From NCBI RefSeq assembly GCF_004143485.2, contig NZ_ML974131.1, positions 512,341 to 576,340 of the forward strand: 64,000 nucleotides of DNA, in the 5' to 3' direction. A program made the translations under genes and the position numbers. The notes beneath the pieces are model-generated. The model worked only from the letters and a program-made list of their open reading frames with translations, did not search any database and had not been told where the DNA came from. Shown here piece by piece: positions 1 to 64,000 of this stretch (the stretch's first letter is position 1; each line of letters begins with the position of its first letter). Source of the stretch: Halorussus amylolyticus (lineage in GTDB: Archaea > Halobacteriota > Halobacteria > Halobacteriales > Haladaptataceae).

Positions 1-252
1 CATCTCGGGGGTCAGGTCGGCGGCGAACCCTTCTGTCTCCGACCCGGGGGCGCTCGCGGCCCGAGAGGCCGCGAGCGCGCCAGCCGTGTGGCCCGCGCCG
101 CAGGCGACGTCGAGCGCGCGAGTGGCTCCGTCGCACCACTCCGCGAGCAGGTCGAGGTCCGCGCCCTCGCGGTGAATCGCGCTCTCGCGGTAGGCGTCGG
201 CCACCGCGCCGAACGAGTCGGCGTTTTCGCGTTTCCGGGCTGAGTCGTCCAT
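1..252 (-). CDS. class I SAM-dependent methyltransferase, 5' part only
   Basis: The gene begins at the ATG complementary to 250-252 and runs off the left edge, so only the first 84 residues are visible. They contain a Rossmann motif I, LDVACGAGH, at about residues 47-55, the S-adenosylmethionine-binding glycine loop of class I methyltransferases. The preceding segment (FGAVADAYRESAIHREG) resembles the N-terminal helix of the UbiE/Methyltransf_11 type. The substrate cannot be inferred from this part. It lies downstream of metG on the same strand with a gap of about 90 bp. A fold-level call is safe; the exact subfamily is open. Confidence 0.8.
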   Translation of the reverse strand, partial: MDDSARKRENADSFGAVADAYRESAIHREGADLDLLAEWCDGATRALDVACGAGHTAGALAASRAASAPGSETEGFAADLTPEM

Positions 253-344
253 GCGAGACGCGATGCTCCCCGGTCGCTTGACCGTGGCGCTTCTCGCAAA
301 AGTCGTGAGTCGGGGTCGCGCGTTCGCGCGTTCGGGCGTCGAGT

Positions 345-2522
345 CTACCGAACCTTCGTTCCCGGACCGCTGTCGCCGTGGGTCGTCAGGATGTCGGCTT
401 CTTCGCCCGCCGCGAGCAACATGCCGTTGCTCTCGACGCCGAATAGTTCGGCTTTTTCGAGGTTCGCCACGATGACGACCTTCTTGCCCGGAAGCGAATC
501 GAGGTCGTGGAGCTGTTTGATGCCCGCCACGATTTGGCGGGTCTCGACGCCGATATCGACTTCGACGCGCGCGAGGTCGTCCGCACCCTCGATTGGCTCG
601 GCGACCTCGATTTCGCCGATTCGGAGGTCGAGGTCCTGGAATTCGTCGAAGCTGATGCGGTCGTCGTTGATGGGTTCGATGTCGATGTCGGATTCGGTGT
701 CGGATTCGTCTGTCACGGTTTCGTCCTCGGATTCGTCCGCGTCTTCCTCGGCGGCATCGGCCGCCGCTTGGACGCTCGCTTCGAGCTTCTCGTTGAGTTC
801 CTCGACGCGGTCGTCCTCTATCTTCTCGAACAGTTCGTCGGGTTCGCCGAAGTCGGCGGGCGGCGCTTCGAGCGCGCCGGAGAGGGGCACGTCGTGGACC
901 GACCCCTCCTCGCCCAACTGGGTCCAGAGCGTCTGGGCCTTGCCGGGGAGGATTGGCGCGGAGAGGACCGCGACGGCTTTCGCCAACTGGACGCAGTCGT
1001 AGATGACCTGCTCGGCCTTCTCGGGGTCGTCGTCGGTCAGATTCCACGGCTCGTTTCGCTGGATGTACTCGTTACCGAAGCCAGCCAGCGCGACGGCGGC
1101 GTCGCCCGCCCGCTTGAGCGAGTAGTCGTTGACCGCGTCCTCGAAGTCGGTTATCGCCTCGCGAATGCGCTCGCTGACCTCCTCAGACGTGTCGGCGTCG
1201 GGCGTCCCCTCGTAGTTCCGGGCCGCGAACAGCAGACTCCGGTAGGCGAAGTTGCCGAGCGTACCGACGAGTTCGCCGTTGACGCGCTCTCGGAACTTCT
1301 CCCACGAGAAGTCCACGTCCTGCTGGAAGCCGCCGGTCGTGGTGAGGTAGTACCGAATCAGGTCAGGGTCGAACCCCTCGTCGAGGTAGTCGTCCGCCCA
1401 GACTGCCCGATTTCGGCTGGTCGAGAACGCGTCCCCGTCGAGGTTGACGAAGCCGCTCGCCATGACCGCGCGGGGTTCGTTGTAGCCCGCACCACGCAAC
1501 ATCGACGGCCAGAAGACGGTGTGGTGCTGGATGATGTCCCGGCCGATGATGTGGACGATTTCGCCCGTGTCGCTCTGAGTCCACGCCTCGTTGTCGGCCT
1601 CGTCGGACGCTCCGGGTTCGGGTGCGCCCGCCTTCCACACTTGCTCCCAGTCGAAGGTGTCCGCGCCGACGCGCTCGGTGTACTGCTTGCTGGAGGCGAC
1701 GTACTCGATGGGGGCGTCTACCCAGACGTAGAGGACGAGGTCTTCCTCGCTCGTTCCGTCTCCGTCTTCGTCGCTTTCGCTCGGGTAGTCGATGCCCCAG
1801 TCCATGTCGCGGGTGATACAGAGGTCCTGTAGTTCGCCCTCTATCCACTCTCGGGGCTGATTCCGGGCGTTGCTCGTGCCCTCCAGTCGGTCGATGAACC
1901 CCTTGAGGTACTCCTGGAAGTCCGAGAGTCGCAGGAATTTGTGTTCGCGGGCGCGGTACTCGGCGGGGTTGCCCGTGATGGTGCTCACGGGGTCCTCGAT
2001 TTCGCCGGGTTCGAGGTGGCGCTGACACCCCTCGTCGCACTCGTCGCCGCGGGCCTTCGCGCCGCAGTACGGGCAGGTGCCCTCCACGAAGCGGTCGGGG
2101 AGCGGCGTGTCGGCCTCGGGGTCCCACGCGACCTGAATCTCCTTCTCGAAGACGTGGTCCTCCTCGACCCACGACCGGACGAACTCCTGGGTGAGTTCGG
2201 TGTTGGTCTCGTCGTGGGTGTGGCCGTAGTTGTCGAACTCGACGTTGAACTTCGGGAACGTCTCGGCGTACTTCTCGTGGTGGCGCATCGCGAACGCCTC
2301 GGGCGAGACGCCCTCCTTCTCGGCGTTGACCGCGACCGGGGTGCCGTGCATGTCGGACCCGGAGACGAACGCGGTCTGCTGGCCGAGTTTCTCCATCGCG
2401 CGGGCGTAGGCGTCGCCGCTGATGTACGTCCGGAGGTGGCCGATGTGCAGGTCGCCGTTGGCGTACGGCAGACCGCACGTGACCACCGCCGGATTGTCGG
2501 TCGGGAAGTCGTCGTGGCTCAT
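345..2522 (-). CDS. metG: methionine--tRNA ligase
   Basis: This 725-residue class I aminoacyl-tRNA synthetase charges tRNA-Met in the cytoplasm. The HIGH signature is at residues 26-29 and the KMSKS-equivalent loop is FSTSR near 366-370, a divergent form. A zinc knuckle with Cys150, Cys153, Cys162 and Cys166 lies between them. After the anticodon-binding helical domain comes an Asp/Glu-rich linker (about 590-622). It leads into a C-terminal EMAP/Trbp111-like tRNA-binding domain (about 623-725, with RIGEIEVAEP and VVIVANLEKAELFG). The start at 2522 gives the usual N-terminus ending in a VTCGLPYANGD segment. The acidic linker is typical of halophilic adaptation. Confidence 0.97.
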   Translation of the reverse strand: MSHDDFPTDNPAVVTCGLPYANGDLHIGHLRTYISGDAYARAMEKLGQQTAFVSGSDMHGTPVAVNAEKEGVSPEAFAMRHHEKYAETFPKFNVEFDNYGHTHDETNTELTQEFVRSWVEEDHVFEKEIQVAWDPEADTPLPDRFVEGTCPYCGAKARGDECDEGCQRHLEPGEIEDPVSTITGNPAEYRAREHKFLRLSDFQEYLKGFIDRLEGTSNARNQPREWIEGELQDLCITRDMDWGIDYPSESDEDGDGTSEEDLVLYVWVDAPIEYVASSKQYTERVGADTFDWEQVWKAGAPEPGASDEADNEAWTQSDTGEIVHIIGRDIIQHHTVFWPSMLRGAGYNEPRAVMASGFVNLDGDAFSTSRNRAVWADDYLDEGFDPDLIRYYLTTTGGFQQDVDFSWEKFRERVNGELVGTLGNFAYRSLLFAARNYEGTPDADTSEEVSERIREAITDFEDAVNDYSLKRAGDAAVALAGFGNEYIQRNEPWNLTDDDPEKAEQVIYDCVQLAKAVAVLSAPILPGKAQTLWTQLGEEGSVHDVPLSGALEAPPADFGEPDELFEKIEDDRVEELNEKLEASVQAAADAAEEDADESEDETVTDESDTESDIDIEPINDDRISFDEFQDLDLRIGEIEVAEPIEGADDLARVEVDIGVETRQIVAGIKQLHDLDSLPGKKVVIVANLEKAELFGVESNGMLLAAGEEADILTTHGDSGPGTKVR

Positions 2523-3050
2523 GTTACTCAGTCCTCGTTCGCGGGTGTAAAACCCGCCGATTTCGGTGTTCGTGCATCGGTGTGTTCGGTGTCGGTTCGG
2601 CGAGGTCGAGACTCGCGGGCGATGCGAGCGAGCGGTCGGGTTTCACCACCGCGAAAACGCCGCGTGTCACGGCCCGGCAGGTCCTCCCGACGTTAGGCGT
2701 CGCTCCGAATGCGCATAGCGCGAGCGAGTGCCGTCGAACGCCGGGAAACGCGGGCCGTGCGTAGCACGATTCGAGGTTATTCGTCTCCGTATTTAAATGT
2801 TGGTTCGGCGTGAGAGGGAGTGGGTTGCGGTGCGTGCGGCCGCGGTTGCTGTGTGTGCGGTTGCGGTGCTGTGCGGTCTCATAGGCACCGTGCGAGTGGC
2901 GGTCACGGTTGGGCGGACAGTCACGTCGAGTTGGTTGCAGTCGGACACGGAATCACATCGAGTCGGCCACGGTCGAACACGAAATCACGCCACTCTCGCA
3001 CCGAGAACCGAAAGCGGGGGTTTTTCAGTCCGGGTCGCATGATTCGACGT
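2523..3050. other. intergenic region with TATA-like box, possible ncRNA and repeat core A
   Basis: This 528-bp gap separates the divergent metG and prefoldin beta genes. It contains a symmetric ATTTAAAT at 2791-2798. About 100-155 nt to its left lie matching arms, CCCGAC at 2686-2691 and GTCGGG at 2635-2640, which could pair in a minus-strand RNA. On the other side is a copy of a dispersed repeat core (2863-2890). Short open frames exist here but show no family resemblance and are not called. The T-run at 3021-3025, about 28 nt before the prefoldin ATG, may belong to that gene's promoter. Confidence 0.4.
2863..2890 (-). repeat. dispersed repeat core A (GGTGCCTATGAG...CAGCACCGC)
   Basis: Read on the minus strand this is CGGTGCCTATGAGACCGC followed by ACAGCACCGC. 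It matches the cores at 35811, 63686 and (in part) 41578, all in other intergenic regions of the window. Here the neighbouring hairpin flanks seen at copies B and D are absent, so it is a partial or degenerate copy. Confidence 0.65.
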
Positions 3051-3449
3051 ATGCAGGGTAATCTGCCACCGGAAGCACAAGAGAAACTCGAGGACTTGCA
3101 GGACCTTCAGGAGACGGCCCAGCAGGTCGCCGCCCAGAAGAATCAGGCCGAGACACAGCTCAACGAGTCGAAGACCGCGCTTGACGAGCTCGACGACATC
3201 GACGAGGACACCACGATGTACCGCGAGGTCGGCGAACTCCTCGTCGAGACCGACTTCGAGACGGCGTCCGAGGACCTCGAAGAGAAGGTCAGCAGTCTCG
3301 AAATCCGCGTCGAGACGCTCGAAAAGCAGGAAGAGCGCGTCCAGGAGCAGTTCGAGAGCCTCCAGTCGGAGCTCCAGCAGATGCTCGGCGGCGGTGGCGG
3401 CCCCGGTGGCCCGCAGGGTCCCGGCATGGGCGGCGCTGGCGGCGCATAA
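3051..3449 (+). CDS. pfdB: prefoldin subunit beta
   Basis: The protein is 132 residues if started at the ATG at 3051 ([10 protein letters not shown]), the start expected for haloarchaeal prefoldin beta; an in-frame ATG at 3039 would add only MIRR. It is almost entirely two long coiled-coil helices flanking a short beta-hairpin region, and ends in a Gly/Pro-rich tail ([13 protein letters not shown]). Archaeal prefoldin is an alpha2-beta4 jellyfish-shaped holdase that hands unfolded proteins to the thermosome, a subunit of which is encoded at 18015-19607. The next gene begins on the base after its stop codon, so the two are surely co-transcribed. Confidence 0.96.
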
Positions 3450-3692
3450 ATGCCACGTGACGACGAGGTCGTCCAGACGGCCGCGGAAGCCGCCGAGAAC
3501 GTTATCTTCTCGCGGTTCAAGCAGTCCGAGGTGAAGGACTTCGACGTGACCGTCACGTTCGAGGAAGGCGTCCTCGACGTGGACGTGTATCTCAACGTCC
3601 CCGACTCGCGCAACACCGAGGAGAAAGTCGCTGAGGACGCCGCGCTCGCGGCGCGCGCGGCGGTAGACGACCTGTTCGAGGACGCGGACTGA
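3450..3692 (+). CDS. DUF3194 family protein
   Basis: This 80-residue acidic protein begins on the base directly after the pfdB stop codon (TAA then ATG), which implies translational coupling. The sequence (PRDDEVVQTAAEAAENVIFS... FDVTVTFEEGVLDVDVYL) fits the DUF3194 family found next to prefoldin beta in many euryarchaea. It is predicted as an alpha-beta-alpha fold with no catalytic motif visible. Its function is unknown; the fixed neighbourhood suggests a link to prefoldin assembly or to chaperone-linked translation, which is inference only. Confidence 0.88.
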   Translation: MPRDDEVVQTAAEAAENVIFSRFKQSEVKDFDVTVTFEEGVLDVDVYLNVPDSRNTEEKVAEDAALAARAAVDDLFEDAD

Positions 3693-3872
3693 ACTCGATT
3701 CCGTCTTTCGAACGACACCACAAAGCATATCCCCGGCCCGTGTACGTGTGTAAACACCGCAGGTAGGGGTACTTGTGGTATGCAGTATTCTTTCGAAGCC
3801 GAACCGAGAGCGACGCGAGGAGCGAAACGCAGTTCTACTTCCCTCCCAGAGAGGGTTCGATACGCATACTGG

Positions 3873-4166
3873 CGACGTTCCCGAGAGGTCCACCACGACC
3901 GCGCCGTCCGCGACCGCGTTTCCGGCGACGCCGTGGCCGCCGCCTCGAACCGTCACCGGGCGGTCGCGTTCGCGCGCGAACGCGACCGCGGCCGTCACGT
4001 CCGCGACCCCGGTGCAGTACGCGACCACCGCCGGTCGCGCGTTCGCCATGCCGTTCCAGACCCGCCGGGCCTGCTCGTAGGCGTCGTCGTCCGGTACGAC
4101 GAACGTTCCCGCGAAGTCGGCGGCGAGCGCCGCGACCGTTTCATCTCCTACGTTGTGCGCTGTCAT
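3873..4166 (-). pseudogene. N-terminal remnant of a FAD-linked (berberine-bridge-type) oxidase
   Basis: Reading from an ATG at 4166 the minus strand encodes about 98 residues that look like the start of the FAD-binding PCMH domain. They include AVVAYCTGVADVTAAVAFAR and then VTVRGGGHGVAG, the loop that binds FAD in BBE/GlcD-type oxidases. Similarity stops abruptly after VVVDLSGTS. The frame stays open but continues as unrelated sequence, partly antisense to the prefoldin genes. A working enzyme has about 450 residues, so this is a 3'-truncated relic. The stretch 3693-3872 between the breakpoint and DUF3194 has no recognisable gene. Confidence 0.7.
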
Positions 4167-4251
4167 TTCTCCCACCGAGTCGGGGGTACGCCACGCTCGG
4201 AAATAGAGTCGAATCGGGGACGACCTGACACAGGCCGAAAATTGGTGCGAC

Positions 4252-6153
4252 TCACGTCAGGAAGAAGATGACGACGCTGATGGCCATCGCTGCGAGTATG
4301 ACCGCACCGGCCAAGGCACCGCCCATCGAGATGACCGCGTTGGCGTGGCTCGCCAGCGTCTCGGTCCGGTCGTTGCCGAACACCGTGACCTCGGCGCGCT
4401 CGCTCGCCATCCCGGCCTCGACGGGTTCGAGGTCGCCGCGGGCCTCGGCCACGAGGTCGGTCACGAGTGCGACGAGCGCGTCCTGAGAGATGGCCGCCCC
4501 GACCTGATTCTCGGACTTGGTCTTGTTGACGACGTGGTTGTCGGTGGTCAGCACCTCGACCGCGTCCACGGGGTCGTCGGTCGCCTCGGCGTCCTCCCGG
4601 ACGGCCGCCACGATTCGGTCCCGGAGACCGGGTTCCATGTTGTTGCCGTCCACGAGGACGTAGGCGGTGGTCTGGTCGCCGACCTCGAAGACCGCGACTC
4701 TGACCCCGAGCGGGCCGATTCCCTCGTGGGGTTCCCAGTCGGTCGGGTCCCACGCGGTGCCGAGTCGAATCTCGCTCCGCGGGGCGTCCGCGAGGTCGGT
4801 CGCGGCGTCTCGGGCGGCCTCCATCAGGTCGAACGACTTCTCACTGCCGGGGTAGACGTGGCCGATATCTTCGACGTCCTCGATGCCGTCGTTGCAGTTG
4901 TGGGCGTCGGCGAGCAGTACGTCGTCGAAGCCGCTCGACCGGGCCTCCGCGGCGGCCGACAGGCCGACCGCGTACATCACGTCGTCGGTGCAGTTCGGGG
5001 CGTATGTCGCGGTCAGCATGAGGTCGTCGCCGAACGCTTGGCCGATGACCTTCGCGTCCCCGGCTTGGGCCCGGACGCTCGGTGAGGCGGTGTCGCCGTA
5101 CTCGATTTTCTCGTAGGCCGACTCGGCGGTCTCGATGATGGCGTCGAGTTCGCGCTGCGTGACGAGGTTGAAGTCGTGGCCCGCAGTGGCGTGGGGCGGG
5201 AAGCCGAGTCCGTCGGCGGTCTCGGCCACGCGCTGAGGGAGGTTTCCGCCGCCGATTTCGCCCATCGGCCCGGGGTGAATCATCGGCAGGACGAACCGGG
5301 CTTTCTCCGAACCATCGCCGCACCGAAACGCCAGCACCGTGACCGGGACGACCGCTTTCTCGCCGATTTGCTCGAAGAAGTCTTCGAGTTCGTCGGTCCC
5401 CTCGGCGATGTGGCCGACGAACCCCCGGAGGAAGTCGAGCATGCTCACGCCGAGGCTCCGCTCCCACGGCCGGTCGATGAATCGGACGAACACCCACACC
5501 GCGAATCCGTAGAGGACGCACAGAACAGCGAGGAGGACGAAGTCCACCGCGACGATGGCGCCGAGCGCCGGGGGTGCCTCGTCGGCCCGACTCATCACGA
5601 TTTCCACGAGCGTCTCGGCGAGCGGGCCGCCTCCGAGGTAGAGGTACTGCATCGTCCCGCTGTAGACGAACACTAAGAACGCGGCGGCCGCGGTCTGGAT
5701 GCTCGCCGGAATCGCGGCGACCACGACCGACTTCCCGGAGATGGCGAGCAGGACCAGCAGGCGGAGCGCGAACACCGACGCGAGACCGACGATGAGCGCG
5801 TCGAACACGAACTGCTGGTCGAGTCGCTGAAACAGGACGGTTGCCGCGCCTGCGCCCGCCATCACCGCGACCAGCACGCCCTCGCAGGTCAGCGCGAGGA
5901 GCGAGGACCGATTGTAGGTGAGTTGGCCGCCGAGGCGTCGGTCTACGGGAGTCGTGAGCAGGCTCGCGACCACGGTCGGAACGCCGATGAAGAAGACCCC
6001 CTGCCACGCGTCCTCAAGTACGAATCCGGCGTCGAACGCGCCGACGCCCGCGACCGCGGCGACCACGAGCGCGAAGGCCACGCTGGCGTACCAGCTCGGG
6101 GCGGCGAAGATGTACCGCGAGAGACTCGCGAGGTCGCCCTGCGTCGCTGTCAT
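4252..6153 (-). CDS. DUF2070 family membrane protein
   Basis: A 633-residue archaeal membrane protein. The N-terminal third (about residues 15-230) holds six or more hydrophobic segments. A large soluble domain follows with conserved DUF2070 stretches such as LPMIHPGPMGEIGGGNLP and ADAHNCNDG, rich in His, Asp and Asn and suggestive of a metal or nucleotide site. A final hydrophobic hairpin (AVISMGGALAGAVILAAMAI) ends the protein. No biochemical role is established. The ATG at 6153 opens directly into a soluble segment and then the first membrane helix. It stands alone: the pseudogene upstream of its stop is unrelated and a repeat-rich spacer lies upstream of its start. Confidence 0.85.
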   Translation of the reverse strand: MTATQGDLASLSRYIFAAPSWYASVAFALVVAAVAGVGAFDAGFVLEDAWQGVFFIGVPTVVASLLTTPVDRRLGGQLTYNRSSLLALTCEGVLVAVMAGAGAATVLFQRLDQQFVFDALIVGLASVFALRLLVLLAISGKSVVVAAIPASIQTAAAAFLVFVYSGTMQYLYLGGGPLAETLVEIVMSRADEAPPALGAIVAVDFVLLAVLCVLYGFAVWVFVRFIDRPWERSLGVSMLDFLRGFVGHIAEGTDELEDFFEQIGEKAVVPVTVLAFRCGDGSEKARFVLPMIHPGPMGEIGGGNLPQRVAETADGLGFPPHATAGHDFNLVTQRELDAIIETAESAYEKIEYGDTASPSVRAQAGDAKVIGQAFGDDLMLTATYAPNCTDDVMYAVGLSAAAEARSSGFDDVLLADAHNCNDGIEDVEDIGHVYPGSEKSFDLMEAARDAATDLADAPRSEIRLGTAWDPTDWEPHEGIGPLGVRVAVFEVGDQTTAYVLVDGNNMEPGLRDRIVAAVREDAEATDDPVDAVEVLTTDNHVVNKTKSENQVGAAISQDALVALVTDLVAEARGDLEPVEAGMASERAEVTVFGNDRTETLASHANAVISMGGALAGAVILAAMAISVVIFFLT

Positions 6154-6270
6154 GAATGGAAGATACGAGACCCGACGGTTAAAAGATGCTACTCGCCGCC
6201 GTCGATTTCGGGGTCCGGTCGGTGGAACGAATCACGGGAATGCGCCCGGTGGGACAGCCGCCGAGAGTCA

Positions 6271-6326
6271 GCCGGTGACACACCTCGGGTGGGATTTCCG
6301 AAAGACTTCGTTTCGCTCGTCTTTCG
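6271..6326 (+). repeat. GCCGGTGA motif plus short hairpin preceding element E1
   Basis: GCCGGTGACACA at 6271-6282 is identical to the start of the second tandem unit upstream of the thermosome gene (19717). A hairpin with arms CGAAAGAC (6299-6306) and GTCTTTCG (6319-6326) follows. Both precede hairpin element E1, so the GCCGGTGA motif and the E element co-occur at two places in the window. Confidence 0.55.
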
Positions 6327-6346
6327 ACGTCCCGTTCGTTCCTCAC

Positions 6347-6449
6347 GGGACTGAAAGGGGTCGCCCGGTCGCGGCCTGCCGCCCGCGACCGGGCGAGGGC
6401 TTTCGAGATAGTCGCTTCTGTGGCTCCGTTATCTACACGCAGAAGCGAC
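6347..6449 (+). repeat. structured intergenic element E1 (GACTGAAAGGGG...GGGCTTTC hairpin)
   Basis: A perfect 13-bp stem, CGCCCGGTCGCGG (6362-6374) with CCGCGACCGGGCG (6383-6395), closes an 8-nt loop. It sits inside an outer GAAAG (6353-6357)/CTTTC (6400-6404) pairing, separated by a purine-rich internal loop. A second hairpin follows: GTCGCTTCTG (6411-6420) with CAGAAGCGAC (6440-6449). The element lies in the 374-bp gap between DUF2070 and guaAA, which holds no gene. Copies E2 (19792) and E3 (34419) share the constant flanks but differ in loop content. Confidence 0.75.
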
Positions 6450-6527
6450 CGAGCTGACGTTCGAAACGACCACCTCTCCCGCTGAGCCGTTGAAATCGCA
6501 CCGCAACCGCAAACGACGAGCGAAGCG

Positions 6528-7079
6528 TTACGACTCGCAGACCGCGACGAAGTTCTCGAACAGTTCCTCGCCCTCGGCGGTGTGGGCCACCTCGGGGTGC
6601 CACTGGACACCGTAGAGGTCGCGGCCGGTGTCGCTCATGGCCTCGACGCCGCAGATGTCGCTGGTGGCGGTGCAGGCGAACCCCTCGGGGACCTCCTTGA
6701 CTTCGTCGGCGTGGCTCGCCCACACGCGCGTCTCGGGCGCGAGCGACCCCACAACGGGGTCGTCGTCGTCCAGAATCTCGACAGTCACGTCGGCGTAGCC
6801 GCCGTAGTCGCCGCCGCCGACCTCGCCGCCGAGAATCTCGGCGATGGCCTGCAGGCCGAGACAGATTCCGAGGACGGGAACGTCGAGTTCGAGGTAGTCG
6901 GCGCAGTTGCCGATGTCGTCGATGTCGGGACCGCCCGAGAGGACGATGCCGTCGGCGTCGATGTCGTCGGCCGGCGTGGTGTTGTCGATGATTTCTGTGT
7001 CCACGCCCATGTCGCGGAGCGTCCGGTGTTCGAGGTGGGTGAACTGCCCGTGGTTGTCAACCACGACGATTCGAGTCAT
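6528..7079 (-). CDS. guaAA: GMP synthase, glutamine amidotransferase subunit A
   Basis: This 183-residue class I glutamine amidotransferase releases ammonia from glutamine for XMP amination in the separate GuaAB subunit, as in archaea where GMP synthase is split. The catalytic triad is visible: Cys73 in GICLGLQA, His161 and Glu163 in VQWHPE. The start at 7079 (MTRIVVVDNHGQF) is the family start; an upstream extension to 7202 has no similarity and is rejected. The partner subunit is not in this window. A repeat-bearing spacer follows its stop codon. Confidence 0.95.
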   Translation of the reverse strand: MTRIVVVDNHGQFTHLEHRTLRDMGVDTEIIDNTTPADDIDADGIVLSGGPDIDDIGNCADYLELDVPVLGICLGLQAIAEILGGEVGGGDYGGYADVTVEILDDDDPVVGSLAPETRVWASHADEVKEVPEGFACTATSDICGVEAMSDTGRDLYGVQWHPEVAHTAEGEELFENFVAVCES

Positions 7080-7182
7080 TGGGGGGAGGTAGTGAAGGAG
7101 CCTACTAAAGCCGTTCGAAGACCGGAATCCGGTCACATCGGGAAGACGAAAGGAATTTGACCGGTATCCGAGACGTTCGAGT

Positions 7183-8394
7183 GTGAACCGTCCGCCCGTC
7201 ACGAATCAGCGCGTCTCGCAGGCGATGGTGGTCGCGTCGAATCTGATTCCGGTCGTCGCGGTGGTCTCGCTCGGGTGGTCGGCGACGGTGCTGGTCGGTC
7301 TCTACGTCGTCGAGATGTGGGCCGTGCTGTTCTGGACCGCGGTGAAAGTGCCGTTCGCCGAGCGCTACGCCGAGACGGACGACGCCAAGACCCCCGGCCC
7401 GCCGAAGCCGTTGCAGGACAAGCGCGGCGGGGTCCGACTCACTCGATTCCTCCCCAAGGTGTACCCGCGGAACCTCCCGGTCCTGTTCCCGCTCGTGGTC
7501 TTTTTCGGCCCGCTGGAACTGTTTCTCAGTTTCGCGGTGTTCGCGCTTTCTGCCCCCACGGTCGAAGCGATTGAACAGGTGTTGGTCGGCGGCTTCGCCA
7601 TCTTCGTCGCTCGCGGCGTCGAGTTCTGGACCGACTACGTCCGCGACGAGCAGTATCGGACGACCTCGCCGCAGGCGCTCGCTCGGACGCCAATTCAGCA
7701 CCTTTTCGGCGTCTTCGTCCTCTTTTTCGTCGGCGTCGTGGTCGTCGGGAACGACGCCGAGAGTTCCGGAATCGGGACGTACGCGCTCGCGGCGGTGGTC
7801 CTCGGAAAACTCGGCTACGACCTCTACGTCTTCTGGCGCGACCACACCGAAAGCGGGCGACCGGTGTTCGCCGACCACCTCGAAGACGAAATCGACCTCC
7901 CGCCGGTAGCGACCCCCGGCGGCGACCCCGAGCGAACCGTGACCCCCGACCGAAAGGCGTTCGCGCTCGATGCGGTCGGTCGCGGCGTCACGTTCCTGTT
8001 CCTCGGCGGCGAGGGACGACTCGGTCTCCTGTTCGTCGGCGTGGTCGCGCTGTTCAGCTTCGGCGGCGCGCGGTTGGGTCTCACCGTGGCCGCCGCAATT
8101 GGACTCCCAATCGTCGCACTCCGGGCGCTCGTCCACTACGCCGAGTACGGGACCTTAGAGTACCGACTGTACGACGACGCGGTCGTCGCTCACGACCGGT
8201 GGCTTGACGCGCCACAGCGAGCGGTCGGCGTCAACGAAATCGACACCGTGACGGCGTCGTCCGGGCTCCCCGGTCGATTGCTGGGCACCGCGACGCTCGA
8301 CCTCGAACCCGCGGGCTGGAGCGACAGCGACCCGCTTCGAATGGTTCAGATTCGAGACCCCGAGACGCTCCGCGAGCGGCTCGGCGCTCGGTGA
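7183..8394 (+). CDS. DUF6498 membrane protein with C-terminal PH-like domain
   Basis: A 403-residue protein starting at GTG 7183. The first 260 residues or so contain four or more membrane segments separated by charged loops (KPLQDKRGGVRL..., ARTPIQHLFGVFVLFF), as in DUF6498 proteins. A further pair of hydrophobic helices follows. The C-terminal 75 residues (LEYRLYDDAVVAHDRW... VGVNEIDTVTASSG... MVQIRDPETLRERL) read like a bacterial PH (YdbS/bPH2) domain, normally found facing the cytoplasm next to membrane helices. Function is unknown. The pairing of these two modules is an inference from sequence pattern. It is transcribed divergently from guaAA. Confidence 0.75.
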   Translation: MNRPPVTNQRVSQAMVVASNLIPVVAVVSLGWSATVLVGLYVVEMWAVLFWTAVKVPFAERYAETDDAKTPGPPKPLQDKRGGVRLTRFLPKVYPRNLPVLFPLVVFFGPLELFLSFAVFALSAPTVEAIEQVLVGGFAIFVARGVEFWTDYVRDEQYRTTSPQALARTPIQHLFGVFVLFFVGVVVVGNDAESSGIGTYALAAVVLGKLGYDLYVFWRDHTESGRPVFADHLEDEIDLPPVATPGGDPERTVTPDRKAFALDAVGRGVTFLFLGGEGRLGLLFVGVVALFSFGGARLGLTVAAAIGLPIVALRALVHYAEYGTLEYRLYDDAVVAHDRWLDAPQRAVGVNEIDTVTASSGLPGRLLGTATLDLEPAGWSDSDPLRMVQIRDPETLRERLGAR

Positions 8395-8410
8395 AAAAGT
8401 TTGCCCGCCT

Positions 8411-8665
8411 ACGCGGTCGGCGAAACGCCTCGCTCCGCTCGGCGTACGTTTACCGTTCCTCGCTGTCCAGCACGCGAATCTGGTCGCCCACCTTTTTCCG
8501 CCTCGGGTGTCCTCACGTCCTCGCTTCGCTCGGACGCGGCGGCACCGCTCGTCGCAAAAATCTGGACCAAAAAAGCCCGACCGCGCACGCGGTCGGCGAA
8601 ACGCCTCGCTCCGCTCGGCGTACGTTTACCGTTCCTCGCTGTCCAGCACGCGAATCTGGTCGCCC
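8411..8665. repeat. 79-bp direct duplication of the spt5 3' end
   Basis: Positions 8411-8489 and 8587-8665 are identical over 79 bp. The right copy covers the last 13 codons and stop codon of spt5 plus 39 bp beyond it; the left copy lies free in the spacer behind the gene. The 97 bp between them contain T/A-rich runs and a small CGTCC/GGACG dyad. This reads as a recent tandem-type duplication of a gene end. The rest of the 231-bp spacer to the DUF6498 gene shows nothing else. Confidence 0.95.
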
Positions 8666-9063
8666 CGAACCGTCACGGGAATCGGGACGGTCGCCTCGTA
8701 CAGTTCGACCGTCACCTGGTCCTTGCCCTCGTCGATTCGCTGGACCTGGGCCTTCTCGCCCTTGAACGGTCCGGCGATGAGTTCCACGATGTCGCCCTCG
8801 GCGATGCCCTCCACGTCAGGGGTCGGCGACAGGAAGTGTTCGACCTCGGAGATATCGCTCTCGCCGGGCACGATGCTCCGGGCGTGGGGAATCTCTTCGA
8901 GGACCCGGTCGAGGACCGCGCTGTTGTCGGCCTCGACCATCACGTAGCTCGTGAGCGAGTCGGGCGCGAGCGCGGCGTGAACGTCCGGCTCCTCGCGGTT
9001 GATAATCATGTCTGCGACTGTTCGTTCCTGGCTCGCGGTCGTCTTAACTGCGTACATTGGCAT
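8626..9063 (-). CDS. spt5: transcription elongation factor Spt5 (NusG)
   Basis: A 145-residue NusG/Spt5 protein with an NGN domain (residues 3-90; [16 protein letters not shown]) that binds the RNA polymerase clamp. A KOW domain follows (about 90-145; [21 protein letters not shown]) and contacts the ribosome or nascent RNA. Archaeal Spt5 works with Spt4 as a processivity factor. Two ATGs, at 9063 and 9057, both fit; conserved homologues begin with MxMYAVKT-like sequence. It follows secE by 10 bp in the conserved ftsZ1-secE-spt5 order. Its 3' end is duplicated downstream. Confidence 0.96.
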
Positions 9064-9073
9064 TCGTGACCAC

Positions 9074-9241
9074 CTACGATGGCATGAAGCTCATGATTGC
9101 GAAGATGATGAACCCGAGCAGGCCGACGAGGACGATTCCGGCTCCCGCGATTTTCGATATTTTCGAGAACTCCTCCCACGACGGCGTGCTGGCGAGCTTC
9201 AGCACGCGGACGTACGAGGTGAGGTCTAGCTTGACATCCAT
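9074..9241 (-). CDS. secE: protein translocase subunit SecE/Sec61 gamma
   Basis: A 55-residue single-span membrane protein. The N-terminal amphipathic helix ([19 protein letters not shown]) and hinge are followed by one hydrophobic helix ([20 protein letters not shown]). This is the SecE/Sec61-gamma layout that clamps the SecY channel. The start at 9241 gives [16 protein letters not shown]. It is 10 bp upstream of spt5 and is almost certainly co-transcribed with it. A purine-rich AGATAGAAAAA (minus strand, about 9266-9276) lies roughly 30 nt upstream and may serve as a promoter in addition to read-through from ftsZ1. Confidence 0.95.
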
Positions 9242-9288
9242 GTTATCGGAACTTCGGGAGCGGGCTTTTTCTATCTATTGCTCTTGGC

Positions 9289-9324
9289 GCGTCCACTCGC
9301 CGCGCTCGCGCGGCGAGTGGACGC
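9289..9324. repeat. 16-bp-stem hairpin between ftsZ1 and secE
   Basis: GCGTCCACTCGCCGCG (9289-9304) and its exact complement (9309-9324) enclose the loop CTCG. It lies in the 309-bp gap between the ftsZ1 stop and secE start, both on the minus strand. No T-run typical of archaeal termination follows the stem. The rest of the gap (9325-9550) has no gene or recognised signal. Confidence 0.8.
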
Positions 9325-9550
9325 GGGGCTAGAGGCGATACGCGAGGCTGGAGATGGAACGCGCGACCGGAAACGAGACGCGGAGGGTCGGTCAGGGCGG
9401 TCGAACGGGGACCACAGGGCGACCGCGGGGCGACCGCGGACTCATAGGGCCGGTTGTAATTCGTTCCCGTCCCCCATCCGTCGTCGGACGATTTCACGTC
9501 CGGTTCACCCGAGAGAGTGTGACTGCTGCAAATAGTTACAACCGACCTTA

Positions 9551-10687
9551 TCACTCCACGTAGTCGATGTCCTGCAGTCGCTGGTCGGCCTTGGCCTGTT
9601 GGGCCTCGTTCCGGCCGTAAATCTGGGGCGACTCGACGCCGGTGACGACTATCATCGTGCGCATCTCGCCGTCGAGGTCCTCGTCGATGGAGGTCCCCCA
9701 GATGATGCGGGCGTCGGGGTCGATGCGGTCGTAAATCTCCTCGACCACGCCCTCGGCCTCCTCGATGGACATGTCGTTGCCGCCGGTGACGTTCACCAGC
9801 GCGGAGTTCGCGCCCGAGATGTCCACGTCGAGCAGGGGCGACCGGAGCGCGGACTTCACCGAGTCCTGTGCCTTCGCGTCCGAGTCGCTCTCGCCGAGCC
9901 CTATCATCGCCACGCCGCCTTTCTCCATCACGGTGCGAACGTCGGCGAAGTCCAGATTCACGAGACCGGGCTTAGTGATGAGTTCGGTGATGCCCTTGAC
10001 AGAGCGCATCAGCACCTCGTCGGCGACCTTGAACGCCTGTCGCACCGGGAGCTTGCCGACCGAATCGAGCAGGCGGTCGTTCGGCACGACGATGACAGTA
10101 TCAGACACGTCGCGCAGGCGCTCCAGTCCGGCCTCGGCGTTGGTCCGGCGGACCTCGCCTTCGGCGGTGAACGGCGTCGTAACGATGGAAATCGTGAGCG
10201 CGCCCGACTCGCGGGCGGCCTTGGCGACCACGGGCGCGGAGCCGGTACCGGTCCCGCCGCCGAGTCCGGCGGTGACGAACACCATGTCCGACCCCTGAAT
10301 CGCGTCGTAAATCTCCTCTTGGCTTTCGAGGGCGGCCTCCTCGCCGACCTGCGGGAGCGAGCCAGCGCCCCGGCCCTGGGTCTTCTGCTCGCCCATCAGA
10401 ATCTTGGTGTCGGCCTCTATCTCCACGAGGTGCTGTACGTCGGTGTTGGCGGCCACGAGCTTCGCGCCGTGGATGCCCTCCTCGGCCATCCGATTGACCG
10501 TGTTCCCACCGGCACCGCCACACCCGACCACGGTGATGTCGGTCTGGAGGTCTTGGAGAACGTCTTTGAGTTCCTCGTCGGTCATCGTCCCCGAGGGATT
10601 CACGTCCTTCGTCCCCCCCGAAGCGGACTGCCGAGAGGACCCTGTCTCCTCGGCTTCCTCGATGGCGTCTTCGACTAGCGAGTCCAT
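9551..10687 (-). CDS. ftsZ1: cell division protein FtsZ1
   Basis: A 378-residue tubulin-family GTPase. After an acidic unstructured N-terminus of about 50 residues comes the FtsZ fold, with the first glycine loop [11 protein letters not shown], the tubulin signature [12 protein letters not shown] and the T7 synergy loop region [11 protein letters not shown]. Haloarchaea carry two main FtsZ proteins: FtsZ1, usually next to secE and spt5 as here, and FtsZ2 elsewhere. In Haloferax, FtsZ1 assembles the division ring early and supports FtsZ2 function. The start at 10687 gives [14 protein letters not shown], as in homologues. The C-terminal tail ends YVE without extra domains. Confidence 0.94.
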
Positions 10688-10808
10688 GCTGAAGTGGCAT
10701 TGAGAACGGAGCGTAATTATCTTTCCCCTCTTTGTCGGACGAATGTCTGACGAATCCGATAGTTACGGGAATCAGACCTGTCTCGTTCCGAACCTCGACT
10801 CGCAGAAC

Positions 10809-12140
10809 TCACTCCGAGAAGCGTCGAACGCGCTCGCTCCGAACCGCCTCGGGCGGTATCTCCTCGCCGTCCACCGCGACCGACTCGCCCGCCGAGAGCT
10901 TTCCGAACGCTGGGCCTTCGCGGACGCCGAGTTTGCGCGCTTTCTCGGCGTCGAACGTCGTCTCGCGCGCGACGACCGCGCCGTCCTCGCGCGCGACCGA
11001 ATCGTACTTCTCGGCGAGGACATCGACCAAACTTTCGACCAGCGCCTCGCGGTCCTCGGAGTCGGAAACCGCGACCCGCCCCGCCGTGCGGGTACCGCTC
11101 TGTTCGGTCTCGAACGCGACCGCGCGGGCTTCGACCGCCTCGCGGGTCGTCTCGGGGTCGATACCCTGGGCTTCCGCGAGCAGGTCGCCGGGGAGCGAGA
11201 CGAGTTCGTAGTCGCCGTCCGTCTCGGTGTCGGCCGCGCGCTCGCCGAACCGAAGCCCCTCGCCGACGGGCGAGAGGTCGGCTTCGAGGCGCTCGACCAG
11301 TTCGAGCGGGCGGCCCGTGGTCTCGCGCACCCACGTCTCGCTCACGACTCGGTAGCCCAGGTCCTCGATGACGGACTCCAGTTCGGGTCGGTCGCCGTCG
11401 ACCACCGCGCGCTCGGCCCGACTCGCTTCGAACGCGCGTCGAATCACGTCGCGATTTTCCTCGGGCGCGCCCATTGCGTCGAGACACCAGTCCGCGGCGA
11501 CGTGGCCGACCGCCCAGTCGGTCTCGCTGAGGATTCGGGTGAATCGGGGTGCGTAGTGGCCGCCGCCGAAGCCCGCGATTTGTCGCTCGCGGTGGGGTTC
11601 GACGCCCTCCAAGTCGAGGACCGCTCGGGCGACTGCACGCGCGCCCTCGGGGTCGTCCCACTGGGCCTCGTCGCTCCCGAGTTCGGCGAACAGCGAGGGG
11701 ACGCCCACCTCGGAGGGACCGTGGTGGGTGCACTCGGTGCCGACCTCGTAGCCCTCGGGCGCGTGTTCCGCGAAGGCGTCGAGCAGGCGGTCGTGAGCGT
11801 TCGGGCACGTCTCGGCGAGACCGCCGTCCGTGCCGCCGAATTCCGCGGGACCGAAGTTACCCGTGAAGTGAGCAGTCAGGAGCGGGCCGGTGTTGCCCGA
11901 GTGCCGGGAGACGAACACGAGCAGGTCGGGCGAGTCGAAGGGTTCTGCGGTCTCCTCGATTTCGAGGTGGAGCGCGTCGAACTCCCGGAGTTCGAACCCC
12001 TCGCGTCGGTAGTAGGTGGCCCCGCCCTCGGCGTCGGGACGCGACTCGTCTTCGCGGGTCTCCCAGTCGGCGAGGTCCAGCAGGTGGTCACCGATGTGCA
12101 CCGAGGCCGAATCGGCCCTGCTGACGACGATGGCTATCAC
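10809..12140 (-). CDS. dtdA: D-aminoacyl-tRNA deacylase (DTD2 type)
   Basis: A 443-residue protein whose first two thirds match archaeal DtdA/GEK1. It begins MIAIVVSRAD, includes VFVSRHSGNTGPLLTAHFTG and VGVPSLFAELGSDEAQW, and carries GFGGGHYAPRFT, the His/Gly-rich loop associated with the zinc-dependent active site. These enzymes hydrolyse D-aminoacyl-tRNAs and so proofread chirality. Haloarchaeal members carry an extra C-terminal region of about 170 residues (here about 275-443) rich in acidic helices, whose role is unknown. It lies downstream of two antiporter genes on the same strand, separated by a strong hairpin. Confidence 0.9.
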   Translation of the reverse strand: MIAIVVSRADSASVHIGDHLLDLADWETREDESRPDAEGGATYYRREGFELREFDALHLEIEETAEPFDSPDLLVFVSRHSGNTGPLLTAHFTGNFGPAEFGGTDGGLAETCPNAHDRLLDAFAEHAPEGYEVGTECTHHGPSEVGVPSLFAELGSDEAQWDDPEGARAVARAVLDLEGVEPHRERQIAGFGGGHYAPRFTRILSETDWAVGHVAADWCLDAMGAPEENRDVIRRAFEASRAERAVVDGDRPELESVIEDLGYRVVSETWVRETTGRPLELVERLEADLSPVGEGLRFGERAADTETDGDYELVSLPGDLLAEAQGIDPETTREAVEARAVAFETEQSGTRTAGRVAVSDSEDREALVESLVDVLAEKYDSVAREDGAVVARETTFDAEKARKLGVREGPAFGKLSAGESVAVDGEEIPPEAVRSERVRRFSE

Positions 12141-12189
12141 GCCCGAGAGTAGGTCGGCCGACCGCGAAAAGCGCGTCGGAACGGACGTT

Positions 12190-12234
12190 CCGGCGCACCG
12201 GTCGAACCGCGCCGCGGTTCGACCGGTGCGCCGG
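12190..12234. repeat. 21-bp-stem hairpin between antiporter and dtdA
   Basis: Arms at 12190-12210 (CCGGCGCACCGGTCGAACCGC) and 12214-12234 are exactly complementary around a GCC loop. The spacer is 105 bp between two minus-strand genes. A TTTTT run lies on the plus strand at 12241-12245, the wrong side for a minus-strand terminator. Confidence 0.85.
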
Positions 12235-12245
12235 AGTCGTCTTTT

Positions 12246-13589
12246 TCAGTCGGCGTGTTCGGGCTTCTCCGACCCGCCGGGAAGCGCGTCTCGGGCGTTG
12301 GCCAGCGTTCGGGTGAATATTCCTCGGAGTTCGCCGCGCCGGGTCACGAACAGGTACGTCCCGACGACGAGGTAGACGACCGTGTAGGCGTACAGCAGCA
12401 GGATGCTGAGTTCGGTCGCTCTCGGCTCGGCGACGGTCTGCAGCACGCCGAACTCGATGAGCACCTGCGAGGAGAACAGCGCGAGCAGCACGAGCGCCTC
12501 CCGGACGCTGATGTTGAAGTTCGCCAGCACGCCGATGGCGAAGAAGCTCTGAGCCGCGGTAATCCAGATTTCGGCCGCCTGCTTCTGGTCGAACGAGAGC
12601 GTCCCGACCTGTCCGGCCGCGATGGAGTAGACGACCGCGAGCGTCCCGATGAGGAGGGTCCACTGATTCAGTTTCGAGGAGATGAGCGCGTTGAACCCCG
12701 CGGTCGAGCGCGCCTTGTTGACGAGGTACGCGACGACGATGAGTTCGGGCGACTCGGAGGCCAGCGGCGCAATCCACTGAATCATGAAGAACGGCGGGAT
12801 GCCGAGCGCGAGTCCGAGTTCTTCGAGTCCGTGGGCGAACGGGTGGACCGCGGTGTAAATCATCGCGCCCGAGTACGAGAACAGCAGGAGGACGGTGGCG
12901 ATTCGGGGCGCTTTCGAGAAGCTCTGGAAGTACGCCGGAATCCCGACCTGCTCGTCGTGTTCGTCCACGTCGCCCCGGATGATGATGGCGATGTACGTCA
13001 GATACAGCCCCACGAGGACGACGGTGTCGGTCAGACCGATGCCGCCCCCGAACGGCACGAAGAAGGCGTACGCCGTCGCCGCGAGCAGGAACGCGATTTC
13101 GGTCGCGAGATTCCGGTCGAGTTCCACCCTGTTCCGGAGGAAGCCGGGGCGCTCGACCACCGCGTGGTCGCTCGAACTCCCGGCTCGGTAGACGGTGAAC
13201 AGCGCGATGCCCGACCACCCGAGACCGATGAGGATGCGGTTCGCGCCGGTCATGTTCGCGATTGCGAGATTTCCGGCCTCGACGCCGCGCTCGGTACCCA
13301 TGTTCGCCCCGGCCTGCCACGCGTAGAGGGCGTCCACCGCGTACTCGGGAGCGACCGCGAGGACCGCGAGGACCGCGATTGCGAACGCTCTGGGAACGTC
13401 CTTCTCCGCGGTTTCGGCACCCCACGCCAGCATGAAGGAGGCTCCGAGGATTGCGACCCCGGAGATAGCGACGAGGGTGAAGGTCTCCACCCCACCCGAC
13501 GACCCGGTAAGATAGATACCGAGCCACGGGGCGGTCAGCAGTACCGCCACCGCGGCCGCGGTCAACGGATGGCGCACTCGGCTGTACAT
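12246..13589 (-). CDS. sodium/calcium exchanger family antiporter
   Basis: A 447-residue polytopic membrane protein with about eleven hydrophobic segments. Two internal alpha-repeat-like motifs fit the Ca2+:cation antiporter (CaCA) superfamily: GASFMLAWGAE with VLAVAPEYAVDAL in the first half, and APLASESPELIVVAYL in the second. The acidic residues in these (PE, SESPE) are the expected ion ligands. Loops in the middle are highly charged (DVDEHDEQVG). It is followed upstream on the same strand by a second, shorter CaCA gene, so the pair may form two units of one transport system or act on different ions. The ion is not determinable from sequence. Confidence 0.85.
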   Translation of the reverse strand: MYSRVRHPLTAAAVAVLLTAPWLGIYLTGSSGGVETFTLVAISGVAILGASFMLAWGAETAEKDVPRAFAIAVLAVLAVAPEYAVDALYAWQAGANMGTERGVEAGNLAIANMTGANRILIGLGWSGIALFTVYRAGSSSDHAVVERPGFLRNRVELDRNLATEIAFLLAATAYAFFVPFGGGIGLTDTVVLVGLYLTYIAIIIRGDVDEHDEQVGIPAYFQSFSKAPRIATVLLLFSYSGAMIYTAVHPFAHGLEELGLALGIPPFFMIQWIAPLASESPELIVVAYLVNKARSTAGFNALISSKLNQWTLLIGTLAVVYSIAAGQVGTLSFDQKQAAEIWITAAQSFFAIGVLANFNISVREALVLLALFSSQVLIEFGVLQTVAEPRATELSILLLYAYTVVYLVVGTYLFVTRRGELRGIFTRTLANARDALPGGSEKPEHAD

Positions 13590-13637
13590 TTCTCTCGGTC
13601 GTGATACTCCCGGCGAGAAAGTAGGCCTTGTGTTCCG

Positions 13638-14618
13638 CTACGGGAACAGCGCGTAGACGAACACGGCGTATCCGCACAGAAGTAGCACGCCGCTGACTCT
13701 CGAAATCCGGTTTCGCGCGGCCATCAGCGCGATTGCGCCGACCGTGAACCCGATGAGTATCGGGAAGTGGAACGACTGGACGCCGGTCCTGACCGTGATG
13801 GGGTTGACGACTGCGAGAATCCCGATGACCGCGAGGATGTTGTAGATGTTGCTCCCGATGACGTTGCCGATGCTGAACTCGCTCTCGCCCCGGAACGCGC
13901 TCACGACCGAGGTCGCGAGTTCGGGGAGCGACGTGCCGAACGCGATGACCGTCAGCGCGATGAACAGATTGCTGAAGCCGTACGCCTGCAACAGATTCGT
14001 GCTGCCTTCGAGCAGGCCCATCGACCCCGCGAGCAGGAACGCGCCCGCGCCGACCAGTATCGCACCGTCCCGGAGCGTCGCGGACTCGTCGCCGTCGAGT
14101 TCGACGTCCTCGGTGACGGCGACTTCCCCGTCGTTCTGTCGGGCGTTGTAGAACAGGTAGCCGGTGAACGCCGCGAGCAGCACCAGCATCGCCGACCCGT
14201 CGAACGCGCTCAGGGTGCCGTCGAGTCCGAGGACGACGAGGAGCGCGGCCGCAACGAACATGAACGGACCGTGCTTTCGGAGTATCTCCTTGTCGATGGA
14301 CATGGGTCGGACGAGCGCCGACGCGCCGAGGACGAGACCGATGTTGGCGATGTTCGACCCGAGGATGTTGCCGAGACCGATGTCGTCGGAGATGCCGATA
14401 CTGCCGACCGTGCTGACGAACAGTTCTGGCGCGGTCGTGGCGAACGCGACGATGGTGACGCCCACCGTCGCGGGGTTGATGCCGAATCCGACCGCGAGCT
14501 TCGAGGCGCTGTTGACGAGTAGCTCCGCACCGAGGTAGAGAAACAGGATTCCACCCAGCAAGTACGCCACGTCGAGACCCGACCACGCGCCGTCGGCGGC
14601 GAGGACGAACGATACCAT
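13638..14618 (-). CDS. calcium/sodium antiporter (YrbG type)
   Basis: A 326-residue protein from ATG 14618 (MVSFVLAADGAW). It has the two inverted alpha-repeats of the YrbG/NCX_Mj type. The first is IVAFATTAPELFVST with LGNILGSNIANIG; the second is VIAFGTSLPELATS with IGNVIGSNIYNI. The paired Glu residues in the PE motifs bind Na+/Ca2+. Five membrane helices per half are evident. The upstream ATG at 14687 would add a charged, non-hydrophobic extension and is less likely. It precedes the larger exchanger gene by 48 bp on the same strand, so the two are probably co-transcribed. Confidence 0.92.
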   Translation of the reverse strand: MVSFVLAADGAWSGLDVAYLLGGILFLYLGAELLVNSASKLAVGFGINPATVGVTIVAFATTAPELFVSTVGSIGISDDIGLGNILGSNIANIGLVLGASALVRPMSIDKEILRKHGPFMFVAAALLVVLGLDGTLSAFDGSAMLVLLAAFTGYLFYNARQNDGEVAVTEDVELDGDESATLRDGAILVGAGAFLLAGSMGLLEGSTNLLQAYGFSNLFIALTVIAFGTSLPELATSVVSAFRGESEFSIGNVIGSNIYNILAVIGILAVVNPITVRTGVQSFHFPILIGFTVGAIALMAARNRISRVSGVLLLCGYAVFVYALFP

Positions 14619-14711
14619 TGAACTTTGCTTTCGCCCAGGGGATTTAAAGCTCACCGATACGGACTTCGAAAGTCGGCCGTCGCTCACAGGACGACAGTGG
14701 TCGTGGCGCGC

Positions 14712-15146
14712 TCACTCCGTTTCGAACGGATTCGTCGCCGTAGTCAGCCGAGTAATGGACTCGAAGCGGTCGAAATCGTCGTCGAAACTGTAGATGTACT
14801 CGGTGTCGGTTCGTCGCATAAAGGCGACGAGAATCGAGTCCGTAATCTCGACACCTTCGGTTCGTCGGAAGAGGGCCTGCCCCCGAGTGAAATCTTCGCG
14901 CGCGAGATGACGAATTCGGAACCCACCGCTTTCGGTGAGGAAGGCGAGCGTTTCGACGGTCCGGTCGTAGCCCGCGTTTTTGAGAATCGGGTTTAGGACC
15001 TCGGGAAGCGTGTAGTTCGTCACCTGGCCTCGGGGGAGGTCTCCCCGGTCCATCGCTTCGACGATTGCCGCGCCACGAGCGTGGTGCTGGTCGCGAGCGC
15101 TTCGAAACGCGAACAACACGTTGGAATCGACGAGTGCGCTCGGCAT
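14712..15146 (-). CDS. vapC: PIN-domain toxin (VapC-like ribonuclease)
   Basis: A 144-residue PIN-domain protein. The acidic metal-binding residues are in place: Asp7 in ALVDSNVLF, the Glu in TLPEVLNPI, an Asp in [12 protein letters not shown] and Asp residues in FDDDFDRF. VapC toxins are Mg2+-dependent endoribonucleases that cut tRNA or rRNA. Its ATG (15146) overlaps the stop of the upstream AbrB-type gene by one base, the classical antitoxin-first toxin-antitoxin arrangement. The frame is open further upstream but only antisense to other genes, so MPSALVDSN is the start. RNA target is unknown. Confidence 0.9.
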
Positions 15147-15385
15147 TACGACCACTCGTAGCTCTCGGTCACTTCGACCGCGTCGGTCTCTCCCATGTCG
15201 ATAGGCTCGATATCGTCGGCCAGCCCGTAGCGCTCGCGAACGATTTCGGCGACGAGTCGCCCGTCTTCGTCGATGCTCCACTGCAGGCGGTCGCCCGGTT
15301 CGAGATCGAGATGCTCCCGAACTGCGGCCGGGATGGTGACCGCGTAGCTCTGATTCACCGTCGTCTCGGTCTCCTCGGTCGCCAT
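15146..15385 (-). CDS. AbrB/SpoVT-type antitoxin (VapB-like)
   Basis: A 79-residue protein. Residues 8-50 form a swapped-hairpin AbrB DNA-binding domain ([22 protein letters not shown]), and the acidic C-terminal part ([15 protein letters not shown]) is the likely toxin-binding tail. It overlaps the vapC start by one base, so the two are translationally coupled. By family precedent the complex would repress its own promoter, which lies between 15385 and the divergent aroE gene at 15491. A short AT-rich stretch (AACAATTTCCTCCGTAATT, 15412-15430) there could hold both promoters. Confidence 0.88.
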
Positions 15386-15490
15386 AGTCCGACGTACTCG
15401 CTCGCCACTGATAACAATTTCCTCCGTAATTGGAATCGGGAGTTCGACGGAATCACAGTCGTTATCGCCCCGCCCCGACTTCCCGGACAC

Positions 15491-16294
15491 ATGCAGGTGT
15501 TCGGACTCCTCGGTAATCCGGTGGGCCACTCGCTGTCGCCGCCGATGCACGAGGCTGGCTACGACGAACTCGGAATCGACGCCCGGTACGTCACCTTCGA
15601 ACCCGACCCCGACGACCTCGGGGCCGCAATCGAGGGTGCGGCGGCGCTCGGAATCGCGGGCCTGAACGTCACCATCCCGTTCAAAGAGGACGCGCTCGCC
15701 CACGTCGAGACCGACGAGATGGCCGCCCGAATCGGCGCGGTCAACACCATCGACTTCGGTGGCGAGGGGTCGCCGGCGGGCTACAACACCGACGCCGCGG
15801 GCGTGCGCCGGTCGTTCGCCCATCACGACGTTACCCTCGCCGGGACCGACGCCGTGGTCGTGGGCGCGGGCGGCGCGGCCCGAGCGGTCGCGTTCGTCCT
15901 CGCGGACGCTGGCGCGAGCGTCCACGTCGCGAACCGAACCGTCTCGCGCGCCGAAGCCCTCGCGGCCGACGTGGACGGTGCGACCGCGGGCGGTCTCGAC
16001 GCGCTCGAACGTCGCGTTTCGAACGCCGACGTACTGGTCAACGCCACCAGCGTTGGCATGGAAGAAGACCGCTCGCCGGTCCCCGCCGACGCGCTCCACG
16101 CCGACCTCGCGGTCCTCGATGCGGTGTATCGGCCGCTCGACACGCGACTCCTCCGGGACGCCCGCGAGGTGGGCGCGACCACCATCGACGGCGCGTGGAT
16201 GCTGTTGTATCAGGGCGTCGAGGCCTTCGAACGCTGGACCGGACGAGGCGCCCCGGTGGACGCGATGAACGCCGCGCTTCGGGACCGACTCTGA
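15491..16294 (+). CDS. aroE: shikimate dehydrogenase
   Basis: A 267-residue NADP-dependent enzyme that reduces 3-dehydroshikimate to shikimate in aromatic amino acid synthesis. The substrate site SLSPPMH (15-20), catalytic Lys65 in NVTIPFKED, and Asp101 in YNTDAAG are all present. The NADP loop [12 protein letters not shown] follows at about 121-132 and a VNRT-type cofactor motif appears as VANRTVSRA. The start at 15491 yields [14 protein letters not shown], the family N-terminus. It is a single gene with the acidic HhH protein 95 bp downstream. Confidence 0.96.
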
Positions 16295-16389
16295 CCCAGA
16301 CGAGACCCGACCCGGACGCGATTCGGGAAACTGACTTTCGAGCGCGCCGGGCACGACTTTAAGTACCACGCGGGTCTACTGTCACGCAA

Positions 16390-17073
16390 ATGGGACTGCT
16401 CACCAAGCTGAAGTCGTTGCTCGGTCTCGACGATGACCGCTCGCAGGTGCGTCGCACCGACTCGGGCGTGACCATCGAGCGAGACCCCGACGAGTCGCCC
16501 GAACCCGACGCGGACACGGAGAGCGCGGCCGAAGCCACCCGAACTGAACCGGCCGACGAGTCTGCCGAAGCGGAATTTAATGAAACTGACACTATCGAAG
16601 CGGAACCCGACGAGACCGAGGCGGAATCGGGTATCGCGACCGAGGACGTGACGACGGCACCCGAAGCCGAGAGCGTCGAATCGCAGACCGACGAGGCGGC
16701 CGAACCAGCCGAGGCGACCGGCCCCTCCTCGGGTGCCGCACAGCCGACCCAGACCGAGGGCACCGAACCCGAACCGACGCCCGAACCGACCGACGAGGAG
16801 ACGGGCGAGGACGAGGCGGGTGTCGCCGACGAAGAAACCGCCGAGAACGAAGAGGCGGCCGAATCCGATGCGGCCGCCGAGGAGACCGCTGGCGGCGGCG
16901 AACCCCTCGAAGACGTCAAGGGCATCGGTCCGGCCTACGCCGAGCGACTCCGCGATGCGGGCGTCCCCGACGTCGCCGCGCTCGCGGACGCCGACGCCGA
17001 CCACCTCGCCGACGAGACCGACCTCTCTGCGAAGCGCATCTCGGGATGGATAGACCGAGCGAAGGCCCGGTGA
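16390..17073 (+). CDS. acidic helix-hairpin-helix protein
   Basis: A 227-residue protein of three parts. An N-terminal basic/amphipathic segment (MGLLTKLKSLLGLDDD) could touch membrane or nucleic acid. About 135 residues of Glu/Asp/Ala/Thr-rich low-complexity linker follow. The C-terminal helix-hairpin-helix domain of about 50 residues (DVKGIGPAYAERLRDAGVPD... AKRISGWIDRA) is a non-specific DNA-binding fold. Similar proteins are common in haloarchaea without a known role. A TATA-like CTTTAAGTA (16356-16364) about 30 nt before the ATG points to a leaderless transcript. It precedes pantoate kinase by 64 bp. Confidence 0.8.
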   Translation: MGLLTKLKSLLGLDDDRSQVRRTDSGVTIERDPDESPEPDADTESAAEATRTEPADESAEAEFNETDTIEAEPDETEAESGIATEDVTTAPEAESVESQTDEAAEPAEATGPSSGAAQPTQTEGTEPEPTPEPTDEETGEDEAGVADEETAENEEAAESDAAAEETAGGGEPLEDVKGIGPAYAERLRDAGVPDVAALADADADHLADETDLSAKRISGWIDRAKAR

Positions 17074-17137
17074 CTCTCCTCGTCGGACTCGATTCGATAC
17101 GGAGCGTTCATAACGGAGCCGCGAGCCAGATAATCGT

Positions 17138-17965
17138 ATGAAGGCGTTCGCACCGGGCAGCGTCACCGCGCTGTTCGCGCCCACCGAGTCGGGCGACGAG
17201 TCGATGGGCGCGAGTTTCGCCATCGAGGACGGCATCGTGGCCGAGGTTCGCCCCGCGGACTATGGAGACGTATCGACCGCCACCGATTCGGTCGCGCGCG
17301 GCGCGACCGAATCGGTCGTGACCGTGGACGGCGACCCGACCGACTTCGAACCGGTCGGACTCGCGCTCGACGCGCTCTCCGTGACGGCCCGCGTGGAGCT
17401 CACTGCCGAGATTCCCATCGGCTGCGGGTTCGGCGCGAGCGGGGCGGCCACCCTCGCCACCGCGCTCGCGGCCAACGCCGCGTTCGACCTCGGGAAGACC
17501 CGCGAGGAGCTTCTCGGAATCTCCCACCGCGCGGAAGTCACCGCAGGGACCGGACTCGGCGACGTGTTCGTTCAAGAGATGGGCGGTCTCGTCGTCGGAA
17601 ACGGCACCGACCGACGGCGATACGACTGCGAGACGCCGGTCGAGTACGTCAGCTTCGGTGGTATCTCGACCGAGCAGATGCTGGCCGACGCCGACCTGAT
17701 GGCCCGCATCGAGCGCGCGGGTCGCCGCGCGCTCGATGCGCTCTCCGCCGAACCCACACTCGCCGCGGTGACTCGCGAGGGCTGGAAGTTCACAGAGGAA
17801 GTCGAACTCGCGACCGAGGAAGTGCGCGAGGCGGTCGCCAGCGCCGAGGACGCTGGCGGGGTCGCGAGCATGGCGATGGTCGGTGAGACGGTGTTCGCGG
17901 CGGGCACGGAGGGCGCGCTGGCGAATCGGACTCGGATTTGTCCCGAGGGTGCGGGGCTTCTGTAA
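17138..17965 (+). CDS. pantoate kinase
   Basis: A 275-residue GHMP-family kinase matching archaeal pantoate kinase (PoK, COG1829). PoK phosphorylates pantoate, and 4'-phosphopantoate is then joined to beta-alanine by phosphopantothenate synthetase, the archaeal route to coenzyme A. The ATP loop is PIGCGFGASGAATLATAL (about 90-107) and the N-terminal FAPGSVTALFAP is characteristic. Residues 49-60 are encoded by a perfect 16-bp inverted repeat (17282-17316), which is unusual inside a coding region. The partner synthetase gene is not in the window. No archaeal gene symbol is firmly standard. Confidence 0.92.
   Translation: MKAFAPGSVTALFAPTESGDESMGASFAIEDGIVAEVRPADYGDVSTATDSVARGATESVVTVDGDPTDFEPVGLALDALSVTARVELTAEIPIGCGFGASGAATLATALAANAAFDLGKTREELLGISHRAEVTAGTGLGDVFVQEMGGLVVGNGTDRRRYDCETPVEYVSFGGISTEQMLADADLMARIERAGRRALDALSAEPTLAAVTREGWKFTEEVELATEEVREAVASAEDAGGVASMAMVGETVFAAGTEGALANRTRICPEGAGLL
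17282..17316. repeat. perfect inverted repeat within pantoate kinase gene
   Basis: ACCGATTCGGTCGCGC (17282-17297) and its exact complement (17301-17316) flank a GCG loop. It falls inside codons for a surface-like segment (TDSVARGATESV). It may be an insertion or template-switch product. Confidence 0.85.
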
Positions 17966-18014
17966 CGCTACGGTTTTCGGGTTTTGCGCGAAGAAAAAAC
18001 GAACTTTCTCGAAC

Positions 18015-19607
18015 CTACTCCGCCGCGATAACGTCGTCGATGCGCGCAATCATCGTCGCGGCCTCGGTCGCGGACTCGACCGCCTCGCGCTTGACCGCCG
18101 CGGGGTCGATGATACCCGCCTCGACGGGGTCGCCGATTTCGCCGTGCTGGCCGACCGCGATGACGCCTGCGCGTCCCGATTCCTGCTCGTTTTCGGCCCG
18201 GAGGTCCACCAGCGCGTCGATGGGGTCCATCCCGGTGTTTTCGGCGAGCGTGCGCGGGAGCACGTCCACCGCGTCGGCGAACGCCTCGACCGCGAGCTGT
18301 TTTCGACCCTCGATGCCTGCCGCGGCCTCGCGGACGCGGTCCGCGACGGCGATTTCGGTCGCGCCCGCGCCGGGGACCACGCCGCCCGAATCGAGCGCCG
18401 CGGTCACCACGTCGAGCGCGTCGGCGAGCGCGCGTTCGAGTTCGTTAACGACGTGTTCGGTGCCGCCCCGGACGAGGAGCGTGACCGACTCGGCGGCCGC
18501 CCCGCCCTCCACGAACGCGAGGTCCTCGTCGCCGAACGTTCGGACGCGCACCGCGTCGGCGCGGCCGAGGTCGGCGTCTTCGAGGTCGGCGACCTTGCCG
18601 GTCCTGCTCGCGCCGGTCGCCGAGGCGATGGCGCGGGCTTCGTCGTTGCTCACGCTCTCGAACGCGAGGATGCCCGCGTCGGCGAGATAGGCGGCCGCGC
18701 GGTCGCTGATGTCCTTCGTATCGAACACCACGTCCACGCCAGCGTCGGCGAGCGCGTCGGCGTACTCCCGGAGTTCGCGGCTCTCGGCGTCCATCGCGGC
18801 GGTGAGTTGGTCCACGCTCTCGACGCTGTACTCGGCGTCGATTTCGGTCTCACGCACGTCGAACTTCTCGTCCACGACCGCAATCGTAGCGTCCTCGACT
18901 TCGCGGGGCATGTTGGCGTGGACCGGTTCCTCGTCGCTGATGACGCCCTCCACGAGTTCGGTCGCCGACGAAGACGACCCGGTTTGGGTGTGGACCGACA
19001 CGTTGTCGCGCTCGACGCCCGACTCGCCCTCGACGTGGCGGATGGCGTCCACGACGACTTCGGCGAGTCGCTCGGTGGTCACGTCGCCGGTCCCCTTGCC
19101 GGTCATGCTCGACTCGGCGACCTGCCGGAGGAGGTCGTCGTCGGCCTCCGCGTCGAGGACGCGCTCGGCGATGGCGTCGAGCGCGATGTCGCGGGCCTCG
19201 GCGTACCCCTCCACGATGGTCGTCGGGTGTACGTCGTCGTCGAGCAGTTGCTCGGCCTTCGAAAGGAGTTCGCCAGCGAGCACCGCCGCGGTCGTGGTGC
19301 CGTCGCCGATTTCGTCCTCCTGGGCCTCGGCGACCTCGACTATCATCTGGGCGGCGGGATGCTCGATGTCCATCGACCCGAGGATGGTCGCGCCGTCGTT
19401 CGTGATGGTCACGTCGCCCGTGTCCGAGACGAGCATCTTGTCCATCCCGCGCGGCCCGAGCGTGGTCCGGACGGCCTCGCTGACCGCCTTTCCGGCCGCG
19501 ATGTTCGACGCCTGCGCATCGCGTCCGTGGGTTCGCTGGGAGTCTTCACCCAGAATCAACATCGGTCGGCCGCCCATGCGTTGCTGTCCAAAGCTTGAAT
19601 TTGCCAT
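18015..19607 (-). CDS. thermosome (group II chaperonin) subunit, short-tail type
   Basis: A 530-residue CCT/thermosome subunit, an ATP-driven folding chamber component. Conserved ATPase elements are present: [41 protein letters not shown] and [12 protein letters not shown]. The C-terminus ends [10 protein letters not shown] without the Gly-Gly-Met-rich tail that projects into the cavity in most haloarchaeal CCT1/CCT2 proteins, so it resembles the CCT3-type subunit. It has its own promoter with a good TATA box 38 nt upstream and a short leader. Prefoldin beta, its substrate-delivery partner, is in the same window at 3051. Confidence 0.94.
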
Positions 19608-19640
19608 GCGTGTATCCCCGTATAGAAGATGTTTGAACTT

Positions 19641-19655
19641 CTATATAAAGATTTC
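19641..19655 (-). promoter_or_regulatory. TATA/BRE promoter of the thermosome gene
   Basis: On the minus strand GAAAT precedes CTTTATATAG, a strong archaeal BRE/TATA pair centred about 38 nt before the ATG at 19607. Transcription would start roughly 10 nt before the start codon. Thermosome genes are heat-inducible in related haloarchaea, so tandem repeats just upstream (19692-19778) are candidate regulatory sites. Confidence 0.75.
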
Positions 19656-19691
19656 TGCCTTGGCGGTCGGCGTCACCGGCCGCGGGTTCCG

Positions 19692-19778
19692 GCCGGTGAG
19701 TCATCCGCCGGAAACTGCCGGTGACACATTCACCGGAAAACGGCCGGTGAACCATCCGCCGGAAACGGCCAGTGAATC
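19692..19778. repeat. tandem 25-26-bp repeats upstream of the thermosome promoter
   Basis: Three full units (19692-19716, 19717-19742, 19743-19767) and a partial fourth (from 19768) follow the pattern GCCGGTGANNCATNCNCCGGAAAC. Each unit is itself nearly dyad-symmetric (CCGGTG...CACCGG in unit 2). The array ends 14 bp before element E2. Confidence 0.85.
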
Positions 19779-19791
19779 TTGTAACGCGGGT

Positions 19792-19965
19792 GGGACTGAA
19801 AGGGGCCGCCCGGTCGCGCAACGCTTGGTCGTCTCAGCGACCCCTATCCGAGCGAACGAAGTGAGCGAGGATATGTCGCTGAGCGACCGCGACCGGGCGG
19901 GGGCTTTCGAGGCCTGCACTCCCACAGCTCCGTCACTGAAACGTAGCGACCGGGCGGGGGCTTTC
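19792..19965 (+). repeat. structured intergenic element E2 (long hairpin plus second right arm)
   Basis: The constant left arm GACTGAAAGGGGCCGCCCGG continues to GTCGCG, and CGCGACCGGGCG pairs with it, with GAAAG (19798) and CTTTC (19904-19908) as the outer stem. The long loop carries its own stem (TCAGCGAC with a TCGCTGA-containing arm). A further copy of the right arm, GCGACCGGGCGGGGGCTTTC, occurs at 19946-19965. The element fills the divergent gap between the thermosome and amidohydrolase genes. The rest of that 473-bp gap shows no gene. Confidence 0.75.
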
Positions 19966-20080
19966 TGGCTGTCGATAATTCTGTTGGTAACTCTGTTGCG
20001 TCACGCCCTCGATACTTCGTATCTCCTCGGCGCGACCACAACCGATACTGAAAAATAGGGTAGTTCCGAAATCGAGAACG

Positions 20081-20899
20081 ATGCTGGAGTTGGAGCATCG
20101 GTTTCGGGTAGTGGACGTACACGCCCGCCTCGACGCCGACGCGGGCGGGGTACAGACTCGCGGGCGGGCCATCAGTCCCGACCGACTCGAACGCGAGATG
20201 CACCAGGCCGGGGTCGTGCGGACGGTCGTGTTCCCCGGCCCGCGCGAGGAGGGGAGCTACGTGAGCGCGAACAACGCGGTCGCGCGCCGGAGCGTCGAGC
20301 GGCCGTTCCTCGCGTTCGCCCGCATCGACGGGCCGCGCGACCCCGGCGAGAAGACTTCCTCGCGGCTTCGGAATCTGACCGCGCGACGGCAGGACCACCA
20401 CACCTCCCCGGAGGACGTCGAGCAGTACGCCTACGACGACCGATTCCACGGTTTCAAGCTGGACCCGGTCGAGGACGGACTCCCCGACGAGGCGACCATC
20501 GACAAACTGGAAGACGTCGGGCTTCCGGTCCTCGTCCACGGGGGGACGGACTTCCCGCCCGCGGCCGCCGCCGATTCGCTCCTCTCGCGGTCGTTTCCCG
20601 TAATTCTCGCGCACTTCGGCGGCCACCCGCTGAATCGCGACCTGATGACCGACGCCATCGACCTGCTCGAACGCTACGACGAGTGTTACCTCGACACGAG
20701 CTACGTCCGGTACCGCGACCTGCTCGAACGCGCAGTGATGGAACACCCCGACCGCGTGTTGTTCGGGAGCGGCGCACCGAGTTCCCACCCCAACGTTGCG
20801 GTGATGGAGATTCTCACGCTCGACGTGCCCGAGGACGCCATGCGGAAAGTGTTCGACAAGAACCCCTCGCGGGTCATCGACGGTCTCGCACGCGAGTGA
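20081..20899 (+). CDS. amidohydrolase family protein (TIM barrel)
   Basis: A 272-residue amidohydrolase_2-type barrel. Metal or substrate residues expected of the family are at VVDVHARLD (N-terminal HxD-like, here His-Ala-Arg), PVLVHGGTD, ILAHFGGHP and YLDTSYVRYRD with the final strand LFGSGAPSS. The first motif lacks the second His of the usual HxH, which suggests a reduced metal site as in ACMSD-like decarboxylase relatives. The substrate is unknown. The gene stands alone, divergent from the thermosome gene, with a DUF7344 gene converging on its 3' end. Confidence 0.82.
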   Translation: MLELEHRFRVVDVHARLDADAGGVQTRGRAISPDRLEREMHQAGVVRTVVFPGPREEGSYVSANNAVARRSVERPFLAFARIDGPRDPGEKTSSRLRNLTARRQDHHTSPEDVEQYAYDDRFHGFKLDPVEDGLPDEATIDKLEDVGLPVLVHGGTDFPPAAAADSLLSRSFPVILAHFGGHPLNRDLMTDAIDLLERYDECYLDTSYVRYRDLLERAVMEHPDRVLFGSGAPSSHPNVAVMEILTLDVPEDAMRKVFDKNPSRVIDGLARE

Positions 20900-20931
20900 G
20901 CAACCGCGAACTCACCTGACGTGTCGCGCGC

Positions 20932-21321
20932 TCACTGGACTTCTCGGCCGATACCGGCGCTCCAGTTCTCGCCGTTCGAAATCCACTCGTAGCCGTCGGC
21001 TTCGTGGTGCGCGGCGATGTCGAGATACGGTTCGAGTCGCTCGACATCGGGAGCGAGCGAGACGACACCGTCGTCTCTGTCGTACTCGACGACCCCGGCG
21101 TCGTCGAGTTTTGGGAGGTGCGTGTGAAAGAGCGACGCCACCGTGCGGTCGCGGTCGTCGGCCACCCCCGTGGCGACGAGTTCGTCGGCGAGTTCGTCCC
21201 TCGTTTTGGGACCGTCCTCGCGGAGGGCGTAGAGAACCGACCGGCGGTGCGCGTGGGCGAGAAGTCCGAACGACGCGTCGAGTCGGTCGTGGACTTCGGG
21301 TCCGCAGTTACCACGTTCCAT
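20932..21321 (-). CDS. DUF7344 winged-helix protein
   Basis: A 129-residue acidic protein. Residues 12-100 form a winged helix: LDASFGLLAHAHRRSVLYALRED, then TRDELADELVATGV and VASLFHTHLPKLDDAGVVEYD. This is the DUF7344 arrangement, frequent among haloarchaeal transcription regulators and resembling the ArsR/PadR-type wing. The C-terminal tail is His/Glu/Trp-rich. Target genes are unknown. It is divergently transcribed from the HTH-10 regulator at 21472, so the two may share a 150-bp regulatory region. Confidence 0.8.
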   Translation of the reverse strand: MERGNCGPEVHDRLDASFGLLAHAHRRSVLYALREDGPKTRDELADELVATGVADDRDRTVASLFHTHLPKLDDAGVVEYDRDDGVVSLAPDVERLEPYLDIAAHHEADGYEWISNGENWSAGIGREVQ

Positions 21322-21440
21322 GTGGTCGCGAGTACCGCCAGCGTCTCCCTTAAAACCGAACCTCGGTTTCGACCGTTTTGCACCGACCGTTCTGTCCGTT
21401 CCGACTGTTTTGCTCGGCGTATCGCTCGACCGGCCCCTCG

Positions 21441-21471
21441 AATTAAATTACTCCGGGGCGTAGGCTACGCC
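21441..21471 (+). promoter_or_regulatory. promoter with abutting dyad before the HTH-10 regulator
   Basis: AATTAAATTA (21441-21450) is a TATA box 22-31 nt upstream of the GTG at 21472, so the mRNA is probably leaderless. GGCGTAG (21457-21463) and CTACGCC (21465-21471) form a 7-bp dyad with a single-base centre. It lies directly over the expected transcription start, a plausible autorepression operator. Confidence 0.55.
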
Positions 21472-22167
21472 GTGACCCTCATCGCGGATTTCTATCTGGA
21501 AACGCCGGTCGTTCGGGAGGCGCTCGACGCGGTTCCGGAGATGGAGGTGATGGTCGAACAGCAGACCTCTCGCGGGTCGAAGCCGTTCGCGCTCACGCTC
21601 TGGGCGTCGGGCGACGACTTCGAGACGTTCGAATCGGCGCTCGACGCCGACTCGACCGCCACCGACTGGCGGGTGCTCGCGGAAGTGGACGACCAGCGAC
21701 TGTACCAGGTCGAACTCGCCGCGCGGGGCGACGAACTCATGACCTACCACTCGTGGGCCGACCTCGGCGCGGTGTTCGTCTCCTCGAAGCGCGTCGGCGA
21801 CGGGTGGCGAACCCGAATTCGGTTCCCCGACCGCGAGAGCCTGCGGGAGTACGCCGCCTACTGCGAGGAGAAGGGGCTGACCTTCGACCTCCGACAACTG
21901 TACGACGCTGGCGGGCGGGACGATTACTCGCTCGGCCTGACCGACCGCCAGGCCGAGACGCTCCGAACCGCGACCGAGATGGGCTACTTCGACGTGCCCA
22001 GGGAAGTCGAACTCGAAGACCTCGCCGACGTACTCGGCGTCTCGCGACAGGCGATTTCCGAGCGACTCCGCCGAGCCACCGAAACCCTGGTCCGGGCGAC
22101 CATCTCGCCCGAACAGGCCGACGCTCCCGAAAAGGCCACCTCCCGCGACGACACTGACGAGGAGTGA
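21472..22167 (+). CDS. HTH-10 family (bacterio-opsin activator-like) transcription regulator
   Basis: A 231-residue regulator with GTG start. The N-terminal 150 residues resemble the bacterioopsin-activator-associated sensor region (TLIADFYLETPVVREALDAV...). The C-terminal HTH-10 domain follows (about 158-215: GLTDRQAETLRTATEMGYF... EDLADVLGVSRQAISERLRR). Proteins of this class sense unknown ligands and control metabolic or redox genes in haloarchaea. The start codon is fixed by the TATA box just upstream. Its 3' end is 2 bp from the convergent glycosyltransferase. Confidence 0.88.
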   Translation: MTLIADFYLETPVVREALDAVPEMEVMVEQQTSRGSKPFALTLWASGDDFETFESALDADSTATDWRVLAEVDDQRLYQVELAARGDELMTYHSWADLGAVFVSSKRVGDGWRTRIRFPDRESLREYAAYCEEKGLTFDLRQLYDAGGRDDYSLGLTDRQAETLRTATEMGYFDVPREVELEDLADVLGVSRQAISERLRRATETLVRATISPEQADAPEKATSRDDTDEE

Positions 22168-22169
22168 GG

Positions 22170-23075
22170 TTAGTCGTCGCGCCAGTCGTATCGCTCGACC
22201 GCTCGGTCGGCTCGCGAGGAGAGTCCGTTGGGGTTTCGCGACTCTGTTCGGTCCTTTACGCGCGAAATCAGCCCGTCTTTCGCGCCGACCGCGATGTTGG
22301 TGACCACGCGCTTGCCGTTGGCGAACCACTTCGAGGGCAGTCCTTCGCCGCGAGCCACGTCGGTCGCGGTTCCGACCGCGTCGGCGACCGCGTCCCGACC
22401 GGTGCGACCGAAGATTCCGGGGCGGGGACCGTAGTTTTTCACCAGTCGGTAGGCGAGCGCGCGGTACTTCCACCCCCAGTCGCGGTCGCCGTCACCGCGA
22501 CTGTCGTCGTTTCGAGTCACGCAGACATCCGGCGACCACGTCACGTCGTGGCCGCCGATTGCGAGGCGGTGCGCGCAGTCGCGCGCACCGCCGGTCGCGA
22601 GGTACTCGTCGAAGCCGTCCACGGCTTCGACGGTCTCGCGCGTGAACGCGACGTTGTTACCGTCGAAGTACGTGACCTCGCGCCCGCCGATGGTTCGGGA
22701 CTCCTCGGACTCGGTGGTCATTCCGGCGCGAACCGAGCGATGGACCGGCCCCGTCACGACCGCGGTGTCGGCGAGCGCGTCCCGAATCCCGTCGGTCCAC
22801 GACGCCTCGACCACGGTGTCGTCGCCGACCACCGCGATTGCGTCACCGGTCGCGACTTCGAGGCCCGCGTTTCGGGCGACGTTCAGCGTTCTGTCGGCGA
22901 CCTCGATGAGTACGTCCACGTCGTCGCGGCTCCGCACCATCCCGGTGGTTCCGTCGGCGGAGGGGCCGTTGACCACCACCACCTCCGCCTCGGGGGCGTT
23001 GGCGGCCAGCGCGTCGAGACACGCCGCGAGCCGCTCGCGCCCGTTGAGCGTCGGTACCACCACGGATAGTTTCAT
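22170..23075 (-). CDS. GT2-family glycosyltransferase
   Basis: A 301-residue GT-A fold enzyme. The N-terminal nucleotide-sugar site is MKLSVVVPTLNGRERL and VVVVNGPSADGTTGMV; the metal-binding acidic motif is IAVVGDDTVVEASW. Acceptor-side sequence includes VTYFDGNNVAFTRE and DGFDEYL, typical of GT2. No membrane helix is evident, so it is probably a soluble or peripheral enzyme. A perfect 12-bp inverted repeat (22565-22592) lies in the codons for GGARDCAHR. The next gene upstream on the strand is a methyltransferase, so the pair may modify one surface glycan or lipid, which is inference. Confidence 0.88.
   Translation of the reverse strand: MKLSVVVPTLNGRERLAACLDALAANAPEAEVVVVNGPSADGTTGMVRSRDDVDVLIEVADRTLNVARNAGLEVATGDAIAVVGDDTVVEASWTDGIRDALADTAVVTGPVHRSVRAGMTTESEESRTIGGREVTYFDGNNVAFTRETVEAVDGFDEYLATGGARDCAHRLAIGGHDVTWSPDVCVTRNDDSRGDGDRDWGWKYRALAYRLVKNYGPRPGIFGRTGRDAVADAVGTATDVARGEGLPSKWFANGKRVVTNIAVGAKDGLISRVKDRTESRNPNGLSSRADRAVERYDWRDD
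22565..22592. repeat. inverted repeat inside the glycosyltransferase gene
   Basis: GGCGGTGCGCGC (22565-22576) and its exact complement (22581-22592) flank the loop AGTC. It is coding sequence and one of three long perfect hairpins inside genes of this window. Confidence 0.75.
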
Positions 23076-23129
23076 GTCCCGGAAAATTCCGCCGAAGCCT
23101 TAAAAGCAGTTCGGCCTCTCCTGCTCGCG

Positions 23130-23846
23130 TCACTTGACGCGAGTGTTCCAGTAGGAGACCGACGCGAGGTGGTCGCCGACCGGCGAATCGCCGATGGCGG
23201 TGTCGGCCTTCCGAATCGGTCCCGCAATCGCGCCCGGAATCTTCCGATAGAAGCCGTACGGCAGAATCCAGTCGTGCTCGGCGCTCACGAGTTCGAGGTT
23301 CGCACCGTCGAGGAGCGTCTCGACTTCCGACCGGCCGTAGAGCCGCGACCCCATCGGGAGGAGCCAGTTGTAGACGCTCCGCGTACTCGCGGCGTTGAAG
23401 GTGTCGAACACCACCCGCTCTTTGGCGACCCGACACATCTCCGAGAGGAACGCCGCGGGCGTGTCCGCGAGGTGGAAAAACCGCATCGCGAACACCGTGT
23501 CGAAGTGGTCGTCGGGAAACGGCAGTCGAGCGGCGTCGCCCCGCATGAACTCCAGATGGTCGGCCACGCCCGCGGTGCGGGCCTTCTTCCGACCCTGCTG
23601 GAGCATCGCGGCCGAGATGTCGAGTCCGACGATGTCCGCACCGCGCTCTGCGAGCATGACGGTGAACCGGCCGGTCCCGCAGGCGATTTCGAGGACCGTC
23701 TGGTCGTCCAGCGGGCCGATAGCGTCGAGGACCGCCTGTTTCTCCCGTCGGTCGATGAGTCGTCCGCCCCGAGAGAATCGTTTCTCCTCGTACTCCTCGG
23801 CGACCTCGTCCGCCTGATACCACTCCTCTCCTTTCACGCTTCTCAC
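23130..23846 (-). CDS. class I SAM-dependent methyltransferase
   Basis: A 238-residue methyltransferase. Motif I is VLEIACGTGRFT (about 51-62) and motif II is IVGLDISAAMLQQGR. Later motifs are RGDAARLPFPDDHFDTVFAM and CRVAKERVVFDTFN, giving a complete Methyltransf_11/25 core. The C-terminal region (IPGAIAGPIRKADTAIGD) is more like small-molecule or lipid methyltransferases than rRNA enzymes. It is 54 bp upstream of the GT2 gene on the same strand. Substrate unknown. Confidence 0.9.
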   Translation of the reverse strand: MRSVKGEEWYQADEVAEEYEEKRFSRGGRLIDRREKQAVLDAIGPLDDQTVLEIACGTGRFTVMLAERGADIVGLDISAAMLQQGRKKARTAGVADHLEFMRGDAARLPFPDDHFDTVFAMRFFHLADTPAAFLSEMCRVAKERVVFDTFNAASTRSVYNWLLPMGSRLYGRSEVETLLDGANLELVSAEHDWILPYGFYRKIPGAIAGPIRKADTAIGDSPVGDHLASVSYWNTRVK

Positions 23847-23940
23847 CTGTCGTATCCCACTGGGGGACTAAAACGGTACTGGAACCGTCTCGTTACCAAC
23901 CGCTTTACTCGCGGGGGTCGTACCCGGTTCGGGACCCACG

Positions 23941-24102
23941 ATGCGGACGTGCAACGGATGCGGGCGAGACCTCGCGGTCGAGGACCTCGTCCGCCACGAA
24001 CGAGGTCGAATCGTACTCGTCCACTGCCCGGACTGCAAGCGCGTGCTCGGTCGCTACGACCGTCACGGCGACGACCCGAAGACCGACCGACGCTCGGAGT
24101 AG
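23941..24102 (+). CDS. small double-CxxC zinc-ribbon protein
   Basis: A 53-residue protein with two zinc knuckles: CNGC at residues 4-7 and CPDC at 29-32. Basic residues surround the second knuckle (CKRVLGRYDRHG). The ATG sits about 60 bp after the divergent methyltransferase region and the frame closes with TAG at 24100-24102. Such micro-zinc-ribbons are abundant in haloarchaea. Some affect biofilm or stress phenotypes, but no specific role can be given here. It is short, but the paired CxxC motifs and acidic tail support it as real. Confidence 0.72.
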   Translation: MRTCNGCGRDLAVEDLVRHERGRIVLVHCPDCKRVLGRYDRHGDDPKTDRRSE

Positions 24103-24159
24103 AACCACGAACCGACGATTTCCGGACTGACGATTTCCGAACCGAACACTCCGAACCGG

Positions 24160-24585
24160 CTACCCGTTCGTCACGACACGGTCGGGTCGAATTCGGATGA
24201 CGACGCGCGGGCCGGACTCCTCGCCGTGGTTCGGATACTCGTCTACGTCCATGTACCGGCGAGCGAGTTCGTCGATGTGTTCGACTGCGCCGTCCTCGGT
24301 CACTTCGACGACCTCTCCGCGGACCGACACGTAGCGATAGGGGTCGTCGGGGTCCATCACGCAGAGACCCACCTTCGGGTTTCGCTCGACGTTTCGCTCC
24401 TTCTGGCGGCCGCGAGCGGTGTTGACCAGCAGATTCCCCTCCCCGTCGATGTCTAGATTCCCCTCCCCGTCGATGTCTATCCAGACGGGCGTCACCTGCG
24501 GCGTGCCGTCGCCCATCACCGTGGCGAAACTCGCGAACGTCTGGCGCTCGAACAGGTCGCCGAACTCCTCCGGAATCGCATCCAT
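24160..24585 (-). CDS. PPOX-class F420-dependent oxidoreductase
   Basis: A 141-residue split-barrel flavin/F420-binding protein. Typical elements are FASFATVMGDGTPQVTPVWID at the N-terminus, LLVNTARGRQKERNVERNPKV, then YVSVRGEVVEVTEDGA. Such proteins bind F420 or FMN and reduce small molecules. The ATG at 24585 (MDAIPEEF) is preferred over an upstream GTG because an AAAAATTA box lies about 30 nt before it. Unusually, an eight-residue segment (DIDGEGNL) is repeated in tandem, caused by a 24-bp DNA duplication within the strand preceding the cofactor loop. Whether the enzyme still works is not clear from sequence. Confidence 0.88.
   Translation of the reverse strand: MDAIPEEFGDLFERQTFASFATVMGDGTPQVTPVWIDIDGEGNLDIDGEGNLLVNTARGRQKERNVERNPKVGLCVMDPDDPYRYVSVRGEVVEVTEDGAVEHIDELARRYMDVDEYPNHGEESGPRVVIRIRPDRVVTNG
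24431..24478. repeat. in-frame 24-bp tandem duplication in the PPOX gene
   Basis: Units at 24431-24454 and 24455-24478 are identical (AGATTCCCCT...GTCGATGTCT). They encode a repeated DIDGEGNL. An exact 24-bp repeat suggests recent slippage or a duplication. Confidence 0.95.
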
Positions 24586-24734
24586 GCAGGCGCTACGTTC
24601 GCTCTCCACGTAATTTTTGCCACCTCGAAAATGTGAAAGGAATCCAAGTGGACCTTATATGCATTTAATGAATGTAAATTATACGGATACCAATATAGCC
24701 AACACTTACCACTACCGCTCGGAGTCCACACAAC

Positions 24735-25004
24735 ATGAGCACGACTCCGGACGAAGCAGCCGTTGCCGAGCAGTCACCAGACAACTTCCGTGAACGCCTC
24801 CGCGAACTCCCCCCGAGCGCGAAACTCGTCGCCAAAGTCCTCGAAACCGACGCCCCGCTTTCGCAGGGTCGACTCGCCGAGGAGTCGCTCCTGCCCGACC
24901 GCACGGTTCGGTACGCGCTCAACCGCCTCGAAGAGTCCGACCTCGTGGCGTCGCGCTACAGCTTTCAGGACGCCCGCAAGCAGGTCTACTACCTGAACCG
25001 CTGA
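24735..25004 (+). CDS. MarR-type winged-helix DNA-binding protein
   Basis: An 89-residue protein that is nearly all winged helix: FRERLRELPPSAKLVAKVLE, then APLSQGRLAEESLLPDRTVRYALNRLEESDLV with a recognition helix, and a beta-wing ending YYLNR. Haloarchaea carry several such short MarR/TrmB-like proteins, often paralogous. The upstream spacer is unusually AT-rich, with AATTATACGG near 24675 as a possible TATA box and a small ATTTA...TAAAT dyad. Targets are unknown; autoregulation is plausible. Confidence 0.85.
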   Translation: MSTTPDEAAVAEQSPDNFRERLRELPPSAKLVAKVLETDAPLSQGRLAEESLLPDRTVRYALNRLEESDLVASRYSFQDARKQVYYLNR

Positions 25005-25056
25005 GATTCCTCCGACTCACCCACGCTTTTTTTGCTCTGCGACCATCCGCCGACAC

Positions 25057-25848
25057 ATGGACCCGAAACGCGTCCCCGTGCCGACTGGGACGCTCGCACC
25101 AGACGGAACTACGAACGCCTACCTTCTCGGCCGGGAGCAGGCGCTCCTCGTGGACCCGGCGGCCCGAACCGACGACCTCGACCGCGCAGTCACCGACTGC
25201 GCGGTCGAGCACGTCCTCGTCACGCACGCTCACCCCGACCACGTGGGCGCGGTCGCCCACTACGCCGACGCCTGCGACGCGACCGTCTGGGCGCGCGCGG
25301 GCCGCGAGGACCGCTTCGAGCGCGCGACGGGGATTTCCCCCGACCGAACGTTCCGCGAGGGGACGCCGATTGGCCCCGCCACGGTGATGGAGACGCCCGG
25401 CCACGCGCCCGACCACGTTGCACTCGTCGCCGGTGACGCCGTCCTGACCGGCGACCTCGTCGTTTCGGAGGGGAGCGTGGTCGTCGGCGCGGACGAGGGC
25501 GACATTCGGGCGTATCTCACGTCGCTCCGGCGACTCTACGCTCGCAACCCCGCGAGGCTGTATCCGGGTCACGGCCCCGTCATCGACCACCCACGAGCGA
25601 CGGTCGAGCGACTGATTCGCCACCGACTCGACCGCGAGGCGAAGGTGCTGGCCGCGGTGCGAGGCGGTGCGACGGAGTTGGACGGGGTTCTCGATTCGGC
25701 CTACGACAAGGACCTTTCGGGGGTCCGGGACCTCGCTCGAAGTACCGTGGCGGCCCACCTTCAGAAACTCTGGGTCGAAGGGAAGGTCGCGTGGGACGGA
25801 GAGCGCGCCGAACCGCGACACCCTTTTGCCCGCGGCGACGAACCCTGA
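25057..25848 (+). CDS. MBL-fold metallo-hydrolase
   Basis: A 263-residue metallo-beta-lactamase-fold hydrolase. The metal ligands are in THAHPDHVG (HxHxDH), TPGHAPDH, LTGDLVV and YPGHGPVI. The layout and the C-terminal helical winged region (LARSTVAAHLQKLWVEGKV) resemble LACTB2-like endoribonucleases and related hydrolases, so RNA or thioester cleavage are both possible. The gene is followed 3 bp later by a YkgJ-type gene, making a two-gene operon. A 15-bp perfect inverted repeat lies in its coding region at 25177-25209. Confidence 0.88.
   Translation: MDPKRVPVPTGTLAPDGTTNAYLLGREQALLVDPAARTDDLDRAVTDCAVEHVLVTHAHPDHVGAVAHYADACDATVWARAGREDRFERATGISPDRTFREGTPIGPATVMETPGHAPDHVALVAGDAVLTGDLVVSEGSVVVGADEGDIRAYLTSLRRLYARNPARLYPGHGPVIDHPRATVERLIRHRLDREAKVLAAVRGGATELDGVLDSAYDKDLSGVRDLARSTVAAHLQKLWVEGKVAWDGERAEPRHPFARGDEP
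25177..25209. repeat. inverted repeat inside the MBL-fold gene
   Basis: CTCGACCGCGCAGTC (25177-25191) and its exact complement (25195-25209) enclose ACC. It encodes LDRAVTDCAVE, just before the HxHxDH strand. Confidence 0.8.
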
Positions 25849-25851
25849 GTC

Positions 25852-26508
25852 GTGCAGAGCCTCGAAGCCGAACTGGAGCGCGCCCGCGACCTCGACTCCG
25901 ACGAGCTAGCCGACGCCATCGAGACCATCGGCTTCGAGTGTACGCGGTGCGGGGCCTGTTGTAAGAGCGAAGCTGACGACCCGCATACAGCGACCGTCTT
26001 TCCCGACGAGGTGCGGGACCTCCAAGAGGCGACCGAGTACGATTGGAGGGACGTCGCCCGCCCGATGCCCTACGGACTCGACAGTGACGGTGAGGACGCC
26101 GAAGGCGAGACGTTCGAGTGGGCGCTCCAGACTGACGCATGCGGCGATTGCGCCTTCTACCGGGAAGACGACGACGGTACGGGAGCCTGCTCGGTCCACG
26201 GAGACCGGCCGCTCATCTGCGAGACGTACCCGTTCTCGGTCGCGCTCGGCGGGACGAGCCAGCCGATGGGCGAGGCGGTTGACGAAGCGGGGATGGTCCG
26301 CGCCCACGAGTGCGAGGGACTGGGTCGAGATATCTCTCGGGACCGCGCCGAGGACCTCGCGGATGCGCTCAAGGAGCGCGCGGTCCGGGAACTGGAGGAG
26401 GCCATCGCGGTCCGCGACGCCTACGAACCCGCCGACCCCGACGAGGGAGTCGTCGTCCACGACTCGGAGGGCGCGAAGCGCCCGGACGGGTCGGCCTACC
26501 AAGGCTGA
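25852..26508 (+). CDS. YkgJ family cysteine-cluster protein
   Basis: A 218-residue protein from GTG 25852, three bases after the MBL gene stop. It carries the YkgJ (CxxCxxCC) cluster FECTRCGACCKSE near residue 29 and further Cys in ACGDCAFY and ACSVHGDRPLICETYPF. These eight or so cysteines probably bind zinc or an iron-sulfur centre. Acidic spacers (DSDGEDAEGE) are halophilic inserts. The biochemical role of the family is unresolved. Tight linkage with the MBL hydrolase implies a shared process. Confidence 0.88.
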   Translation: MQSLEAELERARDLDSDELADAIETIGFECTRCGACCKSEADDPHTATVFPDEVRDLQEATEYDWRDVARPMPYGLDSDGEDAEGETFEWALQTDACGDCAFYREDDDGTGACSVHGDRPLICETYPFSVALGGTSQPMGEAVDEAGMVRAHECEGLGRDISRDRAEDLADALKERAVRELEEAIAVRDAYEPADPDEGVVVHDSEGAKRPDGSAYQG

Positions 26509-26646
26509 CGAGCGCAGTGGCGACCGTCACGAGCGCGCCGACTATCAGTTTGTGATTCGACACGCGGAGGGTTGGCCGCGTCTTCGTATATAAATGCTCG
26601 GGACGTCGAGCGGTGCGACCGGCCGAGCGCGCGAGAAATGCGTTGA

Positions 26647-26660
26647 GTAAAGTTCTTTAC
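26647..26660. repeat. 14-bp palindrome upstream of the TRAM gene
   Basis: GTAAAG TT CTTTAC is a perfect dyad 38 bp before the TRAM start codon and about 50 bp after a TATATAAAT box (26587-26595). It would fall in the mRNA leader. It could be an operator or a leader hairpin. Confidence 0.4.
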
Positions 26661-26683
26661 GCACTGACCACTTGGATTGGAAC

Positions 26684-26688
26684 GGAGG
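26684..26688 (+). promoter_or_regulatory. Shine-Dalgarno site deciding a TTG start
   Basis: GGAGG, nine bases before TTG 26698, is one of few clear ribosome binding sites in a window dominated by leaderless genes. It selects TTG 26698 (LEISDKLLCLF, read as Met) over the upstream TTG at 26677. Confidence 0.7.
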
Positions 26689-26697
26689 CATATAGCC

Positions 26698-27123
26698 TTG
26701 GAGATCTCTGATAAACTCCTGTGTCTGTTCAGTGCGGATGTCACTATCGAAGACGACAGGTACGTCGTCGAAGTACCGCGCCGCGAAATCGAGACCGGGT
26801 CGGTCGAACCGGGCGAGACGTATCGCGTCGCGCTCATCTCGAACGACACCGACTCCGAGACGAAGTCGGAGCCGTCGTCGTCGAAGAGCCCGAGTAGCGG
26901 CGGTAGCTCGACTCCGTCGGAACCGCAACCCCCCGTCGAAGAGGGCGAAATTCGCTACGTCGAAGTCGAGGACATCGGCAAGCAGGGCGACGGTATCGCC
27001 CGCGTCGAGCGCGGCTACGTCATCATCGTGCCCGACGCCGAAATCGGCGAGCGCGTCAAAGTCGAAATCACCGAAGTCAAGTCGAACTTCGCGGTCGGCG
27101 AGATAATCGACGAGGAGTTCTAA
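26698..27123 (+). CDS. TRAM domain-containing protein
   Basis: A 141-residue protein in three parts. An N-terminal segment MEISDKLLCLFSADVT (about 1-45) is conserved in haloarchaeal TRAM proteins. A Ser/Glu-rich linker follows, and then the TRAM domain (about 82-141; YVEVEDIGKQGDGIARVERG, VIIVPDAEIGERVKVEI). TRAM is a small OB-like RNA-binding fold; in cold-adapted archaea single-domain TRAM proteins act as RNA chaperones. The TTG start is set by a Shine-Dalgarno site. It is monocistronic and is followed 10 bp later by a strong hairpin. Confidence 0.88.
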   Translation: MEISDKLLCLFSADVTIEDDRYVVEVPRREIETGSVEPGETYRVALISNDTDSETKSEPSSSKSPSSGGSSTPSEPQPPVEEGEIRYVEVEDIGKQGDGIARVERGYVIIVPDAEIGERVKVEITEVKSNFAVGEIIDEEF

Positions 27124-27132
27124 CCGGCCTCG

Positions 27133-27173
27133 GCCAGCGCGCCGTCGCGGCCTCGCCGCGACGGCGCGCTGGC
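27133..27173. repeat. 19-bp-stem hairpin after the TRAM gene
   Basis: Arms 27133-27151 and 27155-27173 are fully complementary (GCCAGCGCGCCG... with ...CGGCGCGCTGGC), loop CTC. It starts 10 bp after the stop codon. There is no T-run after it, so simple archaeal termination is not obvious. Confidence 0.85.
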
Positions 27174-27249
27174 GGAGTTCGTCGGCCGACTCCGCTCGGT
27201 CGCTTGTGCGAGAGCTACTGGTGTGTCTGTTTCACTCGCTCTCACTGCA

Positions 27250-27293
27250 CGTTTCGGCCGCGGTTCGGTCGCGACCGAACCGCGGCCGAAACG
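27250..27293. repeat. 44-bp perfect palindrome upstream of the DUF106 gene
   Basis: The sequence from 27250 to 27293 (CGTTTCGGCCGCGGTTCGGT and onward) equals its own reverse complement with no spacer. It ends 38 bp before the DUF106 start codon. With the preceding hairpin it occupies most of the 208-bp gap between the TRAM and DUF106 genes. Confidence 0.9.
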
Positions 27294-27331
27294 GGAACAG
27301 ATTGATACGAATACGGCTGAAAGCAGTTACT

Positions 27332-27952
27332 ATGACGACAGAATCACGCGGTTGGACCCGCTACGACAAACTCGCGGGTCTCGCGGCGCTCGCGCTGCTG
27401 TCGGGCTACTACGTCGACCCGATTCAGGCGGCCGTGGGAACCGGCCTCCACGCGATACTCGCGCCCGCCGCGGCGCTCGTGCCGTTCTCAGTCCTGATAC
27501 TCCTGCTGGCGGGGACGACCGGCGTCTCGTCGGCGATTCTCAACGTGAAGCTCCGCAACCAGGACCGGATGGACGACCTCCAAGAGCGGATGGCGGACCT
27601 TCGGGAGCGACTCGACAGCGCCCGCGAGCGCGACGACGAGGATACCATCGAGGACCTGCGAGCCGAACAGCAGGACGTTATGATGGATTGGATGTCCGCG
27701 ATGAAAACCCAACTCCGGCCCGCCGCGTGGAGCATGCTGATTTCGATTCCCACGTTCCTCTGGCTTCGATGGGTGTTCCTCGCGCCGAGCGTCGCGGTCG
27801 CGCCCGCCGCGTTCGCGCTCCCGCTTGTGGGACACGTCGCGTGGACCGCCACCGTAATCGGCCCGCTCAAGGTCTGGCTCGTGTGGTACGTCGGGTGTTC
27901 GATTTCGACCGGCATCGTCGCCAGAAAAGTGGCCGCGCGGGTCGCGGGATAG
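27332..27952 (+). CDS. DUF106/EMC3-TMCO1 family membrane insertase
   Basis: A 206-residue membrane protein of the Oxa1 superfamily. An N-terminal membrane helix (PFSVLILLLAGTTGVSSAI) is followed by a long charged coiled coil with regular Glu/Arg (DDLQERMADLRERLDSARER). After it come MSAMKTQLRPAAWSM and two further hydrophobic helices, the layout of archaeal DUF106 (Ylp1-like) proteins related to YidC, EMC3 and TMCO1. These insert short or non-SecY-dependent membrane segments. The ATG at 27332 follows a region containing a 44-bp palindrome. It converges on the radical SAM gene 16 bp downstream. Confidence 0.92.
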   Translation: MTTESRGWTRYDKLAGLAALALLSGYYVDPIQAAVGTGLHAILAPAAALVPFSVLILLLAGTTGVSSAILNVKLRNQDRMDDLQERMADLRERLDSARERDDEDTIEDLRAEQQDVMMDWMSAMKTQLRPAAWSMLISIPTFLWLRWVFLAPSVAVAPAAFALPLVGHVAWTATVIGPLKVWLVWYVGCSISTGIVARKVAARVAG

Positions 27953-27967
27953 CCCGTTCGCTCGTGG

Positions 27968-29695
27968 TCAGTCCGCGCCCTCGGGCATTTTCGCGGTCGC
28001 GAACTGGGACAAGTCCACACCCACGTCGGCGTCCAAGTCGTCGGGCGAGTCGTAGGGCCGATTCACGATGAGGTTGCCCGCGCGCTGTTTTCCGAGGCCC
28101 GGAATCGCGGTGAGTTCGTCCATCGTCGCGGTGTTCAAATCGAGGGGGTAGGGCACGCCCGTTACCGACCGATAGCCGTGGTCTACCACCGCCACGTCCA
28201 CGGTTTGTCCGAGTTCGCGCTCGCCGGGAATGCCGACGAGCAGCGGGTAGGTGCCGAGTTGGCGGCCGAACGTCCGGCCGTCCTGATGGTATTCGAGGTG
28301 GACGTTCGGCAGGCGCGTCCCCGCCGGAGCGAGTCGCCGGAGCATCGGATTGTCGATTTCCTCGCGGACCTCGGTCTTGTACTGCTTGAACAGTTTCTTG
28401 TGGTCCTTGGCGATGTCAGCGCCCACGTCGCTCATCTCGGTGCCGTCGAACGCCATCACCTGTCGGATGTTGACCCGTCGGAGCATCAGGCCCGCGTCGT
28501 ACACGCGTTCGAGAAACCGCTTGTTGTGGTCGAACGTCTCCCGGCGCTCGCCCTTCAGTCCGTGGAGGAGATTGATTCCGGGCAGGAGTTTTGGGAGCCT
28601 GTTCGCGGCTTCTTTGCCGTGAGTCGGCGCGTCGTCGCGCGATTCGCCGGGACGCCACCCGGCCTCCTCGTTCACGATTTTGACGGCTTCGAAACACTCC
28701 TCGGCGGTGACGTTGAGATTATTTTCGTCCTGTACGAGCGGGTCCGCGGATTCGAGACCGAATGCCGCGGTGTCGCCGGGCGTGTTGTGCTCGGCGATGA
28801 CCCGGATGCCCTCCCGCGCGAGGTCGGGCCACTCGACCACCGTGATGGGGTTCATGTTGTCGAGATGGAGTGTGCGGAGGTCGGGAGCGACCTCCCGAAT
28901 CCCGCCGTAGAGTTCGCGGAGCGCGTCGGGATTCGGCTTCTCGCCGTCGCCGCCGTACGCCAGGATGTCGGCCTGTCGGCCGAGTCGGAAGTGGCGCGCG
29001 CCCCGGTCGTAGAGGCCTTCGACTTCCTCGATGACGGACCGCGGCTCTCGGAAGGCGGGATTCCCGTACAAGGGTTCCGTGCAGAACGAGCATCGGTAGG
29101 GACACCCTCTGGAGGTCTCCATCTCGCAGATGAGGTACTCGGGATGGTTCGGGTGCTGTTCGACGACGAACGCGCCCGCCTCGGCCCAGCGGTCGATTTC
29201 GGCGTTGTCGCGCATCCGATTGCCGAACCCCTCCAGACCGCTTTCGAGGAGGTCGTAGGCCGCGGCCTCCACGTCGCCTTTCGCCACGAAGTCGAAGTCG
29301 AGGTCGTCGCGCTCGGTTTCGGTGCCGCCCGCGTTCTCGTCGCCCACGCCAAACTTGACGGGGCCGCCCATCAGACTCGTTCCCTGCGCGGTCCACGCCA
29401 TCTTTCGCACTTCGTCGGGTTCGGCGGGCGTCCCGCCGACGTACTTCCCGGGGACGGTCATCCCGCCGATATAAATGAACAGGTCGGCGTCCTCCACGTC
29501 GCGCCACTTGTGCGAGTCGTCCCGGAGTTCGTCGATGGTATGGTAGGTGACGTTCTCCTCGGGGACGCCCGCGTCCACGATGGCTCCGGCGGTGTATCGC
29601 GGATACGTCGAGATGTACGGCGGGACGCCGAAGTGCGCCGGTTCGTCGACGTACCCGTCCACCAGAGTCACGTCGAGAGTCGCGAGGTCGGTCAT
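27968..29695 (-). CDS. radical SAM protein with C-terminal helix-hairpin-helix
   Basis: A 575-residue protein (COG1031-like). An N-terminal domain of about 190 residues precedes the radical SAM barrel; its CxxxCxxC motif is CPYRCSFC at Cys198/202/205, binding the [4Fe-4S] cluster that cleaves SAM. GGDGEKPNPDAL and LESADPLVQDENNLN lie in the barrel. The C-terminus has a predicted TRAM-like/beta region and then an HhH motif, LNTATMDELTAIPGLGKQRA, implying nucleic acid contact. That architecture fits a tRNA- or DNA-modifying enzyme; the exact reaction is unknown. The ATG at 29695 is chosen because the upstream extension to 29809 is unlike the family. Confidence 0.88.
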   Translation of the reverse strand: MTDLATLDVTLVDGYVDEPAHFGVPPYISTYPRYTAGAIVDAGVPEENVTYHTIDELRDDSHKWRDVEDADLFIYIGGMTVPGKYVGGTPAEPDEVRKMAWTAQGTSLMGGPVKFGVGDENAGGTETERDDLDFDFVAKGDVEAAAYDLLESGLEGFGNRMRDNAEIDRWAEAGAFVVEQHPNHPEYLICEMETSRGCPYRCSFCTEPLYGNPAFREPRSVIEEVEGLYDRGARHFRLGRQADILAYGGDGEKPNPDALRELYGGIREVAPDLRTLHLDNMNPITVVEWPDLAREGIRVIAEHNTPGDTAAFGLESADPLVQDENNLNVTAEECFEAVKIVNEEAGWRPGESRDDAPTHGKEAANRLPKLLPGINLLHGLKGERRETFDHNKRFLERVYDAGLMLRRVNIRQVMAFDGTEMSDVGADIAKDHKKLFKQYKTEVREEIDNPMLRRLAPAGTRLPNVHLEYHQDGRTFGRQLGTYPLLVGIPGERELGQTVDVAVVDHGYRSVTGVPYPLDLNTATMDELTAIPGLGKQRAGNLIVNRPYDSPDDLDADVGVDLSQFATAKMPEGAD

Positions 29696-30076
29696 GTGGT
29701 CTCGTTGCCGCTCGACGGGTAAAACGGTGACTACACATCGGCGGGCGGCGTTCGGGGGCGACGGGTCGAGTGGGTCGGAGACCGACCGGGAGTAATCGGC
29801 GTGTACCACCTATCAAAGCGTAAGGTGGTCGCGTTCTGAATCGACACGCCGACACTTCCGTATCGACGCCGAGCAGCCTCGGCGAACGCCGCCACGCGAC
29901 CGACGGAGACCGAACCTTCTCAGGTCGTTCTATCGCGCCTAAAGTCACGGACCCGACGGGTCGGTCGCGTTCGCGACGACCGAGGTGGTCGTCGCAGTTG
30001 CACCATCACGGCGAATGTAGCGTCGCTGAAAGTAAGCGGCGTGGAACAATGTTCGAACCGGTCAAAGCAACGCTCG
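29696..30076. other. intergenic region with nested inverted repeats
   Basis: This 381-bp gap between divergent genes holds no plausible gene. Nested dyads are visible: CGGCGTGT (29797-29804) with ACACGCCG (29844-29851), enclosing ACCACCT (29805-29811) with AGGTGGT (29823-29829). A GGTCGG/CCGACC dyad lies just to the left. These could fold as an RNA, but no promoter or known family is apparent. Confidence 0.35.
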
Positions 30077-31285
30077 ATGTCCGAACGACCACTCCCGACC
30101 GACCGCATCGAGCGCCGAACCGTGCTGTCGGCGCTCGGGGCCGGACTCGGTGGCGCTGGCCTGAGTCGTCACGTCCTCGCCCGCGAGTCGGCGGACGCGA
30201 CCCACGTCGTCGAGCAGGGCGACCGGTGCGTACCGATAACGCCGCTGTCCGGCGACGAGACGGTCGAGGAGTTCTACGACTACCGGACCCCGTTCACCGA
30301 CCCCTCGGGACCCGCGTACAGTTCCTACGGGACGACCGACCTCCAGCGGGCCGAGACGAGCATCTGCTTCCTCTACGACGGTCCGGAGGGACTCAGCCTC
30401 GTCGTGATTCACGACGCGCTGGACGACGGCACGAGTGGCGGGTCGGTCACCTTTCAGTTCGAAAACCTCGCTGGCGGCGAGTGGGCCGTCGGAGACGACG
30501 TCTACGACGGCGAGTCGAACTACGACCGATTCGAGGAGACCGCCGATGGGTGGCAGATAGACTGGACGTGGACCGAAGGACGCTCCGACGGTGGGGCCTA
30601 CCGGCCCCTCGGCGACGACTTTGCCGTGACCATCCACCCCGCGTTCAACGAGGAAGCCGCGCTGTACGGCGACCCCTACGAGGGCGAACTCACCGACTGG
30701 CAGGTCGTTTCGGGCGACCGGAACGACCCCGACCGCATCTCGTTGTCGCTCACGGACTCGGTCACGATTCGACCCGGAGACTGTTCGGGGAGTGGGACGA
30801 CCACGACCGTTGGGGAGACGACTCGCGAGACCACGCCGGACGGGAAGGACGAAAAGGCAGACGACGGACACTCCGACCGCGATGATGACGACCGCGAGGA
30901 CGACGACCGCGATGACGAGAGCGACGAAATCGAGGACGACGACCGTGCAGACGACGGAGGGAGCGACGAGGATAACGACGAAGACCACGAGAGCGACGAC
31001 AGAGGAGGTGATGACGAGGAGAACGAGGAAGATGAAGATGAAGACGGCGATGGTGACGATGACGAGGAGAACGAGGAAGATGAAGATGAAGACGGCGATG
31101 GTGACGATGACGAGGAGGAAGACGGCGATGACGAGGGGGAGGACGACGATGACGACGACGAAAATGAAGACGGAGAGAAAGCCCCCGGAAAGAGCGGCGA
31201 AAAGGGGGCGGGTCGCGGCGGCAGGGGCGACGAGAAGGGACGCGGAAACGGAGGGGACCGCGGTCGGGGGAACGGCCGCGACTGA
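30077..31285 (+). CDS. Tat-exported protein with Asp/Glu-repeat and Gly-rich basic tail
   Basis: A 402-residue protein. It starts with a twin-arginine signal (IERRTVLSALGAGLGGAGLS) and continues with a folded domain of about 220 residues rich in Asp, Trp and Tyr (GDRCVPITPLSG, VVIHDALDDGTSGG). A Thr-rich stretch (SGSGTTTTVGETTRETT) leads to about 100 residues dominated by Asp and Glu, partly made by a 48-bp DNA repeat, and then a basic Gly/Arg/Lys tail. Charge inversion at the end could allow intramolecular or inter-subunit pairing. The export route is clear; function is unknown. The ATG at 30077 is preferred because it places the RR motif near the N-terminus. Confidence 0.82.
   Translation: MSERPLPTDRIERRTVLSALGAGLGGAGLSRHVLARESADATHVVEQGDRCVPITPLSGDETVEEFYDYRTPFTDPSGPAYSSYGTTDLQRAETSICFLYDGPEGLSLVVIHDALDDGTSGGSVTFQFENLAGGEWAVGDDVYDGESNYDRFEETADGWQIDWTWTEGRSDGGAYRPLGDDFAVTIHPAFNEEAALYGDPYEGELTDWQVVSGDRNDPDRISLSLTDSVTIRPGDCSGSGTTTTVGETTRETTPDGKDEKADDGHSDRDDDDREDDDRDDESDEIEDDDRADDGGSDEDNDEDHESDDRGGDDEENEEDEDEDGDGDDDEENEEDEDEDGDGDDDEEEDGDDEGEDDDDDDENEDGEKAPGKSGEKGAGRGGRGDEKGRGNGGDRGRGNGRD
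31013..31108 (+). repeat. 48-bp tandem repeat in the acidic tail
   Basis: Two copies, at 31013-31060 and 31061-31108 (each beginning GACGAGGAGAACGAGG), are followed by a partial third. They encode repeated 16-residue Asp/Glu blocks. Confidence 0.9.
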
Positions 31286-31342
31286 CGACGGATTCTCGCC
31301 GAAGCCCGCGTGTTTATGGTCACGCGGGCGTTAGGTCCGAGC

Positions 31343-31501
31343 ATGCCCGCGACACTCGAAGTAGCGTGTACGAACGACGACTGCGAACTCGACATGTTCG
31401 AACTCCACTACACCTACGACATGCCCGACGGGACGGGCGTCTCGGACTTCCAGTGTCCGTACTGCGCTCGAACCGACACGCTCGACGAAATCGAGCTATG
31501 A
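31343..31501 (+). CDS. small zinc-ribbon-like protein (DUF7559 type)
   Basis: A 52-residue protein with two cysteine pairs, CTNDDC near the N-terminus and CPYC near residue 41, enough for one zinc site. The intervening ELHYTYDMPDGTGVSDFQ is predicted beta. It looks like the haloarchaeal DUF7559 small proteins. Its stop overlaps the Hsp20 start (ATGA at 31498), so the two are translationally coupled. Coupling to a chaperone suggests a stress-linked role. The upstream in-frame ATG at 31310 is unlikely. Confidence 0.82.
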   Translation: MPATLEVACTNDDCELDMFELHYTYDMPDGTGVSDFQCPYCARTDTLDEIEL

Positions 31502-31914
31502 ATCTCCGGAAACTCGGCCGGTCGGTCGGGGGTGCGGTCCTCCAGCGTGTCGGCCGCGCCGCGAGCAAGGTCCAAGAGTCCAAACCCCTCCCCGTGGACT
31601 TGCTGGAGAGCGACGACGCCTACCTCGTCGTCTTCGACGCTCCCGGTGCGACCGGAAGCGACGTGCAGGTCCGGTACGCCGACGGCGCGGTTCTCGTCCG
31701 TATCGACCGCTTTCGCGACTACCACGAGGGCTTCGAGATGCTGTTCCCCGGTCGCGGCCTCTCGCTCGACGGGCAGGCCGAACTGCCCGCCGACGCGCTC
31801 GTGGACGCCGAGGAAGCGTCCGCAACCCTGACCGAACACGGCACGCTCGAAGTCCGAGTTCCGAAGCGGGCCGAGGAGGCCGACGAGCAGGACGGCGAAT
31901 CGGTCGAGGCGTAG
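31498..31914 (+). CDS. Hsp20/alpha-crystallin family chaperone
   Basis: A 138-residue small heat-shock protein. The alpha-crystallin domain (about 30-125) runs from KPLPVDLLESDDAYLVVFDAP to LTEHGTLEVRVPKR, the region of the conserved beta-sandwich and final GxLxVxxP-like motif. The N-terminal arm is short and basic, and the C-terminal tail is acidic and lacks a clear I-x-I motif. Such proteins hold unfolding clients under stress. The start overlaps the upstream zinc protein stop by four bases. A convergent FAD oxidoreductase lies 160 bp away with a hairpin between. Confidence 0.88.
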   Translation: MNLRKLGRSVGGAVLQRVGRAASKVQESKPLPVDLLESDDAYLVVFDAPGATGSDVQVRYADGAVLVRIDRFRDYHEGFEMLFPGRGLSLDGQAELPADALVDAEEASATLTEHGTLEVRVPKRAEEADEQDGESVEA

Positions 31915-31985
31915 CGACTCGCCGACTTCATTTTCGCGACCGTAGCACTCGAACGCGTCACGTGGGGGACACTGCGCCAGCGAAC

Positions 31986-32017
31986 GCGCCGACCGCGACT
32001 CCAGTCGCGGTCGGCGC
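31986..32017. repeat. 15-bp-stem hairpin between convergent genes
   Basis: GCGCCGACCGCGACT (31986-32000) and its exact complement (32003-32017) flank CC. It sits midway between the convergent Hsp20 and FAD oxidoreductase stops, where a shared termination or transcript-end structure would be placed. Confidence 0.8.
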
Positions 32018-32073
32018 GGTTGCCGTGCCAACTTCGGAGACCGTATTTTCTGAGCGACACGACCCGACGGGCG

Positions 32074-33189
32074 CTATTCGACCGCCATCCCCTCCACGAT
32101 GTCGAACTCCTCGTCGCCGTCGAATCGCGTCGGGTCGAACTCGGGAATCGGGTCCTCGCCGAGCACCGATTCGGCGGCCGCCTCTGCGAGCGCCGGGGCG
32201 CGCATGAAACCGTGGCCCTGCCACCCCGCCGCGACGAACAGGCCCTCGCGGAGTTCCCCGAGCAGAGGGTCGCGGTCGGGGGTCGCAACGCAGAGGCCCG
32301 CCCACGCCTCGCGGACCGCGCCGAACTCGCCGAGACGGTGGCCGAGTCGCTCGCGAGTCACGTCCACGAACTCCGAGTCGGCGTCGCGCTTCCAGTCGTC
32401 GGGGTCGCTCTCGACCTCCTCGGTGCCGTCGCCCGCGAGCAGGCCGTCGGGATGGGGTCGGAGGTAGTAGCCCGCGGTGGCGTCGTAGGCCATCGGCAAG
32501 TCGTCGCGCCGGTCGTCGTCGAACCCGGCGGTCAGCGCCTGCACTCGATAGGGCTTCAGCGCGACCTGAATCCCGGTCTCGGCGAGCAGGCGCTTGGTGT
32601 GTGCGCCCGCGGCGACCAGAATCGCGTCGAACGATTCGGTCCCTTCGTCGGTCTCGATTTCGAGGCTCTCGGCGTCGAGTCGGGCCTCGGTTCCGGTTCG
32701 AACGTCGGCCCCCGCTTCGCTGGCCTTCTCCGCGAGCAGTTCGGCGTAGGTCGCCGGGACGGTACACCCGGTGTTCTCGGCGACCGCGGCGACGCCGACA
32801 TCGTCCCACTCGACCGTCGGGAACCGCTCGCGGAGTTCGTCGGGGTCCACGAGCGCGACGTCCCGGCCTTCGTCCTGCATTCGGGGCACCTGCTCGCGGA
32901 TGGCGTCCGCGCGCTTCTCGTCGCCGTCGCGGGCGAACAGGACGTAGGGCGTCTCGCGGAACTCGAAGTCGCCCTCGCCCGAGAACTCGCGGAAGCGCTC
33001 GATTGCTCGGTCGCCGACGCGGGCGTCCTCGGGCGCGGCGAAGGCGTCGTAGAGGACGCCCGCGGCCCGGCCCGTCGATTCGCCCGCAATCTCACCCTTC
33101 TCGTAGACCACGACCTCGGCGTCTCGCTCGGCGAGGTCGTACGCCGCGGTGACGCCGATTGCGCCGCCGCCGACGACTGCGACCTTCAT
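32074..33189 (-). CDS. FAD-dependent oxidoreductase (DAO/glycine oxidase type)
   Basis: A 371-residue flavoenzyme starting at 33189. The dinucleotide loop VAVVGGGAIGVTAAYDLA is at the N-terminus and DAEVVVYEKGEIAGESTGRAAG binds the ribose. The DAO-fold C-terminal part contains AAGYYLRPHPDGLLAGDG and GLFVAAGWQGHGFMRAPALA. Members oxidise amino acids (D-amino acids, glycine, sarcosine) to imines. The substrate is not determinable here. It ends opposite Hsp20. The upstream F420/flavin-type gene on the same strand is 116 bp away, so a separate promoter is likely. Confidence 0.9.
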   Translation of the reverse strand: MKVAVVGGGAIGVTAAYDLAERDAEVVVYEKGEIAGESTGRAAGVLYDAFAAPEDARVGDRAIERFREFSGEGDFEFRETPYVLFARDGDEKRADAIREQVPRMQDEGRDVALVDPDELRERFPTVEWDDVGVAAVAENTGCTVPATYAELLAEKASEAGADVRTGTEARLDAESLEIETDEGTESFDAILVAAGAHTKRLLAETGIQVALKPYRVQALTAGFDDDRRDDLPMAYDATAGYYLRPHPDGLLAGDGTEEVESDPDDWKRDADSEFVDVTRERLGHRLGEFGAVREAWAGLCVATPDRDPLLGELREGLFVAAGWQGHGFMRAPALAEAAAESVLGEDPIPEFDPTRFDGDEEFDIVEGMAVE

Positions 33190-33305
33190 CGCTGTCCCCG
33201 TAGCGAGCGCCCTGATTTCGTCGCTGTCGCGGATTCGTGCGGATTCGTACAACTCATGGCCGGGAGAAGGTCGGTCGGGCACTTAGCGTTGTGCCCCTCG
33301 GAAAA

Positions 33306-34085
33306 TCAGCAGAACTCCTCGACGCCCCGCGCGGGGTAGCCGACCACGGTGTCGGCCCCCGCCTGCTTCAGTGCATCGACGCGCTCGGCGACCTCTCCGG
33401 GCGTGCCGACCAGCGCGTAGTCCTTGCTCGCGGCCGAGAGGACCTCTCGCGCTCGACCCGTCGCAGTGGCGTCTGTCGCCGCGCCCTCGGGGAGCGCCCG
33501 TGCCACGGGTCCCCGACGCCCGATGTACGCGCCCACGGCGTCGAGGACGGTGTCGCCGTCGTCGGTCAGCACCGTGGGGGCGTAAATCGCGATTTCGCCG
33601 TCGAACCCCGCGGCCCGGAGGCCGCGAACGTCGCGGTCGGTCGAGCGCGAGAGGAGTTCGAACTGGGTGGCCCCGGTCGCGAGCGCGGCGCGCTCGACGC
33701 CCTCGGTGCCGACCCACGTATCGGGGTCGCGCTCGACCACGGCACCGAGTCGGGGCGCGACCGCCTTCCGGCGCTCGTCGTCGGTGAGGTACGCGGGATG
33801 TCCGGCGACCGCGACCCGGCGGACGCCCTCGGGAATCTCGCCCGAGAGGCTATCGTCGCCGAGGGGGTCGTACCCCTCGGCGCGGACGGGCGTGGTCAGC
33901 CGGACCTCCTTGTGACGCGCGAGGTCGGCGAGCGTCTCGGCGTCGGGCAGATGCTCGCGGCCCTCGTAGTCTATCGTGACCGTCTCGAAGGGGAGGTCAC
34001 GCGCGCGGGACACGTCGCACTCGGCGGGCTTGAGCGCGGCGGCGTCGATACCTGTGTTCACGACGGCCTTGCCAGTCGTCAGCAC
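33306..34085 (-). CDS. luciferase-like/F420-type TIM-barrel protein (DUF7388 type)
   Basis: A 259-residue protein. The C-terminal third, KDYALVGTPGEVAERVDALKQAGADTVVGYPAR, is the hallmark of bacterial-luciferase-like/F420-dependent monooxygenase folds. The N-terminal half (LTTGKAVVNTGIDAAALKP) is shorter than in full-length relatives such as methylene-H4MPT reductase. The F420 site cannot be confirmed from sequence, so it may be a non-enzymatic or diverged member. Its 5' side abuts the repeat-rich gap 34086-34577. Confidence 0.7.
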   Translation of the reverse strand: MLTTGKAVVNTGIDAAALKPAECDVSRARDLPFETVTIDYEGREHLPDAETLADLARHKEVRLTTPVRAEGYDPLGDDSLSGEIPEGVRRVAVAGHPAYLTDDERRKAVAPRLGAVVERDPDTWVGTEGVERAALATGATQFELLSRSTDRDVRGLRAAGFDGEIAIYAPTVLTDDGDTVLDAVGAYIGRRGPVARALPEGAATDATATGRAREVLSAASKDYALVGTPGEVAERVDALKQAGADTVVGYPARGVEEFC

Positions 34086-34273
34086 GCGCGAACACCTCCA
34101 GCAATAGTTACTCGTCTACGACTCGTGCGGAACTCGATCCATCGTCTGTGCGACCATGTAGCCACTCGTACCCGTGGGAGGGTCAAAAGGGTATCGGCAC
34201 GCGTGAGTCTTACCGCGTCTGCCCGCCCGCGAGGGTCGCTTCTGAACGAAACCTGTCAGTCAGTTTTACCTCT

Positions 34274-34414
34274 CGGCGCGCGCTGGCGCGACCCTCGTGG
34301 TCGCGCCCAAAGCGCGCGAGGGATGAGTATCGCAGATTGCGAGCGTCAGCGAGCAATCGAGAAACGCAGTCGGTTGGGGAGGACTGTGGCCTGCGGTCGC
34401 AGTGCGGCTTGCGG
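34274..34414 (+). repeat. dispersed module F1 (CGCGCGCTGG...AGCGCGCG hairpin plus GGACTGTGGCC)
   Basis: A hairpin made of CGCGCGCT and AGCGCGCG enclosing CGCGACC/GGTCGCG leads into GGGATGAGTATCGCAG. A variable segment and then GAGAAACGCAGTCGG and GGACTGTGGCCTGCGG follow. The same order recurs at 41414-41553. Here it directly abuts element E3. The variable segment contains a GATTGC...GCAATC dyad. Confidence 0.85.
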
Positions 34415-34418
34415 GGGT

Positions 34419-34515
34419 GGAACTGAAAGGGGCCGCCCGCTCGCGGTCACGTGAGCAAACGAACGAGACCTCGGCGGACGCGGTTTGTCCGGCGGCGGCG
34501 AGCGCGCGGGCTTTC
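34419..34515 (+). repeat. structured intergenic element E3
   Basis: GGAACTGAAAGGGGCCGCC begins the left arm and CGCGGGCTTTCTGG the right. Relative to E1/E2 the stem core reads CGCTCGC/GCGAGCG instead of CGGTCGC/GCGACCG, a paired change that keeps complementarity, although a small bulge is present. The loop sequence is unrelated to the other copies. The remainder of 34086-34577 shows no gene. Confidence 0.65.
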
Positions 34516-34577
34516 TGGCGGTCTGTAGTCACTCTACTTCTACCGAGACAGACAAGCGTTCAGAACGCCCACCAGTT

Positions 34578-35180
34578 TCACCCTCGCCGAACGTCGGCGT
34601 CGGGGTCCACCACCCGATCAATCTTCTCCGGCGCACGCCAGTCGGTCGTCAGTTCCAACAGTTGGACCAGAATCCGGCCGGTCGCGCCCCACACCGTGTA
34701 GCCGTTCACGCGGAAGAAGTGGACGACCGCCTCGCCGTACTGGGGGTGCTCGCGGCGCTCGCTCTCGTAGTTCTCGGGGTCGAGAAGCCCGGAAACAGGT
34801 AGAATCGCGATTTCGGCCACCTCGCGCTCGTCGGGCGTGTACTCGCGGTCGGGGACGCGTGCGACGAACGGACTCACCGCGTACCGGGTCGTGGTCCGGA
34901 TGTCGTCGAGTCGCCCGACCACCTCGGCTTCCTCCGGTCGGAGACCGATTTCCTCCTCTGCTTCCCGGAGCGCGGTCGCCAGCAGGTCGTCGTCGCTCGG
35001 TTCGCGGCTTCCGCCCGGAAAGCTCATCTGCCCGGCGTGCTCGCCGAGGTGGTCCGCGCGCTTCGTGAACAGGAGGAACTGCTCGCCGTCGCGTTCGACC
35101 ACCGGGGCTACCACCGCGGCGTCGCGCTCCTCGTCGGTGACTTCCCGCGGGGCGTACTCGGCCACCCGACCCAACTCCAT
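34578..35180 (-). CDS. Nudix hydrolase, CoA pyrophosphatase type
   Basis: A 200-residue Nudix enzyme. The UPF0035/CoAse signature LLFTKRADHLGEHAGQMSFP precedes the Nudix box, which spans about residues 77-99 with the core REAEEEIGL. This pairing marks hydrolases of coenzyme A and acyl-CoAs (NUDT7/8 relatives) that cleave to phosphopantetheine and 3',5'-ADP. Residues after the box (FVARVPDREYTPDEREVAEI) fit. It ends beside repeat E3 and follows the DUF7109 gene by 36 bp on the same strand. Confidence 0.92.
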   Translation of the reverse strand: MELGRVAEYAPREVTDEERDAAVVAPVVERDGEQFLLFTKRADHLGEHAGQMSFPGGSREPSDDDLLATALREAEEEIGLRPEEAEVVGRLDDIRTTTRYAVSPFVARVPDREYTPDEREVAEIAILPVSGLLDPENYESERREHPQYGEAVVHFFRVNGYTVWGATGRILVQLLELTTDWRAPEKIDRVVDPDADVRRG

Positions 35181-35216
35181 ACGACACCCTCGGACTCGTG
35201 CGTCTTAATTTGCCCG

Positions 35217-35696
35217 TTAGTCGAGCGTGCGGTCGAGCGTCTCGCGCACGTCCCCCACCTCGACCGGTGCCCACGCTTCGAGGTCGTAGCTCACGTCGAG
35301 CAGGTCGCGCGCTCGGTCGGCGTCGCCCGCCGCCGCGACCGTTCGGGCCTCCTCGCGGAGTCGGTCGGCGACCGTCTCGCCGAGACCCTCGCGGTCCAAT
35401 TCGCGGTCGGGCACGTCCAAGATGTGCGGCAGGTCCGCGCCGTTCTCGGGGACCGTCGGAAACGCCGCGGGACCCGCGACCAGCAGGCTCTCGTCGCCGT
35501 CGTCCCACGCTCGCTGGTCGGTTTCCACGAGGTGATAGCCCGCAATCGCGCGTTCGATTTCGGCCGTGAACGCCTCGCGTTCGACATCCTTGCCCTGCTT
35601 GAAGGCGAGTTCCACTAACGCCTGTTCGAGTTCGTCGCGGGTCAGCGCGTCGAAGAGGTCCACCACCCCGGCGAGTTCGTCGGTCGTGTCGGCCAT
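35217..35696 (-). CDS. DUF7109 family protein
   Basis: A 159-residue acidic helical protein (DELAGVVDLFDALTRDELEQALVELAFKQG). The family is found almost only in haloarchaea and has no described function. No metal or nucleotide motif is visible. It is 36 bp from the Nudix gene and likely co-transcribed with it. The upstream side (35697-36128) carries repeat B and a candidate RNA but no further gene. Confidence 0.8.
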   Translation of the reverse strand: MADTTDELAGVVDLFDALTRDELEQALVELAFKQGKDVEREAFTAEIERAIAGYHLVETDQRAWDDGDESLLVAGPAAFPTVPENGADLPHILDVPDRELDREGLGETVADRLREEARTVAAAGDADRARDLLDVSYDLEAWAPVEVGDVRETLDRTLD

Positions 35697-35799
35697 TCGT
35701 TGTCGGGGAGGGGTTCTCGCGGGGGCTTAGTTGTTCGGGAAGAGTGATGGACTGATGGTGTTTGCGTCGCTTCTATCGAATTAGTCATCATCGGCGTGA

Positions 35800-35935
35800 C
35801 GGTAGCTATTCCCGGTACCTATGAGGACCGCGCCGCACAGCACCGCGCCCCCGTACCTCCCCGCTTGCGCACTCGGTCGCCCGCACCGCAGGTGCGACCG
35901 AGTGCGCGGCGCGTCCTGTGGTCGGACGGGCCTGC
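35800..35935 (+). repeat. dispersed element B (GGTACCTATGAGG ... variable hairpin ... GCGGCGCGTCC)
   Basis: CCCGGTACCTATGAGGACCG leads to GCACAGCACCGCGCCCCCG and CCTCCCCGC. It is followed by a perfect 14-bp stem, GCGCACTCGGTCGC (35867-35880) with its complement (35894-35907), and then GCGGCGCGTCCTGTGGTC. Element D (63678-63870) has the same flanks but entirely different hairpins inside. Confidence 0.85.
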
Positions 35936-35972
35936 TGGAATTTAGGGACTGTCGAGTCGGCCGTCACGAGAG

Positions 35973-36110
35973 TTTAAATACGAAGCCGGAACCAACCCTT
36001 CTCGGACGCTTCGTGCGGTTGCGGGCAGATAGCTGGCAACTCGGCTAGCACGGTCGATGACCCCGTAACCGCCAGTCCGACTACCCCGAGAGGGCTGAGC
36101 CACTATCGAA
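35973..36110 (+). ncRNA. candidate non-coding RNA with TATA box
   Basis: TTTAAATA (35973-35980) is an archaeal TATA box that matches no annotated gene start nearby. Transcription from about 36005 would give an RNA with paired arms GTTGC/GCAAC and CTCGG/CCGAG, an ACGG/CCGT inner stem and a GATGA...CTGA spacing. The last is only weakly like a C/D-box layout. It ends before the convergent aminotransferase stop. No RNA family is recognised. Confidence 0.3.
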
Positions 36111-36128
36111 TGCGGCCACTAGACGAAT

Positions 36129-37229
36129 CTACGCGAAGTAGTCGGCCAGTCGCTCGGCGGCCTCCTCGACATCCGGGGTCACGAGCGCGAACCGAATCCG
36201 GTCGGCTTGCGACTCGCCGAACGCCTCGCCGGGCATCCCCGCCACGCCCGCCTCGTCGATGAGTCGCTCGACGTTCTCCAAGGTCCCGGGGAAGTCGGGG
36301 AACCGAGCCATCACGTAGAACGCGCCGTCGGGGCTGGAAAAGTCCGCGCCAGCGTCGGCGAGCGCGCCCGTGAACGTCTCGACGCGCTCTTCGAGGAGCT
36401 GGCGGTTCGCCTCGTAGTACGCCGGATCGGTGTTCCGGAGCGCGTGCAGGACCGCGTACTGGCCGGGTCGCGTAGTCGCGACGTTGGTGAGCATGTGGCG
36501 GGTCTTCGCCATCTCGACCAGCGACTCGGGGAAGACAGCGTAGCCGACGCGAAAGCCCGTGATGGCGAACGTCTTCGAGTAGGAGTTCGTGACCACGCGG
36601 TGGTCAGAATCGACCGACAGCGCCGAGGTGAACTTCCCGGAGAAGTCGAAGTGGTCGTACACCTCGTCACTGACGAGCAGCGCGTCGTACTCCTCGGCGA
36701 TGGCGATGAGTTCGGCCATCGTCTCGGCGTCGTAGATCGCTCCCGTGGGGTTGCTCGGCGTGTTGACCACGATGGCGGCCGTCTCCTCGCTCGCGGCCTC
36801 GCGCACGTCTGCAGGGTCGAGCGCGCCGCCGTCCTGAGTCGGGACGTAGCGCGCCGTCGCGCCGAGCATCGAGGTTTTGCCGGGATAGTACGGATAGACG
36901 GGGTCCGTGAGGACGAACTCCGACCCGCGCTCGCGCTCCAGCGCCCGCGCCATCGCGAGGTAGTTCGCCTCGCCGCCGCCGTTGGTCACGATGACCTGCG
37001 AGGTATCGACGTTCCGGCGGTCGGCGATTTCCTCGCGGAGTTCGAGCAGGCCCTCGCTCGGGGGGTACTGGAAGTCCGCGCCCCCGAGGTCGGCGTACTC
37101 GTGAAGCCCCTCGCTGATGGCGGGCGGCGAACCCCAGTCGGGATTGCCGCTCACCATGTCCACCACGTCTCGGTCCGCATCGGCCGCGTACTGCATCACG
37201 CGAAAGAACAGCGGCGTGTCGTACTCCAT
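36129..37229 (-). CDS. PLP-dependent aminotransferase (class I/II)
   Basis: A 366-residue fold-type I aminotransferase. The Schiff-base lysine lies in SYSKTFAITGFRVGY and the cofactor region includes VNTPSNPTGAIYD and LVSDEVYDHF. The N-terminal arm SGNPDWGSPPAISEGLHEYA is typical of AspC-like subgroup I-gamma enzymes in archaea. The amino donor specificity cannot be read from sequence; aspartate, alanine or aromatic acids are options. The ATG at 37229 (MEYDTPLFF) is the only reasonable start. Confidence 0.9.
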   Translation of the reverse strand: MEYDTPLFFRVMQYAADADRDVVDMVSGNPDWGSPPAISEGLHEYADLGGADFQYPPSEGLLELREEIADRRNVDTSQVIVTNGGGEANYLAMARALERERGSEFVLTDPVYPYYPGKTSMLGATARYVPTQDGGALDPADVREAASEETAAIVVNTPSNPTGAIYDAETMAELIAIAEEYDALLVSDEVYDHFDFSGKFTSALSVDSDHRVVTNSYSKTFAITGFRVGYAVFPESLVEMAKTRHMLTNVATTRPGQYAVLHALRNTDPAYYEANRQLLEERVETFTGALADAGADFSSPDGAFYVMARFPDFPGTLENVERLIDEAGVAGMPGEAFGESQADRIRFALVTPDVEEAAERLADYFA

Positions 37230-37322
37230 AGTCGCACCTCGGACGCGGCCCTACTCTTTCTTTCGACCCGCGGGTATCGCTCGCTCCAAAACGATTTCCC
37301 GTGAAGCTCCCGTCGAACCGAC

Positions 37323-37679
37323 ATGACCAACGCAGACCCGCAGGCGGTTCGAGCGTACTACGACCGAATCGACGCCGAGGCGTACGAGGCGGTGTTCGCG
37401 CTGTTCGCGGACGACGTGACCTACGACCGGCCCGGCCAGTCGAATCTCTCGGGGATGGCGGCGTTCCGAGAGTTCTACCTCGAAGACCGGCCGCTCGAAG
37501 ACGGGAACCACGAAATCGCTAGTCTCGTCGTGGACGGCGACACCGTCGCGGTTCGCGGACGATTCTCTGGCGAGCAGAACGGCGAGCGCGTCTCGTTCGG
37601 CTTCGCGGACTTCCACCGGTTCGACGGAGGCGGGAACATCACCGAACGGTGGACCTACACCGACCGCGACGAGGTGTAG
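37323..37679 (+). CDS. SnoaL/NTF2-like family protein
   Basis: A 118-residue cone-shaped alpha+beta barrel protein. AVRAYYDRIDAEAYEAVFALFADDVTYDRP opens the fold and later strands are VRGRFSGEQNGERVSFGFADFH and ERWTYTDRDEV. NTF2-like proteins bind small hydrophobic ligands or act as small enzymes (isomerases, cyclases). No catalytic triad can be assigned. It lies 94 bp from the divergent aminotransferase and 41 bp before cinA. Confidence 0.82.
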   Translation: MTNADPQAVRAYYDRIDAEAYEAVFALFADDVTYDRPGQSNLSGMAAFREFYLEDRPLEDGNHEIASLVVDGDTVAVRGRFSGEQNGERVSFGFADFHRFDGGGNITERWTYTDRDEV

Positions 37680-37719
37680 ACCCGCACTTTCATTCCCGCC
37701 CGGCGCATCACTCACGGAC

Positions 37720-38253
37720 ATGAGCGAACACGCCGACGACTCACCCATCGAGGAGCGCCTCGGAGACGCCCTGCGCGAGGCCGACCACACTATCGCAGTC
37801 GCCGAATCCTGCACGGGCGGTCTCGTCGGGTCGCTCCTGACCGACGTGTCGGGGTCGAGCGACTACTTCGACCGCGGCCTCGTGACCTACTCCTACGACG
37901 CCAAACTCCAGCACGTCGGCGTGACCCGCGAATCGCTCGACGACTGCGGCGCGGTCAGCGAACCGGTCGCCCGCGAGATGGCTCAGGGGGTTCGGGACGC
38001 CGCCGGAACCGCGTGGGGCGTCGCCACCACCGGTATCGCAGGACCGACCGGCGGGACCGACGACAAGCCCGTCGGGACCGTGTTCATCGGGGTGGCATAC
38101 GCCGCCGACTGGGGGACCGGCGACTCGTACGCGACCGTCTCTCGCTACGAGTTCGACGGCGACCGGCGCGCGATAAAGGAGCAAATTGCTCGGCAGGCGC
38201 TCGAAGACGTGTTGGCGGAAGTCCGAGAGGTGGCGGGCGAGGGGACCGACTGA
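37720..38253 (+). CDS. CinA C-terminal domain protein (NMN amidohydrolase type)
   Basis: A 177-residue stand-alone CinA domain. Signature regions are VAESCTGGLVGSLLTDVSGS (active-site nucleophile region), RGLVTYSYDAK and VATTGIAGPTGGTDDKPVGTVFIG. It hydrolyses NMN to nicotinate mononucleotide or has a related function. In bacteria this domain is often fused to a MoaB-like domain; in archaea it is frequently single, as here. It is downstream of the SnoaL-type gene. Confidence 0.92.
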   Translation: MSEHADDSPIEERLGDALREADHTIAVAESCTGGLVGSLLTDVSGSSDYFDRGLVTYSYDAKLQHVGVTRESLDDCGAVSEPVAREMAQGVRDAAGTAWGVATTGIAGPTGGTDDKPVGTVFIGVAYAADWGTGDSYATVSRYEFDGDRRAIKEQIARQALEDVLAEVREVAGEGTD

Positions 38254-38306
38254 GTTCGCCGGTCCGGAGGGAAAACCTTGTGACCCCTCCGGATAAGGAC
38301 TCGCAC

Positions 38307-38327
38307 ATGACAGAGGGAGCGAAATGA
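38307..38327 (+). other. possible six-codon upstream reading frame
   Basis: ATG ACA GAG GGA GCG AAA TGA overlaps the start of the next gene (AATGA at 38323-38327). Its stop codon re-uses the bases of the downstream ATG, an arrangement compatible with translational coupling. No peptide evidence is available. Confidence 0.3.
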
Positions 38328-38812
38328 ACAAGGAGGGACACGTCCTCAACGCGGCCCTCCTGAGCATCGGTCTCGGCTACATCATCCACCCCGCGGGCGA
38401 CGTGCCGACGTTTTTGATGATAGCCGAGGTCTCGGTTCCGGTAATCTTGGGCGCGCTGCTCCCGGACGTGGACACCGCGTTCGGCAAGCACCGCAAGACG
38501 CTACACAATCTGCCGCTGCTCGCGATTATCTACGCGTATCCGGTGTACTTCGGCAATCTCCACTACGTCTGGATAGGCGTGGCGACTCACTACGTCCTCG
38601 ACATGCTCGGGAGCAAGCGGGGCATCGCGCTGTTCTACCCCTACAGCAAGGAGTACAACCTCCCGTTCGGGGTTCCGGTTTCGAGCAAGCGGGCGACCGC
38701 CGTCACGGTCGCGGTGACCGCCTTCGAACTCGCGGTCATCGCCGCCGTCGTTCACCTCGACCTGCCGTTCCGGATTCAGGACCTCTCGACGAGCGTCAGC
38801 ACGCTCGTCTGA
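38324..38812 (+). CDS. YdjM/DUF457-type membrane metal-dependent hydrolase
   Basis: A 162-residue membrane protein with four hydrophobic helices. Conserved acidic/His residues are spaced as in the YdjM family: GHVLNAALL, LPDVDTAFGKHRKTLHN and THYVLDMLGSKRG. Some haloarchaeal members co-occur with phosphatase functions, but no substrate is known. The start ATG overlaps a six-codon upstream frame. It converges on the PHP gene with 4 bp between stops. Confidence 0.8.
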   Translation: MNKEGHVLNAALLSIGLGYIIHPAGDVPTFLMIAEVSVPVILGALLPDVDTAFGKHRKTLHNLPLLAIIYAYPVYFGNLHYVWIGVATHYVLDMLGSKRGIALFYPYSKEYNLPFGVPVSSKRATAVTVAVTAFELAVIAAVVHLDLPFRIQDLSTSVSTLV

Positions 38813-38816
38813 AAAC

Positions 38817-39593
38817 TCAGTACACGCCGTCGAACCGGTCGTCGTACGCGACGTTGTCGGGATGGGTCGGTTCCGTGCCCGAGAGGAGGATTCGGTCGAT
38901 TTTCTCGTAGGAGTTCTCCCACCCGAGGTGGGCGAACTCCGCGGCGCATCGAAGCCGGTGGCCCCACCCCGACCGGTGGACGACCCGGCGCGAAACCCCG
39001 TCTCTGAGCGCGCCGACCAGGTCGCTCGCGGAGTCGATTTGCGTCTCGAACTCGGTCCACGCCTCGCCGACCGTCGTCCGGAGGTGTGCGTACGACGAGG
39101 TGAACGTCGGGAGGTCGAGGTCGGCCGCAATCGCGCTGGCCCGGCGGTCGTGGTGGGGCCAGTGCTTGGGGTTGTACGCCTCGACGGCGTGGACCGCATC
39201 GCAGTACGCCCGGAGGTCGTCGGCGTCGAGACTCACGTTGAGAAATTCGGGGTGGGGAACCAACACCGCGGCGTCCTGTCGGGCGAGTTCGGCGAGCGCG
39301 TCGTCGAGCGAGACGAAGTCCGGAATCGGCTCGTCGAGACCGATTCCGAGGACGTGTCTGCGATTGTGCCACCGCCCGGTGAACACCTCCCGACCGGGCA
39401 CCACGAGCAGGTCGTCGTCGGAGAAGCGAGCGCACAGCTCGCGAACGTCGGGGAGGCGGGTGAAGTGGGGCGCGTACACGAGCGCGTCGAGGCCGCGGGC
39501 TTTCGCTCGCTCGACCACTCGCTCGTCCAGCACTTTCACGTGAAGGTCCGCGCGGAACGGTTCGCCGTCGGTCACGTTCTCTCGTTTCGACAC
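38817..39593 (-). CDS. PHP domain phosphoesterase
   Basis: A 258-residue PHP-fold protein. Motifs with metal-binding His/Asp/Glu are FRADLHVK (first, HxH reduced to HVK), VYAPHFTRLPD, VVPGREVFTG, LVPHPEFLNV and PTFTSSYAH. The loss of the second His in motif I suggests a reduced metal set. Relatives act as histidinol phosphatase, polymerase-associated exonuclease or small-molecule phosphatases. It is transcribed convergently to the YdjM gene and divergently from the acyl-CoA ligase. Confidence 0.82.
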   Translation of the reverse strand: MSKRENVTDGEPFRADLHVKVLDERVVERAKARGLDALVYAPHFTRLPDVRELCARFSDDDLLVVPGREVFTGRWHNRRHVLGIGLDEPIPDFVSLDDALAELARQDAAVLVPHPEFLNVSLDADDLRAYCDAVHAVEAYNPKHWPHHDRRASAIAADLDLPTFTSSYAHLRTTVGEAWTEFETQIDSASDLVGALRDGVSRRVVHRSGWGHRLRCAAEFAHLGWENSYEKIDRILLSGTEPTHPDNVAYDDRFDGVY

Positions 39594-39683
39594 GACGCTG
39601 TTAACGATTCTGATTCGCCAAGTGATTCGGATACCGTGGGGGACGGTAGCAAACCATAAGAATCAGGGGCGAGACAGTCCGGT

Positions 39684-41339
39684 ATGGTAGGCGCAGACCA
39701 GACCCTTCGACCGTTCTTGTGGCGCGCGGCCAAGCTTCACCCCGACTCCGAAATCGTCTCGCGGACGGCTCGGGGCATCGAGCGGTACGGCTACGACGAG
39801 TACGACGACCGCACCGCGCAGTTGGCGAACGCGCTCGACGCGGCGGGTGTCGAATCGGGCGACAGGGTCGCCACGTTCTGCTGGAACCACCACCGCCACG
39901 CCGAGACGTACTTCGGGGTGCCGAACTCGGGCGCACAGCTTCACACCATCAATCCCCTGCTTCCGGACCACCACATCCAGTACATCGTGGAGAACGCCGA
40001 GGACCGCCTGCTGTTCGTGGACCCCTCGCTCGTCGAAAAGCTCGAAGGCGCGGCCGATTCGGAGGCGTTCGAGAGCGTCGAGCAGTTCGTCGTCATGGAC
40101 GAGGCGGTGCCCGACACCTCGCTCGACCCAGTAACCGACTACGAGTCGTTCGTGGGCGACCAGCCGACCGACTACGACTGGCCGAGCCTCTCGGGCGACA
40201 CCCCGGCGGGGATGTGCTACACCTCGGGGACGACTGGAAAACCGAAGGGCGTCGAGTACACCCAGCAGATGCTCTGGGGGCACACGATGGCGACCCTGAC
40301 GCCGCAGGGCTTGGCGTTCGAGGAGTCCGACGTAATCATGCCCGTGGTGCCGATGTTCCACGTCAACGCGTGGGGGATTCCGTACTCGGCGACCGCCGCG
40401 GGCGCGAAGCAGGTGTACCCCGGTCCCGCGCCCGAACCCGCCGACCTCGCGAGTCTCATCGAGGAGGAGGGCGTCACCTTCACCGCGGGCGTCCCGACGG
40501 TGTGGCTCGGTCTGCTGGAGTACCTCGCGGAGAACGACGCCGACATGTCCTCGCTCGAACGAATCGTCATCGGCGGGAGCGCCGCGCCCGAGAGCCTCAT
40601 CCGGGAGTTCGACGAGGAGTACGACGTGGAAGTCCTCCACGCGTGGGGGATGACCGAGACCGCGCCCATCGGCACCGTCTCGCACCTCAAGTCGAAGATG
40701 GACGACTGGAGCAAGGAAGACCAGTACGAGAAGCGCGGCAAGCAGGGACTCATCGCGCCCGGACTGGAGTTCAAGGTCGTCGGCGACGACGGCGAGGAGG
40801 TGCCGTGGAACGGCGAGGACTTCGGCGAGATGTACATCAAAGGCCCGTGGGTGACTCAATCGTACTTCAAGCGTCCCGAGGCCAACGAGCAGGACTTCGA
40901 GGGCGAGTGGCTCAAAACGGGCGACGTGGTGACGGTCGATTCGGACGGCTACGTCAAAATCATCGACCGCGCGAAAGACGTTATCAAGAGCGGCGGCGAG
41001 TGGATTTCGTCGGTCGAACTCGAAAACGCGCTGATGGCCCACGACGAGGTGGCGGAGGCGACGGTCGTCGGCGTCCCCCACGAACGCTGGCAGGAGCGCC
41101 CCGTTGCCTTCGTGGTCCCGGTCGAGGGAACCGACGAGGACGCGCTGAAAGAGAGCATTCTGGCCCAAATCCGCGAGGAGTACCCCCGGTGGTGGGCACC
41201 CGACGAGGTGGTGTTCATCGAGGAAGTGCCCAAGACCGCGACTGGGAAGTTCGACAAGAAAGTGTTGCGTGAGCAGTACGACGACGAATCGCTCGTGGCG
41301 GGGTCGGTTCCGGAAGAGGCCGCGCCCGACGAGGAGTAG
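39684..41339 (+). CDS. long/medium-chain acyl-CoA synthetase (AMP-forming)
   Basis: A 551-residue ANL-superfamily ligase. The adenylation P-loop is YTSGTTGKPKGVEYT (about 180-194) and the A5 region is LHAWGMTETAPIGT. The hinge is GDVVTVDSDGYVKIIDRAKD with SGGEWISSVELE, and the C-terminal catalytic lysine loop is PKTATGKFDKKVLRE. It activates a fatty or related acid to acyl-CoA with AMP and PPi release; PPi is removed by the pyrophosphatase at 60876. The chain-length class is not firmly assigned. An acyl-CoA dehydrogenase is 1.6 kb downstream across an AT-rich insert. Confidence 0.93.
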   Translation: MVGADQTLRPFLWRAAKLHPDSEIVSRTARGIERYGYDEYDDRTAQLANALDAAGVESGDRVATFCWNHHRHAETYFGVPNSGAQLHTINPLLPDHHIQYIVENAEDRLLFVDPSLVEKLEGAADSEAFESVEQFVVMDEAVPDTSLDPVTDYESFVGDQPTDYDWPSLSGDTPAGMCYTSGTTGKPKGVEYTQQMLWGHTMATLTPQGLAFEESDVIMPVVPMFHVNAWGIPYSATAAGAKQVYPGPAPEPADLASLIEEEGVTFTAGVPTVWLGLLEYLAENDADMSSLERIVIGGSAAPESLIREFDEEYDVEVLHAWGMTETAPIGTVSHLKSKMDDWSKEDQYEKRGKQGLIAPGLEFKVVGDDGEEVPWNGEDFGEMYIKGPWVTQSYFKRPEANEQDFEGEWLKTGDVVTVDSDGYVKIIDRAKDVIKSGGEWISSVELENALMAHDEVAEATVVGVPHERWQERPVAFVVPVEGTDEDALKESILAQIREEYPRWWAPDEVVFIEEVPKTATGKFDKKVLREQYDDESLVAGSVPEEAAPDEE

Positions 41340-41413
41340 GAGCGGCGAACGGGGCGGACTTCGGTGGAATCACCTGACATATCTGATTTTTCGCGCCACC
41401 TCGACTTTCCACC

Positions 41414-41553
41414 CGGCGCGCGCTGGCGCGACCCGCGAGTGGTCGCGCCCAAAGCGCGCGAGGGATGAGTATCGCAGGGAGGAGCGACCGGAGGGAGCGA
41501 CTGACTGAGAAACGCAGTCGGTTGGGGAGGACTGTGGCCTGCGGTCGCAGTGC
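41414..41553 (+). repeat. dispersed module F2
   Basis: The same module as 34274-34414 (CGGCGCGCGCTGGCGCGACC, GGATGAGTATCGCAGG, GAGAAACGCAGTCGG, GGACTGTGGCCTGCGG), with a different variable segment. Here it runs into core C instead of element E3, so modules recombine. Confidence 0.85.
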
Positions 41554-41608
41554 AATGCATTGTATTGCACTGCATTGCGGCTCTCATAGGTACCGGGAGT
41601 CGCTAGCT
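41547..41608 (+). repeat. dispersed element C (GCAGTGCAAT hairpin and CTCATAGGTACCGGGAGTC)
   Basis: GCAGTGCAAT (41547-41556) pairs with ATTGCACTGC (41564-41573). It is followed by GCTCTCATAGGTACCGGGAG and TCGCTAGC, the inverse of the constant start of elements B and D. The element marks the left border of the AT-rich island. Confidence 0.75.
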
Positions 41609-41769
41609 TCCTGTTGTTTTCCGTCTTGTTCGACTTCTCCGAAACATCTCACTATTATATATGTTGGGCATTTCGGTATTGATAACATCGGTGTGATAAA
41701 TACAAGGGCTTGTCCATCAATTTAAAGATAAATGAAAATTAGTCCGAATTTAGCGAGTCAGTGGCCGAG

Positions 41770-41991
41770 TCACCTGAAAAACGAAAGCGGAATTGCTACC
41801 AGAATACCCATTACCAAAACATAGACGCCCAACTTAGTGACACCGCTAATCAGAGAAGTGGCGAATTCGGGATCGGCACCCCACAAAACTGACACAATAC
41901 CCACTCCGGTGACGAGAATTACACTTGCGACTACGAACTCAAGTAGGTCATCTATCATCGAGATCACCAAATAGATCCACAGTTTGGTCAT
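41770..41991 (-). CDS. small two-helix membrane protein
   Basis: A 73-residue hydrophobic protein with two probable membrane helices (FVVASVILVTGVGIVSVL and LGVYVLVMGILVAIPLSF) joined by a short loop. A second in-frame ATG (MIDDLLEFV, 41958) is an equally good start. No family is recognised. It lies in the AT-rich island, so recent acquisition or loss of selection are both possible. Confidence 0.5.
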   Translation of the reverse strand: MTKLWIYLVISMIDDLLEFVVASVILVTGVGIVSVLWGADPEFATSLISGVTKLGVYVLVMGILVAIPLSFFR

Positions 41992-42130
41992 ACACTATTC
42001 GCCGTTCAGACTCATTGCGTCGAGATTTGTGTATCGACGGTAGATTTACGTTTTGGCGTTTTGTCATGGTATTTACTATGACCGTCTTGAGACGACGGCC
42101 CTTCAGCCTGAACATGGTCTTCTTGCCCAT
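41948..42130 (-). CDS. possible small basic protein
   Basis: A 60-residue frame (KKTMFRLKGRRLKTVIVN, ending LFGDLDDR) with no family match recognised. It overlaps the start of the preceding membrane ORF. It may be spurious and is listed only because the island otherwise lacks explanation. Confidence 0.2.
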   Translation of the reverse strand: MGKKTMFRLKGRRLKTVIVNTMTKRQNVNLPSIHKSRRNESERRIVYDQTVDLFGDLDDR

Positions 42131-42243
42131 GTTGACTGTAGTCTGCCTACGACCGAGGGCCGATTATAATGAAAAGTCCAGTCGTGTCCGTACGAACACA
42201 TTCGTCACCACAAGAACCGATTCGCGACCCCACGAATTAGTAC

Positions 42244-42250
42244 AAGGAGG
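42244..42250 (+). promoter_or_regulatory. Shine-Dalgarno site of the HTH-membrane gene
   Basis: AAGGAGG, nine bases before ATG 42260, is a strong ribosome binding site. It shows that this gene is translated from a leadered mRNA, unlike most genes in the window. Confidence 0.7.
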
Positions 42251-42259
42251 GCTGATTGT

Positions 42260-42775
42260 ATGAGCGACCCAAGAAAACAAGTCAAAACAATTCGGCAGCA
42301 AAAGATTCTTGAGTCCTTTCAGAATTCCAATGAACCCGTGCTCACTACTGGGGAAGTCTCGGAGAGGATTGAGTCTGTGACACAGGAAACTGTTCTTGAC
42401 GATCTTAAAGGGATGCGCGGAAATAGACTCAGTGGGAGAAAGACGAATCAAGGATGGATTTGGTGGGTACCGACAGAAGATTCAGAAAGCCATAAAGAAA
42501 AAGTCGCTACGGAGGATCAACTTCGGAGAGCAGTCGCTGACTTAGTGGTTAGTAGAACGGATATTCGAATATTGACAGCATCGCTTGCCGTGTTGGCAGG
42601 TCTGAGTATTGGTGGGGCCGTAATATATCTGATGCTGGAATTGGATATATGGCTGTTACCAGTTTCAGAGGAGTATGCTATCTTGGTTAATTATGCCTCA
42701 ATGGTCACAGCAGGTCTGGCAATTGCATCCTCTGGTTTGGCAGTCTTGGGACGAGAGTGGATGCATAAAGGATGA
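42260..42775 (+). CDS. helix-turn-helix protein with C-terminal membrane anchor
   Basis: A 171-residue protein. Residues 1-75 are a winged-helix-like domain (KTIRQQKILESFQNSNEPVL, TGEVSERIESVTQETVLDDLKGM, RLSGRKTNQGWIWW). A charged linker follows, then two hydrophobic helices (about 105-168: ILTASLAVLAGLSIGGAVIYLML and SMVTAGLAIASSGLAVLG). Haloarchaea have many such HTH-plus-TM proteins, often in accessory DNA next to toxin or defence genes. No family can be named. Codon usage is AT-biased unlike the neighbours, which implies transfer. Confidence 0.68.
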   Translation: MSDPRKQVKTIRQQKILESFQNSNEPVLTTGEVSERIESVTQETVLDDLKGMRGNRLSGRKTNQGWIWWVPTEDSESHKEKVATEDQLRRAVADLVVSRTDIRILTASLAVLAGLSIGGAVIYLMLELDIWLLPVSEEYAILVNYASMVTAGLAIASSGLAVLGREWMHKG

Positions 42776-42983
42776 CCTGATTGGGACTGGTAGTCAATTT
42801 TACAGACTATGACCGATATGCGCCCTATTTTAGCCACGGCTCGTGAAATATATAAATATTCGATTATTTAAATAAGCGACTACCGCCTTGCTCGACGCTC
42901 TTCAGAAACCAAAACCAACGTAAAAGCCAACAAACCCCCTCGATAGCCCCCGAACATAACTCCCCACAGTACGTTCACGACGT

Positions 42984-44138
42984 ATGGAACTCCTTTCCGA
43001 AGACGTAGTCCCCGAGTACGCACGCGAGGTCAAACACGAGGCCCGCGAGTTCGCCGCCGAACACATCGCACCGAACGCCGAGGAGTGCTTTCGAGAGGCC
43101 GAGTACCCGTGGGAGATACTCGAAGCCGGTCGAGACGCCGGACTCGTCGCCCAAGACATCGGCGAGGAGTGGGGCGGCAGAGGCCTCGACGTGGTCGAAA
43201 TGCTCGCGGTCGCAGAGGAGTGGTTCCGAGCTGACGCTGGCATCGCGCTCTCGCTCCAGCTCGCGAGCTTCGGCGCGGAGATAGTCGAGAAGTACGGCAC
43301 CGACGAGCAGAAAGAGCAGTACCTCCGCCCCGTCGCGGAGGGCGACCAACTCACCGGCCTCGCGGTCTCGGAACCCGACACGGGGAGCGACCTCTCGGGG
43401 ATGGAGACCACAGCTAAAAAGGACGACGACGCGGGCGAGTGGGTGCTGAACGGCGAGAAGTACTGGATAGGAAACGGCGTCGAGGGCGACTGGCTCACCG
43501 TCTATGCCCGGACCGGAAACGACCCGGACAATCGCTACGGCAATCACTCGCTCTTTATCGTGCCGACCGACGCCGAGGGGTACGACGCAGAGCACATCCC
43601 CGAGAAGATGGGGATGCGCGCGAGCAAGCAGGCCCACATCGTCTTCGACGACTGCCGGATTCCAGAGGCGAATCTGGTCGGTTCCGAGGGCGCGGGGTTC
43701 ATGCTGCTCGCGGAGTTCTTCAACTTCGGTCGCGTCGTGGTCGCGGGCCACGGTCTCGGTCTCGCGGCGGCCGCCATCGAGGAGGCGTGGAGTTTCGTCC
43801 ACGACCGCGAGGAGTTCGGCCGGACGATTGCCGACTTTCAGGCGGTCCAGCACGGACTCGCCGACATGCGAATCGAGTTCGAGTCCGCCCGCGCGCTGAC
43901 CTACCGCGCGGCCGAGAAGGTCCGGGACAACGACGACGCCGGACTCTGGGCCGCGATGGCGAAGACGAAGGCGACCGAGACCGCGACCGACTGCGCCGAG
44001 CAGGGGATGCAGTTCCACGGCGGGCGCTCGATTCTGACCGACCGGCGAATCGCCCGCGTCTACCGCGACGTTCGCATCCCGGTCGTCTACGAGGGCGCGA
44101 ACGAGATTCAACGGAACCTCGTGTATCGCCAGTCCTGA
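42984..44138 (+). CDS. acyl-CoA dehydrogenase
   Basis: A 384-residue ACAD flavoenzyme. FAD-binding and substrate regions are LTGLAVSEPDTGSDLSGM, KYWIGNGVEGDWLTV and GRTIADFQAVQHGLADM, and the C-terminal signature is VVYEGANEIQRNLVYRQ with the catalytic-Glu region. It oxidises an acyl-CoA thioester to the 2-enoyl-CoA and passes electrons to an ETF. Chain length is not determinable. Together with the upstream acyl-CoA ligase it forms an activation and beta-oxidation pair interrupted by the AT-rich island. Confidence 0.94.
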   Translation: MELLSEDVVPEYAREVKHEAREFAAEHIAPNAEECFREAEYPWEILEAGRDAGLVAQDIGEEWGGRGLDVVEMLAVAEEWFRADAGIALSLQLASFGAEIVEKYGTDEQKEQYLRPVAEGDQLTGLAVSEPDTGSDLSGMETTAKKDDDAGEWVLNGEKYWIGNGVEGDWLTVYARTGNDPDNRYGNHSLFIVPTDAEGYDAEHIPEKMGMRASKQAHIVFDDCRIPEANLVGSEGAGFMLLAEFFNFGRVVVAGHGLGLAAAAIEEAWSFVHDREEFGRTIADFQAVQHGLADMRIEFESARALTYRAAEKVRDNDDAGLWAAMAKTKATETATDCAEQGMQFHGGRSILTDRRIARVYRDVRIPVVYEGANEIQRNLVYRQS

Positions 44139-44203
44139 TACGCCGTCTCTCCGACACTTCGCCAGTCCTGACACTTTTGACCCCTCGGTGTGAACCGGGA
44201 GCC

Positions 44204-44842
44204 ATGCGCGCAGTCTTCTTCGACCTCGACGGAACGCTGGTCGAACTCCCCGACGACTTCGCCGACCTGTTCCACGACGCGATGGCCGACGTAGGCGTGA
44301 GTACCGACGACGACCATCACGAGTTCTACACCGAGGCCTTTCTCGAGTACTTCGAGGAGTGTCACCCCGAACCCTACCGGGCGGCGATGGCCGACCTCTG
44401 CGAGGAGTTCGGCTTCGTCCCCGACTTCGACGAACTGGCAGCGGCGTACGTCGAGACAGAGGTCGCCCGAACCGAACTCCGACCGGGCGCACGGGACGTG
44501 CTCTCCGCATTCGACGCGCCCCTCGGCGTCCTCACGAACGGTGCGGAGAACGTCCAGCGCCGCAAACTCGACCACCACGACCTCGCCGACGAGTTCGACG
44601 AGGCCGTGGTCTCGGGGGCGGTCGGCGCGGCCAAGCCCGATTCCGACATCTTCGCGGCCGCCGAGGACGCCATCCCCGCGGACGAACACGTCTTCGTGGC
44701 CGACGATTTGGAGCGCGACGTGGTGCCCGCGCAGAACGCTGGATTCACCGGCGTCTACGTCGCCGCCGACCCCGAAGACGGCGCGGCCCGCGCGGACGCG
44801 ACCGTCTCGTCGCTCCGCGAGGTTCCGAACGTCTTGGAGTGA
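44204..44842 (+). CDS. HAD-superfamily hydrolase
   Basis: A 212-residue HAD phosphatase. The four motifs are visible: I FFDLDGTLVE (nucleophile Asp8), II VLTNGA, III Lys in AAKPDSDIF and IV VFVADDLERDV. A helical cap spans roughly 17-90, so it is the subfamily I cap type, as in phosphoglycolate phosphatase-like proteins. The ATG at 44204 (MRAVFFDLDGT) is fixed by motif I. It follows the acyl-CoA dehydrogenase by 65 bp. Confidence 0.92.
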   Translation: MRAVFFDLDGTLVELPDDFADLFHDAMADVGVSTDDDHHEFYTEAFLEYFEECHPEPYRAAMADLCEEFGFVPDFDELAAAYVETEVARTELRPGARDVLSAFDAPLGVLTNGAENVQRRKLDHHDLADEFDEAVVSGAVGAAKPDSDIFAAAEDAIPADEHVFVADDLERDVVPAQNAGFTGVYVAADPEDGAARADATVSSLREVPNVLE

Positions 44843-44948
44843 GCGCGGACCGTTCCGAAGTGAGCGTCGAAGGGAGCGTCGAACCGAACGCGTTCGTTCG
44901 AAACCGTCGGGCAGAAAGATTTTAGTCCGGGACTGGGACCATCCGCCA

Positions 44949-45254
44949 ATGAGCGACTGGGAGTGCGGCATCGACGGTTGCGGCGAGCGATTCGACAGCG
45001 TCGAACAGGCCATCGTCCATCAGACGACCGACCACAAGCGCCGCGAGTGCAAGGTCTGCGGGTCGGTCGTCCCCGACGGCTACTTCGCCATCCGACACGC
45101 GTTCGACGAGCACTCGCGCGCGGAGTACGTCCGGGCCTACGGCGCGAGCGCGGCCGAGGTGCGCCACCGCGAGCGCGTCCGGGACGCCATCGAGGACGAG
45201 GCCGACCTCCAGCAGGTGGTGAATCGACTCGACGAGGTGACCGGCGGAGTGTGA
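44949..45254 (+). CDS. zinc-finger protein (DUF7565-type)
   Basis: A 101-residue protein with two zinc-finger-like units: CGIDGCGERFDSVEQAIVHQTTDH and CKVCGSVVPDGYFAIRHAFDEH. These are C2H2-like patterns with Cys-Cys pairs and His-rich ends. The C-terminal half is helical and acidic. Haloarchaeal C2H2-like proteins of this length are poorly characterised. A TTTTAG box about 30 nt upstream fits a leaderless promoter. A perfect 28-bp palindrome lies downstream. Confidence 0.75.
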   Translation: MSDWECGIDGCGERFDSVEQAIVHQTTDHKRRECKVCGSVVPDGYFAIRHAFDEHSRAEYVRAYGASAAEVRHRERVRDAIEDEADLQQVVNRLDEVTGGV

Positions 45255-45295
45255 AAAACCGGTAGCCGCTATCCGAATCGTCCGGAATTATCGGT

Positions 45296-45323
45296 GGTGA
45301 GCGCCGACGCGTCGGCGCTCACC
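45296..45323. repeat. 28-bp perfect palindrome
   Basis: GGTGAGCGCCGACG (45296-45309) and its exact complement (45310-45323) abut without loop. It lies between the convergent zinc-finger and GNAT genes. Confidence 0.8.
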
Positions 45324-45344
45324 GCCCCGGACCGTATTTTATCT

Positions 45345-45384
45345 CGTCACCGCCCGGTGCCGTTCGTCACCGCCCGGTGTCGTA
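45345..45384. repeat. 20-bp tandem duplication of the GNAT 3' end
   Basis: CGTCACCGCCCGGTGCCGTT (45345) is followed by a copy with two changes (45365-45384) that contains the stop and last codons (DTGR) of the GNAT gene. It is the same kind of event as at spt5. Confidence 0.85.
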
Positions 45385-45948
45385 CTTGTACGTCACTTCG
45401 TTCGGGTCGATACCGAAGTCCTCGGGTGACTCCTCGGGTTCGTCGTCGTCCTCGTGGGGTTGGGCGCGCTTGAATCGTTCACGGAGTCGGTCGGGCATCT
45501 CGAACTCGTCCACGTCGAGGACCATCCCGACCGCTTCGGGGTCGAGGCGGTCGCGCTTCGTATCGAGGCGCTCGCGGAGTCGTTCGGGAAGGTCGGGGGT
45601 CGCCACGCCCTCGAAGCCGAACTGCGCGAGGTAGTCGGTCGCGCTGGTCAGCGAGTACACGTCCTCGAAGCTGTGGTCGCGAGCGTGTTCGACCAGTCGC
45701 TCTACGACGTGCGCGCCGACGCCCTGCTCGCGCCACTCGGGCAGGACGCCGATGCTGGTGAGTTCACAGACCTCCCCGTCGTCGGTCTTGTGGATACGGA
45801 TGCGCCCGAATCCCGCCTTATCGCCCGAGGTCTCGTCGATGGCGACGACGTAGTCTCGCGAGCGGAACGCGGTCTCGTCGAGTTCCATCGCCTCGATGTG
45901 GTCCAACAGCCACACCTCCTCTCTGTTTTTCGCGTCCCGGACGTACAT
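45367..45948 (-). CDS. GNAT family N-acetyltransferase
   Basis: A 193-residue acetyltransferase starting at 45948. The acetyl-CoA loop is VLPEWREQGVGAHVVERLVEHAR (Q/RxxGxG/A form), preceded by beta strands AGFGRIRIHKTDDGEVCELTSI. The N-terminal start MYVRDAKNREEV is preferred to the upstream frame with unlike composition. The C-terminal 60 residues (MPDRLRERFKRAQPHEDDDEPEE) are acidic and unusual for a minimal GNAT. The substrate is unknown. Its last codons are duplicated downstream. Confidence 0.88.
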   Translation of the reverse strand: MYVRDAKNREEVWLLDHIEAMELDETAFRSRDYVVAIDETSGDKAGFGRIRIHKTDDGEVCELTSIGVLPEWREQGVGAHVVERLVEHARDHSFEDVYSLTSATDYLAQFGFEGVATPDLPERLRERLDTKRDRLDPEAVGMVLDVDEFEMPDRLRERFKRAQPHEDDDEPEESPEDFGIDPNEVTYKYDTGR

Positions 45949-46053
45949 AGGTGCCAGTAGGCTTTCGGGGGCTAAAAAGGTGTGGCGGGCCGCCCCCGCG
46001 CTTTCGGACCAATCCGCCAATCGTTAAGACCGGCCCGCCCGTCGGTCCACACA

Positions 46054-47736
46054 ATGTTCGACGCCGACGACCTCGAAGAGATACGCGAGGCGCGCGAGGA
46101 GTGGGAAGCGGAGACGGTCGGCCCCACGGTCGAGCGGTTCGGCGAGCGCAAGGAGGAGTTCACCACCGACACGGGCGGCCAGCGCGTCGAGCGCATCTAC
46201 ACGCCCGACGACGTGGCGGAGTTGGACTACGGCGAGGATTTGGGCTTCCCGGGCGAGGAACCGTACACGCGCGGGGTGTACTCCACGATGCACCGCGGGC
46301 GACTCTGGACCATGCGCCAGTACGCCGGGTTCGGTACGCCCGAGGAGACCAACGAGCGGTTCGAGTACCTCATCGAAAACGGGTCGTCGGGCCTCTCGAT
46401 GGCGTTCGACCTGCCGACACAGATGGGCTACGACTCGGACGCCGAGATGTCGGCGGGCGAGGTCGGCAAGTCCGGAGTCGCCATCGACTCGCTCGCGGAC
46501 ATGGAGACCGTGTTCGACGGCATTCCGCTCGACGAAGTCTCCACGTCGATGACCATCAACGCGCCCGCCTCCGTCCTGCTGGCGATGTACATCGCGGTGG
46601 GCGACAAGCAAGGAGTGGACCGAGAAGAGCTTCGCGGGACCATTCAGAACGACCTCCTGAAGGAGTACGTCGCGCGCAACACCTACATCTATCCGCCCGA
46701 ACCCTCGATGCGGATTATCACCGACATCTTCGAGTTCTGCGCCGACCAGACGCCGAAGTTCAACACCATCTCCATCTCGGGCTACCACGTCCGGGAGGCG
46801 GGCGCGACCGCCGCCCAAGAGGTCGCGTTCACGCTCGGCAACGGCATCGAGTACGTCGAGGCCGCGATGGACGCCGGACTCGACGTGGACGAATTCGCGC
46901 CCCAACTCTCGTTCTTCTTCAACGCCCACAACAACGTCCTCGAAGAGGCTTCGAAGTTCCGCGCCGCGCGCCGGATGTGGGCGACCATCATGGAGGAGCG
47001 ATTCGACGCCGAGAATCCCAAGTCGAAACAGCTCAAATTCCACACCCAGACCGCTGGCTCGACGCTCACCGCCCAGCAGGTGGACAACAATATCGTCCGA
47101 GTCGCGTACCAAGCCCTCGCGGCGGTCCTCGGCGGCACCCAGAGCCTCCACACCAACAGCAAGGACGAAGCCCTCGCGCTCCCGACCGAGGACAGCGTCC
47201 GCACGGCCCTGCGAACCCAGCAGATTCTCGCACACGAGTCGGGCGCGGCCGACACCATCGACCCCCTCGCGGGAAGCTACTACGTCGAGAGCCTGACCGA
47301 CGACATCGAGGACGAGGCCTTCGACATCCTCGACACCGTGGACGAGAAGGGCGGGATGCTCCGGGCCATCGAACAGCAGTGGGTCCAGCGCCAGATTCAG
47401 GACGTGGCCTACGAGCGCCAGCGCGAAATCGAGGAGGAAGAGCGCATCATCGTCGGCGTCAACGAGTTCGAGGTGGACGAGGAGCCAGAAGTCGATATTC
47501 AGGAAGTCACCGAGGAAGAAGAGCAAAAGCAAATCGCGCACCTGAACGACGTGAAGGCCGACCGCGACGACGAGGAAGTCGAGGCGCGACTCGCCGCGCT
47601 CCGGGAGGCCGCCGAGGGCGATGAGAACGTGATGCCCTACATCGTGGACGCGGTGAAGGCCTACGCGACTGTCGGTGAGATTTGTAACGTGCTTCGGGAG
47701 ACGTTTGGAGAATATCAGCCCGGAACGGCAGTGTAG
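46054..47736 (+). CDS. mcmA1: methylmalonyl-CoA mutase, large (catalytic) subunit
   Basis: A 560-residue TIM-barrel mutase subunit. N-terminal landmarks are [20 protein letters not shown] and [17 protein letters not shown]; the middle has [13 protein letters not shown] and [20 protein letters not shown]. The adenosylcobalamin-binding domain is not included, so a separate small subunit must bind cobalamin, as is common in archaea; it is not in this window. The enzyme interconverts methylmalonyl-CoA and succinyl-CoA. The epimerase at 49617 supplies the R isomer. The start [10 protein letters not shown] is preferred over an upstream extension. Confidence 0.93.
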
Positions 47737-47890
47737 GCGGGGGTCGGTTTGTGGCTCTTTTCAGCAGTCGTTGGTGTGCGGTGTTCGTCCATCTTAGTCC
47801 ATGACTGACTCGGCGGTTTTGCTAAGTTCGTGGTGCGAACGTGTCGCGAGAATCGAAAAGCAGTTAGTATCCTGCCAGTATCTCGAGATA

Positions 47891-48316
47891 ATGCCCTCCC
47901 GGCGAGCAGTCCTCGGTCTGTGTAGTCTCGTCACAGCAAGCGCCTTCAGCGGCTGTTCGACAACGCGAGAGAAACCGAAGAAGGTGGACGTTCTGTTACA
48001 GAGTGACGATACCGAGAAGTGGCGGATGACGGTCGCTGTTGAACGTGATACTGGTGAGGAGGTGTTCCGCACGGAGGAAACGATACCTGCTGATGATGGA
48101 ACACTAGGAGAAGTGCTGATTGAAGACGCGTTTGAGGGTACTTCTAACGACCAATTTACCGTCCGGGCGTGGTTAGATGGAGAATCGGAAGGAACGTTCG
48201 ACTACGAAATCACGTGCCCAGATGGTAATAGATTCAGTCTCCTCGTCGAACACCAGCCGTATCGTCTCGGCGACGGGGAACCAGTCGATTACGTTGCTGA
48301 CTGGTGTGCTGAATAG
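47891..48316 (+). CDS. Tat-type lipoprotein of unknown function
   Basis: A 141-residue lipoprotein. The signal has RR (PSRRAVLGLCSLVTASAFSG) with the lipobox ASAFSGC, so Cys near residue 23 would be lipidated after Tat export, common in haloarchaea. The remaining domain is beta-rich (VDVLLQSDDTEKWRMTVAVE). No family is recognised. Codons are slightly AT-rich compared with neighbours. The ATG at 47891 is fixed by the twin-arginine position. Confidence 0.78.
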   Translation: MPSRRAVLGLCSLVTASAFSGCSTTREKPKKVDVLLQSDDTEKWRMTVAVERDTGEEVFRTEETIPADDGTLGEVLIEDAFEGTSNDQFTVRAWLDGESEGTFDYEITCPDGNRFSLLVEHQPYRLGDGEPVDYVADWCAE

Positions 48317-48400
48317 GCTATTTGTATCGTTCAACCCGCGCTCGCAGTGAGCGACGATTACACGGGCAGTCTTAACTAAAACTCGCGTTCTCAGATACTC

Positions 48401-49516
48401 TCAGATTCTCTCCACCAGCGCATCCACATCGTCCTCCGTGTTAAACACGTGAACTGAAGCCCGAACCACGCCATCAGGATACGGAAGGTCCCGAATCCGA
48501 ACGCCCTCCTCGGCCAGTCGTTCGACGGTCGCTTCGGGGTCGTCAACCACGAAACTCACCAGTCCGGATTCGTACTCGCGCGGACTCAGCAGGCGGGCCT
48601 CGTCCGATTCCTCGATACCGTCCTTGAGTCGGTCGGTCAATCGCTCGATTCGTCCCTCGATGGTGTCGTAGCCGATTTCCTCGATGAGGTGAATCGCCTC
48701 TCTGAGTCCGGCGTACGGCACGGGCGAGACCGTCCCGACCTCCAAGCGGTGCGCGCCGGGTTCGTAGGCGTACTCCTCGGCGTTGGGGTCCTCGACGCTC
48801 CGGTAGCCGATGTGAGCCGGTTCGAGGTGGTCTTCCGCGCCCGGACTGACGTGGAGGAAGCCCGCGCCGAACGGCCCGAGGAGCCACTTGTGGCCCGCGC
48901 CCGCCACGAAGTCCGCGCCCCACTCGGTCACGTCGGTCTCCATCTGGCCGGGGCACTGGACCGCGTCCACGAGAACGAGCGCGCCCGCGTCGTGGGCCAT
49001 CTCCACGACCTCCGAGACGGGCAGGAGCGTGCCGTGGGTCCACGTCAGCGAACTCAGACAGACCAGTTTGGCGTCCTGTACCGCGTCGGCCATCGCGTCC
49101 ATGTCGAGACGACCGCCCTCGGTTCCGACGACCTCGGTTTCGACGCCGCGACTCGCGAGGCGCTTCCACGGTAGGATGCCCGACGAGTGTTCGAGGTCGG
49201 TCCGGACGACTTTGTCGCCCGCCTCCCAGTCGAGCGCGGCCGCCACGCGGTTGATGCCGTCGGTCGTGCTCTGGGTCAGCGCGATTTCCTCGGGGGTCGC
49301 GCCGAGATGGTTTGCGACCGCCTCGCGCGTGCGGTCGAACACCTCGAACGCCGCGGGGTACGCGCCCTCCTCGGCAGGCGCTTCGTACTCGTGGCGCTCC
49401 AGACAGCCCTCGCCAGCGCCCACGACGCGGGTCGGACTCGGTCCCGCGGCCCCGGTGTTCATATAAATCGTGCGGTCGAGCGCCGGAATGTCGGCTCTGA
49501 GGTCTTCGGGGTTCAT
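48401..49516 (-). CDS. class V aminotransferase / cysteine desulfurase-like enzyme
   Basis: A 371-residue PLP enzyme of fold type I. The Schiff-base Lys is in GADFVAGAGHKWLLGPFGAGF (the GHKW motif) and cofactor contacts are TQSTTDGINRVAAAL and LVDAVQCPGQM. Fold relatives include isopenicillin-N epimerase-like and kynureninase-like enzymes as well as SufS, but the Cys-containing active-site loop of a desulfurase is not obvious here. It is therefore better seen as an unassigned class V enzyme. The start MNPEDLRADIPAL (49516) is preferred to MAGRMNPED. Confidence 0.85.
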   Translation of the reverse strand: MNPEDLRADIPALDRTIYMNTGAAGPSPTRVVGAGEGCLERHEYEAPAEEGAYPAAFEVFDRTREAVANHLGATPEEIALTQSTTDGINRVAAALDWEAGDKVVRTDLEHSSGILPWKRLASRGVETEVVGTEGGRLDMDAMADAVQDAKLVCLSSLTWTHGTLLPVSEVVEMAHDAGALVLVDAVQCPGQMETDVTEWGADFVAGAGHKWLLGPFGAGFLHVSPGAEDHLEPAHIGYRSVEDPNAEEYAYEPGAHRLEVGTVSPVPYAGLREAIHLIEEIGYDTIEGRIERLTDRLKDGIEESDEARLLSPREYESGLVSFVVDDPEATVERLAEEGVRIRDLPYPDGVVRASVHVFNTEDDVDALVERI

Positions 49517-49616
49517 GCGGCCTGCCACGGGGTGGCGCGTGATAAACGCTGTCGAAACGGCAGGGTGGGAGCCTCAGACCACCGAAATTATATTCCGACG
49601 ACTCGACCCGTCGAAC

Positions 49617-50000
49617 ATGCGCTTCGACCACGCCGGAATCGCCACCGACGACGCCGACGGACTCGCCGAGTTGTACGCCGACCTGTTCGACGCGCCGGTC
49701 GCCCACGACGAGGCGTTCGGCGGCCTGCGGGTCGTCTTCCTCGAACTCGAAAACGGCTACTTCGAACTGCTCGAACCGCTCGAAGACGGCACGATTTCGC
49801 GATACCTCGACTCGAACGGCCCGGGTATCCACCACCTCGCGCTCGCGACCGACGACATCGACGGGGCGCTCGACCGGGCGCGCGACCACGGCGTCGAACT
49901 CATCGACGACGAACCCCGGCCCGGCGCGTGGGGTCACGACGTGGCCTTCCTCCACCCGAAATCGACCGGCGGCGCGCTAATCGAGTTCGTGGAACACTGA
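49617..50000 (+). CDS. mce: methylmalonyl-CoA epimerase
   Basis: A 127-residue vicinal-oxygen-chelate protein. Metal ligands are in MRFDHAGIAT (His5), NGPGIHHLALATDDID (His) and ALIEFVE (Glu), with the central Glu in FELLEPL. Size and motifs match archaeal methylmalonyl-CoA epimerase, which interconverts the 2S and 2R isomers for the mutase at 46054. The ATG at 49617 follows an AATTATATT box by about 30 nt and is leaderless. The intervening class V gene is transcribed the other way. Confidence 0.9.
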   Translation: MRFDHAGIATDDADGLAELYADLFDAPVAHDEAFGGLRVVFLELENGYFELLEPLEDGTISRYLDSNGPGIHHLALATDDIDGALDRARDHGVELIDDEPRPGAWGHDVAFLHPKSTGGALIEFVEH

Positions 50001-50073
50001 GCCGGTTCCGAGGCTGGCCGTTTGACACCTCCTCCCACAGGCTTAATTGCTCCGGCGCGGACCGACCGAGTGT

Positions 50074-50832
50074 ATGACCGACGAATCATCGGTGCAGTTG
50101 GAGGACATGACGTGGACGGACGTCGAAACCGCGCTCGAAGACGGGACGCGAACCGTGGTCGTCCCGGTTGGTTCCATCGAACAGCACGGGCCGCACCTGC
50201 CGCTGAAGATGGACACGCTCGCTGGCGAGGCGGTCTGTGCGCGCATCGCCGAAAAGCTCGGCGACGCGCTCGCCGGACCCGCGATTCAGCCCGGCTGTTC
50301 GGCCCACCACATGGAGTTTCCCGGCACGATTACGATTTCGCCCGAGACGCTGATGGACACCATCGAGTCGTACTGCCGGTCGCTCGACGACCACGGCTTC
50401 GAGTGCATCGCGCTCGTCCCCACTCACGGCGGCAACTTCGGGCCGGTCAACACCGTCGCGCCCGAGGTCGCCCGCGACATCGACGCGACCGTGGTCGCGC
50501 TCGCGGACCTCGAAGAGAACATGGCGCTGATGAACGAGGGAATGGCCGAGGCGGGCGTCGAGTACCAAGAGCCGTCGATTCACGCCGGGGCCGCCGAGAC
50601 CGCGGTCGTGCTGGCGGTCGAACCGGACCTCGTCCGAACCGACCGACTCGAACCCGGCGCGGAGGGCAAAATCTCCGGCACTCGCATGATAAACGAGGGA
50701 TTCGACGCGGTCACGGAGAACGGCGTCCTCGGCGACCCCCGAGAGGGAACCGCCGAGGCGGGCGAGGCGATAATCGAACGGATGGCGACCGCGTACGCCG
50801 AGCAAATCGAAGCCGAGCGCGACATCGACTGA
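50074..50832 (+). CDS. creatininase family protein
   Basis: A 252-residue creatininase-fold metalloprotein. The metal and active-site regions are VVPVGSIEQHGPHLPLKMDT, HHMEFPGTITISPE, VPTHGGNFGPVN and AGAAETAVVLA. Members hydrolyse creatinine or related amides or, like MftE and the FAPy deformylase ArfB, act on modified bases or peptides; in archaea ArfB-like function is possible but not proven here. It follows mce by 73 bp on the same strand. Confidence 0.85.
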   Translation: MTDESSVQLEDMTWTDVETALEDGTRTVVVPVGSIEQHGPHLPLKMDTLAGEAVCARIAEKLGDALAGPAIQPGCSAHHMEFPGTITISPETLMDTIESYCRSLDDHGFECIALVPTHGGNFGPVNTVAPEVARDIDATVVALADLEENMALMNEGMAEAGVEYQEPSIHAGAAETAVVLAVEPDLVRTDRLEPGAEGKISGTRMINEGFDAVTENGVLGDPREGTAEAGEAIIERMATAYAEQIEAERDID

Positions 50833-50856
50833 AGGAATCTCGTCCGGGAGCTGTTT

Positions 50857-51498
50857 TCAGGGCGCGGGACCGAAGTTCTCGGTCTTGGCCTCTGCGGGGT
50901 CGAGACCCGCGGCGTCGAGCGCCGCGGTCGCCTCGTCCAAAAACTCCGCGAAGCCGTAGACGAAGACTTGTCCCACGCTGTTGGCGAGCAGGGCGACCAC
51001 GTCCTCCGCGCTCGCGTCGGTCGTGATGGCGACCGTCGCGCCCGCGCTGGCGAGGTCAGCCAGACGCTCCTCGTGGGCCGGGTCGTCGTCCTGGTAGACG
51101 ACGGTCACGTCGCCGCCGTCTTCGAGCGCGCGCTCGCCGATGCCGACCGCGGGGCCGACGCCCGGCCCGCCCCCGAGAACGACGACCGACTCCTCGCCTT
51201 CGTAGTAAGAGTTGCCGAACGGCCCGGCGACCAGCACGGTCTCGCCGGGTTCGATGCCTGCGAGGTACGGACTGAGCGACCCCTCGGGGTCCACTTCGAC
51301 CGTCACCTCGAAGGTGTCCTCGGAGTCGGGCGACGAGAGGGTGTAGTGGCGAGTGACGTCCTCGCCCTCGACCGTCGCGCCGACCTGCACGAACTGGCCC
51401 GGGCGGGCGTCGAACTCCGGCGGCGTTTCGAGTTCCAGCGCGACCGTATCCGACCCGACCGACCTGACCGAGCGAACCGCGACTTCGGTTCCGTCCAT
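50857..51498 (-). CDS. FAD/NAD(P)-binding ferredoxin-reductase-like protein
   Basis: A 213-residue FNR-fold protein. The FAD domain has FDARPGQFVQVGATVEGEDVTRHYTLSS and VEVDPEGSLSPYLAGIEPGETV, and the NAD domain follows with VVVLGGGPGVGPAVGIGE and VFVYGFAEFLDEA. A ferredoxin domain is absent, so it must use a separate electron carrier. It is next to the 2-oxoacid:ferredoxin oxidoreductase pair, though transcribed divergently, which suggests a redox link. The start MDGTEVAVRSV (51498) is preferred to the longer frame. Confidence 0.86.
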   Translation of the reverse strand: MDGTEVAVRSVRSVGSDTVALELETPPEFDARPGQFVQVGATVEGEDVTRHYTLSSPDSEDTFEVTVEVDPEGSLSPYLAGIEPGETVLVAGPFGNSYYEGEESVVVLGGGPGVGPAVGIGERALEDGGDVTVVYQDDDPAHEERLADLASAGATVAITTDASAEDVVALLANSVGQVFVYGFAEFLDEATAALDAAGLDPAEAKTENFGPAP

Positions 51499-51665
51499 GG
51501 GCGAGGTTGCGCCGGAACGACCAAAGACCCTGCGACTCTCGAATCGCGTTTCGACTCGCTCTGAATCCGACGCTCCGACCCGCTCTCGAACCGGACAGAA
51601 ATCCGGAAATACGAGGGTCGCTTCAGAAGGCTTTTGATTTGGCATCGGCTACCGCACACCTAGGA

Positions 51666-53426
51666 ATGCCAGACGACCTGAACTGGGCCATCGGCGGCGA
51701 AGCTGGCGATGGCATCGACTCGACGGGGAAAATCTTCGCGCAAGCGCTCTCGCGCGCGGGCCGACACGTCCTGACTTCGAAGGACTTCGCGTCCCGCATC
51801 CGTGGGGGGTACACCGCGTACAAAATCCGCAGTTCGACCGACCGCGTCGAGAGCGTCGTGGACCGTCTCGACATTCTCGTCGCGCTGACAGAGCGAACAA
51901 TCGACGAGAATCTGGACGAACTCCACGAGGGGAGCGTCATCATCTACGACGGCGAGCGCACCGAGATGCAGGACGTCGAGGTGCCCGAGGGCATGATTGG
52001 CCTGTCGGTCCCGCTCAAGACCCTCGCGGAGGAGGCGGGCGGAGCCATCATGCAGAACGTCGTCGCGCTCGGCGCGGCGTGCGAGGTGTCGAACTTCCCG
52101 ATAGAGAACCTCGACTCCGCGTTGGAGAAGAAGTTCGGGGCCAAAGGCGAGTCCATCGTCGAGAACAACAAGGAGGCCGCCCGGAAGGGTCAGTCGTTCG
52201 TCCAGGAGGAGTTCGACCACGAGTTCGACTACGACCTCGACACCACCGACAACGACTACGTCCTGCTCAACGGCGACGAGGCCATCGGCATGGGCGCAAT
52301 CGCGGCCGGCTGTCGGTTCTACTCGGGCTACCCAATCACGCCCGCGACCGACGTGATGGAGTACCTCACCGGCCGAATCGACCACTTCGGGGGCACCGTG
52401 ATTCAGGCCGAGGACGAACTCTCGGCCATCAACATGGCGCTCGGCGCGGCCCGCGCCGGAGCGCGCTCGATGACCGCCACGTCCGGTCCGGGCATCGACC
52501 TGATGACCGAGACGTTCGGGCTAGTCGCCCAGAGCGAGACGCCGCTGGTCATCTGCGACGTGATGCGTTCGGGTCCCTCGACCGGGATGCCGACCAAGCA
52601 GGAGCAGGGCGACCTCAACATGGCCCTCTACGGCGGGCACGGCGAGATTCCGCGGTTCGTGGTCGCGCCGACCACCGTCGCGGAGTGTTTCCACAAGACC
52701 GTCGAGGCGTTCAACCTCGCCGAGAAGTACCAGACGCCGGTCTTCCTGGTCTCTGACCTCGCGATGGCCGTCACCGAGCAGACGTTCAGCCCCGAGGAGT
52801 TCGACATGGACGCAGTCGAAATCGACCGCGGAAAGGTCGTCGACGAGAACGAAATCGAGGCGTGGACCGACGAGAAGGACCGCTTCCAGCCCCACTTCCC
52901 GACCGCTGACGGCGTGAGTCCGCGCGCGTTCCCCGGCACGACCGGTGGCGCGCACATGTCCACCGGTCTCGAACACAACTCGCTCGGTCGCCGGACCGAG
53001 GACACCGAGGTTCGCGTCGAGCAGGTGGACAAGCGCAACCGCAAAGTCGAGACCGCGAAGGAGGAGGAAGACTGGTCGCCCCGAGAGTTCGGCGACCCCG
53101 AATCGGACAACCTCGTCATCTCGTGGGGGTCGAACGAGGGCGCGATGCAGGAGGCCCTCGACTACCTCGAAGACGACGGCGTGGACGTGCGCTTCCTCTC
53201 GGTGCCGTACATCTTCCCGCGACCCGACCTCACCGACGACATCGAGGCCGCCGAGGAGGTCGTCGTGGTCGAGTGTAACGAGACCGGGCAGTTCGCGAAT
53301 CTGCTCGAACACGACGCGCTGACCCGGGTCAAGCGCGTCAACAAGTACAACGGCATCAGATTCAAGGCCGACGAGCTGGCAGACGACATCAAGGAGAAGC
53401 TTCAGGCGGAGGAGGTTACAGCATGA
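51666..53426 (+). CDS. korA: 2-oxoacid:ferredoxin oxidoreductase, fused gamma-alpha subunit
   Basis: A 586-residue protein in which a gamma domain (about 1-190; WAIGGEAGDGIDSTGKIFAQ) is fused to the pyrimidine-binding alpha domain (GAIAAGCRFYSGYPITPATD). Together with the beta subunit it oxidatively decarboxylates 2-oxoacids to acyl-CoA and reduces ferredoxin. The lengths (586 and 287 residues) fit the haloarchaeal 2-oxoglutarate enzyme better than the larger pyruvate enzyme, so korA is a reasoned but not certain symbol. The start MPDDLNWAIGGEAGDG is conserved. Confidence 0.88.
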   Translation: MPDDLNWAIGGEAGDGIDSTGKIFAQALSRAGRHVLTSKDFASRIRGGYTAYKIRSSTDRVESVVDRLDILVALTERTIDENLDELHEGSVIIYDGERTEMQDVEVPEGMIGLSVPLKTLAEEAGGAIMQNVVALGAACEVSNFPIENLDSALEKKFGAKGESIVENNKEAARKGQSFVQEEFDHEFDYDLDTTDNDYVLLNGDEAIGMGAIAAGCRFYSGYPITPATDVMEYLTGRIDHFGGTVIQAEDELSAINMALGAARAGARSMTATSGPGIDLMTETFGLVAQSETPLVICDVMRSGPSTGMPTKQEQGDLNMALYGGHGEIPRFVVAPTTVAECFHKTVEAFNLAEKYQTPVFLVSDLAMAVTEQTFSPEEFDMDAVEIDRGKVVDENEIEAWTDEKDRFQPHFPTADGVSPRAFPGTTGGAHMSTGLEHNSLGRRTEDTEVRVEQVDKRNRKVETAKEEEDWSPREFGDPESDNLVISWGSNEGAMQEALDYLEDDGVDVRFLSVPYIFPRPDLTDDIEAAEEVVVVECNETGQFANLLEHDALTRVKRVNKYNGIRFKADELADDIKEKLQAEEVTA

Positions 53427-54286
53427 GTTCCGAGGTTCGCTTCACAGACTTCAAATCCGACAAACAGCCGACGTGGTGCCCCGGATGCGGGGACTTCGGC
53501 ACGATGAACGGCATGATGAAGGCGCTGGCCGAGACCGGCAACAGCCCCGACGACACGTTCGTCGTGGCGGGCATCGGCTGTTCCGGCAAAATCGGCACCT
53601 TCATGCACAGCTACGCGCTCCACGGCGTTCACGGCCGCGCGCTCCCGGTGGGAACGGGCGTCAAACTCGCCAACCCCGACCTCGAAGTGATGGTCGCGGG
53701 CGGCGACGGCGACGGCTACTCCATCGGCGCGGGCCACTTCGTCCACGCGGTCCGCCGGAACGTGGACATGACCTATGTCGTGATGGACAACCGCATCTAC
53801 GGCCTGACCAAGGGGCAGGCCTCGCCGACCAGCCGCGAGGACTTCGAGACCTCCACGACGCCCGAGGGACCGAAACAGCCGCCGGTCAACCCCCTCGCGC
53901 TCGCGCTGTCTGCGGGCGGGAGCTTCATCGCCCAGTCGTTCTCGACCGACGCCCAGCGCCACGCCGAAATCGTTCGGAAGGCCATCGAACACGACGGCTT
54001 CGGCTTCGTGAACGTCTTCAGTCCGTGCGTGACGTTCAACGACGTGGACACCTACGACTACTTCCGTGACTCCATCGTGGACCTCGCAGACGAGGACCAC
54101 GACCCGACCGACCGGGACGCCGCGAAGGACAAGATTCTCGACGCCGACAAGGAGTATCAGGGCGTCCTCTACCAGAACGAGGAGAGCGTTCCCTACAGCG
54201 AACTCCACGGCCTGTCGAGCGACATGACCGAGATTCCGGACGGCGCGCCCGAGGGCGCGATGGACCTCGTTCGAGAGTTCTACTGA
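53423..54286 (+). CDS. korB: 2-oxoacid:ferredoxin oxidoreductase, beta subunit
   Basis: A 287-residue TPP-binding subunit that overlaps korA by four bases (ATGA). Landmarks are WCPGCGDFGTMNGMMKAL, VAGIGCSGKIGTFMHSY, AGGDGDGYSIGAGHFVHAVRRN (TPP/Mg2+) and VMDNRIYGLTKGQASPTS. The Cys residues in CPGCG and GCSGK may contribute to an [4Fe-4S] cluster. It completes the two-subunit archaeal enzyme. Substrate assignment rests on length and family resemblance. Confidence 0.9.
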   Translation: MSSEVRFTDFKSDKQPTWCPGCGDFGTMNGMMKALAETGNSPDDTFVVAGIGCSGKIGTFMHSYALHGVHGRALPVGTGVKLANPDLEVMVAGGDGDGYSIGAGHFVHAVRRNVDMTYVVMDNRIYGLTKGQASPTSREDFETSTTPEGPKQPPVNPLALALSAGGSFIAQSFSTDAQRHAEIVRKAIEHDGFGFVNVFSPCVTFNDVDTYDYFRDSIVDLADEDHDPTDRDAAKDKILDADKEYQGVLYQNEESVPYSELHGLSSDMTEIPDGAPEGAMDLVREFY

Positions 54287-54362
54287 GGCGGTTTCGGGCC
54301 TCGTTGAACCCCTCACGCTTGGGGCCAAGTCCTATCCCGTTCAGTCACTATTTGACGGTAGG

Positions 54363-55100
54363 ATGGCGCAGGACGACCCAGACCGAATCGGCATTCTGTG
54401 TGCGTCGGACCAGCCAGTTTTTGTCGCGGTCGCCGAACGACTCCGAAAATTCGGCTGTACTGTTCGGTTTTTCGACCCTCGGTCCACCATTTCGCGGAAT
54501 CACCTCGACGGTCTTTCGTTGCTCGTCAACAAGCAAGTCTTCCCGGTCACGCTCCCTGCGCTCGGTCACGCCCGACGAGCGGGAATCCCCCTGTGGAACA
54601 ATCTCCCTGCGACGATTGCGTTTAGCTCACGCCTTATCTGTCAGCGAGCGCTTGAAGAAGTGGGATTTCGCACGCCGACGGTGACGTTCGAGAAACCCGC
54701 GGGGGAGTACGTCGCAAAGGATTACTCCATCTGGAGCGGGGAGCCCGAACTGAACGGCGAGGGGGACTTCTACCAGGAACTAATCTCGACGGAACCGGTC
54801 GATTACAAGTATTACGCCGTCGACGACGGGGAGCGCATTCAGACGGCGGGCAGGCGCGTCACCTCGAAGCTGTACGGCCCCAAACGATTCCTCGGCAGGG
54901 CACGGGCCAGACCGACACTCACCGCCAGCCTCCGACGCCTCGTCGAACGCGCTGACCTTCGAGGCGTCGGGGTGGATTTCGTCCGGGACGACGAAGGCCG
55001 ATTCTGGGCCGTCGACCTCAATCTCGCTGCAGGCTATCGGAACACGGGGTTAGAATCCGCCATCTGTGAGTCTATCTGCGCGAGCCTTTCGGACCCGTAA
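54363..55100 (+). CDS. ATP-grasp domain protein
   Basis: A 245-residue protein of the RimK-like ATP-grasp type. An N-terminal Rossmann-like part (RIGILCASDQPVFVAVAERL) precedes a shortened ATP-grasp domain with GEYVAKDYSIWSGEPELN, YQELISTEPVDYKYYAVDDG and the magnesium site VGVDFVRDDEGRFWAVDLN. These enzymes form amide bonds between carboxylates and amines. The substrate is unknown. It lies alone between korB and a convergent phosphoesterase. Confidence 0.85.
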   Translation: MAQDDPDRIGILCASDQPVFVAVAERLRKFGCTVRFFDPRSTISRNHLDGLSLLVNKQVFPVTLPALGHARRAGIPLWNNLPATIAFSSRLICQRALEEVGFRTPTVTFEKPAGEYVAKDYSIWSGEPELNGEGDFYQELISTEPVDYKYYAVDDGERIQTAGRRVTSKLYGPKRFLGRARARPTLTASLRRLVERADLRGVGVDFVRDDEGRFWAVDLNLAAGYRNTGLESAICESICASLSDP

Positions 55101-55167
55101 TCTACTCGCTGGCAGAGCCACCGAGACGATTTCGCAGTTCGGTTTTCGTCGCCTTTCGACCAACGCT

Positions 55168-55199
55168 CACGCCGTCGGCGTGACTACGCCGACGGCGTG
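55168..55199. repeat. 14-bp-stem hairpin over the metallophosphoesterase stop
   Basis: CACGCCGTCGGCGT (55168-55181) and its complement (55186-55199) enclose GACT. The stop codon of the minus-strand phosphoesterase (55184-55186) spans the loop-arm junction. Confidence 0.8.
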
Positions 55200-55825
55200 T
55201 CGTGAGCCGTGACTTCGAGCGTTTCCGTATCGAGCGTGTAGTACGACTCCCACACGGGCGCGAGGCCCACGACGCGAGTGTCGCCGAACGTCGATTCGGC
55301 GTGCTGGTGGTGGTGGCCGACCAGACAGAGTCGGGGTTCGACCGCGTCGAGCAGTTCGTCGATGTGCGGACACCCCACGTCGTACTCCTCGTCCACGGGG
55401 AGTCCGTGGGGCGCTTCGTGGACGAGGAGCACGTCCACATCCTCGATTTGCTTCGCCTGCTCTACGTCGTCGCGGACGAAGTGGCGGCGGCGCTCGCCGT
55501 GGAGGTTCGGCCGCGGTCGGTCGTACTGGGTCGGGGCGTAGTTGCCCGACAGCCCCGCGATTCGGAGGCCTTCGACTTCGGCCGCGGTGCTCGCGAGCAG
55601 GAAGGCGTTCGTCACGTCCGAACTCTCGACCCGGCCGTATCGGAGCGCGTCGATAGTGTCGAAGTCCTCGTTGTTCCCGCCGATGAAGTAGGTCGGAATC
55701 GGGAGGTCGTAGTAGATGAGGTCGCCGAGTTGGAGCGCCACGTCGGCGTCGGCATCCCGATAGGCCGCGAAGAGCGCGCGGCGGTTGTCGGGGTCGTCGG
55801 CGTGAGCGTCTCCGAGGACGAGCAT
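55184..55825 (-). CDS. calcineurin-like metallophosphoesterase
   Basis: A 213-residue phosphoesterase. Motifs are LVLGDAHAD (metal Asp/His), LQLGDLIYYD, FIGGNNEDFD (GNND/H-type), LLVHEAPHG and CLVGHHHQHAE. The pattern is that of small archaeal metallophosphoesterases including MJ0936-like and Mre11-unrelated types, which act on phosphodiesters. The ATG at 55825 is preferred to the GTG one codon upstream. Its 3' end overlaps a hairpin. Confidence 0.9.
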   Translation of the reverse strand: MLVLGDAHADDPDNRRALFAAYRDADADVALQLGDLIYYDLPIPTYFIGGNNEDFDTIDALRYGRVESSDVTNAFLLASTAAEVEGLRIAGLSGNYAPTQYDRPRPNLHGERRRHFVRDDVEQAKQIEDVDVLLVHEAPHGLPVDEEYDVGCPHIDELLDAVEPRLCLVGHHHQHAESTFGDTRVVGLAPVWESYYTLDTETLEVTAHDTPSA

Positions 55826-56012
55826 CACGTTTCGTTCGTCCGACCGGCAGATAAAACCCCGAGTTCGAAGTCGGCGAACGGTGGTGACGCCGTCTTTGGC
55901 AAAGTACTTGAACCGAGAACCGTTCTGTAGAGATACGCATGTATTTTCTAAGACGTGGTGGCCAGCGGAACGCTCCTACAAGTGAACGCTGCGAAGAACT
56001 ATTCGGAGGCCA

Positions 56013-56738
56013 ATGAATCCGACGCGCGTCGACACGATTGTGGACCTCGCGTACGGCCTGTTGATTGCGATTTCGGTGGGCTTGATAGTCGTCACCGACT
56101 ACGCAATCGGACTCGCGTTCGGGTTCGGCATCCTGCTGTCGTACCTCCTCCACGTCGTGTGGAAGATGGCGCGATTCGACCCCGAGTGGATGACCACGGT
56201 CGTCAAGGAGACGGTCGAGGAAACCGTGGAGGAGACCGTCAACGACACGGTCGAGGAGAAGGTGGGCGAAACTGTCGAGAAGACCGTCGGTGACACCGTC
56301 GAGGAGAAAGTGGGCGAGACGGTCGAGAAGACGGTCGGCGAAACCGTGGGCGAGACCGTCGACGAGACGGTCGGCACCGCCGTCGAGGAGAAGGTGAACG
56401 AAACCGTCGAGAAGACAGTCGGAGAGACGGTCGAAAAGACGGTCGGCGAAACGGTCGAGAAGACAGTGGGCGAAACCGTCGAAGAGACAGTCGAGGAGAC
56501 CGTTGGCAAGACGGTGGAAAAGGAAGTCGGCGAAACCGTCGAGCAGAAGGTCAGCGAGACGGTCGAGGAGACCGTCGGGAAGACGGTGGAAAAGGAAGTC
56601 GGCGAAACCGTCGAAGAGAAAGTCGGCGAAACGGTCGAGGAGAAGGTCGGCGAAACGGTCGAACAGACGCTGGAGGAGCAACTCGAATCCGCGGAGGACG
56701 CTCCCAAGAAAGACGACGCGACGGACGGGAAAGACTGA
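56013..56738 (+). CDS. membrane-anchored tetrapeptide-repeat protein
   Basis: A 241-residue protein. Residues 8-50 hold two hydrophobic helices (DLAYGLLIAISVGLIVVTD and GLAFGFGILLSYLLHVVW). From residue 65 to 224 the sequence is forty uninterrupted four-residue units of the form x-x-T/K-V (for example GETVEKTVGETV), with Val (38) or Leu (2) at every fourth position and mostly Glu, Gly, Thr and Lys elsewhere. A short acidic-basic tail ends the protein. A helix with period 4.0 would carry a steep right-handed hydrophobic stripe, unlike a heptad coil. The stop overlaps the PiT gene by one base (TGATG). No family name is known to me. Confidence 0.85.
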   Translation: MNPTRVDTIVDLAYGLLIAISVGLIVVTDYAIGLAFGFGILLSYLLHVVWKMARFDPEWMTTVVKETVEETVEETVNDTVEEKVGETVEKTVGDTVEEKVGETVEKTVGETVGETVDETVGTAVEEKVNETVEKTVGETVEKTVGETVEKTVGETVEETVEETVGKTVEKEVGETVEQKVSETVEETVGKTVEKEVGETVEEKVGETVEEKVGETVEQTLEEQLESAEDAPKKDDATDGKD

Positions 56739-57916
56739 TGGTGGACGTTCTCCTCATCGTCGGCGTCGTCGTCGCGATGTTCGTCGCGTACAACATCGGC
56801 GGCGCGACGACCGGGCCAGCCTTCGGTCCCGCGGTCGGCGCGGACGCGATTTCGAAGACGGCCGCCGCGGCGCTGATGGGCCTGTTCTTCTTCATTGGTG
56901 CCTGGACAATCGGCCGAAACGTCGTGACGAAACTCGGGAGCGAACTCGTCGTCGATACCGGCGTGTTCACGCCCGAGTCGTCCATCGCGGTGCTGTTTTT
57001 CATCGGCATCGCGCTGTTCGTGGGGAACGTCTTCGGCGTGCCCGCCTCGACCTCGATGACGGCCGTCGGGGCTATCGCGGGGTTGGGTCTGGCGGGCGAC
57101 GCGCTCGACCTCGCCGTGATGGGCGAAATCGTGACGTGGTGGGTCGTCTCGCCCATCGTGGGCTTTTGGGTGTCGCTAATCATCGGCCGATACTTCTACG
57201 CGCGACTCAATCGCATGGTCGCAATCGAGCGGAGCGAGGGGCCGTTGCTCGACATCGACCGCTCGGGACTCGTCCCGATTCCGCGCCTCCACCGGACGAC
57301 CAATCGCCGGGAGGTAGTCGGGACGATTACGGTGGTCGCTATCGGCTGCCTGATGGCGTTTAGCTCCGGCACGTCGAACATCGCGAACGCGGTCGCGCCG
57401 CTCGTCGGCAGCGGCGAACTCGCGATGAACCCCGCGATACTCATCGGCTGTGTCGCGGTCGTGGTCGGCGCGTTCACGATTGCGCGCCGGACGCTGGAGA
57501 CGATGGGGAGCGACATCACCGAACTCCCGCTGACCGCGGCCATCGTCGTCGCCACGGTCAGTTCCACGCTCGTCGTCTTCCTCTCGGCGCTCGGGATTCC
57601 CGCGAGCTTCGTCATCATCGCGACGACCTCGATTATCGGACTCGGCTGGGGTCGAGCGACCCGACCGATGACCCTCCCCGAGGCGGTCACCGGCGAAGGC
57701 GACTCGCCGGTCTCGGTCAACGCGCTGGCCTCCGACGAAGAGGGCGAGGAACTCCCGCCCATCGGCGAGGAGGACCCCGAGGACGTTCCCCACGCGGGGG
57801 CGCTGTTCGACCCCGCGACGACCGCCCGCGTCGTTCTGATGCAGAACGTCGTCCCGGCGATAGCCACGCTCGGCGCGTACCTCACCTTCCGGTTCGTTCC
57901 GATATTCGGGTTCTGA
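56738..57916 (+). CDS. inorganic phosphate transporter (PiT family)
   Basis: A 392-residue membrane protein with about ten helices. The two inverted PiT signature regions are recognisable: YNIGGATTGPAFGPAVGADAISKTAA in the first half and FSSGTSNIANAVAPLVGSGEL in the second. The first is degenerate relative to the classical GxNDxANA, so the ion could be phosphate or another oxyanion such as sulfate. A central acidic loop (EEGEELPPIGEEDPE) is present. It starts on the last base of the preceding tetrapeptide-repeat gene's stop codon, implying one mRNA and coupled translation. Confidence 0.9.
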   Translation: MVDVLLIVGVVVAMFVAYNIGGATTGPAFGPAVGADAISKTAAAALMGLFFFIGAWTIGRNVVTKLGSELVVDTGVFTPESSIAVLFFIGIALFVGNVFGVPASTSMTAVGAIAGLGLAGDALDLAVMGEIVTWWVVSPIVGFWVSLIIGRYFYARLNRMVAIERSEGPLLDIDRSGLVPIPRLHRTTNRREVVGTITVVAIGCLMAFSSGTSNIANAVAPLVGSGELAMNPAILIGCVAVVVGAFTIARRTLETMGSDITELPLTAAIVVATVSSTLVVFLSALGIPASFVIIATTSIIGLGWGRATRPMTLPEAVTGEGDSPVSVNALASDEEGEELPPIGEEDPEDVPHAGALFDPATTARVVLMQNVVPAIATLGAYLTFRFVPIFGF

Positions 57917-58022
57917 GCCGAAGTCGGTCACAATTTGCCGAGCGCGCCGCTCGACGAATCGGGGCGGCCGCGTTCGAGAGGCACACCGGAGAATCGCAGA
58001 AGAGTGAGCGAGAACCGCGAGA

Positions 58023-58988
58023 TTAGCTGTGGATACCCATCGCCTCGATCTGCTCCTGATACCGATTTCGGATGGTGACTTCGGTGACCTGCGCGACATC
58101 GGCGACCTCGCGCTGGGTCTTCTTCTCGTTACAGAGTAGCGATGCAGCGTAAATCGCGGCCGCGGCGTACCCCGTCGGCGATTTGCCGGACAAGAGGCCT
58201 TCCTCGGCCGTGGTTTCGATGATGTCGTTGGCTTTCGTCTGGACCTCTTCGCTGAGTTCGAGTTCGGAACAGAATCGGGGGACGTACTTCTTCGGGTCGA
58301 CCGGCTTCATCTCCAGTCCGAGTTCCTGAGAGATGTAGCGGTACGTTCGCCCGATTTCCTTGCGTTCGACGCGCGATACCTCCGAGATTTCTTCGAGGCT
58401 TCGCGGAATGCCCTCCTTGCGACACGCGGCGTAGAGCGCGCTGGTGGCGACGCCCTCGATTGAACGCCCCCGAATCAGGTCCTCTTTGAGCGCGCGTCGG
58501 TAGATGACCGACGCGACCTCGCGGACCGACCGCGGGACGCCGAGCGCGCTCGCCATCCGGTCGATTTCGGACAGCGCGAACTGGAGATTCCGCTCGCCCG
58601 CGTCCTTCGTCCGGATGCGCTCTTGCCACTTTCGCAGGCGGTGCATCTGACTCCGCTTCTTCGAAGAAATAGACCGGCCGTAGGCGTCCTTGTCCTTCCA
58701 GTCGATAGTCGTGGTCAACCCCTTGTCATGCATGGTCTGGGTCGTCGGCGCTCCCACGCGCGACTTCTGTTGGCGCTCCTGATGGTTGAACGCGCGCCAC
58801 TCCGGACCCGGGTCTATCTGTTCTTCTTCGACGACCAGACCACAGTCGTCGCACACGAGTTCCGCCCTGTCGGAACTCTTGACGAGGTTATCGGAGTTGC
58901 ACTCCGGGCACTCCCGTACGCCCTCTTTGGCCTCGTCCCCTTGCTCCGCCTCGGCTTGGCGCTCCCGCTGGCGAGTGGACCGTGTCAT
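58023..58988 (-). CDS. tfb: transcription initiation factor IIB (TFB)
   Basis: A 321-residue TFB. The N-terminal zinc ribbon ([26 protein letters not shown]) is followed by the B-finger region and two cyclin-fold repeats ([22 protein letters not shown] and [20 protein letters not shown]). The C-terminus includes a recognition helix for the BRE ([18 protein letters not shown]). Haloarchaea encode many TFB paralogues that partner with TBPs to select promoters. The start [13 protein letters not shown] (58988) matches homologues; a GCTTTATGT box lies about 30 nt upstream. Confidence 0.96.
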
Positions 58989-59016
58989 CGCACTTTTATA
59001 GTAGTACTGCCAACGA

Positions 59017-59025
59017 ACATAAAGC
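59017..59025 (-). promoter_or_regulatory. TATA box of tfb
   Basis: On the minus strand GCTTTATGT lies 29-37 nt before the tfb ATG, the right spacing for a leaderless transcript. A second TATA-like run (TATAAAAG, 58992-58999) is too close to the start to serve that ATG. Confidence 0.55.
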
Positions 59026-59163
59026 TTTGGCCGGCATTGTATTGTTCTAAATCCAACAGAAGCCGCCGCGAACCGCCTCGGCACGGGAGACGGGCGTTCC
59101 CGCCGAATCGCCCGACGAGACCCCATCGGAAAGCGTTTATGCGGGTGACGCGGACGTGACCCC

Positions 59164-59757
59164 ATGCCCGTTATCGAGTGCGACGTGGACGCCGCACGCG
59201 AGACACTGCTCGACGCCGGGGCCGATATCTCTGCTGGCGGCTCGGACTACGAGCGGTGGCGCGCGGAGTACGGCGGCGCGGTCGCGGTCGCCTACGACGG
59301 AAAAGTCGTCGTGCAGGGGTCGAACCCCCCGGACATCGAAGCGCTCCTGCGCGAGGAGGGCGGCCACGCCTACGTCTACTTCGACGGCGCGAGTCGCGGG
59401 AACCCCGGTCCGGCGGCGGTCGGGTGGGTCATCGTCACCAGCGACGGCATCGCTGGCGAGGGGAGCGACCGCATCGGCCGTGCGACCAACAATCAGGCCG
59501 AGTACGACGCGCTGATTCGCGCGCTCCGGGCGGCGCGCGACTACGGCTTCGACAGTATCGAAGTGAAAGGCGATTCACAGCTCATCGTCAAGCAGGTCAC
59601 GGGCGCGTGGAACACCAACGACCCCGAACTCCGCGAGCGCAGAGTGACCGTCCGAGAACTCCTGACCGAGTTCGACGACTGGGAGCTACGCCACGTTCCG
59701 CGGGAGATAAACGACCGGGCCGACGAACTCGCGAACGAGGCGCTCGACCATGCCTGA
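59164..59757 (+). CDS. rnhA: ribonuclease HI
   Basis: A 197-residue RNase H. An N-terminal domain of about 67 residues ([20 protein letters not shown]) precedes the catalytic domain, as in haloarchaeal RNase HI. Catalytic acidic residues are in [42 protein letters not shown] and [13 protein letters not shown]. It removes the RNA strand of RNA-DNA hybrids. The rnhA stop overlaps the downstream gene start by eight bases, so the pair form an operon. Confidence 0.95.
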
Positions 59758-60295
59758 CGACGACCTTCCCGAGGACATCGTAGAGCGCGCCGAACGACTC
59801 ACTCGCCTCGCGCGCGAGGCGGTGGACGACGCGGAGGCCGACGCCTACCGCGCCGAGCGCGACGCCCTGCTCGGCGAACACGACTACACCGCGCGCGTCC
59901 GCGAGGACGACGCGAGCGAGACGCTGGTACTCCACCCCGCGGAGTGGACCGCGGACGGGCGGATACAGGTCGAGCGAATCGACGACACGTCCCGCGCGGT
60001 CGAAGTGTCGCTGTCCGGACCGGGCGACCCCGACGACTGGGACGCGGTGGACGCACACAACCGCGAGGTTGCGTCGAGGGTCCGCGAAGCCCACGGCGAC
60101 GTCCACGGCGACAACGCGGCCGCGTTCGCGGACTTCATGGGAAATCACTACGCTCGGCGGGTCGAGTCGGCGACCGACGCGGACGTAACCGAATTTCTGA
60201 CGGAGTACTTCCCGCGGAACGCGTGGCCGACGAAAAAACAGCGGTCGGTCGTAGGGGAGTCGGTCGAACTCGTGTTCGAAGTCGCCGACGAGTAG
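59750..60295 (+). CDS. DUF7108 protein (rnhA operon protein)
   Basis: A 181-residue acidic helical protein overlapping rnhA by eight bases. Recognisable stretches are ERAERLTRLAREAVDDAEADAYRAERDALLGEH and EVASRVREAHGDVHGDNAAAFADFMGNHYARR. The family is almost always directly after RNase HI in haloarchaea, but no function is known. The strict linkage implies a role near RNA-DNA hybrid processing. It converges on the PadR gene with adjacent stops. Confidence 0.88.
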   Translation: MPDDDLPEDIVERAERLTRLAREAVDDAEADAYRAERDALLGEHDYTARVREDDASETLVLHPAEWTADGRIQVERIDDTSRAVEVSLSGPGDPDDWDAVDAHNREVASRVREAHGDVHGDNAAAFADFMGNHYARRVESATDADVTEFLTEYFPRNAWPTKKQRSVVGESVELVFEVADE

Positions 60296-60652
60296 TTACT
60301 CGTTGTCGGCGACGAGGTCCCGAATCTGCTCGGCGCGGTCGTCGTCGGTGACGAACTTCGAGAGCGTCCACTGGAGGGCATCGACCACGACGGCCAGCCC
60401 TTCCTCGGTGAGTTCGTACTGATTCGTCCGCTTGTCGAGTTCGCTCTTCTCGACGTACCCCTTCTCGACCAGCGTATCAAGGTTCGGGTACAGGCGGCCG
60501 TGGTTGACTTCCTCGTCGTAGAACGATTCGAGTTCTCGCTTGATGGCGAGACCGTACATCGCCTCCTTCGAGAGGATGGTCAGGATGTTGTGCTGGAACG
60601 CAGTGAGGTTGCGTGCGGTACTCGTCTCTGTGAGTGTCTGTGCCTCTGACAT
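60296..60652 (-). CDS. PadR family transcription regulator
   Basis: A 118-residue winged-helix regulator from MSEAQTLTETS (60652). The PadR core is LTAFQHNILTILSKEAMYGLAIKREL, with a dimer helix at the C-terminus (DALQWTLSKFVTDDDRAEQI). A TTAAATA box about 33 nt upstream fits a leaderless transcript from this ATG; the alternative ATG at 60682 lies too close to that box. PadR proteins of this type are widespread in haloarchaea, usually single genes with unknown targets. Confidence 0.87.
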   Translation of the reverse strand: MSEAQTLTETSTARNLTAFQHNILTILSKEAMYGLAIKRELESFYDEEVNHGRLYPNLDTLVEKGYVEKSELDKRTNQYELTEEGLAVVVDALQWTLSKFVTDDDRAEQIRDLVADNE

Positions 60653-60875
60653 AGACTCTGACACCCGCGGATTTGTCACCATGGTATTTAATCTTTCCCA
60701 ACTCGGTCGGAGTTTCCGGAGTTTATCGTTGATTTGTACCGCGACCCGTCGCGTGTTTTAAATAGGTCTCCAAAAATTACGGCTACCTATCTGTCGATTT
60801 TATGGTTTTGGTCGCCGGGCTTTCGGGCGGATGCCGAAAGGACTTTCCCGACTTCGGACCGAATTCAGAGCGCAC

Positions 60876-61409
60876 ATGACGAACCTCTGGGAAGACTTGG
60901 AGACCGGACCGAACCCACCCGAGGAGATTTACGCGGTCGTGGAGTGTCTCAAGGGCGAGCGGAACAAGTACGAGTACGACAAGGACATTCCGGGCGTGAT
61001 GCTCGACAGAGTCCTCCACAGCAACGTCCACTACCCGAGCGACTACGGCTTCCTTCCCCAGTCGTACTACGACGACGAGGACCCCTTCGACGTGCTCGTC
61101 CTCGTCGAGGACCAGACGTTCCCCGGGTGCGTCATCGAGGCCCGTCCGGTCGCGCTGATGAAGATGGACGACGACGGCGAGCAGGACGACAAGGTCATCG
61201 CGGTCCCCATCGAGGACCCCCGGTACGACCACATCGAGGACCTCGAAGACATCCCCCAGCAGACCCGCGACGAGATAGACGAGTTCTTCTCGACCTACAA
61301 GAACTTGGAGGAGGGCAAAGAAGTCGAGACGCTAGGCTGGGAGGACAAGCAGGCCGCGAAGGACGCCATCGAACACGCGATGGACCTCTACGAAGAGCAG
61401 TTCGCGTAG
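60876..61409 (+). CDS. ppa: inorganic pyrophosphatase, family I
   Basis: A 177-residue soluble pyrophosphatase. Active-site regions are VECLKGERNKYEYDKDIPGV, VHYPSDYGFLPQSYYDDEDPFDVLVLV and VPIEDPRYDHIEDL, with the Asp/Glu/Lys metal ligands expected for family I enzymes. It hydrolyses PPi from aminoacylation, nucleic acid synthesis and the acyl-CoA ligase at 39684. The start MTNLWEDLETGPNPPE matches homologues; the upstream frame to 60831 has no similarity. A TTTTAAATAGG box (60756-60766) lies about 115 nt upstream. Confidence 0.97.
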   Translation: MTNLWEDLETGPNPPEEIYAVVECLKGERNKYEYDKDIPGVMLDRVLHSNVHYPSDYGFLPQSYYDDEDPFDVLVLVEDQTFPGCVIEARPVALMKMDDDGEQDDKVIAVPIEDPRYDHIEDLEDIPQQTRDEIDEFFSTYKNLEEGKEVETLGWEDKQAAKDAIEHAMDLYEEQFA

Positions 61410-61675
61410 TTTCGTCGCCCTCGAAAACCCGTTTCTTGGCGGGTCGTTTTTCGTCTCGGCAGACCGCATCGGTAGTGTTTCTATTGGAGCGTTGTGACAG
61501 TAAGATAGCACTTGAAGACATGATTTAGCTGTTTCAGGTTCGACGTGGTTGAAGGGGTTCGAAAACGACGAGGTTCGAGGTTTCGACTCTGAAAAATCCG
61601 TTCGAGGACGTTGGTTTCTAGCATGGATTCTTTCGAAGGGTCGGATTCAAGAGTACGTCCTGCGTACTCGGCGCT

Positions 61676-62176
61676 GTGCCGGTGGAGTTACCTCGAATCA
61701 CCGACCTCTCATCTCTCGACGCGGAGAACTTCAAATCCCAGAACCACAAATTCCTCAACGGAGACACGGAGTATGAACGTCTGGGCCACGAATCGACGCA
61801 AGAACTCCATCATCAAATCTCGGTGGTACGGAATCACGATCTCCGGCGTGTTCTCTCCCAATTCCCAACTACTGCTTCACTATGCGATCAGTGTGCTGGG
61901 TGGATGCACGCGGTCGTTGGGAAGCATTTCTTCCCTGATGCAAACCATCGAACGGCGATGGTTCTCCTGCGGAAATTGCTTCGAGACAACGGCATCGTAC
62001 TTGGCGATTGGCCAATAACTCGGACTCGACAAGCGTCTATCCGCTCTCATGAGGTGCGCCGGAAGGTTCCTGAGATTCGGTTAGATACACTCTATAGAAC
62101 AGACCGACTCTTCCTCGTCTGGCGACTCTACTTCGCAGGTGTACTGCAGTACTCAACTCCAACGCCAGACCGCTAA
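61676..62176 (+). CDS. Fic/Doc-family protein
   Basis: A 166-residue protein from GTG 61676. The Fic motif appears as HFFPDANHRT at residues 84-93, close to the canonical HPFxDGNxRT. The Pro is Phe and the first Gly is Ala (Ala89), while the key His84, Asp88, Asn90 and Arg92 are retained. Doc-type toxins phosphorylate EF-Tu and other Fic proteins AMPylate targets. Base composition is lower in GC than the flanks, and the upstream 266 bp have no gene, so it was probably acquired. No antitoxin was found on the same strand; a possible small gene lies convergent. Confidence 0.7.
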   Translation: MPVELPRITDLSSLDAENFKSQNHKFLNGDTEYERLGHESTQELHHQISVVRNHDLRRVLSQFPTTASLCDQCAGWMHAVVGKHFFPDANHRTAMVLLRKLLRDNGIVLGDWPITRTRQASIRSHEVRRKVPEIRLDTLYRTDRLFLVWRLYFAGVLQYSTPTPDR

Positions 62177-62182
62177 AAACCG

Positions 62183-62291
62183 CTACTCGTCGTCGTCCGA
62201 GTCGGCGTTCGCTGCCAACGCCTCATACAGGCCGGGGTTGTCACGAACGTCCCGGTCCATGTCGTCCTCAGCATCCCTGTTCAGTCCCATA
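62183..62291 (-). pseudogene. possible frameshifted short acidic gene
   Basis: An AGGAGG site and GATATAAG promoter-like box lie before an ATG at 62291. That frame closes after seven codons (MGLKQGC). If one A of the AAA at its fourth codon were absent, the frame would continue for 35 residues ending ALAANADSDDDE. An unbroken internal frame from ATG 62260 encodes the last 25 residues. It may be a broken gene, a tiny real gene or a sequence error. Confidence 0.28.
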
Positions 62292-62421
62292 GTTCAGAGT
62301 ATGCCTCCTGGCATAATAACGATACCGACTTATATCCCCTCCGTATTCAAAATCTGCCTCCCCCGATAGCTCTCCAAATCACCCCGAAACTATTTGATGC
62401 TGGGCCAGACACCCCGAATCG

Positions 62422-63540
62422 ATGGCGCTCGGGTCCCCGTTCGACAGTGTCGAGATGGTAGTGATGGCAGCCACGCTGTTGCTGCTCTCGGGGGGGTTCG
62501 TGTTGTACGCCGCACAGTCGGTCAACGGATGGCGGCGCGACCCCGACCCGGACCTCGTGGACGCGCTCAAGAACACGGTCGCGGGCCAGAACCGTGTCGC
62601 GCTCGTCGTCCCCGAGGGACCGAGCATCGACGCGCTCGCCGCCGCAGTCGGCCTGCAGGCGCTCTGCAAGGAGTGGGGCGTCACCGCGCGCCTGTTCGCC
62701 GAGGGCGCGGTCACGGGCGAGGACAGCAAGACGTTCTCCAACATCTTCGACCTCGAACTCACGGTCATCACCGACGACCCCAAGGAACTCACCGATTGCG
62801 ACGCCGCAATCGCTGTCGGCGGCGGCGGCGGCGTGCCGCGACTCTCGAACAACCCCCCGGTCGTCGCGGTGATACGCCACCGACCTACCGCCGAGGAGAA
62901 CATCCTCACCGTCACGCCGACCGACGACGGCGCGACTTCGACCACGGTGGCCCGGCTCCTCCAGCAGGAGCGAGTCGTGCCCGACCAGCGAATCGCGACC
63001 GCGCTCCTCCACGGCGTCCGGGCCGGAACCCGAGAGTTCCGCCGGGCGAACGGCCAGCACGACTACGAGGCGGCGGGCTTCCTTCACGCCTACGCCGACC
63101 TCGGCCGCATCGAGGACCTCCGCTCGCCGGGCATGAGCGGCGACACCTTCGACGTTATCAGCGACGCAATCGCGAACCGCGAGCGCCGCGCGAGCCTCGC
63201 GGTCACGAACGTCGGGTCGGTCCCGGCGGTGTCGGCACTGGAGGAGGCCGCCGACACCATGCTCCGACTGGAGGGCGTCTCGACCGCCGCGGTGTTCGGC
63301 ATCCACGAGGAGACCATCGTGGTGTCGTGTCGCGCCGAGGACGTGCGGACCAACGCGTTCGACATCCTCGACACCGCGTTCGAGACGAGCGAGACGACCG
63401 GCGGCAACACCGACGCCGCGACCGCGCGGGTGCCGCTCGGTCTGTTCGGGCAGGTCGATAACAAGCACGCCGAGACGCTCGACATGCTCATCGACGCGAG
63501 TACTCGGAAGGCGCTGTTCGAGTCGTTTGAGAGTTCGTAA
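62422..63540 (+). CDS. DHH family phosphoesterase with N-terminal membrane anchor
   Basis: A 372-residue protein. A hydrophobic helix near the N-terminus (EMVVMAATLLLLSGGFVLYA) anchors a DHH/DHHA1-type domain. Recognisable parts are VALVVPEGPSIDALAAAVGLQAL, AIAVGGGGGVPRLS, and the C-terminal NVGSVPAVSALEEAADTMLR. The classical DHH triad is replaced in part, so it may be a reduced enzyme. DHH proteins cleave cyclic dinucleotides or short oligonucleotides or act as exonucleases; specificity is unresolved. It is followed by repeat D. Confidence 0.82.
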   Translation: MALGSPFDSVEMVVMAATLLLLSGGFVLYAAQSVNGWRRDPDPDLVDALKNTVAGQNRVALVVPEGPSIDALAAAVGLQALCKEWGVTARLFAEGAVTGEDSKTFSNIFDLELTVITDDPKELTDCDAAIAVGGGGGVPRLSNNPPVVAVIRHRPTAEENILTVTPTDDGATSTTVARLLQQERVVPDQRIATALLHGVRAGTREFRRANGQHDYEAAGFLHAYADLGRIEDLRSPGMSGDTFDVISDAIANRERRASLAVTNVGSVPAVSALEEAADTMLRLEGVSTAAVFGIHEETIVVSCRAEDVRTNAFDILDTAFETSETTGGNTDAATARVPLGLFGQVDNKHAETLDMLIDASTRKALFESFESS

Positions 63541-63599
63541 TAGAATACTCTCGGGACCGGTCCGCTCGGTTCGTCGTTTCGAGAGCGGGCGTTCGCAGT

Positions 63600-63870
63600 G
63601 TGAACGCTAATTGCTCTGGAAAGGATGGCGGCAGTGCGATGCTAATTCCTCTGAAGTAGAACGACCGCAACGCGAACGCTAGCGACTCCCGGTACATATG
63701 AGACCGCACAGCACCGCATCCGCCACCGCTGACGCACCGCGCCCCCGTGCCTCCCCGCGTCTGCGTGAGCGAAGCGAACGCAGGCTCGTCGGAGCGTGCT
63801 CCGACGGCGTGCACGCTCTCGCTCGCGATGTGCGAGCGAGAGCGCGCGGCGCGTCCCGTGGTCTGACTAG
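63600..63870 (+). repeat. dispersed element D with triplicated lead-in and nested hairpins
   Basis: GAACGCTAATTGCTCTGGA, GATGCTAATTCCTCTGAAG and GAACGCTAGCGACTCCC form a loose repeat series of about 38 bp. The last runs into CCCGGTACATATGAGACCGC and ACAGCACCGC. After CCTCCCCGC come two strong hairpins: 63787-63795 with 63798-63806, and CGCTCTCGCTCGC (63814-63826) with its complement (63832-63844). GCGGCGCGTCCCGTGGTC closes the element as in B. The remainder to 64000 shows no gene. Confidence 0.8.
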
Positions 63871-64000
63871 CCTCCGAAACAGCCAGTTCGTCCCGTCCGA
63901 CCCTCGCGCGGTCGGACGCTCGTGCGCCTCCGGCGCGAATCCTTCATCATCGTTCGTGCCGAAGGCGCTCCTTACGAAAAGAAATTTCATGTAGGGGGTC

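Follow-up and report, generated by a model that had tools for sequence, protein, structure and literature searches.

The window, which is the whole stretch of DNA analyzed here (64,000 nucleotides of Halorussus amylolyticus contig NZ_ML974131.1), contains two overlapping genes on the plus strand. The upstream gene (56013..56738 including the stop codon), assigned from its open reading frame and translation, begins with ATG and encodes a tetrad-repeat membrane protein of 241 amino acids. Its first 60 residues (56013..56192) constitute a conserved two-helix membrane domain with the pattern MNPxRVDxxxDLxYG...WKMARFDPxWM, as judged from alignment A1 of the N-terminal domain, the distribution of charge and a structural model. 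Residues 61-224 (56193..56684) are the tetrad array, in which Val or Leu occupies every fourth residue from 64 to 224 (41 positions), and residues 225-241 (56685..56735) are an acidic low-complexity tail that varies among relatives. The downstream gene (56738..57916) encodes a CysP-like permease of the PiT superfamily (392 aa; PF01384, E 1.7e-40). The two genes meet in the sequence TGATG (56736..56740), where the stop codon and the start codon have one base in common, as the original prediction had stated for a PiT-family gene. An antisense frame of 202 codons (56099-56707, minus strand) mirrors the tetrad repeat and accounts for a minus-strand match in the same genome (39%), which is no more than that repeat read on the opposite strand; nothing here speaks for this frame as a gene.

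The 41 consecutive fourth positions are filled by 39 Val and two Leu, a run with a probability of ~5e-25 from composition; the longest run in 5000 shuffles of the repeat region was 9. Position 3 of the unit is Thr in 30/41 and Lys in 6/41, the remainder being Glu, Gln, Ala or Val. The array had been described as forty uninterrupted xx(T/K)V units at residues 65-224. The array itself and its unbroken Val/Leu positions (64-224) hold, but Thr or Lys is missing from a minority of units. The repeat has a net charge of -35 over 164 residues, and Tandem Repeats Finder reports periods of 12, 24, 36 and 72 bases in the underlying DNA. With 3.6 residues per turn, a period of four drifts by 40 degrees per unit and the stripe completes a turn in 36 residues, so the arithmetic of the original prediction was correct; with 3.63 residues per turn the values are 36.7 degrees and 39 residues.

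The 12-base units underlying the repeat were compared in order to separate the protein register from repetition of the DNA. In the window, 33 of 40 such units are distinct. In unit-to-unit comparisons of the 12-mers within genes, the mismatch at the first, second and third base of the Val codon is 0.12, 0.00 and 0.42, and at the third base of the Thr/Lys codon it is 0.61. When close relatives are aligned, gap lengths are multiples of four residues in 303/390 cases in the tetrad region versus 23/199 in the tail, counts that are supportive and not proof because the aligner pairs Val with Val and thereby biases gaps toward multiples of four. The divergence of third codon positions, the retention of Val and the predominance of indels in multiples of four together indicate that the four-residue register is under selection and does not reflect DNA repetition alone. 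Among homologues, which represent different species with one genome each, repeat number varies widely, from ~6 to 82 units; the start of the array is mostly at residue 60 or 64. Two Haladaptatus genes are 99.5% identical over their first 195 bases, yet their products differ in length by 36 aa, and three Natrialba genes encode proteins of 179, 175 and 171 aa.

The N-terminal domain is present in 252/392 Halobacteriales genomes and in 72/95 genera, with Haloferax marinum among the species that have it, and a profile search of 295 genomes across the phylum gave matches confined to Halobacteriales. In a diverse set, alignment A1 has a mean column identity of 74% and 19 invariant columns, which include D7, D11, Y14, G15, G33, G39, H47, W50, K51, M52, R54, F55, D56, P57, W59 and M60. 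The domain defines an unnamed family that is restricted to Halobacteriales among the genomes searched. No Pfam or NCBIfam model matched the window's 241-aa protein at cut-off. DUF445 and GvpQ gave matches below cut-off and confined to the repeat, DUF7269 matched one homologue below cut-off, and YtxH and Apolipoprotein matched weakly in one homologue each; these matches were rejected because they are repeat-driven and under cut-off. The family was likewise not found in titles or abstracts of the literature on archaeal tetrapeptide-repeat membrane proteins and haloarchaeal PiT or sulfate permeases.

The fetched homologues carry the tetrad. In one class, without the RRP motif, the period is pure (median 4.00, n=64), and in the other (median 3.88, n=66) a 3/4-spaced end segment carries DRRPREDE. 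About half of the homologues end in this way, V-xx-V-xxx-I...DRRPREDE, with the segment carrying on the putative tetrad helix. Open frames of 500-1100 aa that could have been gene fusions proved to be upstream open frames at the nine loci checked, where the proteins are 229-339 aa. A distant paralogue in another genome (G039:C1:133259-133411, L201) reads IELAYGALFIVGIGFLIF...YLLRIWEKM followed by period-4 V/E repeats. It matches the A1 profile with E 5.5e-5 and has the same two-helix plus period-4 plan, which suggests a wider superfamily.

The charge distribution was used to assess topology. Per protein, the count of Lys plus Arg is 1.15 at one end of the hairpin and 2.0 at the other, versus 0.16 in the loop; given positive ends and a nearly uncharged loop, both ends and the repeat are predicted to be cytoplasmic. 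An extracellular glycosylated fibril is disfavored by the same positive-inside rule. The two membrane helices predicted ahead of the repeats were recovered as hydrophobic helices at residues 3-28 and 30-55 in the model (pLDDT ~63-79). Monomer models of the window protein and of a short homologue gave block means of ~63-84 for the membrane helices and a pTM of ~0.25; the membrane part was modeled as two helices in the former and as one long helix in the latter. Both models place helix in the repeat, at low confidence, and with this pTM they say little about the repeat. Hydrophobic spacings in the homologues are almost only 3 and 4, and Pro accounts for 11 of 11,014 repeat residues. Two features speak against a helix: its mean propensity in the repeat is low, at 0.55 kcal/mol compared with 0.38 for GCN4, and Gly occurs in 15/41 units of the window repeat. 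From the 3/4 spacings, the scarcity of Pro and the continuation into the 3/4-spaced segment, we infer that the repeat is helical. Among solved structures, the best match to the repeat was 9ikm (TLP-4, with a TASX repeat) at E 0.42, which is not credible.

Coiled coils have periodicities of ~3.33-3.9 residues per turn, and the most extreme local value known is 3.8 (PMC4786415). The window repeat, at 4.00, does not have classical coiled-coil periodicity; the original contention that a period of 4.0 is unlike normal coiled coils is thus borne out, the value lying beyond the upper limit of ~3.9 (PMC4786415).

The identity of the permease was assessed from profile scores and from its signature sites. 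Its PF01384 score of 139.6 bits against a cut-off of 33.7 places it in the PiT superfamily. The nearest named model is NCBIfam NF053884 (CysP), at 158 bits and below the equivalog cut-off of 400, whereas PitA scored 15.6 bits against a cut-off of 800. Aligned to TmPiT (6l85), the counterparts of the two GANDVAN sites are GGATTGP (56798..56818), with Asp replaced by Thr, and GTSNIAN (57368..57388), with Asp replaced by Asn. Phosphate PiT proteins have Asp in both GANDVANA motifs, and neither is present here; phosphate transport requires these aspartates, which CysP replaces with G and N (PMC5840216). No signature-site Asp was tabulated among 208 distinct PiT matches from the fetched loci, a few partial matches being unreadable. 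With both aspartates replaced, a phosphate role appears unlikely, and the substrate is more probably sulfate or a different oxyanion. By sequence, the permease is best described as CysP-like, outside formal CysP membership by the curated cut-off. The proposed PiT permease is therefore upheld at the level of the superfamily but not as a normal phosphate PiT, since neither GANDVANA motif retains its aspartate, a loss that CysP shares. It had also been argued that the partner is not the PhoU-like protein normally paired with PiT. PhoU is indeed absent by Pfam and NCBIfam, but because the permease is CysP-like and lacks the GANDVANA aspartates, the contrast with PhoU-like partners is beside the point, and a phosphate-transporter partner of the PhoU type was rejected on the signature residues together with the absence of PhoU. 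Other PF01384 genes of the host genome lie at G000 C8:22648, C1:74582 and C11:103609, and the readable signature-like sites of these host paralogues are not plain GANDVAN (e.g., WALGASSTSPP in L210). In several genomes (G013, G016, G020 and G023), two or three PiT-family paralogues also stand in tandem.

Co-occurrence of the two genes was examined across genomes. Among the 28 genomes of the host family, 8 have a permease at least 82% identical, and exactly these 8 have the N-terminal domain. Among the 392 Halobacteriales genomes, counting the permease as present at E <= 1e-140, 232 have both, 20 the domain only, 15 the permease only and 125 neither (odds ratio 97, Fisher p ~1e-62, with phylogeny not corrected for). 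A PiT gene is near 108/131 distinct fetched homologues, which had been ranked by how closely they match the window: 31 overlap it (by -1, -4 or -8), 37 lie upstream with a gap, 27 are divergent and 13 are otherwise near; the fetched stretch has no PiT in 23/131, some of them at contig ends. Because this sample was similarity-ranked, adjacency was recounted on an even sample, in which a PiT gene is beside 30/44 copies and 14/44 have none within reach. At loci with wide flanks PiT was found in 64/80, compared with 0 for the metallophosphoesterase, 0 for the ATP-grasp-like gene and 2 for the TFB gene that also neighbor the pair in the window. The variety of orientations shows that the association is not mere inherited operon order.

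The association with PiT-family genes, on which the original prediction depended, is real and wide; it is often, though not always, physical, and it is independent of the overlap. That prediction had concluded from the overlap that the two proteins are made together. The overlap is present, but it is just one arrangement among several, with 37 gapped and 27 divergent pairs of 131, and the association therefore does not depend on coupled translation. In Haloferax volcanii, overlapping gene pairs encode subunits of complexes in 45.2% of cases versus 5.6% for distant pairs (PMC10666635), a statistic that fits the overlapping class, the window pair included. In many loci (L075, L086, L118, L127 and others) a copy of the tetrad gene lies between two PiT genes, of which the divergent one is ~65% identical to the window's and the convergent one ~48%. 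One paralogue group (L084, L154 and L183) is without a PiT neighbor and lies beside what we take to be a SAM-dependent methyltransferase-like gene and one resembling malate:quinone oxidoreductase.

These observations can be brought together in a reading to which we give an even chance, namely that the 241-aa protein is an accessory subunit of the CysP-type permease, built from a membrane hairpin and a cytoplasmic, oligomerizing helical rod. The two-helix hairpin would lie in the membrane with both ends cytoplasmic and would be the likeliest part to dock on the permease, putting WKMARFDPxWM at the boundary of membrane and cytoplasm. The repeat would form a long, acidic, weakly hydrophobic helix extending into the cytoplasm, and such helices may self-associate, clustering permeases or relaying to them a signal from the cytoplasm, for instance its ionic strength. 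Rod length could be tuned over evolution by single 4-residue units with the register to the membrane domain retained. Docking, oligomerization and whatever is sensed or gated are inferred along with repeat helicity, and the scaffold, spacer or gate suggested originally would stand at the same level. The copies without PiT in the even sample, the paralogue group near other genes, the low-confidence models and the weak helix propensity of the Gly-containing repeat count against an accessory subunit.

The first two of these points, and the two-helix plus period-4 plan of the distant G039 relative, also favor the main rival, a general membrane-anchored cytoplasmic rod (a scaffold or cytoskeleton-like brush) that is no transporter subunit, its PiT linkage reflecting shared regulation or phylogenetic history. 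However, the family and a single permease subfamily co-occur almost one to one, and PiT adjacency survives several rearrangements of orientation while other neighbors are not retained; this makes the rival rather unlikely in our estimate. The repeat could also be a disordered acidic spacer, a charged entropic brush or tether without defined helix in which Val at every fourth position is a by-product of the 12-base repeat. Low pLDDT, weak helix propensity, high net charge, large length variation and the nested DNA repeat periods are all consistent with this, yet Val is retained despite diverged synonymous sites, most 12-mers are distinct, spacings are nearly all 3 or 4, Pro is almost absent and about half of the homologues run into the 3/4-spaced segment. 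We consider a disordered spacer improbable. The upstream frame might instead serve mainly for expression, with termination-reinitiation setting the permease level and its own product being minor. Overlaps of 1, 4 or 8 bases, as in the 31/131 above, are of a type known to couple translation in Haloferax (PMC6728339, PMC10666635), but gapped and divergent arrangements are equally common and the N-terminal domain is strongly conserved, which leaves this explanation with very little probability.

The repeat may even assemble its helices in a novel way, at a true 4/1 period, perhaps as a brush-like or strongly right-handed bundle that multimolar salt stabilizes; the length of this assembly, in steps of one unit, would set the response of the CysP-type permease. 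We regard this as a doubtful proposal. A period of 4.0 residues per turn is out of reach in the accepted theory of coiled coils, yet it is kept over up to 82 uninterrupted positions. A solved structure would directly test the coiled-coil limit. The tetrad family occurs in most Halobacteriales genera sampled. It further opens a way to study the control of oxyanion uptake in haloarchaea, where the partner permease is easily labeled a phosphate transporter though it is without the phosphate signature.

Several known systems resemble parts of this pair. The sulfate permease CysP of Bacillus subtilis is likewise of the PiT superfamily, with both signature Asp absent and Asn at the second site (PMC5840216); unlike CysP, the window permease falls short of the NCBIfam cut-off and its sulfate substrate is putative. 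The text consulted there describes no tetrad-repeat protein as a partner of CysP. PhoU-like PiT partners also form gene pairs with PiT-superfamily permeases, but the tetrad protein is without PhoU similarity and is membrane-anchored, and its permease is without the phosphate signature. In the osmosensing transporter ProP, a cytoplasmic helical extension of a secondary transporter tunes the response (PMC4272814), to which the putative helix here would correspond. This is an analogy only, since the tetrad protein is a separate gene product with its own membrane hairpin, another repeat and another transporter family. Right-handed coiled coils (hendecad 11/3, pentadecad 15/4 and YadA 19/5) have in common with the putative tetrad helix the 4/3 hydrophobic spacings and a right-handed drift, whereas the tetrad family has an unbroken period of 4.00 over up to 82 units (limits in PMC4786415).
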